This document shows positions 1 through 36,550 of a stretch of DNA of 36,550 nt, piece after piece. Numbering within the stretch: position 1 is the stretch's first letter; each line of letters starts with the position of its first letter. Below the pieces are notes generated by a model, which worked only from the letters and a program-made list of their open reading frames with translations, did no database searches and was not told the DNA's origin. The DNA comes from an uncultured Alphaproteobacteria bacterium (lineage in GTDB: Bacteria > Pseudomonadota > Alphaproteobacteria > Bin65), in the NCBI GenBank assembly GCA_947259335.1, contig CAMYMQ010000025.1:1-36550 (forward strand), written 5' to 3'. The position numbers and the translations under genes are program-made.

Positions 1-1
1 C

Positions 2-52
2 GCCGACCCGGACGCCGTTCCCGTCGGCACCCAATTGAGGATCTATCGATGA
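2..52 (+). CDS. C-terminal tail of an upstream phage-like gene (partial)
   Basis: The frame entering the window reads about 16 codons ending in VGTQLRIYR and stops at TGA 50-52. That stop overlaps the ATG of the next gene at 49-51 (an ATGA overlap). The same tight coupling joins the next two genes, so this is probably the last stretch of a real upstream member of the same phage-type operon, perhaps an endolysin or a tail protein. Too little is visible to name a family. Confidence 0.4.
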   Translation, partial: ADPDAVPVGTQLRIYR

Positions 53-339
53 CCCGAACGCACCCCGCCGGAACCGGGCCGCGCGCGAGCGCCGGCCCCG
101 CAGACGCCTGCCCGGCGCCCGCCGATCCCGATCATCCGCAATGGAAACGGCGGCGCCGGCGCAACTCGACCCTCATGATCCTGGGCATCGGAATGTGCTG
201 CGGCGCCACCGCCGCCGGCATGGCCGGCGTGTCGAACGCGGTGCTGGCCAACGCGCTCTATGCCGGCGTCCTGCTCGCGGGCATGGGGGCCGGCCTCTAC
301 ACCTGGACCGCGCTCGATCGGCTGAGGCCGGGGCCATGA
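49..339 (+). CDS. Small two-TM membrane protein, holin-like
   Basis: A 96-residue protein. About 45 N-terminal residues are rich in Pro, Ala and Arg and end in a basic patch (KRRRRR). Two hydrophobic segments follow, at roughly residues 42-60 and 66-86, then a short tail. Size, topology and position just ahead of a spanin-like pair fit a phage holin, which would permeabilise the inner membrane at lysis. No conserved holin motif was recognised, so this rests on context. A weak GAGG lies 9 bases before the ATG. The stop overlaps the next start (ATGA), implying translational coupling. It could equally be an uncharacterised prophage membrane protein. Confidence 0.5.
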   Translation: MTRTHPAGTGPRASAGPADACPAPADPDHPQWKRRRRRNSTLMILGIGMCCGATAAGMAGVSNAVLANALYAGVLLAGMGAGLYTWTALDRLRPGP

Positions 340-605
340 TCGGCGCGATCCTCACCTGGCTGTTCACTCGGGACAGCGGCCGGGCCGTGCTGCTGGTGTT
401 GGGCGTTGTAACCCTGGGGCTCGGCGCCTGGGGCGCCAAGGCGCTCTATGACCGGGCGAAACGAACGGAGGGCCGGCAGGCCGAACGCAACGAGAGGCTA
501 CGCGACCATGTCGAAGCGATCGAAAACGGGCGTCTGGCGGAAGCTGACGTTGGCACTGGTTCTGACCGCGACCGGCGGCTGCGCGACAAATACCGCCGCG
601 ATTGA
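336..605 (+). CDS. Inner-membrane spanin candidate (Rz-like)
   Basis: An 89-residue protein with one N-terminal membrane segment (about residues 16-38) and a charged, helix-forming remainder rich in Arg, Glu and Asp. This is the layout of phage i-spanins, which anchor in the inner membrane and reach through the periplasm to an o-spanin lipoprotein to fuse the two membranes at lysis. The ATG at 336 overlaps the stop of the preceding gene. The gene for the lipoprotein partner starts inside this one in another reading frame (508) and runs past its end. That nesting is a hallmark of Rz/Rz1 pairs and is stronger evidence than the sequence itself. Confidence 0.6.
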   Translation: MIGAILTWLFTRDSGRAVLLVLGVVTLGLGAWGAKALYDRAKRTEGRQAERNERLRDHVEAIENGRLAEADVGTGSDRDRRLRDKYRRD

Positions 606-735
606 CACCGCGTGCTCGCTGTTCGGGCCGATAAAATGGTCATCCCGCGACACGGCGGAGACCCGGCGGCAGGTCGGCGTGCACAATTCGAAGTGGGAAT
701 GCCGCTGCCGGCAGGATTGCCCCGGCGGCCCCTGA
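508..735 (+). CDS. Outer-membrane spanin lipoprotein candidate (Rz1-like), nested start
   Basis: A 75-residue protein with a basic N-terminus, a hydrophobic signal and a lipobox ending in Cys25 (ATGGC), leaving a mature lipoprotein of about 50 residues. After it comes a Cys, then PIKWSSRDTAETRRQV and HN, and a final Cys-rich tail. The W-S-x-x-DT-x-x-T-x-x-QV-x-x-HN pattern resembles, from memory, small proteins at the end of phage lysis cassettes. It begins in a +1-type frame inside the i-spanin candidate and ends 130 bases beyond it. The tail has four Cys, so disulphides are possible. It is the last gene before the convergent lipid A cluster. Confidence 0.6.
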   Translation: MSKRSKTGVWRKLTLALVLTATGGCATNTAAIDTACSLFGPIKWSSRDTAETRRQVGVHNSKWECRCRQDCPGGP

Positions 736-748
736 CCGGACCGGCGGC

Positions 749-1771
749 TCAGATTTCGGCCACGATCTTGCCGAAGACGTCGCGCGACCGGAGCCGCTCG
801 ATGGCGACCGGGAACTCCTCCAGCCTGATCGTGGTGTCGATCACCGGGGTGATGCCCTCGGCCATCTTGGCGAGGCTGTCGACGCAGTTCTGCACGCTCG
901 ACCCGAACGAGCCGAAGATGCGCAGCTGCTGTTGGAAGATTTGATAGAGGTTGGTCTTGGCGCTGATCCCGGTGGTCGAGCCGCAGGTGACCAGCCGGCC
1001 GCCGCGCCGCAGCGACAACAGGCTACCGGCCCAGGTGTCGACACCGACATGCTCGAAGACCACGTCCACGCCCTGCTTCCCGGTCAACCGGCGGACCCTG
1101 CCCTCGAACCGCTCCTCGCGGTAGTTGATGACGTGGTCCGCGCCGAGCGCCCCGGCCTGCTCGACCTTGGCGTCGCTGCCCACGGTGGTGATCACGGTCG
1201 CGCCGATCTGCTTGGCCATCTTGATCGCGGTCGAGCCGATGCCGCTGCCCCCGGCATGGACGAGGATGGTCTCGCCCGGCTCCAGCTTCGCGTTGTCGAA
1301 CAGCATGTGCTGGACGGTCGCGAAGGTGACGGTGGTGCAGGCGGCCTGGATATGGCTGACGCCGCCGGGCACCGGAATGATCCGTTTGGCGGGCGCCTTA
1401 ACCCGCTCGCAGGCCAGCCCGTCGACGTGGAAGCCCATGATGCCGCCGATGTCGAGGCAGAGATTCTCCTGCCCGGCCTGGCAGCGCTTGCAGGTGCCGC
1501 AGAACAAGCCCGGATAGACGACGACCGGGTCGCCAACCTTCACATGAGCGACGTCGGGCCCGACCGCCTCGACCACGCCGGCGCCCTCGACGCCCACCGT
1601 CAAGGGCAGCTGCCGCTTGGCGAAGGCCATGCCGCGAAAGCCGAACAGGTCGATGTGGTTGAGCGAAACGGCCTTCATGGCCACCAGCACCTCGTCGCCT
1701 TCGGGCGGCGTCGGCGCATCGGCAACGGTCATCTCGACCTGTTCTTCGGTAATCAGGCGTAGGGCGCGCAC
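749..1771 (-). CDS. adh2XL: MDR-family reductase of the lipid A VLCFA cluster (Adh2XL-like)
   Basis: A 340-residue medium-chain dehydrogenase/reductase and the last gene of the acpXL cluster. The four Cys of the structural zinc lobe are present (C91, C94, C97, C105), as is a nucleotide-binding glycine motif (GGSGIG, about residue 174). The two usual catalytic-zinc ligands are missing: N38 stands where the Cys would be (SLNHID) and V61 where the His would be (GVEG in place of GHEG). It is therefore unlikely to be a true zinc alcohol dehydrogenase. The pattern resembles quinone/enoyl reductases, so I infer that it reduces the enoyl-ACP intermediate during chain elongation. In rhizobia the equivalent gene is adh2XL. 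Start ATG 1771 is 50 bases after the fabF1XL stop. Confidence 0.8.
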   Translation of the reverse strand: MRALRLITEEQVEMTVADAPTPPEGDEVLVAMKAVSLNHIDLFGFRGMAFAKRQLPLTVGVEGAGVVEAVGPDVAHVKVGDPVVVYPGLFCGTCKRCQAGQENLCLDIGGIMGFHVDGLACERVKAPAKRIIPVPGGVSHIQAACTTVTFATVQHMLFDNAKLEPGETILVHAGGSGIGSTAIKMAKQIGATVITTVGSDAKVEQAGALGADHVINYREERFEGRVRRLTGKQGVDVVFEHVGVDTWAGSLLSLRRGGRLVTCGSTTGISAKTNLYQIFQQQLRIFGSFGSSVQNCVDSLAKMAEGITPVIDTTIRLEEFPVAIERLRSRDVFGKIVAEI

Positions 1772-1821
1772 GGTCGGTCGGCTCCTGTCGGCATGTCGGG
1801 ATTTGCGATCGGCAGGACGGG

Positions 1822-3096
1822 TCAGGCGTCCGGGTGGCCGATCAGCAGGCTCACATTCTGGCCGCCGAAGCCGAACGAGTTCGACAAGGCAAAGGTGGCC
1901 TGCTGCTTGCGCGCCTGGTTCGGCACCACGTCGAGTTCGATCGCCGGATCGGGCTCATCGTAGTTGATGGTCGGCGGCAGGATCCCGTCGGCGAGCGTCT
2001 TGACCGTGATCACGGCTTCGACCGCGCCGGCGGCGGTCAGGGTATGGCCGAGCATCGACTTGTTCGAGCTGACCGCCAGCGACGCCTTGTGGTCGCCGAA
2101 CACCTCGGAAATGCCGAAGTGCTCCATCTTGTCGTTCTCGGACGTGCCCGTCCCGTGGGCGTTGATATAGTCGATGTCCGTCGGCGACAGGCCGGCATCG
2201 TCGATCGCGCCCCGGATGCAGCGGATGATCGCCCGGCCGTTGGGGTTCGAGCGGGTGCGGTGGAAGGTGTCCGCCGCCTCGCCGCAGCCCAGCAGATAGG
2301 CGAGAATGGTCGCGCCGCGCGCCTTGGCGTGTTCGGGATCCTCGAGCACCAGCGCCGCGGCGCCTTCGGCCATGACGAAGCCGTCACGGTTCTTCGAGAA
2401 CGGACGCGCCGCCTTTTCCGGCGGATCGTTCTTGGTCGACAGCGCGGACAGGAGCGCGAAGCGGATCAGGGTCTCTTCGTTGATCGAACCGTCGGTGCCG
2501 ACGCACAAGGCGGCGGGCCGCTCGCCGCGGCGGACCGCTTCGACCCCGAGCTGGATCGCCGAGGCGCCGGAGGCGCACGCCGTGGTCAACGTGATCGGCG
2601 AGCCGCTGCAGCCGTAGTTCTCGGCGAGCCGGTCCGCCAAGGTCCCGTTCATGAAGTCTTCGTGGTACGAGAAATACGCGCCGTCCGGCGTGTCGATCGG
2701 CCGCCGTGCATAGGGGCTGGTCTCGCCCGGGGAGCAATGTTCCGCCAGAAACTGGCGCGCCATCCAGTCGTGCTCGATCGGCGGCGCCGCCACGAACAGG
2801 TCTCCCGGGAACACGCCGTCGTCGCCGAAGCCGCTCTGTCCGACGGCTTCGGCCACTGCCATATCGGCCATGGCGTAGCTGATCGCCGGCATGTTCGCGG
2901 TCTCGAGTTCCAGATCGTCGACGGTTCCCGCGATCTTGGTGCGCAGCCCTTCGGTCGAGAAGCGGGTGATCTCGTGAATGCCCGAGTCGCCCGCCAGCAG
3001 CCGCGGCCAATTGGCGTCGACGCCCCGGCCAAGCGAGGTGATCATCCCGATGCCGGTGATTGCGACCCTGCCGGCACCACCCTTGCGTTCAGCCAT
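1822..3096 (-). CDS. fabF1XL: Beta-ketoacyl-ACP synthase, catalytic partner (FabF1XL)
   Basis: A 424-residue KAS II-type condensing enzyme. It keeps all the usual active-site residues: C174 in TACASG, H314 in NAHGTGTSENDK, K346 and H351 in SNKSMLGH. It would catalyse the decarboxylative condensation of malonyl-ACP with an acyl chain carried on AcpXL, extending the special long-chain acid of lipid A. Its start (ATG 3096) overlaps the end of fabF2XL by 8 bases, so the two KAS-like proteins are translated as a coupled pair. This is the only one of the two that can be catalytic in the normal way. Length is normal for FabF. Confidence 0.88.
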   Translation of the reverse strand: MAERKGGAGRVAITGIGMITSLGRGVDANWPRLLAGDSGIHEITRFSTEGLRTKIAGTVDDLELETANMPAISYAMADMAVAEAVGQSGFGDDGVFPGDLFVAAPPIEHDWMARQFLAEHCSPGETSPYARRPIDTPDGAYFSYHEDFMNGTLADRLAENYGCSGSPITLTTACASGASAIQLGVEAVRRGERPAALCVGTDGSINEETLIRFALLSALSTKNDPPEKAARPFSKNRDGFVMAEGAAALVLEDPEHAKARGATILAYLLGCGEAADTFHRTRSNPNGRAIIRCIRGAIDDAGLSPTDIDYINAHGTGTSENDKMEHFGISEVFGDHKASLAVSSNKSMLGHTLTAAGAVEAVITVKTLADGILPPTINYDEPDPAIELDVVPNQARKQQATFALSNSFGFGGQNVSLLIGHPDA

Positions 3097-4315
3097 CGGC
3101 CTTCTCCAGGAGGGCCATGCCCTCCCCCTTCAAATGTCCCCATCCGGTGACGAGGATCTGGTTCACCTCGCGGTCGTCCGCGTCCGCTTCCAACGGTTCA
3201 TCCGTCGCCAGGGGCGGGAACATCCGCGACCGCTCCAGGCAGTCTAGCCCGAGGATGATGTTCTGGAGAAACGCCGCCTCGACGGCGTGGCCGACCGCCT
3301 CGCCGGTGCCGCGCACGACGGCGTCGGGCCGCTCGTGGAGAACGGATTCCAGAAAGCCCTTTTCCTCAGCCGTAATCGTGCCGGACCCACAGGCCCCGCT
3401 CAGGATGCCGACCCCCCCGTCGCCCATCGATGCCTTGATCCGCCCGAACTGGCCACTGGCGGTTGCCTTGGCCGCTCCGGGCACGCGCCTGGTCCGGTCG
3501 CTCTCGACGGCGGACAGGCGGCCGAGAACCCGAGCGCCGCGTTCGGCGGCGCTTTGCTCGGATTCGAGCACCAGGAAGGCCCCCGCGCTGCCGAGGCAAA
3601 TACCCGCGTCCGGCCGGTGCCACAGCCCGGCATAGTCGTCGCGCAGGAGCAGGCCGGCAGCGTGGTACATCAGATGCAGGTCGGGCCGCTCGGCGTTGAA
3701 GCCGGCGCCGACCAGAAAGATGTCGCCCTGCCCCGCCTCGATCTTGTCGAAGGCGATCCGGAGGGCATCGATGCCCGCGCTCTCTTCGCCCATGAAGGTC
3801 CGGCTCGATCCCGAGACGCCGTGGACGATGGAGATGTTGCCCGCAAACAGGTTCGGCAACTGGGCCAGGAACAGCGTCGGGCGCAGCCCGTCCGCCATTT
3901 CACGGTTGAGGTAGGCGCCCTTGTCGTTCGCGCCCGGCAGCCCCTTGACGATCTGCTCGTCGAGGCTCCAGTCCCGCTCGCCGCCGCCGGCCGCCACGAT
4001 CATGTGGGTCTGCTCGAGCAGCGCCTCTTCGCCCTTGATACCGGCCTGTTCCAGCGCGACGCCGGCGGCATGGACGCCATAGAGCATCATCGGCCCCATG
4101 GCGCGCTGGTCGCCGGGTTTCGGGATCTGGACAGACGGGTCGAAATCGCCGATGGGATACGTGAAGAAGGGCGCGTAGGTCTCGTGATCGACCCGCGCCG
4201 GGCGGCCGGCGCCGTCGCCTAGCGCGGCCCAGCGGCTTTCGGCATCCCCGCCGATCGGCGAGACCAGGCCCGCGCCCGTGATGCAAACGCGGCGGGAAGG
4301 TTCGGAACCAGTCAT
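3089..4315 (-). CDS. fabF2XL: Degenerate ketosynthase-like protein (FabF2XL), lacks nucleophile Cys
   Basis: A 408-residue thiolase-fold KAS homologue between fabZXL and fabF1XL. The N-terminal KAS signature is present (RRVCITGAGLVSPIGG), and so is the distal GH motif (H343 in VGHAVEA). The nucleophile region reads HGVSGSSRTFMGEE, with no Cys between residues 12 and 239. The first catalytic His is replaced by Cys (C309 in GACGSGT). It therefore cannot condense in the standard way. By analogy with type II PKS chain-length factors, which are also inactive KS relatives encoded next to and overlapping the active KS, I infer a heterodimer with FabF1XL that sets chain length. The start abuts the fabZXL stop. 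Confidence 0.82.
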   Translation of the reverse strand: MTGSEPSRRVCITGAGLVSPIGGDAESRWAALGDGAGRPARVDHETYAPFFTYPIGDFDPSVQIPKPGDQRAMGPMMLYGVHAAGVALEQAGIKGEEALLEQTHMIVAAGGGERDWSLDEQIVKGLPGANDKGAYLNREMADGLRPTLFLAQLPNLFAGNISIVHGVSGSSRTFMGEESAGIDALRIAFDKIEAGQGDIFLVGAGFNAERPDLHLMYHAAGLLLRDDYAGLWHRPDAGICLGSAGAFLVLESEQSAAERGARVLGRLSAVESDRTRRVPGAAKATASGQFGRIKASMGDGGVGILSGACGSGTITAEEKGFLESVLHERPDAVVRGTGEAVGHAVEAAFLQNIILGLDCLERSRMFPPLATDEPLEADADDREVNQILVTGWGHLKGEGMALLEKADG

Positions 4316-4774
4316 CTAGCGAACGCCCACCGAAGCCGCATGAGCCCTGACGGTCGCCCGGAGATCGTCGGTCGGAAACGGCATCGTGCGAAAACGCAAC
4401 TCGGCCTCCGCGATTTTCTGTTCGTCCTGTGTCGACTTCACGCTCGCCCTCGTGACTGCGAATCCGGAACCTTCATGGACCAGTTCCCCCTCGACCGTCA
4501 AATCGGTGCCGGGCTCCACGAACGTTCGGATCTTGGCCTTTTCGATCTGGATCAGGAAAGGCAGCCGTTCGAAATCCTGCATGGACAGCAATAGGTATCC
4601 CGACGTCTGCGCCATCGATTCGACGAGCAGCGTGCCCGGCATCAACGGATGCCCCGGAAAGTGTCCTTCGAAAATCGTCGACGTGTCGGGCACCCTCGCC
4701 GCGCAACGGACGCGCCCGGTCTCGCGGTCAATCTCGATGACCCGGTCGACGAGCTGGAAGTATTCGAGAATCAT
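4316..4774 (-). CDS. fabZXL: 3-hydroxyacyl-ACP dehydratase, FabZ family (FabZXL)
   Basis: A 152-residue single hot-dog protein. The FabZ active-site motifs are intact: GHFPGHPLMPG with H38, and VESMAQ with E52. It removes water from the 3-hydroxyacyl-ACP made during elongation of the very-long-chain acid on AcpXL. The frame is open further upstream, but the ATG at 4774 gives the family's normal N-terminus (ILEYFQLVDRV) and a normal length. It lies 32 bases after acpXL and ends directly at the start of fabF2XL, so it belongs to the same operon. Confidence 0.87.
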   Translation of the reverse strand: MILEYFQLVDRVIEIDRETGRVRCAARVPDTSTIFEGHFPGHPLMPGTLLVESMAQTSGYLLLSMQDFERLPFLIQIEKAKIRTFVEPGTDLTVEGELVHEGSGFAVTRASVKSTQDEQKIAEAELRFRTMPFPTDDLRATVRAHAASVGVR

Positions 4775-4806
4775 CGATTGCAGCAAAGGCCTGTCGGCCG
4801 CTGCCC

Positions 4807-5097
4807 CTATGCCTTGGCGGCGACCAGTTCGTCTATCCGGGTCACGAGATTCTTCATCACGAAGAATTCTTCCGCATCGGCACGGCCCTCGTTGACGTCC
4901 TCCATCCACTGCTCGACCGGCATCTTGATGCCGAACCGCTTGTCGATTTCGAAGGTCACGTCGAGGAAGTCGAGGCTGTCGATGCCCAGATCGTTGATCG
5001 CGTGGGCATCGGGCGAGATCGACTCGCGATCGATGCTGCTGACCTCGGCGATGATGTCAGCGACGGTGTTGTAGGTCTCTTCGTTGTAATCGGCCAT
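4807..5097 (-). CDS. acpXL: Acyl carrier protein for very-long-chain lipid A acid (AcpXL)
   Basis: A 96-residue acidic carrier protein, longer than the roughly 78-residue housekeeping AcpP. The phosphopantetheine attachment site is S41 in the [11 protein letters not shown] motif. The C-terminal extension (about residues 63-96) is typical of AcpXL. It carries the growing C26-C28 chain for delivery to lipid A. GGAG lies 7-10 bases before the ATG. A likely promoter with a perfect TTGACA lies about 70 bases upstream, so the acp-fabZ-fabF2-fabF1-adh unit may be transcribed separately from lpxXL, which ends about 200 bases before it. Confidence 0.88.
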
Positions 5098-5140
5098 AGT
5101 CGTCTCCGGCGCGGCTTAGGCCGCAGCGTGGTTGGGCCCG

Positions 5141-5169
5141 GTTTTCCGGTGTGAGCGCGACTCTGTCAA
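5141..5169 (-). promoter_or_regulatory. Candidate promoter for the acpXL operon
   Basis: On the minus strand a perfect TTGACA (-35) lies at 5164-5169. After 17 bases comes GAAAAC at 5141-5146, a poor -10 match. It sits 44-72 bases before the acpXL ATG, inside the 205-base gap after lpxXL. The -35 match and spacing are good and the -10 is weak, so this is only a candidate. Confidence 0.35.
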
Positions 5170-5302
5170 GTCCGCGCGGGAGCGGCAGCTCGTGCGCGGA
5201 CGAGCATAGGCGCCGTGATTTGAACTTCGGCCTCATCCTACTGATAAGGATTGCCAATCACAATCGATGCGGCGTTATGCCATGTCCCCGCGGCATGGCG
5301 CG

Positions 5303-6268
5303 CTAATCCGGCCACCGGCGGTGAAGCCAGAGCCACTGATCGGGCCGCTCCCGCACCCAGCCTTCGACGGTCTGGTTGACCGTGGCCATGATGCGGCGAA
5401 CGTCCTCTTCCTCGTTCCCGGTTTTTTCGATCTTGAGGGGAGGCGTCACCGTGATGGCGAACCGGCGGCCCCCGAGCCGCTGGACCCAGGCGCCTTGGAC
5501 CGGGCAGTCGAAGCGCAGCGCGAGCTTGGCCAGGGTGGTTCCGGTCATTGCCGGCCGGCCGAAGAAGTCGACCGGGATGCCGCGATTCTGCTTCTGGTCG
5601 ATCAGCAGCCCCAGACGTCCGCCTTCGCGCATCACCCGGCCGGCCGCGGCGGCGCCCTCGAAGCCCTTGGGAAGCAGCGCGACCATGCCCTGGCGCAGCC
5701 GTTCGACCAAGCGCGCCACATAGGGATTGTTCGGCGTCCGGAACACGACCGAGGTGAAGACGCCGAACCGCGAGGCACCGACCGGCAACAATTCCCAGTT
5801 GCCCATGTGGGCGGTGAAGATGATGAGCGGCCCTTCGGTGACCTGGAAATCGAGGAAGTTCTGGACACCCCGGATCTCGATATTGCCGGACTTCACCGTC
5901 ATGTCCTCGCCACGCTCACGCGCCGCGAACAGGCGGTCCAGGCCGATCTTGTGAACGGCCTCGTTCAGATTGGCGTCCCACAGGTGGCGGATATGGACGC
6001 TCTCGCCCACCACCCTCCCGAGATTATCCCACATGCCGCGAAGGATGCGCCGCTGCTCCGCCCCCGACGCGTCGGGTAGCGCGCGCGCGATGTTGCGCCG
6101 GGCGCGCTTGTTGACCGGCAACAGGGGCCCGAGCGTCCGGCCCACGAAGCCGCCGACGGCCGAGGCGACCGGCAGGGGAACGAGCCGCATCAGCCCCATG
6201 ACACCGTAGACGAGGCCAGCTTCCAGCACATGGCGGACCCGGATTATCGCGGACCGGCGGCGGATCAT
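5303..6268 (-). CDS. lpxXL: Lipid A late acyltransferase, LpxL/HtrB family (LpxXL)
   Basis: A 321-residue LpxL/HtrB-family acyltransferase. The catalytic HX4E motif is present (H154-E159 in AHMGNWE), with an N-terminal hydrophobic segment at about residues 14-34 and further family blocks around GLLIDQKQNRG and QWLWLHRRW. It is placed to move the very-long-chain acyl group from AcpXL onto the lipid A precursor at the inner membrane. The ATG at 6268 was chosen because the longer open frame upstream has no family similarity. In rhizobia lpxXL is usually the last gene of this cluster; here it lies upstream of acpXL with a 205-base gap. Confidence 0.85.
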   Translation of the reverse strand: MIRRRSAIIRVRHVLEAGLVYGVMGLMRLVPLPVASAVGGFVGRTLGPLLPVNKRARRNIARALPDASGAEQRRILRGMWDNLGRVVGESVHIRHLWDANLNEAVHKIGLDRLFAARERGEDMTVKSGNIEIRGVQNFLDFQVTEGPLIIFTAHMGNWELLPVGASRFGVFTSVVFRTPNNPYVARLVERLRQGMVALLPKGFEGAAAAGRVMREGGRLGLLIDQKQNRGIPVDFFGRPAMTGTTLAKLALRFDCPVQGAWVQRLGGRRFAITVTPPLKIEKTGNEEEDVRRIMATVNQTVEGWVRERPDQWLWLHRRWPD

Positions 6269-6487
6269 GAATGTCCGAATGTTGAACGGGGCATCGCGAG
6301 CGGGACCGACCGAGCAAGAAACAGGGTGGAAGGGAACGGAGCACCCGGCGCCGACGGGCCCCGAGCGGCAATTTCGCAGGATTGATACCACCCTTGTCTG
6401 CCGCGAACCAAGCCGGTCGCCCCGTGGCGGAGCCCAGAGCCAGAGCGACGGCAGGGTTGCAGTGTACCGGGTTCTTATAGACCGCGA

Positions 6488-6496
6488 AGTGCACTA
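6488..6496 (+). promoter_or_regulatory. Shared operator candidate AGTGCACTA, upstream of cupin 1
   Basis: AGTGCACTA followed by TATT lies 71 bases before the ATG of the plus-strand cupin gene, in the 298-base divergent region with lpxXL. The same nine bases, followed by ATATT, precede the paralogous cupin gene 5 kb away (11924-11932). A shared near-palindrome in front of two paralogues suggests one common regulator. Confidence 0.5.
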
Positions 6497-6566
6497 TATT
6501 GGGGGCATAAAAGGCCAGCGCTGTGCCAAGACAATGGCCACGCGACATCTAGGGAGTTTCCGAGCC

Positions 6567-7427
6567 ATGTCCGTCACCGTCGTCCCCATCGAAACTGTTC
6601 CCGAAATCGAGAAGATCCACCCGCGCCAGGGCAAGTTCCTGTTCCGCCGGCTGCTCAAGGGCGAAGACGGTTCGCCGAACAATTTCACGTTCGAGATGTC
6701 GCGAACCTATGCGGACTTCTACTCCCCGCGCCATCGCCACAACTTCGATCAGTTCCGGTTCCAGCTGGAAGGCGATTTCAGCTTCAGCCGTGACGGCAAG
6801 TCCAAGCCCGGAACCCTGATCTACCATCCCGAGAGCGCGCCCTACGGCCCCCAGTCTTCGGACGAAGAGGCGGTGGTGCTGGTGCTGCAGTTCGGCGGCG
6901 CGAGCGGCAACGGCTATGTCTCCTCTACAGAACAGAAGGCGGCGATCGAGGAGCTGGAAAAGCACGGCACCTTCGCCAACGGCGCCTACACGCGGATCGA
7001 CGAGAACGGCAAGAAGGTCAACAAGGACGCCTTCGAGGCGGTGTGGGAACAGGTCAACGGACGGCCGATCAACTATGCCAAGCCGCGCTATCAGGGGCCG
7101 ATCTTCATGCACCAGGACAGCTATTCCTGGGTTCCGGTCGACGGCAATCCCGGCGTCTCGCAGAAGCTGATGGGCGTGTTCACGGAACGGCGCACCGAGG
7201 CCGGCTTCCTGCGCCTCGAAGCGGGCGCCTCTTGCGAGCTGTCAGGTCCCAAGCTCTATTTCGTCACCAGCGGCGCCGGGTCGGTGAGCGATGCCGCCGT
7301 GGCCAAACACACGTCGATCCACGTCGAGGCCGGTGACCGGGCGACGATCACGGCCATGGAGCCGATCGAAATGCTCTTCCTGGGACTGCCGAACTTCGAG
7401 GAAAAGGAATTGCGGAAGGCGGCCTGA
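6567..7427 (+). CDS. Bicupin protein of unknown function, paralogue 1
   Basis: A 286-residue cytoplasmic protein (no signal peptide) with two cupin-like halves. The first half has RHRHNFDQ...EG, the HxH of cupin motif 1, but the usual metal-binding Glu is Gln (HxHxxxQ). The motif 2 region reads PYGPQ, so the usual His is also Gln. The second half (from about residue 170) has no clear metal site. A paralogue of exactly the same length with the same substitutions lies at 11030-11890. AGGGAG 10 bases before ATG 6567 supports this start over longer ones. The gene is followed by a strong terminator. Enzyme or sensor, the function is unknown; context suggests metabolism of the substrate of the ABC importer next door. 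Confidence 0.8.
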   Translation: MSVTVVPIETVPEIEKIHPRQGKFLFRRLLKGEDGSPNNFTFEMSRTYADFYSPRHRHNFDQFRFQLEGDFSFSRDGKSKPGTLIYHPESAPYGPQSSDEEAVVLVLQFGGASGNGYVSSTEQKAAIEELEKHGTFANGAYTRIDENGKKVNKDAFEAVWEQVNGRPINYAKPRYQGPIFMHQDSYSWVPVDGNPGVSQKLMGVFTERRTEAGFLRLEAGASCELSGPKLYFVTSGAGSVSDAAVAKHTSIHVEAGDRATITAMEPIEMLFLGLPNFEEKELRKAA

Positions 7428-7451
7428 CCGCCCCGTAGTCTCAGACGATTG

Positions 7452-7483
7452 CGGCCGGCGTCCTCGGGGCGCCGGCCGTTTTT
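7452..7483 (+). terminator. Rho-independent terminator after cupin 1
   Basis: A perfect 9-bp GC stem, CGGCCGGCG (7452-7460) with CGCCGGCCG (7470-7478), encloses a 9-base loop and is followed directly by TTTTT (7479-7483). It lies 25 bases after the cupin stop. The T run is on the plus strand only, so it terminates the cupin transcript and shields the convergent ABC operon. Confidence 0.9.
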
Positions 7484-7495
7484 CATTCGCCGCCC

Positions 7496-8248
7496 TCAGG
7501 CTGCGGCCGCGCTGCGGCGATGTAACCGGTGGTCGATGGCGAGCAGGATGCCGTTGGCCGTTGCCGCGACCAGGAACAGGAACAGGGTCAGCGACATCAG
7601 CAGTTCGACATTGTTCTCGTCGATCGCCTTGATCAGCATGAAGCCCAGTCCTTCCGTCGCCGCGAACATCTCGCCGATCAGGGTGCCCAGGATCGTTGCC
7701 GCGAAACCGACCCTCAACCCGCTGACGATTTCCGGCAGCGCCGCCGGCAGCAGCACCGTGAAGATCGTCCGGCTGCGCGAAAGGTTCAGGGACCGGGAGG
7801 CCTTCACGTAGATCGGATTGATCTTCCGGATGCCGTTCAGGGTGAAGATGGCAACCGGAAAGATGCCGTGCAGGGCGCCGAACGCGACCTTGGCTGATAG
7901 GCCGAGACCGAAGACCAGCAGGATCACCGGATACAGGGTCACCTTCGGCACCGAGAACAGCGTGATCAGCATCGGGTCGGCGACATCGCCGGCCAGCCGG
8001 TTGAGCCCGAGCGCCAACCCGATCGCCAGCCCGCCAACCATCGCGATGATCAGGGCGTAGAGCAACGCCAGGGCGCTGGCCCCGGCATTGTTCCAGAAGT
8101 GGGCATCGCCCAGTTCCTTGGCGGCATATGCGAAGGTCGCGAGGGGCGACGTCAGCGCGTACTCGCCGACCAGCTCGTGACATATCTGCCAGACAACCAG
8201 CAGGCCGACGACGAGCAGGACATAGTCAATCGCGCGATGCTTCATCAT
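7496..8248 (-). CDS. ABC transporter permease, NitT/TauT type (1)
   Basis: A 250-residue inner-membrane permease of the BPD_transp_1 family, with about six membrane segments. The cytoplasmic EAA-type loop that docks the ATPase reads ASRSLNLSRSRTIFTVLLPAA. It forms the channel with the neighbouring permease. ATG 8248 overlaps the stop of the second permease gene (ATGA), giving translational coupling; a second ATG follows immediately. It is the last gene of the importer operon (binding protein, ATPase, permease, permease). Confidence 0.88.
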   Translation of the reverse strand: MMKHRAIDYVLLVVGLLVVWQICHELVGEYALTSPLATFAYAAKELGDAHFWNNAGASALALLYALIIAMVGGLAIGLALGLNRLAGDVADPMLITLFSVPKVTLYPVILLVFGLGLSAKVAFGALHGIFPVAIFTLNGIRKINPIYVKASRSLNLSRSRTIFTVLLPAALPEIVSGLRVGFAATILGTLIGEMFAATEGLGFMLIKAIDENNVELLMSLTLFLFLVAATANGILLAIDHRLHRRSAAAA

Positions 8249-8997
8249 TGCTTGGCCCACCGGCTGTGCAGCCGGTGCTCCCACATGTGCAGCGACATGG
8301 TGACGACCGTGACGGCGGTCAGCAGCAGCAGGAGGAGGCCGTACATCGTCCGGCTGTCGAAATCGTTGTAGGCATAGGCGATCCGGTGTCCGATGCCCTT
8401 GGAGGACAGGATGAACTCACCGGCGACCACGGCGATCACGGAATAGACCACCGCGAGCTTGACCCCCGTTATCAGATGCGGGGCGGCCGACGGCAGCTTT
8501 ATCAGCAGGGCGGACCGCAGCGGGTCGAGCTGGAACATCCGTGCAGACTTGAACATCACCCGCGGCACCCGGTCGAGTCCGGTCAGCGTGCTGATCAGCA
8601 TCGCGACGATGCCGAACATGGCGCCGATCAGGATCAGCGGAGTCGCGTTGATCCCGAAGATCACCACCAGCAGGGGATAGAAGACGAAGACGGGCACCGC
8701 ATAATAGGAGGCGAACAGCGGATCGAGGATGCGGCGCAGCCGTGGCAGCGCATGGACGATGACGCCGCAAACGAAGCCTGCCAACACCGACAGTGCGACC
8801 GCCGCCACGGTGTTGCGCAAGGAATAGAGCACATCCTCGGTGATGCTGCCCGCCAGCAGCATCGACCACAGCGCCTCCGCCATCTCGGTCGGCGGAATCA
8901 TGGTCAGCCGGTCGATCCAGCCGATACGGCACATGATCTCGAGCGCGCCAAAAAAGGCGATCACGATGACGAGCCGTATCCATCCCGCCTTGGACAT
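8245..8997 (-). CDS. ABC transporter permease, NitT/TauT type (2)
   Basis: A 250-residue BPD_transp_1 permease, the same length as its neighbour but clearly diverged, so the importer probably uses a permease heterodimer rather than the homodimer common in SsuC/TauC systems. The EAA-type loop reads SARMFQLDPLRSALLIKLPSA. ATG 8997 is 2 bases after the ATPase stop and gives a normal N-terminus with a membrane segment at residues 7-25. Confidence 0.87.
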   Translation of the reverse strand: MSKAGWIRLVIVIAFFGALEIMCRIGWIDRLTMIPPTEMAEALWSMLLAGSITEDVLYSLRNTVAAVALSVLAGFVCGVIVHALPRLRRILDPLFASYYAVPVFVFYPLLVVIFGINATPLILIGAMFGIVAMLISTLTGLDRVPRVMFKSARMFQLDPLRSALLIKLPSAAPHLITGVKLAVVYSVIAVVAGEFILSSKGIGHRIAYAYNDFDSRTMYGLLLLLLTAVTVVTMSLHMWEHRLHSRWAKQ

Positions 8998-8999
8998 CG

Positions 9000-9854
9000 T
9001 CAGCGCGCCTTCATCGCCTTCTGCGATTCCTCGCGAAGGAGCGACCACATGTGGGCGGTGATGGAGCCGAACCGGGCCTCGGATACGATTTCGGAGGTCC
9101 GGTCACGCGGCCAGCCGGTCTCGATGATCTCGATGAACTTGCCCGGCCGGGCCGACATGACCCCGACATGATCGGCGAGCATCGCGGCCTCGTCGAGCGA
9201 ATGGGTGATCATCATGATGGTGGCGCCCGTCTCTCGCCAGATGCGGAGCAATTCGTCGCCCATCAACAGCCGCGTCTGCTGGTCGAGCGCGCCGAAGGGT
9301 TCGTCGAGCAGGATCAGCCTGGGCTGCAGAACGAGCGTCCGGGCGATACAGACCCGCTGGCGCATACCGCCCGAAAGCTGGGCCGGGTAGGCCTGCGCGA
9401 AGTCGGAAAGACCGGTGAAGGCGAGGATCGCGTCAACCCGCTTGGCCATCTCGGCCTTATCGATCCGTTTGCGCCGCAGGCCAAAGGCGACGTTGTTCCA
9501 CACCGTCAGCCAGGGAAAGCTGGAGTCTTCCTGAAAGACGACGCCCACGCCTTCGGGCGGACGCCCCTCGATCCGCTTGCCTTCGAACATCACCGTGCCC
9601 TCGGTCGGCGACGCCAGGCCGGCGACGATGTCGAGCAAGGTCGACTTGCCGCAGCCGGAAGGGCCGATCAACGAAAAGAAGCTGCCTTGGGGCAGGTCGA
9701 GGTCGGTGGACGCCAGGGCGTGCACTTCGGGATTGTTGGCAACCGCCGGATAGATCCGGGTCACACCCTTGAGGTGAACGTGCGGGGCTTTCGCCCCGCG
9801 CGCTCCTTCTTCCAAGCTGTGTTCGGCCGCGCTGGTTTGCGACAGCACGTTCAT
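9000..9854 (-). CDS. ABC transporter ATPase, NitT/TauT type
   Basis: A 284-residue nucleotide-binding subunit. It has Walker A GPSGCGKST (K70), a Q-loop in VFQEDSSFPWLTV, the signature LSGGMRQR, Walker B LILLDEPFGALD and the H-loop MITHSLDEA. It drives import through the two permeases encoded downstream. A 25-residue N-terminal extension precedes the fold. The start is either ATG 9854 (sharing a base with the binding-protein stop, TGATG) or the GTG at 9857; both give tight coupling. Confidence 0.92.
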   Translation of the reverse strand: MNVLSQTSAAEHSLEEGARGAKAPHVHLKGVTRIYPAVANNPEVHALASTDLDLPQGSFFSLIGPSGCGKSTLLDIVAGLASPTEGTVMFEGKRIEGRPPEGVGVVFQEDSSFPWLTVWNNVAFGLRRKRIDKAEMAKRVDAILAFTGLSDFAQAYPAQLSGGMRQRVCIARTLVLQPRLILLDEPFGALDQQTRLLMGDELLRIWRETGATIMMITHSLDEAAMLADHVGVMSARPGKFIEIIETGWPRDRTSEIVSEARFGSITAHMWSLLREESQKAMKAR

Positions 9855-10855
9855 CACAGCTTCGACTGCAGGTCCTTGGGCAGGTACTGCTGGTCGACAT
9901 ACTTGCCCCAGTCGACCTCGCCCTTGACCGCGCCGATCATGTTGAGACCGCGGACCGTCGTCTCCAGGCCCTTACGGCTGAACTTGCCCGTGCCCAGATA
10001 GTTCCACTCGACGAACTTCGGCATGATCTTGGCGGCCAACTTCTTGTCGATCCGAAGATACTCCGCGTAGTAGGGCGCGGCTTCCTGGGGATGCTTGTTG
10101 ATCCAGTCCACGACCTCGCGGCGGACCTGGATCAGCTTGCGGATCGTGTCGCCGTTCTTCTCTGCGTACTTCCGCGTGGTGACGCCCACCGTCCAGGTGA
10201 CCTGAGGCACGATCGCGCCGGCGCGGAACACCGGGATGAACTTGCCTTCGGCCTTGGTAATGATCGGCTCGGCAATCACGGCCGCGTCGACGCCTCCGTT
10301 GCGCAGCAGGGTCAGACCGGCGCCAAGGCCGCCAGTCGGCACCGCCTTGACCTTGTCGAAGGGGATGCCCGACACCTCGAGCACGAGCCGGAGGGTCATC
10401 TCGGTCGCGGATTTCGGATTGGTGTAACCGATCCTCTTGCCGACGAGATCCTTGACCGACTTCCAGCCCTTGCCGGGAAGGCTCGCCCAGGTCAGATCGC
10501 CGAGATTGTCGGAGCCGGCGTAGACGACGACGAGGTCGACGCCCTTCTTGATGGCCGAGACGACCGCCGAAGTCGCGATTTCGCCGATCGGCGTCTCGCT
10601 GGCCAGCATGTTGCGGAGCGAGGTGCCCCCGCCCTTGCCGGAGATAAGCTTGGTGACGTCGACGCCCGCCTTCTTGAACATGCCGTTCTTCATGCCGATG
10701 AACCAGGGCAGGCCGGTCGCGAGGCGGCCATACTGGCTCACCGTTACCTGGACATCCGCCTTGGCGGCAGGGCTGTGCATCGTTCCCACGGCGCCGACCA
10801 TGGCGACGCCGGTAAGCCCGAGCAGGCCATTACGCAAGATTGATCGCTGCATCAT
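9854..10855 (-). CDS. ABC transporter substrate-binding protein, NMT1/SsuA-like
   Basis: A 334-residue periplasmic binding protein. A signal peptide with a basic start and a hydrophobic core ends near AAKA (about residue 33). The mature part is an NMT1/SsuA-like fold (LPWFIGMKNGMFKKAGVD, LVGKRIGYTNPKS, NGGVDAAVIAEP). The family binds sulfonates, nitrate, thiamin precursors, aromatic acids and others, so the ligand cannot be read from sequence. A strong GGAGGAG lies just before the ATG pair at 10855/10852, which sets the start. About 175 bases separate it from the upstream cupin gene, enough for its own promoter. Confidence 0.88.
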   Translation of the reverse strand: MMQRSILRNGLLGLTGVAMVGAVGTMHSPAAKADVQVTVSQYGRLATGLPWFIGMKNGMFKKAGVDVTKLISGKGGGTSLRNMLASETPIGEIATSAVVSAIKKGVDLVVVYAGSDNLGDLTWASLPGKGWKSVKDLVGKRIGYTNPKSATEMTLRLVLEVSGIPFDKVKAVPTGGLGAGLTLLRNGGVDAAVIAEPIITKAEGKFIPVFRAGAIVPQVTWTVGVTTRKYAEKNGDTIRKLIQVRREVVDWINKHPQEAAPYYAEYLRIDKKLAAKIMPKFVEWNYLGTGKFSRKGLETTVRGLNMIGAVKGEVDWGKYVDQQYLPKDLQSKL

Positions 10856-11029
10856 TTTCTCCTCCCGAGTGGTCACTGGAGGGCGACGGGAAATCCCCAA
10901 AATCGCCGAGACTTGATCCGGACATCAATCGCGCCCGTTTGTTCGAAATCTAACAATCGACGGGTCGGGACACAACCGCGCGCCCGCACCTGTCATGGAC
11001 AAACGCCGTCACCTCCCCGTGCTGGAACC

Positions 11030-11890
11030 TCAAGCGGCGAGCCGCCTTTGATCGACACCCTCAAGGGCCGGAAGCCCCAGGACAATGAACTCCGCTTCGG
11101 CTCCCGCCGTTATGGTCGCGGCGTCGCCGATGCCGGCATAGAGCGTGTCGTACTTCGACCAGTCGCCCTGGTCGCACGCGCCCTCGCCGGACAGGCTGAA
11201 GTAGATGCTGTCGCCGGCGAGCCGGTGCCTCGCCCCGGGTTCGAGGCGGATGAAACTCAAGCGGAATTGCCGTTCGGTGAACATGCCCAGCGGCCGCTCC
11301 CAAACGCCCGGCTCCGCATCCGAGGACATCCAGGCGAATGCCCCGGGCTCAATGAATACCGGCTTGCCGTACCGGGGGGCGGGATAGGTCATCTCCCGTC
11401 CGCGCATATGCTCCCACACGGCCTGGAAACCGTCGACGTTGGGCTTGCCGGGCACTCCGGGATTGCGCCGGAAGATACCGCCCTCGAATGTTCCCTGGCG
11501 GGCAAGTTCCGCGACGCCGCGGTCGCGTTCCGCATCGGACAGGTAGCCGTTGCCGCTGGCCCCGCCGAACTGAAGCACGACCGTCAGCGAGTCCTCGCTC
11601 GACGTCTGCGGGCCGTAAGGCGTTCCTTCCGGGAAATAGGCGATCGTGCCCGGCCGCATGACCCCGTCTCGCGAGAACTTGTAGCTTCCCTCGATCTGGT
11701 AGCGGATCTGATCGAAGTTGTGCTTGTGGCGTGGCGAGTAGAAGTCGGTATAGGTCCGCACCATCCGGAAAGAGAAGTTACCCGGCGTGCCGGATTCTCC
11801 CTCCAACAGCATCTTCGACGTGAAAGTGCCGACGCGATGCTGGTTGTTGCGGTCGGCGAAATCGACCCGGTCAAAATCGACGAGCTTCAT
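11030..11890 (-). CDS. Bicupin protein of unknown function, paralogue 2
   Basis: A 286-residue protein, the same length as cupin 1 at 6567-7427 and similar along its whole length (shared YSPRH-HNFDQ, PYGPQ, VVLQFGGASGNGY, VLGLP or its equivalent). It has the same HxHxxxQ and PYGPQ substitutions in place of the canonical cupin Glu and His, so these are conserved rather than random loss. It sits in the minus-strand run leuC - leuD - lyase - cupin - ABC importer. Its promoter region contains the palindrome TAGTGCACTA, shared with cupin 1. Biochemical role unknown; binding or isomerisation of a small acid is possible. Confidence 0.8.
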   Translation of the reverse strand: MKLVDFDRVDFADRNNQHRVGTFTSKMLLEGESGTPGNFSFRMVRTYTDFYSPRHKHNFDQIRYQIEGSYKFSRDGVMRPGTIAYFPEGTPYGPQTSSEDSLTVVLQFGGASGNGYLSDAERDRGVAELARQGTFEGGIFRRNPGVPGKPNVDGFQAVWEHMRGREMTYPAPRYGKPVFIEPGAFAWMSSDAEPGVWERPLGMFTERQFRLSFIRLEPGARHRLAGDSIYFSLSGEGACDQGDWSKYDTLYAGIGDAATITAGAEAEFIVLGLPALEGVDQRRLAA

Positions 11891-11922
11891 CTGCCTGCTC
11901 TCCCGTCAATTACGATACTTGA

Positions 11923-11932
11923 TAGTGCACTA
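11923..11932 (-). promoter_or_regulatory. Shared operator candidate TAGTGCACTA, upstream of cupin 2
   Basis: A perfect 10-bp palindrome centred 38 bases before the cupin 2 ATG, in an AT-rich patch (11911-11940) that stands out in a GC-rich region and probably holds the promoter core. The core AGTGCACTA recurs before cupin 1 (6488-6496). The position near -10/+1 suggests repression. Confidence 0.5.
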
Positions 11933-12004
11933 ATATTTGTACCGAATGGGCGGAGCCCTCGCAAGGCGGCAGGACACCTGCCCGCCGCCTCGGGCCCGCC
12001 GCCG

Positions 12005-12874
12005 TCATTGGCTGCCATAGCGCCGCTCCATCTCGCTATATTCCGGCAGTCCGACGACCGTCTTGATCTCGTCGAAGCCAACGGTGGGCGGGGCCAGCGA
12101 GTCGTCTTCGGCCATCAACGCCTTGAGCGCATCCTGCATGGCCCGTGTGGCCGAAAACAGGAGCGGATGATAGGTGACCAAACGAATGCCCATTTCGCGC
12201 AGCGCCGCGCGCGGGATCATCGGCGTCTTGATGCCGGGCGACAGGTTGGCCATCGTCGGCTGACGCATGGCCTGGGCGAACGCCCCCATTTCCTGCTCGG
12301 AGGTCGGCGCCTCGAGGAAGACGATGTCGGCGCCCTCCTCCTCGAAGTCGCGGCAGCGGTCGAGCGCCGCCTCGAAGCCTTCCACGGCGCGCGCGTCGGT
12401 GCGCGCGAGAATAAGAATACCGGCGTCCCGCGCGGCCTCGACCGCGGCCCGGATCTTCAGCCTGGCCTCTTCCCGGGAGATGATCTGCTTGCCGTCGAAA
12501 TGCCCGCATTTCTTGGGCGAGACCTGATCTTCGATCATCACGCAGGCGGCCCCGGCCCGGGCGTACTCGGTTACCGTCCGACGCACGTTCATGGCGTTGC
12601 CGTAGCCGGTGTCGCCGTCGGCGACGACCGGAAAGCCGGGCACGGCGCCGCAGATATTTCTGAGCTGATCGACCATCTCGGTGAAGGTGATCAGCCCGGT
12701 ATCCGGCATGCCCAGCCGGGTCGCGGCGACTGCGAACCCGCTCATGAACGACATCGGAAAGCCGGCGTCCCGGGTCAGCTTCGCCGACAGCGCATCGAAG
12801 CAGGTCGGAAAACAGACCAGTTCGGTGCCATCCAGCAACTTGCGGAGCGCGGCGGCGGATTCGATCATCGGCAT
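12005..12874 (-). CDS. C-C lyase of the isocitrate lyase / PEP mutase superfamily
   Basis: A 289-residue TIM-barrel enzyme. The metal-binding DGDTGYG (D86, D88) and the KKCGH lyase signature (residues 121-125, catalytic C123) are intact. That points to a 2-methylisocitrate-, 2,3-dimethylmalate- or oxaloacetate-type lyase rather than a phosphonate-forming mutase. Such enzymes split a 2-hydroxy or 2-keto di-acid into pyruvate (or glyoxylate) and a smaller acid. The neighbouring LeuCD-type hydro-lyase could make its substrate, as in the dimethylmaleate hydratase / dimethylmalate lyase pair of anaerobic nicotinate degradation. No methylcitrate synthase gene is nearby. The start is ATG 12874 or 12868. 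Confidence 0.82.
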   Translation of the reverse strand: MPMIESAAALRKLLDGTELVCFPTCFDALSAKLTRDAGFPMSFMSGFAVAATRLGMPDTGLITFTEMVDQLRNICGAVPGFPVVADGDTGYGNAMNVRRTVTEYARAGAACVMIEDQVSPKKCGHFDGKQIISREEARLKIRAAVEAARDAGILILARTDARAVEGFEAALDRCRDFEEEGADIVFLEAPTSEQEMGAFAQAMRQPTMANLSPGIKTPMIPRAALREMGIRLVTYHPLLFSATRAMQDALKALMAEDDSLAPPTVGFDEIKTVVGLPEYSEMERRYGSQ

Positions 12875-12902
12875 CCCGTTTGCTGATTGCTGCCGTGAAG
12901 AC

Positions 12903-13535
12903 TCATGCGTTGAACCCCGCCTGGTAAATCCACGGCCGACTGTCCCGATCCCGCGCCTGAAAGGCCGCGATCGCCTCGGCGTCCTTCAAGGTCATCCCGA
13001 TCTCGTCGAGCCCCTCGAGCAGCGCCGTCCGGCGCGCGGGATCGATATCGAACGGCCGTGTCCGCGCGTCCGGGCCGGTCACCGTGCAGGCCTCCAGATC
13101 GACCGTCATTTCGAGGCCGGCGTCGCCCCCATCCAGCTTCGCCCCGATATCGGCGACCGCATCGGCGGGCAGGCTCACGGCGAGCAACCCGTTCTTGCAG
13201 GAATTCTCATAGAAGATGTCGCTGAAGCTCGGCGCGATCACGCTTCGAATACCGAACCCGAGCAGCGCCCAGACGGCGTGTTCGCGCGAACTGCCACAGC
13301 CGAAATTGGTGCCCGCGACGAGGATCCGGGCCCCGCGGAAGGGCTCGCGGTTCAGGATGAAGTCCGGGCGATCGACCGCTCCCGCCTCGTCCTGATACCG
13401 CCAGTTGGCGAACAGCGCCTGTCCGAAATCGACGTCCGCCTTGGTCATCCAGGGAACCGGGATGATCGCATCGGTATCGATGTTGTCGACCATCATCGGC
13501 GCCGCGACCCCGGCAATGCGAGAGACCTTTTCCAT
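12903..13535 (-). CDS. leuD: LeuD-type small subunit of an aconitase-family hydro-lyase
   Basis: A 210-residue swivel-domain subunit with the family block NFGCGSSREHAVWAL and IAPSFSDIFYENSCKNGLL. It pairs with the LeuC-type subunit, whose gene ends 4 bases before this one starts. The canonical function is isomerisation of 3-isopropylmalate in leucine synthesis. However, leuB is not adjacent, and the genes on the other side are a C-C lyase, a bicupin and an importer. A catabolic hydratase acting on a methylated di-acid is therefore a serious alternative. Sequence alone does not decide between the two. Confidence 0.85.
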   Translation of the reverse strand: MEKVSRIAGVAAPMMVDNIDTDAIIPVPWMTKADVDFGQALFANWRYQDEAGAVDRPDFILNREPFRGARILVAGTNFGCGSSREHAVWALLGFGIRSVIAPSFSDIFYENSCKNGLLAVSLPADAVADIGAKLDGGDAGLEMTVDLEACTVTGPDARTRPFDIDPARRTALLEGLDEIGMTLKDAEAIAAFQARDRDSRPWIYQAGFNA

Positions 13536-13539
13536 CGGA

Positions 13540-14943
13540 TCAGTTCCCCAGCCGGCGAACGTCGGTAAAGCATCCGGCCACCGCCGCCGCCGCCACCATC
13601 GGCGGACTGGCGAGATGGGTGCGGGCGCCCGGGCCCTGCCGGCCCTCGAAGTTGCGGTTCGAGGTCGAGATGCAGCGCTCGCCCGGCCCGACCCGATCTT
13701 CGTTGACGCCGGCGCACATCGAGCAGGCCGATTCGCGCCACTCGAAGCCGGCGTCGCGGAACACCGCGTCCAGGCCTTCCGCCTCGGCCTCCCGCTTCAC
13801 CGATGTCGAGCCCGGTACGACCAGCGCGCGAACGCCCGGCGCGACCTTGCGCCCCCGGACGATGGCCGCCGCGGCGCGCAGGTCGCTCAACCGGCTGTTC
13901 GTGCAGGAACCGATGAAGGCGATGTCGATGGGAATCCCATCGAGTGGCGTGCCCGGCGTCAGGCCCATATAGGTGAGCGCGCGTTGGGCGCCGGTCCGTG
14001 CACCGGCATCGCCGAGCGCCTCGGGGTCGGGGACCCGGCCGTCGATGGGCAGCACGTCCTGGGGCGACGTTCCCCACGTCACATGGGGCGCGATTTCGGT
14101 CGCATCGATGACGACCTCGCGATCGAAGGTCGCGTCGGGATCGCTGGGCAGGGTCCGCCAATGGGCCAGCGCCCGGTCCCAAAGCTCACCCTCTGGCGCG
14201 AACCGCCTGCCCTTTATGTACTCGTAGGTGGTGTCGTCCGGAGCGACCATGCCGATGCGCGAGCCGAGCTCGATCGACATGTTGCACAGGGTCAGGCGCG
14301 CCTCGACGGGGAGGGACGCAACGGCATCGCCCGCATATTCGATCGCATGCCCAACGCCGCCCTTGGCGCCGATCCGCCCGATCAGGCAAAGGATCATATC
14401 CTTGGCGGTCACCCCCGGACCGGGGACGCCGTCGAACCGGACCCGCATCGTCCTGGGCCGGCGCAGGATCAGCGTCTGGGTCGCCAGGACATGTTCGAGT
14501 TCGCTGGTGCCGATGCCGATGGCAAGCGCGCCGATGCCGCCGACCGTGCAGGTGTGGCTGTCCCCGCAAGCCAGGGTGACACCCGGCAGCGCCACCCCCA
14601 GTTCCGGCGCGACGACATGGACGATTCCCTGAAGGGGGTCGTTCAGGCCGAAGAGGCGGATGCCCGCGCGGGCGGTATTCTCCCGCAATGCCTTGGCGAA
14701 GGGCGCACCTTCCGCATAGGTGTCGTCGCGGCGACCCGGCGCCGAAGAGATGATGTGATCGTGGGCGGCAACCGTCAGCTCGGGACAGCGAACCTCACGG
14801 CCGGCTTTGTTCAGCTTCGCGAACGCGATGTTCGATCCGAGGTCGTGGAGCACGTGTCGATCGACGTGCAGCAGCACGGTACCGTCCGAGCGCGACGCCA
14901 CGACATGCGAGTCCCAGATCTTGTCGAACAGCGTTCCGGCCAT
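13540..14943 (-). CDS. leuC: LeuC-type large subunit of an aconitase-family hydro-lyase
   Basis: A 467-residue [4Fe-4S] subunit. The three cluster Cys are C347 (GSCTNSR), C407 and C410 (CSMC). LACGDSHT and the EYAGD block are also present. Length matches LeuC. With LeuD it catalyses dehydration/hydration of a 2-hydroxy di-acid. It is the first gene of a minus-strand run leading into leuD, the lyase and possibly the cupin. A FadR-like palindrome lies 62-78 bases upstream of its ATG, unusual for a leucine-biosynthesis gene and suggestive of substrate-responsive control. Confidence 0.87.
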   Translation of the reverse strand: MAGTLFDKIWDSHVVASRSDGTVLLHVDRHVLHDLGSNIAFAKLNKAGREVRCPELTVAAHDHIISSAPGRRDDTYAEGAPFAKALRENTARAGIRLFGLNDPLQGIVHVVAPELGVALPGVTLACGDSHTCTVGGIGALAIGIGTSELEHVLATQTLILRRPRTMRVRFDGVPGPGVTAKDMILCLIGRIGAKGGVGHAIEYAGDAVASLPVEARLTLCNMSIELGSRIGMVAPDDTTYEYIKGRRFAPEGELWDRALAHWRTLPSDPDATFDREVVIDATEIAPHVTWGTSPQDVLPIDGRVPDPEALGDAGARTGAQRALTYMGLTPGTPLDGIPIDIAFIGSCTNSRLSDLRAAAAIVRGRKVAPGVRALVVPGSTSVKREAEAEGLDAVFRDAGFEWRESACSMCAGVNEDRVGPGERCISTSNRNFEGRQGPGARTHLASPPMVAAAAVAGCFTDVRRLGN

Positions 14944-15004
14944 GAGTGCGACTGCGCCTAATCCACGGAACCGTCACTTTCCCGGAATGACTCTCGTCCA
15001 GCAA

Positions 15005-15021
15005 GACAATTGTCGGACAAT
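15005..15021 (-). promoter_or_regulatory. GntR/FadR-type operator candidate before leuC
   Basis: Two overlapping palindromes share bases: GACAATTGTC (15005-15014) and ATTGTCGGACAAT (15009-15021). The second contains TTGTCGGACAA, which fits the FadR-subfamily consensus TNGTNNNACNA. It lies 62-78 bases before the leuC ATG, overlapping where a promoter would be. No GntR gene of the FadR type is in the window; the one at 29573 is HutC type. Confidence 0.5.
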
Positions 15022-15180
15022 CGCTGTAAGGGTGCCATGCGGCGGACGCACGAAGCGCCGCGGCGGCGTCCGGTGACATCATGGAGTATGACGGCAAGCC
15101 ACCAGGCGCGCGGCACCAGGCGCGGGGAACCCTGCCCGCCGGCTTCGCAGCCGTCCTGCGTGAGGGAACTGGCCAATCGC

Positions 15181-15237
15181 CGTTGGCACCGGCGCCCTGC
15201 GTTGCCCCAGGGCGGCGTCGGCGCCGGTCCGCCAACG
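15181..15237. repeat. Long intergenic hairpin between leuC and tRNA-Phe
   Basis: CGTTGGC plus ACCGGCGCC (15181-15196) pairs with GGCGCCGGT and GCCAACG (15220-15228, 15231-15237), giving 16 bp with one 2-base bulge. The loop contains a further GCCCTG/CAGGGC pair. There is no T tract on either strand, so it is not a classical terminator, although it does follow tRNA-Phe by about 40 bases on the minus strand. No gene was recognised in the 331-base gap 14944-15274; besides this hairpin it holds the operator at 15005-15021. Confidence 0.6.
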
Positions 15238-15274
15238 CGCGGACGGCAATTCCCAAACGTCTAGGAGGGGGAAA

Positions 15275-15350
15275 TGGTGCCCAGGGGCGGATTCGAACCA
15301 CCGACACCGTGATTTTCAGTCACGTGCTCTACCAACTGAGCTACCTGGGC
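15275..15350 (-). tRNA. tRNA-Phe (GAA)
   Basis: The minus strand folds into a standard 76-base cloverleaf with an encoded CCA (15275-15277). The acceptor is GCCCAGG/CCTGGGC, the D-loop AGCTCAGTTGGTAGAGC, and the anticodon stem CGTGA/TCACG with loop CTGAAAA giving anticodon GAA. The T-arm is GGTTCGAATCC. It lies 77 bases after yacG on the same strand, its usual place in Alphaproteobacteria. Confidence 0.97.
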
Positions 15351-15427
15351 AATGCACACCTGCATAGTGCGGCTGCCGCTTATAGGCAACACCGATCTGA
15401 GAGTCCACCGCCGCCCTGCGATCTCGC

Positions 15428-15613
15428 CTAATTGAGGCGAGGCGCGGGTTCCGCGTCGTCATACTCGTCAACCGGCTCGTCGTCGACCGGGATCCGGTAT
15501 TGACCGTGCAGCCAGTTCGCCAAGTCGTGGTCGGCGCATCGCTGCGAACAGAACGGATCGTGATCGCGGATGGCGGTCGAACCGCAGATCGGACACTTCC
15601 TGGTTCGCGCCAT
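15428..15613 (-). CDS. yacG: DNA gyrase inhibitor / zinc protein YacG
   Basis: A 61-residue zinc-binding protein with four Cys (C7, C10, C22, C26) in CPICG...FCSQRC, followed by the family's D-L-x-x-W segment and an acidic tail. In E. coli YacG binds GyrB and inhibits gyrase. The ATG at 15613 has GGGG about 5 bases upstream and gives the family's N-terminus; an ATG 30 bases further upstream in frame is an alternative. It follows the RNase G/E gene by about 40 bases and precedes tRNA-Phe. Confidence 0.9.
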   Translation of the reverse strand: MARTRKCPICGSTAIRDHDPFCSQRCADHDLANWLHGQYRIPVDDEPVDEYDDAEPAPRLN

Positions 15614-15651
15614 GATTCCCCGCTTTCCACGCCAGAACCGCAAACATCGCC

Positions 15652-17070
15652 TCAGTCGGTTCCGATTTCAACCCGTGCGTCGGGCCAATCCTCATGGGCG
15701 GCGATCGCGGGCGACAGGCCGGTCTCCGCCAGCAGCTCCGCGACGGCCGGGGCCAGGTGCGAAACGGTCCAATGGCCGGCAGCGGCGGGCGACAGATGCA
15801 CGGTCAGCCGCGTGACCGGGGCTCGGGAGACCGCCACTCTGGCGGCGCGAACCGCCCGCAGGACAATGGTATCGAGCGATTCCGGCGACGGCCGATCGGT
15901 TCGTTCGGCGGGCGCCGAAACCACCTCGTCCAACGGCTGTCGGGACCACTGGCGCGAAATCAGTACAACCCCCCGGCTTTCGACCAGGTCGATCTCGGCG
16001 CGGGCGGGATCGTCCCGAAAGGCGTCCCGGTAGGCCGCGAGGACGGCAGCCCCAGCCTTGCCGCGTGGACTGCCGACCAAATCGACGGCGACCAGGCCGC
16101 CGATCGCGCGAAGGCGGAGCTGGTTGGCGACTTCATGCGCGGCGCGACGGTTGAGCTGCTGCGCGCCGCGACCGAAGGACGCTCCCTCGAAGGCGGCACC
16201 GCTGTCGATGTCGATGACGGTCATTCCCTCGGTACGATCGACGGTAAGGGCCCCTCCTTCGGGCACCGCGACACGCCGGGACAGCGCCGCATCGATCTGC
16301 TCCTCGAGATCGTCGAACGCCCGCGCCATCTCGGCGGCCGGGATCCACCCGGGAGCAGCGGCATCGGGCAAGAAGGTCCGGCAGAAAGCCGCCAGGGGCT
16401 CCGCCGCGGCGCGGTCGTCGCTGACGATCTCATCCGGGATGGCGCTGACCGTATCGCGCAGCAGGCCCACGCCCGGCGCTGTCGGCGCCAGCAAGACGCC
16501 GGGAGAGCGCGCGGTAGCGAAGCGCTCCGTGCAGGACTCCCATTCGGTCATCAGGGCACGCGCCTCGGCCTGGAGAACTTCTATCGACGCGCCGCGGGCG
16601 CCGCGTCGCGCCACGAAGCCGCCGGACCTGCGCTCGATCCTGGGCAAGAGCTGCGCCACCGCGTCCTTTTCCGCAGCGGCCGAAAAGCGGTGCGAAACGC
16701 TGTCCGCGGCGGCATGTGGCAGATACACGAGCCTCGGCCCGATCGATCCCAGACGGGTCGTGGCGCGGGCTAGACGCCCCCGCCGGGATTCCTGAGCAAT
16801 CTGGACGGGAACCAGCGCCCCCTCGGTCAGGGACCAGCCGGCCGCCCTGGCGCTCTTGGCGTCCAGGTCGGTCATGACTTCGGCGTCACCGATATCGGCA
16901 AAGGCCAGGCGACCGTCACCGGTCATTTTCCGAATCCGGGCGAGATAGATCCCGTCGAGCCGCGGCGGCGCATGGTCGCGCCTGACTTCATAGTCGATCA
17001 GCCGCCCGTTCGAGACCAGCGCCACCCGGGTCTCGCCGGGCGAGCGGCTCAACAGGAGGCGTCTGGTCAC
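15652..17070 (-). CDS. rng: Ribonuclease G/E family endoribonuclease, without zinc-link
   Basis: A 472-residue protein. An N-terminal S1-like region (YLARIRKM, LAFADIG) is followed by an RNase H-like/DNase I-like catalytic part with the two metal-binding Asp: D286 in VIDIDSG and D329 in GLVAVDL. Such enzymes cut single-stranded RNA in rRNA maturation and mRNA decay. The CPxCxG zinc-link that forms the dimer interface in E. coli RNase E/G is absent; the equivalent stretch runs RQWSRQPLDEVVSAPAER. The GTG start at 17070 overlaps the maf stop (GTGA), and the longer upstream frame only overlaps maf. The order infA-maf-rng-yacG supports the assignment. Confidence 0.88.
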   Translation of the reverse strand: MTRRLLLSRSPGETRVALVSNGRLIDYEVRRDHAPPRLDGIYLARIRKMTGDGRLAFADIGDAEVMTDLDAKSARAAGWSLTEGALVPVQIAQESRRGRLARATTRLGSIGPRLVYLPHAAADSVSHRFSAAAEKDAVAQLLPRIERRSGGFVARRGARGASIEVLQAEARALMTEWESCTERFATARSPGVLLAPTAPGVGLLRDTVSAIPDEIVSDDRAAAEPLAAFCRTFLPDAAAPGWIPAAEMARAFDDLEEQIDAALSRRVAVPEGGALTVDRTEGMTVIDIDSGAAFEGASFGRGAQQLNRRAAHEVANQLRLRAIGGLVAVDLVGSPRGKAGAAVLAAYRDAFRDDPARAEIDLVESRGVVLISRQWSRQPLDEVVSAPAERTDRPSPESLDTIVLRAVRAARVAVSRAPVTRLTVHLSPAAAGHWTVSHLAPAVAELLAETGLSPAIAAHEDWPDARVEIGTD

Positions 17071-17672
17071 CGGCTGTCGTCCGAACGGCGAAAGCCGGCG
17101 CCGGAGAGGAGGTTCCAGGTTTCGAACAGGGGCAGGCCGACGACATTCGAATAGGAACCCGACAGAAAGCGGACGAAGACGGCGGCGCGCCCCTGGATCG
17201 CATAGCCGCCCGCCTTCCCGTGCCATTCTCCGCTGGCGAGATAGTCGTCGATTTCAGACTTCTGGAGACGTTTGAAGGTCACGGTCGTCATCACCAGCCT
17301 TTGATGGTGCGCGCCGCCCGGCGTCAGGAGGCTCACCGCGCCCAGAACGCGGTGGCGCCGGCCGGACAGCCGCCGCAGGCAATCGGCCGCCGGCGCCTCG
17401 GATTCTGCTTTCGGAAGGATCGAGTGGCCCGCCACGACCACTGTATCGGCGGCGAGGATGTAGCTGTCCCTGTCGAGATCGCGCACCGTTCGCGCCTTGG
17501 CCTCGGCCATCCGGCGGGCATAGGCGCTGGGTGCCTCGCCGGTGAGCGGCGTTTCATCGATTTCGGGGGAGACAACCCGCTCCGGAGAGACCCCGATCTG
17601 GCCGAGCAAGTCCAGCCGGCGCGGGGAGCCCGATGCAAGCACCAGGCGATTGCTGCTTAACCCAGCCGCCAT
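17067..17672 (-). CDS. maf: Maf-like nucleoside triphosphate pyrophosphatase
   Basis: A 201-residue Maf/HAM1-fold protein with LASGSPRRLDLL at the N-terminus, AADTVV in the middle and GYAIQGRAA plus GSYSNVVGLPL near the end. These are the motifs of the YhdE-type branch, which hydrolyses dTTP/UTP and modified nucleotides to monophosphates. It starts 8 bases after infA, and its stop overlaps the GTG start of the RNase gene by 4 bases, so the genes are coupled. Confidence 0.92.
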   Translation of the reverse strand: MAAGLSSNRLVLASGSPRRLDLLGQIGVSPERVVSPEIDETPLTGEAPSAYARRMAEAKARTVRDLDRDSYILAADTVVVAGHSILPKAESEAPAADCLRRLSGRRHRVLGAVSLLTPGGAHHQRLVMTTVTFKRLQKSEIDDYLASGEWHGKAGGYAIQGRAAVFVRFLSGSYSNVVGLPLFETWNLLSGAGFRRSDDSR

Positions 17673-17680
17673 ATCGACGG

Positions 17681-17899
17681 CTATTTGAAGCGGAATGTGA
17701 TCCGCCCCTTGGTCAGGTCGTAGGGAGTCATTTCCACGTTCACTCGGTCGCCGGCCAGGACTCGGATGCGGTTCTTACGCATCTTGCCCGACGTGTGCGC
17801 AAGGACTTCGTGCTCGTTGTCCAGTTTGACGCGGAACATGGCGTTGGGCAGGACCTCGGTGACGGTCCCCGACACTTCGAGCATATCCTCTTTCGCCAT
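17681..17899 (-). CDS. infA: Translation initiation factor IF-1
   Basis: A 72-residue single OB-fold protein of normal IF-1 length. It begins [13 protein letters not shown] and contains [27 protein letters not shown] and the terminal GRITFRFK. It binds the ribosomal A site during initiation. It leads the infA-maf-rng-yacG run; 77 bases separate it from the phosphatase gene upstream, room for its own promoter. Confidence 0.97.
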
Positions 17900-17976
17900 A
17901 CGGTCTCCAACTCGGCTCTGTCACCGGCCGGAAGGATGGTCGGCGACGGTGTGCCGGTCAAGCCCGTGCATGGGCC

Positions 17977-18414
17977 TCATGTCGGCTTCAGGGGCGGCGG
18001 GAACCGCTCGCGGATGCGCTCGAACAGGCCGTCGCGAACCGTGCGATAGACCGCGAGACGGGTCTCCCGATCGCCTTCGATCATGGTCGGGTCGAGCGTG
18101 TTCCAGAATTCGATCTCGACCGCCATCGTACGGGTCAATTCGACCGCCCGGTGCTGCGCCTCCGGCGACAGGGTGATGACCAGATCGAAGCTCGTATCCT
18201 CCAGCTCGTCGAAGGTCTTGGACCGGTGACCGGCAATGTCCAGCCCGACCTCCTCCATCGCCGCGATGGCGAAACCGTCGACGTCGCGGGCACGCACCCC
18301 CACCGAATCGACATAGATCCGCTTGCCGTGGATATGTTTGAGGTAGGCCTCCGCCATGGGCGAGCGGACCGAATTCATCGTGCAGGCGAACAGAACGCTC
18401 CCAGGCAGCCCCAT
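17977..18414 (-). CDS. Low-molecular-weight phosphatase / arsenate reductase-like protein
   Basis: A 145-residue LMW-PTPase fold. The P-loop is CTMNSVRS (C11, R17), fitting CX5R(S), and an acid-loop Asp is likely in NTLDPT. The canonical CxGNxCRS is altered: there is no second Cys, which thiol-based arsenate reductases would need. A phosphatase of protein or small-molecule substrates is therefore more likely. In Alphaproteobacteria this gene regularly sits between UPF0262 and infA, with no settled function. It starts 6 bases after the UPF0262 stop. Confidence 0.85.
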   Translation of the reverse strand: MGLPGSVLFACTMNSVRSPMAEAYLKHIHGKRIYVDSVGVRARDVDGFAIAAMEEVGLDIAGHRSKTFDELEDTSFDLVITLSPEAQHRAVELTRTMAVEIEFWNTLDPTMIEGDRETRLAVYRTVRDGLFERIRERFPPPLKPT

Positions 18415-18420
18415 AAGTGC

Positions 18421-18894
18421 TCAGCCTCGGATATGGAGGACGCACAGAAGGGTGAACAGCCGGCGCGACGTATCGAAATCGATGTCGATCTTTTCGGCCA
18501 GGCTTGCGCGCAGCAGTTCGGAACCTTCGTTGTGGAGACCGCGCCGGCCCATGTCGATCGCCTCGATCTGGCGCGGACTGGCTGTCTTGATGGCGGTGAA
18601 ATAGCTCTCGCAGACGTGGAAATAGTCCTTCACGATCCGGCGAAACGGCTGGAGCGACAGCGGCACCCGCGACAGTTCCGCGTCGTCTCGATCGCGAATG
18701 TCGAAGATCAGCCGGTTTTCTTCGAGGCCCAGGCGCAGGACATAGGGACCCGGATGGTCGACCTGAGGCGCGAAATGATTGTCCTCGAGCAGGTCAAAGA
18801 TGGCGACCGCCCGCTCGTGCTCGATGTCCTTGTTGCGACGGACGACGGTCCGCTCATCGAGTTGGATATCGACTATGCGGGGATCCTGGGCCAC
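18421..18894 (-). CDS. UPF0262 family protein
   Basis: A 157-residue protein of the alphaproteobacterial UPF0262 family, recognised from DIQLDER near the N-terminus, the segment [16 protein letters not shown], and the C-terminal [13 protein letters not shown]. No function is established. The open frame runs much further upstream, but that part overlaps hisD. The GTG at 18894, 5 bases after the hisD stop, gives the family's usual start and length. Position between hisD and the phosphatase is conserved. Confidence 0.85.
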
Positions 18895-18899
18895 GCGCT

Positions 18900-20231
18900 T
18901 CAGCGGCGGCGGCGGGCCGTGTCGGCGGCGTCCGCCCCCTCCCCGTCGAGACGGATCGATATCGACAGGGCGTGGGCGTCGAGGCCCTCCGCCCTCGCGA
19001 GTTCGACGGCGGCCGGACCGATGCGGCCGAGACCGCCCGCGTCGCAGGCGATGATCGAGGTCCGCTTGAGAAAGTCCTGCACGCCGAGCCCCGACGAGAA
19101 GCGGGCCGTCCTGGATGTCGGCAGGACGTGGTTGGGACCGGCGACATAGTCGCCGACCGCCTCGGGCGTGAACCGACCGAGAAAGATCGCGCCGGCGTGC
19201 CGGATTCGGGCCGCCATCGCTTCCGGCGCCTCCACGGCAAGCTCGAGATGCTCGGGCGCGAGCCTGTCGACGAGGGAAGGCGCGTCGTCGAGGTCGTCGA
19301 CGACGATAATCGCGCCATGGTCGGCCCAGCTCCGCGCCGCGATCTCGGTGCGCGCCAGCCGCTGCAGATGGACGGCGACGGCGCGCTCGACCGCTTCCGC
19401 GAACTCGGCGCTGTCGGTGATCAGGATCGCCTGGGCGACCTCGTCGTGTTCCGCCTGGGACAGGAGATCGGCGGCGATCCACTTCGGGTCGTTGAGGGCG
19501 TCGGCGACGATCAGGATTTCCGAGGGGCCGGCGATGAGATCGATGCCGACCCGGCCGAAGACCTGCTTCTTCGCGGAGGCGACATAGGCGTTGCCCGGAC
19601 CGACGATCTTGTCGACCGCGCCGATGGTCTCCGTCCCGAAGGCGAGCGCGGCGACAGCCTGGGCACCGCCGACCCGATAGACCTCGTCCACGCCCGCGAT
19701 ATGTGCGGCGGCCAGCACCAGTTCGTTGATCTCGCCGTCAGGGGTGGGCACGGTCATCGCGATCCGCCCGACGCCCGCGACTTTCGCCGGCACCGTGTTC
19801 ATCAGGACGGAACTGGGATAGGCCGCCTTGCCCCCCGGGACATAGACCCCGGCGGCGTCCACCGGCGTCCAGCGGGCGCCCAGCCGGACGCCCTCGGCAT
19901 CGGTGTAGTCGAGATCCTCGGGCAACAGCCGCCTGTGATAGTCGGCGATGCGCGCCGCCGCCTTTTCGAGCGCCGCGATCTGGCTGGGCGGACAGCGGCC
20001 GACGGCCTCGTGCAAGCGGTCCGGGCCGATGTGCAGTTCGTCCGCGGTCAGTGTCAGCCGGTCGAAGCGTTCGGTATAATCGAGCAGCGCCGCATCGCCG
20101 CGTCGGCGAACGTCCCCGATGATGTCGGCGACGACGGTATCGACGCTGTCGGCGGTCTCCTGCCGGTCGTCGAGCAGCGCGGCGAAGTCGGCCTCGAAAC
20201 CGGAATCGCCGGTCCGGAACCTACGCGGCAT
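18900..20231 (-). CDS. hisD: Histidinol dehydrogenase
   Basis: A 443-residue zinc enzyme for the last two steps of histidine synthesis (histidinol to histidine, NAD-linked). Visible blocks are [43 protein letters not shown] and the catalytic APEHLEL with its Glu-His pair. Length is normal. Its start overlaps the end of hisG by 11 bases, so the two are translationally coupled. The last residues are a run of Arg. Confidence 0.96.
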
Positions 20232-20919
20232 CGCCGCAGTCCCGGACGGCGATGCGGAACCGCTCGATCCAGTCCCCGATCTCGCGCGGACGGGTCTTGA
20301 GCGCCGAGCGGTTGACCACGAGCCGCGAGCTCACCTGGGAAATCGTCTCGACCTCGACCAGGCCGTTCTCCTCCAGCGTCCGCCCGGTCGAAACCAGATC
20401 GACAATGCGGCGGCACAGACCGAGTTGCGGCGCCAGTTCCATCGCGCCGTTCAGCTTGATGCACTCCGCCTGCACCCCGCGCGCGGCAAAGTGCCGCCGC
20501 GTGATTTCGGGATATTTGGTCGCGACGCGAACGTGGCTCCACCGGGCCGGATCGTCATGCTTGCGCAATTCCACCGGTTCGGCGACCGACAACCGGCAAT
20601 GACCGATATTGAGGTCGAGCGGCACGTAGAGTTCGGGATAGCCGAACTCGGTGATCACATCGTTGCCGGCCACGCCGAGTTGCGCGCCGCCGAAGGCGAC
20701 GAAGGTGGCCGCGTCGAAGCTGCGCACCCGAATGATTTCCAGGTTCGGCACATTGGTCGCAAAGCGCAGCTTGCGGCTGTTCGGATCGTCGAACGCCGGC
20801 TCCGGCTCGACGCCGGCACCGTCGAGAAGCGGGCGCACCTCGTCCAGGATCCGGCCCTTGGGCAGTGCAAGAATGATCGGGCTGTTCGCCCGCGCGGTCT
20901 CTACAGTCATGACACTCAA
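20221..20919 (-). CDS. hisG: ATP phosphoribosyltransferase, short form
   Basis: A 232-residue catalytic subunit for the first step of histidine synthesis (ATP + PRPP). It has ALPKGRI at the N-terminus, [13 protein letters not shown] in the middle and the PRPP-binding [14 protein letters not shown]. It lacks the C-terminal regulatory domain of the long form (about 300 residues), so it should need HisZ for activity and feedback by histidine. HisZ is not in this window. ATG 20919 was chosen; an ATG three codons in is possible. Confidence 0.95.
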
Positions 20920-20934
20920 GCTCGATTGGCGCCG

Positions 20935-21372
20935 TCAGCGCTCGTCCAAATCCGGATGCGACGGCCGCCACCGGGTCGGCCAGGGTTCGCCGATATCCTC
21001 GACGTGGCACGCGATCTCGCCGATTTCCAGCCGAATTTGGCCGCCGCCCGCGAAAACCATCACGACCGCGCCATCCTCGGCGCGAACCGTCAGCAGCGAT
21101 AACATATCCTCCCGCTGCCGCAGGTCGATGCCCTGGCTCTTTACGCCGGATACGCCCTCGAACGAAACACCGCAGTTGACCCGCTCGAATTTCCCTCGGC
21201 TGACGCCGTCGCTTGCCGCCTCCCAGCGGAAGCGGTTCGCAACCATCACGAACCGCTCTTCGTCGGGAAGAAACGCGATATCGGCGATCGGAACGATGGC
21301 GTCCTGCAGGCACCCGGCAATGACGGCGAGATCGTCCGGGTCGCGGGCCGCGAGCCTCAACCCATCAGGCAT
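20935..21372 (-). CDS. DUF2948 family protein
   Basis: A 145-residue protein of the alphaproteobacterial DUF2948 family. Recognisable features are the N-terminal LAARDPDDLAVIAGCLQDA, the central EERFVMVANRFRWE and the C-terminal IRLEIGEIACHVEDIGEPWPT. No function is known. Its ATG shares a base with the murA stop (TGATG), and hisG starts 15 bases after its end, so it is embedded in the murA-his operon. Confidence 0.9.
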   Translation of the reverse strand: MPDGLRLAARDPDDLAVIAGCLQDAIVPIADIAFLPDEERFVMVANRFRWEAASDGVSRGKFERVNCGVSFEGVSGVKSQGIDLRQREDMLSLLTVRAEDGAVVMVFAGGGQIRLEIGEIACHVEDIGEPWPTRWRPSHPDLDER

Positions 21373-22643
21373 CAGGCTGCTCTTTGCTCCGCGATCCGTT
21401 CGACCTCCGCGCCGCAGGCCGCGAGCTTCTGTTCGAGCTGCTCGTAGCCGCGGTCGAGATGATAGACGCGATTTATGACCGTTTCGCCGTCGGCCGCCAG
21501 GGCCGCGACGACCAGCGATGACGACGCGCGCAGGTCGGTCGCCATCACCTCCGCGCCATACAGCTTGTCGACTCCGCGGACCATGGCCGACGAGCCGTGC
21601 AGATTGATGTTCGCGCCCATGCGCATCAGCTCGGGCACATGCATGTAGCGGTTCTCGAAGATCGTTTCCGTGATCATGGCCGCTCCCTTCGCCACCGACA
21701 TCAGCGCCATGTATTGGGCCTGCAGGTCGGTCGGGAAGCCCGGGAACGGATCGGTCATCACGTCATAGCCGACCAGCGAGCCGTTGCCGCAGGCGGCACG
21801 GACACCTTTTTCCGTCTCCGTAAGCTCGACGCCGGCATGGCGCAGAGCCTCCGCCGCCGCGCCGAACAGGTCCAGGCGCATGCCGAGCAGGTCAACCTCG
21901 CCACCCGTCATGGCGGCCGCGATGCCGTAGGTTCCCGCCTCGATCCGGTCCGGCACGACGCTGTGTTTCGCGCCATGGAGGCCGGCGACACCCTCGATGA
22001 CCAGCCGCTCGGTGCCGATGCCCTCGATCTTCGCGCCCATCGCGACCAGGCAGTGGCACAGGTCCTCGACTTCCGGCTCGAGCGCGGCATTTTCGAGGAC
22101 CGTCTCGCCCTTGGCGAGCGAGGCGGCCATCACGAGATTTTCGGTCGCGCCGACCGACACCTTGGGAAAGATGATATGCGCGCCCTTGAGGCCCTTGGGC
22201 GCGGTCGCGTGGATGTAGCCGCGGCCTAGGTCGATCCGGGCGCCGAGCTGTTCCAGGCCGGAGAGGTGCAGGTCGACCGGCCGGGTGCCGATCGCGCAGC
22301 CGCCGGGCAGCGACACCACGGCATTGCCGAACCGGGCGATCAGCGGCCCGAGGACGAGAACCGACGCGCGCATCCTGCGGACCAGATCGTAGGGCGCGGT
22401 GGTATTCGGGATGTCCTCCGCCTTGAGCGTCAGGGTGCCGGGCTCCCACGACGCCTCGACGCCATGCTGTTCGAGCACCTTGATCAGGGTGCCGATATCG
22501 GCAAGCCGCGGCACGTTGGTGAGGTGCAGGGTCTCGGGCGTCAAAAGGCTCGCGGCCATCAAGGGCAGCGTCGCGTTCTTGGCACCGCTGATCGGTATCT
22601 CGCCCTTCAGGCGATTGCCGCCGACAATGCGAATGCTGTCCAT
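21372..22643 (-). CDS. murA: UDP-N-acetylglucosamine 1-carboxyvinyltransferase
   Basis: A 423-residue enzyme for the first committed step of peptidoglycan synthesis (transfer of enolpyruvyl from PEP to UDP-GlcNAc). It begins [23 protein letters not shown] in family fashion, and the catalytic Cys is C116 in [13 protein letters not shown], the fosfomycin target. The [15 protein letters not shown] and YHLDRGYE blocks are near the end. The frame is open another 102 codons upstream, but only ATG 22643 gives the family's N-terminus. Confidence 0.96.
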
Positions 22644-22797
22644 GTCCGCCGATTCTCCTTGGCGCCGAATGCGAAGCCGCGCCCTCGATTCCGCCGATGG
22701 CTCCGGCCGATCCGCCCGCGCCCTCTGCTCCAGACCGAACGCTTGCGCGCTTTTACTCGAACCTTCGTACCCTCTCAACCCGATCGGCGGTTCTACC

Positions 22798-22968
22798 TCA
22801 CCCTTCGGATCCCTCGGTCCCGCCCCCATTTTCGCTCCTCCGCTTGCCGGCCCGGCGTCTTTCTTGTTCCTTTCGCCGGCGCAGGTTTTCCCGCAATGCC
22901 GCGGCAAGGCGCGCGGACCGCTCGTCGGCGGTCTGCCTGTTTCTCCCATCGTCCTTTTCGGCGCCCAT
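22798..22968 (-). CDS. Small basic conserved-type protein upstream of murA
   Basis: A 56-residue, strongly charged protein. Its core, [19 protein letters not shown], resembles small alphaproteobacterial proteins that share an R-L-x-x-A-L-R-x-N-L-x-R-R-K pattern. It is probably one long basic helix that could bind nucleic acid or acidic surfaces, but no function is known. The start at ATG 22968 excludes about 75 upstream codons that lack any such pattern and run into tRNA-Thr. It is 154 bases before murA on the same strand; that gap shows nothing else. Confidence 0.6.
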
Positions 22969-23165
22969 GGACGGCAGGGTCACCCGCCGGGCCCAGCACG
23001 TCAAGCGGTGTGCCCGAAAATGCTGCTTTCGGGCGTCTCCAACAGCTTGCATCCCCCAGGAGCGCGTGGCATTGTCCGCGCCGCTTTCCAGCCTCATGTT
23101 TGAGAGCCGGGCCGTCGGTCTCCCCAGCGGGAGGTTCCGGCGAGATAAGCTTCGAAAATGGTTTA

Positions 23166-23240
23166 GCCGCCGTAGCTCAGGGGTAGAGCACACCCTTGGT
23201 AAGGGTGGGGTCGAGTGTTCAATTCACTCCGGCGGCACCA
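23166..23240 (+). tRNA. tRNA-Thr (GGT)
   Basis: A 75-base cloverleaf with encoded CCA (23238-23240). The acceptor is GCCGCCG/CGGCGGC, the D-arm AGCTCAGGGGTAGAGC, and the anticodon stem CACCC/GGGTG with loop TTGGTAA giving anticodon GGT. The T-arm is GAGTG-TTCAATT-CACTC. It is a solitary gene on the plus strand, facing the hydrolase gene. Confidence 0.97.
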
Positions 23241-23253
23241 TTTTTCCGAAAGC

Positions 23254-23273
23254 GGGCCTGAAAGCCCTATTTT
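23254..23273 (+). terminator. Weak terminator after tRNA-Thr
   Basis: GGGC (23254-23257), a 6-base loop and GCCC (23264-23267) are followed by TATTTT. The stem is only 4 bp, and a T run (23241-23245) directly follows the tRNA CCA. Together these may end the tRNA transcript before the convergent hydrolase gene. Confidence 0.35.
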
Positions 23274-23276
23274 CCC

Positions 23277-24083
23277 TCACGCCACCGTCCGCACGAATCC
23301 CGCCACCGCGTCGAGCACGGTCTCGCGCGCCTGGTGGTGCGGCACGTGCCCGCAGTCGGGCAGGAACAGCTTTTCCGCCGGCCCGCCCGCGCCCTCGACG
23401 ATGCGATCGAGCTGCGCCGGCTCGCCGAACCGGTCCCGCTCGCCCTGAATGGCGAGCAGCGGGCAAGCGATCTTCGGCAGCATGGCGGAAATATCCCAGT
23501 CGCGCTTTTCCGGGCGGCCCCAATGGGTCAGCCAGGCCTCGACCAGATCGCCGGCCCGGTCACCGTGATGGGGTTCCAGGATTTCCTGGATCGCGCCCTT
23601 TTCCAGCTGGGTGCGGACATAGGCCTGGCCCTTGTGGGTCAGCTCGTCCTGATAGATGTGCGCGGCCTCGGTGACGATCCCGGCGCACGGATGATGGGCG
23701 CCATAGACCAGGGCGATGGTGCCGCCGTCCGAGTGGCCGATCAGGACAGGCCGCTCGATGCCCGCGTCGACCAGCACCTGGGGCAGCGAGACGAGCGCTT
23801 CATGTTCCATCCAGTCGAGCGGAAGCGGTCCGTCGAGCGGATCGGAGCCGCCATAGCCATAGCGGTCGTAGACGAGCGCCGGCAGCCCGGTGGCGGCGAC
23901 CACCGCCTCGGGAAAGTCGCCCCACATGCCGATGCAGCCGAGGCCTTCATGCAGGAATACGAGGGTGACGCCGGAGGCCGGGGCCGCGTCGGACACCGGG
24001 GGCGCGGACGGCCGGAGCCAGCGCCCGGCGAGGCGGTGGCCGTCGGCATGAAGGATCGTGTCCTGGTGGGCAGTGCTCGTCAT
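23277..24083 (-). CDS. Alpha/beta hydrolase
   Basis: A 268-residue alpha/beta-hydrolase fold enzyme. The nucleophile elbow is GHSDGG (Ser), the acid is probably Asp in IQGERDRFG, and the His is in DCGHVPHH. VFLHEGLGCIGMWGDFP supplies the oxyanion loop. Substrates could be esters, lactones or ring-cleavage products, and the sequence does not decide. Its ATG overlaps the stop of the MFS gene by 4 bases, so hydrolase and transporter are co-produced and probably act on the same compound. Confidence 0.88.
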   Translation of the reverse strand: MTSTAHQDTILHADGHRLAGRWLRPSAPPVSDAAPASGVTLVFLHEGLGCIGMWGDFPEAVVAATGLPALVYDRYGYGGSDPLDGPLPLDWMEHEALVSLPQVLVDAGIERPVLIGHSDGGTIALVYGAHHPCAGIVTEAAHIYQDELTHKGQAYVRTQLEKGAIQEILEPHHGDRAGDLVEAWLTHWGRPEKRDWDISAMLPKIACPLLAIQGERDRFGEPAQLDRIVEGAGGPAEKLFLPDCGHVPHHQARETVLDAVAGFVRTVA

Positions 24084-25312
24084 CGTCCGCCTTGTGGAAC
24101 TGGTGCCGGCCGGCTGGCGCGGCCCGGGAGCAGGAACATGATCGCGGTTGCCAGCAGTAGCATGGCGAGCCCCGCGTAGAGCGCGGCGTCATACGATTTC
24201 CATGCGTCGTAGGCATAGCCCGCCAGCGGCGGCCCGAACAAGGTTCCGATCGCGACGCTGGTATAGAGCGCGCCGATGATCGAGCCGGCGTTGCGGCCGC
24301 CCAGATAGTCGATGGCGACCGCCGGCACGAGCGCGACGTAACCGCCATAGCAGGCGCCGAAGACCAGGGCAAAGACCGCCAGCATCCAGAGACTGTCGGC
24401 GACCAGCCACAGGGCGAACATCAGCGCCACGCCCATATACATGCCCATCAGCGACTCCCGGCGCCCGAACCGGTCGGCGAACCCACCCATCAAAAAGCGG
24501 CCCGCGATACTGCCAGCGCCGATCAGGCTGGTCACGAAGACGGCACTCGTCTTCCCGTAGCCGAGATCCATCGCGTAGGGCGCGAGGTGCACGAAGGGCA
24601 TGAACAGCGCGAACGACAGCACGAAGCTGGAGAACCACAGGACCAGAAACGGCCGGGACCGGACCGCCTCGCGCCAGCTCATGCCCGGTGGCGGCTCGCG
24701 GGAGGCAAGGTCGGCGATCGGCCTGGTCGCGCCATCGGGCGCAAGGCCGACCCGTTCGGGCGACGCGACAATGAGAGCCGTCGCGCCGAGGCCGAGAAGG
24801 ATCGCCGCGCCGCCCAGGATCCGATAGGCCGCGCGCCAGTCGAGCACGTCCATGATCGCGGTCGCGATCAGCGGAGTCGCGAACGAACCGACGCCGATGC
24901 CGGCCACGGCCATCCCCGAGGCGAAACCGCGTCGCCGAACGAACCAGCGCTGCACGGGTCCGACCGCGGGGACGTAGGCGCAGCCGACCCCAACCCCGAT
25001 ACCGAGGCCCATGGCCAGTTGTACCTGCCAGAGCTCGGTCGCGAAGCTGGCGGCGATCGGGCCGACGCCGACCAGGATCACGCCGAAGCCGATGACACAG
25101 CGCGGATCGATACGATCCGACAACGGGCCACTGATGGCCCCGACGACGAAAAGGAGGCACCCCGAAATTGCGAACACCAGCGATACATCGCCGCGCGCGC
25201 CCTTGAACTCGTCGACCAGGATGTCGAAGAAGGCCGGGAAGGAATAGGCGCACCCGAAAATAACGAAGAGCACGCCAAAGGCGCCGAGAACGACCAGCCA
25301 GCCCCGAAACAC
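24080..25312 (-). CDS. MFS transporter, monocarboxylate/OFA-like
   Basis: A 410-residue major facilitator with about 12 membrane segments. It begins MFRGWLVVLGAFGVLF, the N-terminus typical of the MCT/OFA branch that moves oxalate, formate and other monocarboxylates, and has the loop motif GPLSDRIDPR between helices 2 and 3 and GGFADRFGRRE between 8 and 9. It is coupled to the downstream alpha/beta hydrolase, suggesting import of an ester or acid that the hydrolase then processes. Confidence 0.88.
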   Translation of the reverse strand: MFRGWLVVLGAFGVLFVIFGCAYSFPAFFDILVDEFKGARGDVSLVFAISGCLLFVVGAISGPLSDRIDPRCVIGFGVILVGVGPIAASFATELWQVQLAMGLGIGVGVGCAYVPAVGPVQRWFVRRRGFASGMAVAGIGVGSFATPLIATAIMDVLDWRAAYRILGGAAILLGLGATALIVASPERVGLAPDGATRPIADLASREPPPGMSWREAVRSRPFLVLWFSSFVLSFALFMPFVHLAPYAMDLGYGKTSAVFVTSLIGAGSIAGRFLMGGFADRFGRRESLMGMYMGVALMFALWLVADSLWMLAVFALVFGACYGGYVALVPAVAIDYLGGRNAGSIIGALYTSVAIGTLFGPPLAGYAYDAWKSYDAALYAGLAMLLLATAIMFLLPGRASRPAPVPQGGR

Positions 25313-25369
25313 GTCCCCTCCCGCGCCCTTGTGCGGATCGAGTGCGATCCGAGACGATCCGGGCGGCAG

Positions 25370-26032
25370 TTATTTACCGACCGCCTCCGGCAATTGCGGG
25401 GCGGAAGCGTCAGTCTTGCCCTTGGCGTCGGAAGGCCCGGCGGCCTCCGCCGCCTTGCGCCGCGCGTGCTTCCTCTTCGCCATCCAGTGGATCAACGTCA
25501 ACAGCGTAACCACGAAGACGAAGACGCCCAGCATGATGTAGCCGAAGTTCTGGGTGATGTCGCCGAGAACGGCCTCGAAGGCCTTGCCTATGAAGAATCC
25601 GCCCCAGGCGAAACTGTTCGCCCACAGGCCCGCCGCGATGAAATTCAGGACGATGAACCGCGACCAGCGCAGATCGCTCATCCCCATGGCGAAGGAGGCC
25701 ACGTTGCGCACGCCATAGATGTAGCGATAGGTCAGGATGAACACGGTATGGTATTTGTGGAGCATGTTCAGCGCGACCTGGACTCCGCCCTGGAAGCGCG
25801 GAAAGCGCGCCAGCAGGCGCTTGCCGTACCGCCTGCCGAGGAAGAAGTAGAGTTGGTCGCCGCAGAAGCTGCCGATCCAGGCAGCCGCCACCAGCAAGTA
25901 GATGTTGAGGTGACCCTTGTAGCTCGCCGCCCCCGCGATGATGACGAAGGATTCCCCTTCGAGAAAGGTCCACAGGAAGGTGATGCCGTAAAACCAGTAC
26001 TGGTATTCGACAATCAGCTTTTCGATGTCCAA
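25370..26032 (-). CDS. DedA family membrane protein
   Basis: About 220 residues of DedA/SNARE-associated type. The N-terminal re-entrant region reads FLWTFLEGESFVIIAG, then WIGSFCGDQLYFFLGRRYGKRLL, the conserved RYIYGVRN and, near the C-terminus, a final membrane helix before a Lys/Ala-rich tail. DedA proteins are linked to lipid scrambling and membrane homeostasis. The start is uncertain: TTG 26032 gives a family-like N-terminus but has no clear ribosome site. The frame is open to an ATG at 26149, which would overlap the divergent gene's leader. Confidence 0.85.
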   Translation of the reverse strand: MDIEKLIVEYQYWFYGITFLWTFLEGESFVIIAGAASYKGHLNIYLLVAAAWIGSFCGDQLYFFLGRRYGKRLLARFPRFQGGVQVALNMLHKYHTVFILTYRYIYGVRNVASFAMGMSDLRWSRFIVLNFIAAGLWANSFAWGGFFIGKAFEAVLGDITQNFGYIMLGVFVFVVTLLTLIHWMAKRKHARRKAAEAAGPSDAKGKTDASAPQLPEAVGK

Positions 26033-26151
26033 GGCCGGAATCCGATCGTCCTGGTCGCGCGGGCGGTTCGATCGGATACATTTATGTCTTTTGAGAGGCG
26101 GCGCAACTCGGAACGCGCACCGTGTGCGCAATGGTCCGTGGGAGAACACCG

Positions 26152-27021
26152 ATGGCCCACAAGACGCTCACCTACGAACGCGACGGGCGGATCGCCCGCA
26201 TCACCTTCGACCGGCCCGACCGGCTGAACGCGATCACGGAGGACACGCCAGCCGAAATCGAAGCGGCGGTCGGCGAGGCCAACGCGGATGACCGCGTGCA
26301 TGTCATCGTGCTGGCCGGCAACGGCCCGGCCTTCTGTTCCGGCTACGATCTCAAGGACTATGCCGAGAGCAAGACACCGCTGCTCCAGGAGGAGATGCCC
26401 TGGGACCCGATGCGCGACTACGCCATGATGAAGGGCTACACCGAGAAGTTCATGGCGATATGGCGCAGCTACAAGCCGGTGATCTGCAAGGTTCACGGCT
26501 ACGCCTTCGCCGGCGGCTCCGACATCGCATTGACCTCCGACATCATCGTCATGGCCGAGGATGCCAAGATCGGCTATCCGCCGGCGCGCGCCTGGGGCTG
26601 CCCGACGACGGCCATGTGGGTCTACCGGATCGGAGCAGAGCGGGCCAAGCGAATGCTCCTGACCGGCGACCTGATCGATGGGCGGGAGGCCAAGGCGATC
26701 GGCCTTGTCACGGATGCAGTGCCCGCCGACCGGCTGGATGCCCGGGTGGACGAGATCGCGGCGCGCATGGCCGGCGTGCCGAAGAACCAGCTCATGATGC
26801 AGAAGCTGATGATCAACCAGGCGCTGACCAACATGGGGCTGGAGACGACCCAGATGATCGCGACCCTGTTCGACGGCATCACCCGCCATTCGGCCGAAGG
26901 CATGGCGTTCAAGCACCGGGCCGAGGACGTCGGGTTCAAGCAGGCCGTCAAGGAGCGCGACAGCGGCGCCAACCTGGACGAGGTCTGGGACGTCCGCACG
27001 GGCAAGGTCCAGTACGACTGA
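26152..27021 (+). CDS. Crotonase-fold protein lacking both catalytic Glu
   Basis: A 289-residue enoyl-CoA hydratase/isomerase family protein. The CoA/oxyanion blocks are present (AFCSGYDLK around residue 60 and GYAFAGGSDIAL around 117). The two Glu used by true hydratases are not: the first site reads YPPARAWG where P-E is expected, and the second has Arg (R167) in GAERAKRMLLTG. About 20 extra residues follow the first oxyanion loop. It is likely to have another crotonase activity (isomerase, hydrolase or C-C cleavage). GGAG lies 8 bases before ATG 26152, which sets the start. Confidence 0.88.
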   Translation: MAHKTLTYERDGRIARITFDRPDRLNAITEDTPAEIEAAVGEANADDRVHVIVLAGNGPAFCSGYDLKDYAESKTPLLQEEMPWDPMRDYAMMKGYTEKFMAIWRSYKPVICKVHGYAFAGGSDIALTSDIIVMAEDAKIGYPPARAWGCPTTAMWVYRIGAERAKRMLLTGDLIDGREAKAIGLVTDAVPADRLDARVDEIAARMAGVPKNQLMMQKLMINQALTNMGLETTQMIATLFDGITRHSAEGMAFKHRAEDVGFKQAVKERDSGANLDEVWDVRTGKVQYD

Positions 27022-27053
27022 CCCACGCCGCCAGACCGCGGCTTCGGCTCGGA

Positions 27054-27515
27054 TCAGTCGGGCACGGCCCGGCGCACGTTCGCCGCCATCCGCTGCAGCA
27101 ACGCCATCAGCTGATCCGTTTCTTCCCGGCTGAAGCCGTCCAGGGACTCGCCGGTGACGCGCAGGACCACGGGGAGCACGTCATCGAACTTGCGGTGACC
27201 TTCCGGGGTCAGCGAGAGCAGGATATTGCGCCGATCGCGCGGCGCGGGACTTCGGGTCACGAAGCCCTGACGCTCCAGTTCGATGACCGCCCGGCTGAGG
27301 TTCGATCGGTCCGTCGCTGTCGCGTCCGCCAGCTGCGCGATGTTGCAGCCGTCATGCTCCCGCAGGGCGCCCAGGATACGCCAGCCGACCGGCCCGATAC
27401 CGAACCGTTCCAGCTTGCGTTTGAGGTTGACGAAGTTGCGCTCTGCGATCGCGCGGACGAGATAGGTGGGCGTCGCGCCGAGGCGGAACGCGGTTTGTTC
27501 GTGACTGCCGTCCAT
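27054..27515 (-). CDS. MarR family transcriptional regulator
   Basis: A winged-helix regulator of 153 residues from ATG 27515, or 168 from ATG 27560. The recognition helix region reads IAQLADATATDRSNLSRAVIELERQG, and the wing reads RDRRNILLSLTPEG, both typical MarR. It is divergent from the metallo-hydrolase gene, and the space between holds a perfect 12-bp palindrome. It therefore probably represses itself and that gene until a small acid or phenolic ligand binds. The shorter start is preferred because the longer one leaves little room for a promoter beside the operator. Confidence 0.88.
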   Translation of the reverse strand: MDGSHEQTAFRLGATPTYLVRAIAERNFVNLKRKLERFGIGPVGWRILGALREHDGCNIAQLADATATDRSNLSRAVIELERQGFVTRSPAPRDRRNILLSLTPEGHRKFDDVLPVVLRVTGESLDGFSREETDQLMALLQRMAANVRRAVPD

Positions 27516-27581
27516 CTGACCGATCCGTTTCGAGGCGACCGTTGACCCGAAAAATAGCATGCCATATCATGCGCACAATAT

Positions 27582-27593
27582 AGGTAATTACCT
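27582..27593. promoter_or_regulatory. MarR operator candidate AGGTAATTACCT
   Basis: A perfect 12-bp palindrome in an AT-rich divergent intergenic region, 23-34 bases before the metallo-hydrolase ATG and 22 bases outside the longer MarR frame. Size and position fit a MarR dimer site blocking both promoters. Confidence 0.6.
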
Positions 27594-27615
27594 GTAATTT
27601 GATGGAGAGACGACG

Positions 27616-28509
27616 ATGCGGGTCATGTTGCTGGGGACGGGGGCCGCGCTGGTCGATCCCGACCGGAACCATTCCTCGATCCTGCTCACGGTCCGGGGCG
27701 TGAACTACCTGTTCGACTGCGGGCACAACGCGACCCGCCAGATGGTGACCTACAGCGTCGATCCGGTGTCCGTGCGGGCGATGTTCCTGTCGCACCTGCA
27801 CTTCGACCACATCGCCGATTTCGCCTACTACATGATCTCGACCTGGATGATGGGCCGCGAGGAGCCCCCGGTCATCGTGGGCCCTCCGGAGACCCAGCAT
27901 TTCGTGACAAGCCAGCTGGCCGAAGGTGCCTTCGCCAAGGATATCGAGGCGCGCGCCCAGTACCCCCAGCGGCAGGCCAACTTCGACTATCTGAAGCCGC
28001 CCGTTCTCGAATGCACGCCGGGGCTCGTCTACGAGGACGACCTCGTCAAGGTCACCGCCTGCTACGTCGAGCACATTCCGCGCGAGATATCTCCCTGCTT
28101 CGGGCTGCGCATGGACACGGTCGACGGCAAGTCGGTCGCCTTCAGCGGCGACACCGCGCCGTGCGACGCCATGATCGAGCTGGCGCGCGACGTCGACCTG
28201 CTGATCCACGAATGCACCTTTCCGCAGAAGGCGATCGATTTCCGGAGCAAGGTCGGCATCGGCACCTGGGCCCACACCAGTCCGAGCGAGTTCGGCCGCA
28301 TCGCCACGGAGTCGCGGGCGAAGCAGGCCGTCGCCACCCATTTCGGCCACTTCGAGACGACCAACACGATCCTGCGCAAGCATATGGCCAAACACATGCC
28401 GATCGAGCTGGTTGGGCCGGAGTTCATGGACGATGTCGTCACGGACATCCGCAGCAAATACTCGGGCCCGCTTCACATCGCCCGGGACGGAATGACCATC
28501 CACCTCTAG
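27616..28509 (+). CDS. MBL-fold metallo-hydrolase (RNase Z / arylsulfatase-like)
   Basis: A 297-residue metallo-beta-lactamase-fold hydrolase. The metal motif is SHLHFDH (H60, H62, D64, H65). A later His in CYVEHIP, FSGDTAPCD and THFGHFE supply the other ligands. Overall it resembles the RNase Z / arylsulfatase (AtsA) branch, but divergence from a MarR gene argues for a metabolic ester or lactone substrate rather than tRNA. GGAGAG lies 7 bases before the ATG. No signal peptide, so cytoplasmic. Confidence 0.87.
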   Translation: MRVMLLGTGAALVDPDRNHSSILLTVRGVNYLFDCGHNATRQMVTYSVDPVSVRAMFLSHLHFDHIADFAYYMISTWMMGREEPPVIVGPPETQHFVTSQLAEGAFAKDIEARAQYPQRQANFDYLKPPVLECTPGLVYEDDLVKVTACYVEHIPREISPCFGLRMDTVDGKSVAFSGDTAPCDAMIELARDVDLLIHECTFPQKAIDFRSKVGIGTWAHTSPSEFGRIATESRAKQAVATHFGHFETTNTILRKHMAKHMPIELVGPEFMDDVVTDIRSKYSGPLHIARDGMTIHL

Positions 28510-28604
28510 ACCGATATCCGACCACCCGGCTTGCCCCGGCCCCCATTGAATGAGAGCATCGGTACGGAAAAGCTCAAAAAAACGTAGTTATCAGGGAGGT
28601 ATCA

Positions 28605-29549
28605 ATGAAACATGCCATCATCGCAGCACTCGGCGCCGCGCTCGTTTCGGGACCGGCGATCGCCCAGACCTACAGCATCGGCACCAATCCCCAGGGCTCG
28701 TCGGCCTATCCGACCGGCGCCGCAGTGGCCAGGGTCGCCCGGGACAAGCTGGACCTGCGCGCCCGCGTCGTTCCCCAGGGCGGTCCGGTCGTAACCCTGC
28801 CGCTGGTCAGCCAGGGCAAGCTCGATTCCTCGATCGCGGTCAGCGTCGTCGCGGCCTTCGCCTATCAGGGCCGCGCCATGTTCAAGGGGCGGGCGCAGAA
28901 GAACATCCGCGTCGTCGCGGTGTTGCGGACCCTCCGGCTGGGCGTGTTCACCCAGCAGGATTCGAAGATCAAGACGATGGCCGACATCAAGGGCGCGCGC
29001 GTCTCGTCGGGCTTCGGCAAGCAGCGGATCCAGCAGTTGTTCTGGCGGGCGATGCTGGCGATGCCCGGCCTCACCTACAAGGACGTCCGGAGCGTACCGG
29101 CGCCCAACGGCGTGCGCGGCGTCGACGACTTCATGTCCGGCAAGGTCGACGTGGCCATGTTTTCGATCACCTCGGGCAAGGTGCGGCAGACATTTTCCTC
29201 GGTCAAGTCGCGCTACGTCTCGCTCCCGGACGATCCAGCGTCGGTCAAGCGCATGCAGGCGGTTGCGCCCGGCACAATCGTCGAGACCATAGACCCCTCG
29301 CCCGCATTCGCCGGCGTCACGGGTCCGACCAAGATCATGGCCGCGCCCTTCATCGTCACCGCGGGCGCCCACGTCTCGGACGACATGGTCTACAAGCTCA
29401 CCAAGGCGATCGCCGAAAGCAAAGGGCTGATGGTTTCGGTTTTCAAGGGCATGTCCGGCTTCAATCCGAAGCGGATGTATATCGACATCGGCGTGCCCTA
29501 TCACCCGGGCGCCCTGAAATACTACCGGGAAACCGGCCAGGCGAAGTAG
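28605..29549 (+). CDS. TAXI-family TRAP transporter solute-binding protein
   Basis: A 314-residue periplasmic receptor. A signal peptide ends at AIA (residue 20), and the mature protein begins QTYSIGTNPQGSSAYPTG, typical of the TAXI type that works with fused 4TM/12TM permeases. The matching fused permease lies 2.9 kb downstream at 32442, separated by the GntR gene, UbiD and an IS remnant. The ligand is probably a carboxylate but cannot be read. GGGAGG lies 7 bases before the ATG. Confidence 0.88.
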   Translation: MKHAIIAALGAALVSGPAIAQTYSIGTNPQGSSAYPTGAAVARVARDKLDLRARVVPQGGPVVTLPLVSQGKLDSSIAVSVVAAFAYQGRAMFKGRAQKNIRVVAVLRTLRLGVFTQQDSKIKTMADIKGARVSSGFGKQRIQQLFWRAMLAMPGLTYKDVRSVPAPNGVRGVDDFMSGKVDVAMFSITSGKVRQTFSSVKSRYVSLPDDPASVKRMQAVAPGTIVETIDPSPAFAGVTGPTKIMAAPFIVTAGAHVSDDMVYKLTKAIAESKGLMVSVFKGMSGFNPKRMYIDIGVPYHPGALKYYRETGQAK

Positions 29550-29572
29550 CGCCGCGGCAATCCGGCCGACCG

Positions 29573-30304
29573 CTACAGGTCGAAGCCGGCGCGGACGCTG
29601 ACACCGGGAGCGAGGAGCTGGGCGATCGAAACCGTCCGGCCCTCGGCCCGGCTCACCGCCCAGACAGAGAGCAGCGGCGTGCCCAGCGGCACGCGGAGCG
29701 TGATGATCATGTGCGGCTCGGCGAGGATCGATTCGGCCCAGCCGAAAGCCGGCGTCACCGTCTTGCCCAGGCGCTGGCCGAGCGCCGCATCGAAATTCCG
29801 TTCCTCTCGGACACGCGCGTCCACGAGATCGTCGAAATCGGGCAGATAGAAGCGCTTGACCGCCACCCGCCAGTCGCGCTTCGCCCGATCGAGGACCTTG
29901 ATGAAATAAGGAGCCTCCTCGTCGGGCTGAAGGCCCATCTCTTCGGTCGCGACGAGCGGCGGCCGTGCCCAGGCATGGCGGAGCACCTCGCCCGAACCGC
30001 ACATCCATCCCGTCACCAGATCCCGGACGTCGACCAGATCGCGCTTGAAATCGACGCGGCTCATGTCGGGCATGGCCCGGAGATAGGTCCCCCTGCCGGG
30101 GCTGCGGTCGAGCAGCCCTTCGTCGCTCAACTCCTTCAAGGCGAGACGGACGGTGACGCGGCTCACCCCGAAGTGCCGGCACAGAACGGCTTCGGTCGGA
30201 AGCTGGTCGCCGACCCGCAACTCGCCGTTGGCGATCTGGGACAGAAGGATGGCGCGCACCTGCTGGTGCAGAGGAAGGCCAAGGTTCGAGTCTAGAACGG
30301 TCAT
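29573..30304 (-). CDS. GntR family regulator, HutC subfamily
   Basis: A 243-residue regulator. The N-terminal winged helix reads GDQLPTEAVLCRHFGVSRVT and LALKELSDEGLLDRSPGRGTYL, and the C-terminal half (from about residue 90) has the UTRA-type ligand domain (ILAEPHMIITLRVPLGTPLLSVWAV). It is divergent from the UbiD gene and convergent with the TAXI receptor gene. Two inverted repeats lie in the 180-base space before UbiD, so it probably controls UbiD and itself in response to an organic acid. Confidence 0.88.
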   Translation of the reverse strand: MTVLDSNLGLPLHQQVRAILLSQIANGELRVGDQLPTEAVLCRHFGVSRVTVRLALKELSDEGLLDRSPGRGTYLRAMPDMSRVDFKRDLVDVRDLVTGWMCGSGEVLRHAWARPPLVATEEMGLQPDEEAPYFIKVLDRAKRDWRVAVKRFYLPDFDDLVDARVREERNFDAALGQRLGKTVTPAFGWAESILAEPHMIITLRVPLGTPLLSVWAVSRAEGRTVSIAQLLAPGVSVRAGFDL

Positions 30305-30324
30305 GTCACCCTGGGCTCTTGTTC

Positions 30325-30348
30325 ATTTGTTACATGTACGATACAAAT
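30325..30348 (-). promoter_or_regulatory. Inverted repeat at the GntR promoter
   Basis: ATTTGT (30325-30330) and ACAAAT (30343-30348) form 6-bp arms around 12 bases, and an inner TACATGTA is itself palindromic. It lies 20-45 bases before the regulator's ATG in the AT-rich promoter zone, where a HutC-type protein would autoregulate. Confidence 0.45.
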
Positions 30349-30391
30349 TTTTTCACTTGAGCGAGATACCGTTTTTGCCAACCGGCCGAAC

Positions 30392-30418
30392 CGGCGCACC
30401 ATACAGTATGGTGCGCCG
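30392..30418. promoter_or_regulatory. 27-bp near-perfect palindrome before UbiD
   Basis: Two perfect 13-base arms (CGGCGCACCATAC and its complement) flank a single central A, 67-93 bases upstream of the UbiD ATG and about 90 bases from the GntR gene start. The symmetry and divergent position suggest an operator. As RNA it could also fold into a stable hairpin, but no T run follows. Confidence 0.6.
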
Positions 30419-30484
30419 TTTCCTAGACGCAGCAGAACAGTGCCGCGCCGGATCGACCCGTCCCCGGCACCCGAGGAGCAGACC

Positions 30485-31846
30485 ATGAACGCCCCGCCCC
30501 CTTCGACACTGCGTCCGCACGAAAGCTTCAGGAGCCTGCTGGCACACCTGGAGGCGACCGGGGAACTCAAGCGCGCGCGCCGCGCGGTCGATCCGAAGCA
30601 CGAGCTGATCACCGTTACGCTGAAAAATCAGAAGACGCTGAAAAAGGGTTCGCTCTTTCCGGACGTGACCGGAAGCCCCGCTCCGGTCGCGACCAACGTC
30701 TTGTCGAACCGCGACCGTCTGGCCACGGCTCTCGGCTTCGCGCCAACCGACATGATTCGACAGCTGGAAATCCTGGAGGCCCAGCCCGTCGCCCCGGTCG
30801 AGGTGAGCGAGGCCCCCGTGCAGGAAATCGTCCTGACCGACGGGGTCGATATCGCCCGGGACATCCCGCAGATCATCCACTGCGAAGGCGACGCCGGGCC
30901 CTACATCACCGCAGGCGTCTGCATCGCCCGCCACCCCCGGGACGGCACCTATAACGCCTCTTGGAACCGGGTCCAGATCGTCGGCGGCGACCATGCCCGT
31001 ATCCGCATGATGGCTCCCCAACACCTGGGGCAATATCAGGAGATGGCGGAAGCCGAGGATGCCCCCCTGCCCGTCGCCATGGTCATCGGCGCGCCGCCGG
31101 CGCTGATGCTGAGCGCCGCCTCCAAGATTCCGCTGGAAACGGACGAGCTCGCGGTCGCGGGCGCCTGGCAGCGGTCTCCGCTGCGGGTCACGCCCGCCGT
31201 TACCGTACCGCTGATGGTGCCGGCCGACGCAGAATTCGTGATCGAGGGCTTCGTCGTGCCGCATGCCCGGGAGGTCGAAGGCCCCTACGGTGAATTCACC
31301 GACACCTACGTCGAGCCGGCGAAGAACCACGTGCTTCGCGTCACCGCGATCACCCGCCGCAAGGATGCGGTCTTCCACACGATGCTGGCGGGCGCCGCGG
31401 AAGACACAACCCTGCTGGGCGTCCCGCTTCAGGTCGAAGTGCTCAAGCGCGTGCGGAGCTTCGCCGACATCGTCGACATCGGCACGCCGGGCCACCTGTT
31501 CGGCTGCGTGGTCAGCATCAACAAGAAAAGCGACGAGCAGGCCCGTGCCGTGCTGATGGCCGCGCTGGCCGCCCACAACTGGATGAAGGTCTGCGTCGTC
31601 GTCGATCATGACATCGACCCGCACGACGCCGAGGAAGTTCTCTGGGCGATCCACACCCGCTGCCGTCCCGACACCGGCCTCTATCATATCCCGCGCCTCG
31701 GCAGTTTCCCGCGCGCCGACGTGCGCCCGGTCCACAAGGGCAAGATGGCGTTCGACGCCACCGTTCCGATGGACCTGCGGGAGGTATTCGCGCGCCGGGA
31801 GTTCCCGGGTATCGAGGATATCGATCTCGACGCCTGGTTCGACTGA
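30485..31846 (+). CDS. UbiD family prenylated-FMN-dependent decarboxylase
   Basis: A 453-residue UbiD/Fdc-type enzyme. The active-site set can be followed by comparison with Aspergillus Fdc1: N157 (metal), R162, H180, E254, and E265/E270 in REVEGPYGEF, giving the Arg-Glu-Glu triad. It decarboxylates (or carboxylates) an unsaturated or aromatic acid. It needs prFMN from a UbiX-type enzyme, not seen in this window. The GntR/HutC gene upstream and TRAP genes around it argue for a catabolic rather than ubiquinone role. GGAG lies 8 bases before ATG 30485, setting the start. Confidence 0.9.
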   Translation: MNAPPPSTLRPHESFRSLLAHLEATGELKRARRAVDPKHELITVTLKNQKTLKKGSLFPDVTGSPAPVATNVLSNRDRLATALGFAPTDMIRQLEILEAQPVAPVEVSEAPVQEIVLTDGVDIARDIPQIIHCEGDAGPYITAGVCIARHPRDGTYNASWNRVQIVGGDHARIRMMAPQHLGQYQEMAEAEDAPLPVAMVIGAPPALMLSAASKIPLETDELAVAGAWQRSPLRVTPAVTVPLMVPADAEFVIEGFVVPHAREVEGPYGEFTDTYVEPAKNHVLRVTAITRRKDAVFHTMLAGAAEDTTLLGVPLQVEVLKRVRSFADIVDIGTPGHLFGCVVSINKKSDEQARAVLMAALAAHNWMKVCVVVDHDIDPHDAEEVLWAIHTRCRPDTGLYHIPRLGSFPRADVRPVHKGKMAFDATVPMDLREVFARREFPGIEDIDLDAWFD

Positions 31847-31891
31847 GCGGCCCATAGCTGCGTCCGCGCAGGAATGCCAATGCTCTATGTT

Positions 31892-31948
31892 GACCAGACC
31901 CCACTGACTGATCCGGTTTGATTGTCAGTGGCTTGATGGTCTCTGGTC
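31892..31948. repeat. Inverted repeat at the end of the IS remnant
   Basis: GACCAGA (31892-31898) and CCACTGAC (31901-31908) pair with GTCAGTGG (31924-31931) and TCTGGTC (31942-31948): an 8-bp inner and a 7-bp outer stem with unequal spacers. It overlaps the stop codon of the transposase remnant and probably includes the terminal end of the former insertion sequence, which may start at TGACCAGACC (31891). Confidence 0.45.
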
Positions 31949-32170
31949 TGACGGGACGATAGCCTCCGGTATCGGGGGCCGGTATCCGAACGCGCCATGC
32001 GGCCGGACGGTTTTGAAGTGCCGTCGCCATTGCTCGATCACGGTCTGAGCCTGCTTCAGAATTTAGAAGATCTCGCCGTTGCGCAGTTCGTCCCTGAAGC
32101 GGGCGTTGAAGCTCTCGGATCGTCCGTCTTCCCTGGGATATCCGGGTTCGATGCAGGCGGTCTGGGCGCC
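31925..32170 (-). pseudogene. IS3-family transposase remnant (C-terminal rve part)
   Basis: On the minus strand one frame reads TACIEPGYPREDG, SESFNARFRDELRNGEIF, then an in-frame TAA (32063-32065), then ILKQAQTVIEQWRRHFKTV and RPHGAFGYRPP, ending at TGA 31925-31927. These are the C-terminal blocks of an IS3-type OrfB integrase domain, including the catalytic-region Glu (RSESFN stands for the usual C-E-S-F-N). The DDE parts upstream are missing and the frame is broken, so it is dead. It sits in the 595-base gap between UbiD and the TRAP permease; the rest (32171-32390) shows no gene. Confidence 0.8.
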
Positions 32171-32390
32171 ACCGGCCAGCGCTGCGGGATGGGAAGCCCG
32201 TGTTGTCCCGTTTGCCGGGAGAGCGGTGACTGACAAGTCGATTCCGTCTCGCCACTATGCGAGTCGGATTACTCGATAGCATCGTGATGCGTCCGGTTTC
32301 TTCCTTCCGGAGGGGCCCCGCTTCTGCCGACGGTTTCGTGCTATCCTGCGCTTGTGGCCGGATCGCACGTGAGATGCCTTCAAGTATCAA

Positions 32391-32407
32391 CCGCCTCCTA
32401 AAGGCGG
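32391..32407 (+). promoter_or_regulatory. Small hairpin in the TRAP permease leader
   Basis: CCGCCT and AGGCGG form a 6-bp stem with a 5-base loop just before the first possible starts of the permease gene (GTG 32409, ATG 32421). It would hide the GGCGGAG ribosome-site-like sequence of those starts, while leaving GGGGAG before GTG 32442 free. Confidence 0.25.
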
Positions 32408-32441
32408 AGTGTGGCTCTACATGCAACAGGGGAGAGCAGGC

Positions 32442-34382
32442 GTGAGCGAAGTGAGCGTCGACGGCAACGCCGAGCAGGCCAGCAAGGAACCTGAAGGGCT
32501 GACCACACGCATCGGCATGGTGCTGTGCGCGATCCTGACGATCGGTTCCCTGTTGTGGGCAGCCGACCTGTATCGCGAGGTCGGCCTCAACTTCATGAAC
32601 GAACAGTTTTACGCCGGTATGCTCGCGATCGGCCTGCCGGCGCTCTATCTGACCGTGGCCTCGAACAAGACAGGTCCGCGGCGCCTGATCTGGCTCGATA
32701 TCATTGCCTCGGTCGTGCTGGCGGCGACCTCGCTCTACGTCATGGTCGTCTACCCGCAAATCCTCGACAATTTTGCCGACAACCCGCGGGACGCGGTCGT
32801 CGCGGCCGCGATCATTCTCGTCGGCATCGCCGAAGGCCTGCGCCGGACCGCCGGCAACGTCCTGTTCTTCTTCCTGCTGTTCTTCCTCGCCTTCGCTCTC
32901 GTCGGCCATTTGATCCCCGGCAAGCTCCAGGGGCAGAACGTCCCGCTCGACCGGCTGGCGATCTATGTCACGCTGGATTCGAACGGCATGTTCGGTCTGC
33001 CGATGAAGGTTTCGACGACCATCGTCATCGCCTTCGTCTTTTTCGGGTTCCTGCTCGAGCCCGCCGGAGGCGGCCGCTTCTTCACCGATATCTCGACCGC
33101 CCTGATGGGCCGCTTCCGCGGCGGCTCCTCCAAGATCGCAATCGTGGCCTCCAGCCTGTTCGGGTCGATCTCGGGCAGCGCCGTGTCGAACGTCGTCTCG
33201 ACCGGGGTCATCACCATCCCCCTGATGCGCAGGAGCGGCTACGACGTCTCCTCGGCCGCCGCCATCGAGGCCGTGGCGTCGACCGGCGGCCAGCTGATGC
33301 CGCCGATGATGGGCGTCGCGGCCTTCCTGATGGCCGAGCTGTTGAGCATCGACTATGGAGAGGTCGTCCTCGCCGCGCTGATCCCGGCGATCCTCTACTA
33401 TGCCGCCCTGTTTATTCAGGTCGACCTTCAAGCTGCGCGCGACGGCATCAAGTCGATCGAGCGATCCCTGATCCCCCGGATCTGGCCGGTCTTCAAGAGG
33501 GGCGGATTGTTCATCATCCCCTTCGCGGTGATCGTGGTCTGTCTGTTCCGCTGGAACCTGCAGCCAGAAACCGCAGCGCTCTATGCCGCCATCTCGCTGC
33601 TGCCGATCGGCTTCCTGGTCGGCTACAAGGGCGACCGGCTCAACCTCTCCGAATTCTTCAGCGTGTTCGGCCGCACCGGCCGGGCATCGCTTGAAATCCT
33701 GATGATCGGCGGCGCCGCCGGCGCCATCATCGGCGTGCTGAACATCACCGGCCTCGGCTTCGCGCTGACCCTGGAACTGGTCGGCTTTGCCGGCGGCGTG
33801 CTGTTCGTGCTGCTGATCCTATCGGCGATCGTCTGCATCATCCTGGGCATGGGCATGCCCACGCTGGGCGTCTACATCCTGCTCGCCACCCTGGTGGCAC
33901 CGGCGATCATCGAGCTCGGCGTGCCGGTCCTGGCCGCCCACCTGTTCGTCCTCTACTACGGCATGATGTCGATGATCACGCCGCCGGTCGCGATTGCCGC
34001 CTTCGCCGCGGCCAGCCTCGCCGGCGCGCCGGCGATGCGCACCGGCTGGAACGCCATGAAATTCGGCTGGTCGGCCTACATCATCCCGTTCCTGTTCGTC
34101 TATTCGCCCACGCTGATCATGCGCGGCGACGTCTGGCACATAACCCTGACCTGCGTTACCGCCCTCGCCGGTGTCTGGATGATTTCGGTCGCCGTGATGG
34201 GCTTCATGGTCCGGCCGGTAACCATGCCGATGCGGATCGCTTACGCCGTCGCGGGGCTGGCCCTGCTGCTGCCCATCGACGCTACTCCGGTCGCGATCTG
34301 GGTCAACATGGGTGGACTGCTCGGAATGGCCGTACTCCTGACGTCGGAATTCATGCTAAATCGGCGCCTTGCGACGAACTGA
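32442..34382 (+). CDS. TRAP transporter fused permease (4TM/12TM, DctQM)
   Basis: A protein of about 646 residues joining a small 4TM DctQ-like part (first about 130 residues) to a large DctM part with about 12 membrane segments. DctM hallmarks are GSSKIAIVASSLFGSISGSAVSNV, ASTGGQLMPPMMG, LGMGMPTLGVYILLATL and YYGMMSMITPPVA. It is sodium- or proton-driven and works with a TAXI receptor, most likely the one at 28605. The GTG 32442 start has GGGGAG 7 bases upstream; ATG 32421 is an alternative. A sulfatase gene follows after 54 bases on the same strand. Confidence 0.88.
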   Translation: MSEVSVDGNAEQASKEPEGLTTRIGMVLCAILTIGSLLWAADLYREVGLNFMNEQFYAGMLAIGLPALYLTVASNKTGPRRLIWLDIIASVVLAATSLYVMVVYPQILDNFADNPRDAVVAAAIILVGIAEGLRRTAGNVLFFFLLFFLAFALVGHLIPGKLQGQNVPLDRLAIYVTLDSNGMFGLPMKVSTTIVIAFVFFGFLLEPAGGGRFFTDISTALMGRFRGGSSKIAIVASSLFGSISGSAVSNVVSTGVITIPLMRRSGYDVSSAAAIEAVASTGGQLMPPMMGVAAFLMAELLSIDYGEVVLAALIPAILYYAALFIQVDLQAARDGIKSIERSLIPRIWPVFKRGGLFIIPFAVIVVCLFRWNLQPETAALYAAISLLPIGFLVGYKGDRLNLSEFFSVFGRTGRASLEILMIGGAAGAIIGVLNITGLGFALTLELVGFAGGVLFVLLILSAIVCIILGMGMPTLGVYILLATLVAPAIIELGVPVLAAHLFVLYYGMMSMITPPVAIAAFAAASLAGAPAMRTGWNAMKFGWSAYIIPFLFVYSPTLIMRGDVWHITLTCVTALAGVWMISVAVMGFMVRPVTMPMRIAYAVAGLALLLPIDATPVAIWVNMGGLLGMAVLLTSEFMLNRRLATN

Positions 34383-34436
34383 AATCCGGTACCCGGCACC
34401 CACCCTCGAAGCCATGAACGTGAGCGACCCCCGCCC

Positions 34437-36035
34437 ATGAGCGACCAAAAGCGCCCCAACTTTCTCTTCATCATCACCGACCAGCACCGCGCCGACCATC
34501 TCGGCTGCTCGGGGCATCCGGTTTTGAAGACGCCCCATATCGACTCGATCGCCGACCGCGGCGTACGCTTCAACCGCTTCTATGTCTCGAACCCGGTCTG
34601 CATGCCCAACCGGTCGACCCTGATGACCGGCCGGATGCCCTCGCTGCACGGCGTGCGGCACAACGGCATTCCGCTGAGCCTGCAGGCCAATACCTTCGTC
34701 GACCTGATGCGGGCCGAGGGCTATCGCACCGCGCTGATGGGGAAGAGCCATCTGCAGAACATGACCGACGGCCCGACGGTCATGGAACGCCGCATTCCCG
34801 AGCGCACGGACGAGTATTCGGAGGCGCTCAAGCCCTATCCGACCGACGAGGGCGCCTACGACCAGGAACGGCCATGGTCCTGGAAGAAGAACGACTTCAC
34901 CGTGGACACGCCCTTCTACGGCTTCGAGGACGTGCGGCTGTGCACCATGCACGGTGACATGGTCGGCGGCGAATATCTCCACTGGCTGCGCGACAAGGGT
35001 GCGGACGCCGACACGCTGGTCGGCAAGAAGAACAGCCTGCCGCATGACTATATCGCGCCGCAGGCCTGGCGGACCTCGGTTCCCGAAGAGCTGTATCCGA
35101 CCCGGTATATCGAGGAACAGACGCTGAGCTGGCTCGACCAGCGCGCCGAGACGGACGAGGACGATCCCTTTTTCCTGATGGTGTCCTTCCCCGACCCGCA
35201 CCATCCCTTCACGCCGCCGGGCAAATACTGGGACATGTACGATCCGGCCGACATGCCGCTGCCTGCGAGCTTCGGCCGGATCGGCAACCGGCCGCCGCCG
35301 ACCGTCGCCTGGGCCTATGACAACCGTGTCGAGGGCAAGATGGACCGCGGCCAGGGCCAGTTCCTGTTCGTGGTCAACGAACGCGAAGTGCGCGAGGCGA
35401 TGGCGCTGACCTGCGGCATGATCTCCATGATCGACGATGCCGTCGGCAGCATCCTCGCCAAGCTCGAACAACAGGGCCAGCTGGACAATACCGTGATCGT
35501 GTTCACCGCCGACCACGGCGACTTCCTGGGCGACCACCGGCTGATGCTCAAGGGCCAGATCCACTATCAGGGCCTGATCCGCGTGCCCTTCCTGGTCGCC
35601 GATCCGGCCGCCGGCCAGAAGGGCGCGGAGACCGATGCCCTGTGCGGCACCCTCGACATCGCCCAGACCATCCTCGATCGCGCCGGCATCACGCCCTACA
35701 ACGGCATCCAGGGCCGCAGCCTGATGCCGGAGGTCGAGACGCTCGCCGACCATGGCACCGGCGACATACTGGTCGAGGACGACCAGCAACGGACCGTGCT
35801 GGGCTTCAGCGGCCCGTTCCGGGTTCACACCCTGGTCACCGACCGGTGGCGGATGTCGATCTACAACGAGGCCGAGGTCGGCGAGCTCTACGATCTCGAG
35901 AACGATCCCGACGAGATGGAAAATCTCTGGGACGACGCCGAACACCAGGACGTCAAGCTGAAGCTGCTCGACACGTTCGCCCGGCGGCGCATCAACCTCG
36001 TCGACCGCAGCCCCTTCCCGACCGCGATCGCTTGA
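34437..36035 (+). CDS. Formylglycine-dependent sulfatase-family hydrolase
   Basis: A 532-residue alkaline phosphatase-superfamily enzyme. The formylglycine motif is CMPNR (C55-R59), followed by STLMTGR. Metal ligands are probably D15 and Q16 (TDQH), then D359 and H360 (TADHGDF); K102 (GKSH), H256 and K372 complete a typical site. No signal peptide, so cytoplasmic. The Asn in CxPNR differs from the common CxPSR but meets CxPxR. Substrates may be sulfate esters or phosphonate/phosphate mono- or diesters; a formylglycine-generating enzyme must be elsewhere. It probably shares a transcript with the TRAP permease. Confidence 0.9.
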   Translation: MSDQKRPNFLFIITDQHRADHLGCSGHPVLKTPHIDSIADRGVRFNRFYVSNPVCMPNRSTLMTGRMPSLHGVRHNGIPLSLQANTFVDLMRAEGYRTALMGKSHLQNMTDGPTVMERRIPERTDEYSEALKPYPTDEGAYDQERPWSWKKNDFTVDTPFYGFEDVRLCTMHGDMVGGEYLHWLRDKGADADTLVGKKNSLPHDYIAPQAWRTSVPEELYPTRYIEEQTLSWLDQRAETDEDDPFFLMVSFPDPHHPFTPPGKYWDMYDPADMPLPASFGRIGNRPPPTVAWAYDNRVEGKMDRGQGQFLFVVNEREVREAMALTCGMISMIDDAVGSILAKLEQQGQLDNTVIVFTADHGDFLGDHRLMLKGQIHYQGLIRVPFLVADPAAGQKGAETDALCGTLDIAQTILDRAGITPYNGIQGRSLMPEVETLADHGTGDILVEDDQQRTVLGFSGPFRVHTLVTDRWRMSIYNEAEVGELYDLENDPDEMENLWDDAEHQDVKLKLLDTFARRRINLVDRSPFPTAIA

Positions 36036-36044
36036 CGGTCACGG

Positions 36045-36550
36045 TCAGGCGTTGACGTCGACCACGGTCCGCCCGCGGACCTGGCCCTTGAGGATCCGTC
36101 CCGCGGTGTCCTGGACCTCGGTGAGGGAAACGACGGTCGTCATCGCGTCCAGCTTGTCGAGCGGCAGGTCCCGCGCGAGCCGGTCCCAGGCCGCCTGCCG
36201 GCCCGCTGCCGGATAGTAGACCGAATCGATCCCGAGCAGGCCGACCCCGCGCAGAATGAAGGGCAGCACCGTGGTGTTCAGCTCGACCCCGCCCGCATTG
36301 CCGCAGGCCGCGACGGCCGTGCCCGGTTTCATCTGGGTGAGGATGCTCGCGAGCGTGGTCCCGCCGACGGTATCGATGCCGCCGTTCCAGCGGGCCGACC
36401 CCAGGGGGCGGCTCGCCGGCTCGGCATATTCGGCCCGGTCGACGATCTCCGCCGCGCCGAGGTCGCGCAGATAGTCGTGCTCGTCCACCTTGCCGGTCAC
36501 CGCCGCCACCTCGAAGCCGGCCGCCGCGAGCAGCGCGACGGCGACGCTGC
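36045..36550 (-). CDS. AcuI/YhdH-type MDR reductase, C-terminal part (runs off window)
   Basis: The last 168 or so residues of a medium-chain reductase of the YhdH/AcuI branch. The frame is open to the window edge and begins SVAVALLAAAGFEVAAVTGK, which follows the usual nucleotide-binding glycines. DTVGGTTLASILTQ, ACGNAGGVELNTTVLPFILRG and LLGIDSV are family blocks. AcuI reduces acryloyl-CoA to propionyl-CoA with NADPH; other YhdH relatives have unknown substrates. It converges on the sulfatase gene with a 9-base gap. Confidence 0.85.
   Translation of the reverse strand, partial: SVAVALLAAAGFEVAAVTGKVDEHDYLRDLGAAEIVDRAEYAEPASRPLGSARWNGGIDTVGGTTLASILTQMKPGTAVAACGNAGGVELNTTVLPFILRGVGLLGIDSVYYPAAGRQAAWDRLARDLPLDKLDAMTTVVSLTEVQDTAGRILKGQVRGRTVVDVNA

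Follow-up and report, generated by a model that had tools for sequence, protein, structure and literature searches.

The window analysed here is the whole stretch of 36,550 bases and belongs to a draft genome (G000; 4.15 Mb in 458 contigs, 75.6% complete). Among the 32 genes called in it, gntR (29573-30304, minus strand) and ubiD (30485-31846, plus strand) are divergently oriented, and the 180 bases between the gntR start codon (30304-30302, minus strand) and the ubiD ATG at 30485 are a divergent promoter region. The gntR product is a GntR-family regulator of 243 amino acids with a HutC-like N-terminal helix-turn-helix. Its winged helix-turn-helix was matched by Pfam GntR (PF00392, 2.6e-18), and its best NCBIfam match was HutC, which scored 74 bits (cutoff 220) over residues 13-80 only, i.e., the helix-turn-helix. 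The effector domain was not recognized by Pfam, UTRA giving no match at E 0.001. A paralogue encoded at C437 of the same genome showed 27% identity to the window GntR, is alignable along its length, and carries UTRA (1e-18).

The ubiD gene encodes a UbiD-family decarboxylase of 453 amino acids, and its ATG is preceded by AGGAG at 30474-30478. The Pfam UbiD match (2e-57) was scored on a longer frame, 30440-31846; the UbiD N, Rift-related, and C-terminal domains (PF20695, PF01977, and PF20696) were all over cutoff, and NCBIfam TIGR00148 gave 300.2 bits against a cutoff of 244.85. The closest solved sequence was 6h6v (1.1e-74) and the next different molecule was AnInD 7p9q (6.5e-44), both matching the window UbiD over nearly its whole length. 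A passage of PMC8988006 states that AnInD clusters with HmfF, whose substrate is furan dicarboxylic acid; unlike this HmfF/AnInD group, the window UbiD sits among TAXI-type TRAP transporter genes. The neighbors are genes for a MarR-family regulator (27054-27560, Pfam), a metallo-beta-lactamase-fold protein (27616-28509, Pfam), a TAXI-type TRAP binding protein (28605-29549, NCBIfam profile), a DctM permease (32409-34382, profile match), and a sulfatase (34437-36035, Pfam). Directly after ubiD and before the DctM gene, the minus strand at 31850-32200 holds a frame, DGRSESFNARFRDELRNGEIF followed by a stop, which looks like an IS3-type transposase remnant.

Two inverted repeats had been reported in the gntR-ubiD gap by the first-pass annotation, and their coordinates and letters were found to be as given there. 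One is the ATTTGT-N12-ACAAAT dyad at 30325-30348 (ATTTGT at 30325-30330 and ACAAAT at 30343-30348). The other is a perfect palindrome of 27 bases at 30392-30418, CGGCGCACCATAC-A-GTATGGTGCGCCG, with 13-base arms around the A at 30405; when one mismatch was allowed, the arms grew to 17 bases each (30388-30422). No half-site is common to the two in the same orientation, which supports the view that two unrelated dyads lie in this one region.

Apart from the palindrome, the window contains no perfect inverted repeat whose arms reach 11 bases with a loop of up to 10, and 20 dinucleotide-resampled windows yielded no perfect repeat with arms of at least 12 bases, bearing out the claim that the 13-base arms are beyond chance. 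In 24 other stretches of G000 (369,437 bases), 21 perfect repeats with arms of at least 10 bases and a loop of up to 8 were present, of which 5 have arms of at least 12 (about 1 per 74 kb), while one resampling of this sample gave 7 repeats with arms of at least 10 bases and none over 11. A one-base formal spacer was seen in 2 of these 21 repeats, one of the two lying inside a called gene. Over 183 of 189 loci (788,808 bases, some overlapping, with the 6 palindrome-bearing loci excluded), 8 distinct repeats with arms of at least 12 bases were counted. These results indicated that the palindrome is far beyond composition-based chance, yet such repeats recur. The G000 sample has 13 further perfect repeats whose arms reach 11 bases. 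A crude gene caller put 6 of them within genes and 7 between genes, 4 of these 7 at gene ends and 2 at a distance of 36-41 bases ahead of a called start; compared with these 13, the window palindrome alone stands between divergent genes.

Copies of the palindrome were then counted at several levels. In the window, the half arm CGGCGCACCATAC had no match at 0-2 mismatches beyond the two arms themselves. The whole palindrome, at up to 3 mismatches, had no second copy in G000 and was absent from the 40 other relatives searched. A dispersed repeat, for which many copies at unrelated sites would speak, was therefore rejected. The exact core of the palindrome, ACCATACAGTATGGT, was found in 0 of 397 other genomes of the phylum and in 0 viral contigs, and with up to 1 mismatch it was found in 1 of 384 other genomes of the class (locus L120, where the crude caller finds no gene). 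With 2-3 mismatches the core matched at 5 further places in G000, versus 1 for a backward control; of these, 3 fall within called genes and the other 2 do not, and none could be linked to a regulator. A search of plasmid DNA returned one 27-base match at E 0.5 and none covering the palindrome. Thus, the palindrome is real and single-copy in the genome searched.

A promoter for ubiD can be proposed at 30319-30347 (plus strand), with TTGTTC as the -35 element, a spacer of 17 bases, and TACAAA as the -10 element at 30342-30347. Its agreement with the consensus is 7 of 12 letters, the same score being 10 of 12 at the C437 promoter and at two promoters of the related genome G003 described below, and a promoter scan with a threshold of 9 of 12 letters returned none in 30200-30600. 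A second promoter-like pair scores 8 of 12 letters: TTGCCA at 30375 combined with CATACA (spacing 19) or with CACCAT (spacing 16), both of which lie inside the palindrome, so that with this pair the palindrome would overlie a promoter.

The inner part of the ATTTGT/ACAAAT dyad, TTGT-N12-ACAA at 30327-30346, is embedded in the proposed 30319-30347 promoter. The dyad overlaps the predicted ubiD -10 element, with about 20 bases between it and the gntR start; a single site could thus govern gntR and ubiD alike, and we consider it likely to be an operator of this GntR group and to be common to the two genes. The arrangement resembles that of the GntR/HutC-subfamily repressors, such as NagR with its dre-sites, in having a HutC-like helix-turn-helix winged helix, a dyad operator, and a catabolic gene adjoining the regulator, but the window GntR differs from HutC and NagR in falling below the curated HutC cutoff and in its UTRA being unrecognized by Pfam. 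Its half-sites, TTGT and ACAA, are also 12 bases apart, whereas the account of the NagR operator in a passage of PMC4333415 places six bases between them, so that the case for GntR binding rests on genomic association.

That association was evaluated with a composite of promoter and operator, TTGnnn-NN-WTGT-N11-TACAAW, in which the right half of the dyad is the -10 element. The composite had 3 copies in G000 and 2 in G003, and its reversed control had 0 in both whole genomes; in the other 29 genomes it matched 7 times versus 4 for the control, which is about background. The first G000 copy is the gntR-ubiD promoter itself. The second belongs to the C437 locus 18448-19272 (L188): the gene of the UTRA-bearing GntR paralogue and a gene for an NMT1_3 (TAXI-like) binding protein diverge there, with the same composite promoter-operator as in the gntR-ubiD region. 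The third, at C94 8751-8779 (L186 5752-5780), lies at the predicted 5' end of a frame for an M20 peptidase, divergent from a SIS-domain gene, and is possibly a distant member of the regulon. Among TTGnnn-N17-TACAAW promoters, WTGT was in place in 3 of 4 in a G000 sample of 405,987 bases (two of these G000 loci had been chosen for having the dyad pattern) and in 2 of 2 in L112. The bare TTGT-N12-ACAA was unenriched in the same G000 sample, with 5 occurrences versus 5 for an N11 and 6 for an N14 spacing, and a looser pattern, WTTGTAT-N10-ACAAW with one mismatch, was not clearly over its control. Specificity resides only in the composite with the promoter and not in the bare dyad. A family-wide GntR operator motif was rejected, because the exact TTGT-N12-ACAA was present upstream of only 1 of 80 more distant GntR-helix-turn-helix relatives, scanned to a depth of about 300 bases.

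We compared the region with that of relatives. Good orthologues of both proteins were found in one genome only, G003, which belongs to another genus of the same family (GntR, 45% identity with 96 genomes searched; UbiD, 65% with 61 genomes searched), and both are on one contig. Under strict cutoffs, a search of 385 genomes of the class, for which 21 genomes are named and G002, G003, and G005 are not among them, matched only G000 itself for UbiD and for GntR. In G003, a Rieske oxygenase gene (Rieske and VanA_C domains) lies between gntR and ubiD, followed by genes for an SDR and a DctP protein. TTGT-N12-ACAA is present there upstream of ubiD (L112 7902) and of gntR (10003), and ATGT-N12-ACAA is present upstream of the Rieske gene, so that an ATTTGT-type site stands at three promoters of the cluster. 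The composite occurs at the G003 ubiD and Rieske promoters, both copies flanking ubiD, and at G003 gntR the dyad forms no composite. The palindrome, at up to 3 mismatches, was not found in G003, where the predicted ubiD leader is about 37 bases long and gave only short, weak stems on folding; the relatives searched yielded no hairpin-bearing homologue in which compensatory changes could be tested. The G005 contig terminates at ubiD, and no promoter region is left in G002, where the ubiD ATG follows a stop codon at a distance of 11 bases.

From the -10 element at 30342-30347, transcription of ubiD would start near 30354, giving a predicted leader of about 131 bases (30354-30484, plus strand) in which the palindrome occupies about +39 to +65. 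As RNA, the palindrome would form a stem of 12 pairs with a 3-base loop and, after one mismatch, 3 further pairs (30388-30422), about 55 bases before the ribosome-binding site. This hairpin folded at -23.2 kcal/mol (z -6.8) and the whole leader at z -3.8, and in each case 0 of 200 shuffles were as good. In an alternative pairing, the left arm matches 30445-30461 at 14 of 17 pairs, but holding the right arm unpaired made the leader fold 18.6 kcal/mol worse; therefore, no balanced switch is apparent. The G+C-rich 12-pair leader hairpin followed by UUU is like that of intrinsic terminators and leader attenuators, but it differs from them in having only three U residues and no terminator call: a scan of 30200-30600 found 0 terminator-like sites, and a standard intrinsic terminator was rejected on this negative scan and the too-weak U-run. 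Rfam returned 0 matches at the gathering score in 29000-32400, with one below-gathering hit at E 0.89, and a known structured RNA family was thus rejected as well. An open reading frame of 26 codons, 30408-30488, starts in the right palindrome arm and ends in an ATGA overlap with the start of ubiD; a ribosome-binding site was not seen for it, and it is probably a chance frame.

The reading that we prefer, at a probability of roughly 40%, is that GntR acting at one operator represses both gntR and ubiD, and that the palindrome is separate and acts, if at all, as a hairpin in the leader RNA. GntR would bind the TTGT-N12-ACAA dyad over the -10 element and spacer of the putative ubiD promoter, and an inducer would release gntR and ubiD together. 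The 27-base palindrome, transcribed into the ubiD leader, would act as a stable 12-pair hairpin ahead of the ribosome-binding site, shielding the message from decay or causing mild pausing or early termination. In this scheme we infer the start site, GntR binding, the RNA as the working form, and the effect on ubiD. An RNA hairpin in the UbiD leader had been offered in the first-pass annotation as a further possibility, and it emerged mildly favored on position, stability, and the lack of a second copy, with a weak promoter and the missing U-run on the debit side. We modestly favor the RNA form over an operator of a second regulator because the palindrome lies downstream of the predicted start and no second copy was found: an RNA hairpin needs no second copy, while an operator is usually also present at the gene of its own regulator. 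That the hairpin might provide a second, RNA-level control of ubiD atop GntR repression, answering substrate or prenylated flavin supply through conditional pausing, termination, or decay, we regard as very improbable; if true, this would make the UbiD leader a new case of riboregulation.

Several observations counted against a hairpin. The 7 of 12 promoter match, the absence of a U-run, the one-base, DNA-like center, and the lack of conservation in G003 all do so, and the promoter-like pair overlapping the palindrome (8 of 12 letters) and the slight excess of core matches (5 versus 1 in the control) would suit a DNA site. The main rival is accordingly a dedicated second dimeric regulator, for which the palindrome would be the DNA operator, serving as a roadblock past the ubiD start or, alternatively, masking a second promoter at TTGCCA with CATACA or CACCAT; this is a real possibility, though short of an even chance. 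The perfect two-fold symmetry to a one-base center, the AT-richer core, and the position in a divergent regulatory region fit it, and presumably a TetR-like odd-centered dyad would look like this, with the difference that neither a cognate regulator nor a second copy was found. The proposal that two regulators meet in this gap thus stood as possible, but it is burdened by the single copy in a genome that is 75.6% complete, where a further copy, or the gene of the regulator itself, might lie in the missing quarter. The 3 of 5 core matches inside called genes, none of them tied to a regulator, and the absence of the exact core from all 397 other phylum genomes also speak against it, as do the perfect 13-base arms, which are more than a dimer usually needs. 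The only other transcription factor recognized by Pfam among the genes of the window is the MarR-family protein, whose gene is divergent from the metallo-beta-lactamase-fold gene (27054-27616 region). The gap before it has a dyad of its own, TATAGGTAA/TTACCTGTA at 27579-27596 (8 of 9 pairs), which is a likely MarR operator, and nothing like the 27-mer; the best ungapped 27-mer similarity in that gap was matched or beaten in 225 of 302 pieces of the window. Given this different dyad and the lack of any better similarity, the MarR-family protein is not likely to bind the palindrome and is disfavored as the second regulator.

The palindrome may instead have no selected function and stem from a recent templated replication error, of the quasi-palindrome-correcting kind, in a tolerant leader. 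We hold this to be unlikely, although the single copy, the absence from G003, and the lack of detectable partner elements would all be explained, and template switching produces just such near-perfect symmetry. The 6 of 13 long repeats inside called genes mean that not all such repeats are regulatory, but the intergenic ones at gene ends or shortly before a called start occupy common hairpin sites. Very improbable is a second site for the same GntR, with autoregulation at one repeat and control of ubiD at the other, which had also been suggested: both repeats lie in one promoter region and GTAT occurs in both, but their half-sites differ and point opposite ways, and G003 has ATTTGT-type sites at three promoters and yet no palindrome. 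Two sites for one protein are thus unsupported, since the ATTTGT/ACAAAT dyad itself overlaps the predicted ubiD -10 element and the composite recurs at the G003 ubiD and Rieske promoters. An assembly or sequencing artefact is hardly credible even in an incomplete draft of which no second assembly was seen, as fold-back artefacts typically far exceed 13 bases and the flanks look like an ordinary leader that includes a ribosome-binding site.

All parts of the preferred reading, GntR at a shared operator and a hairpin in the ubiD leader, are of a known kind and amount to ordinary bacterial gene control, with one single-copy hairpin left unexplained. No papers pairing GntR with UbiD were found in the open PubMed Central literature, and none of the open PubMed Central matches listed for the palindrome letters concerned the palindrome. 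The dyad offers a testable operator for an uncharacterized GntR beside genes for a UbiD decarboxylase and a TRAP-type transporter, and the regulon can be predicted from the composite promoter that the two genera share; should the hairpin prove regulatory, UbiD control would gain a further layer at the RNA level. A related ubiD (54%) lies on a Pseudohalocynthiibacter plasmid, divergent from an IclR gene, and the stretch read there contains no such palindrome. In this region, L190 5872-5998, ACCAACATCGTTGGT stands between that ubiD and the IclR regulator, in the same place as the repeats of the window but next to a regulator of another family.
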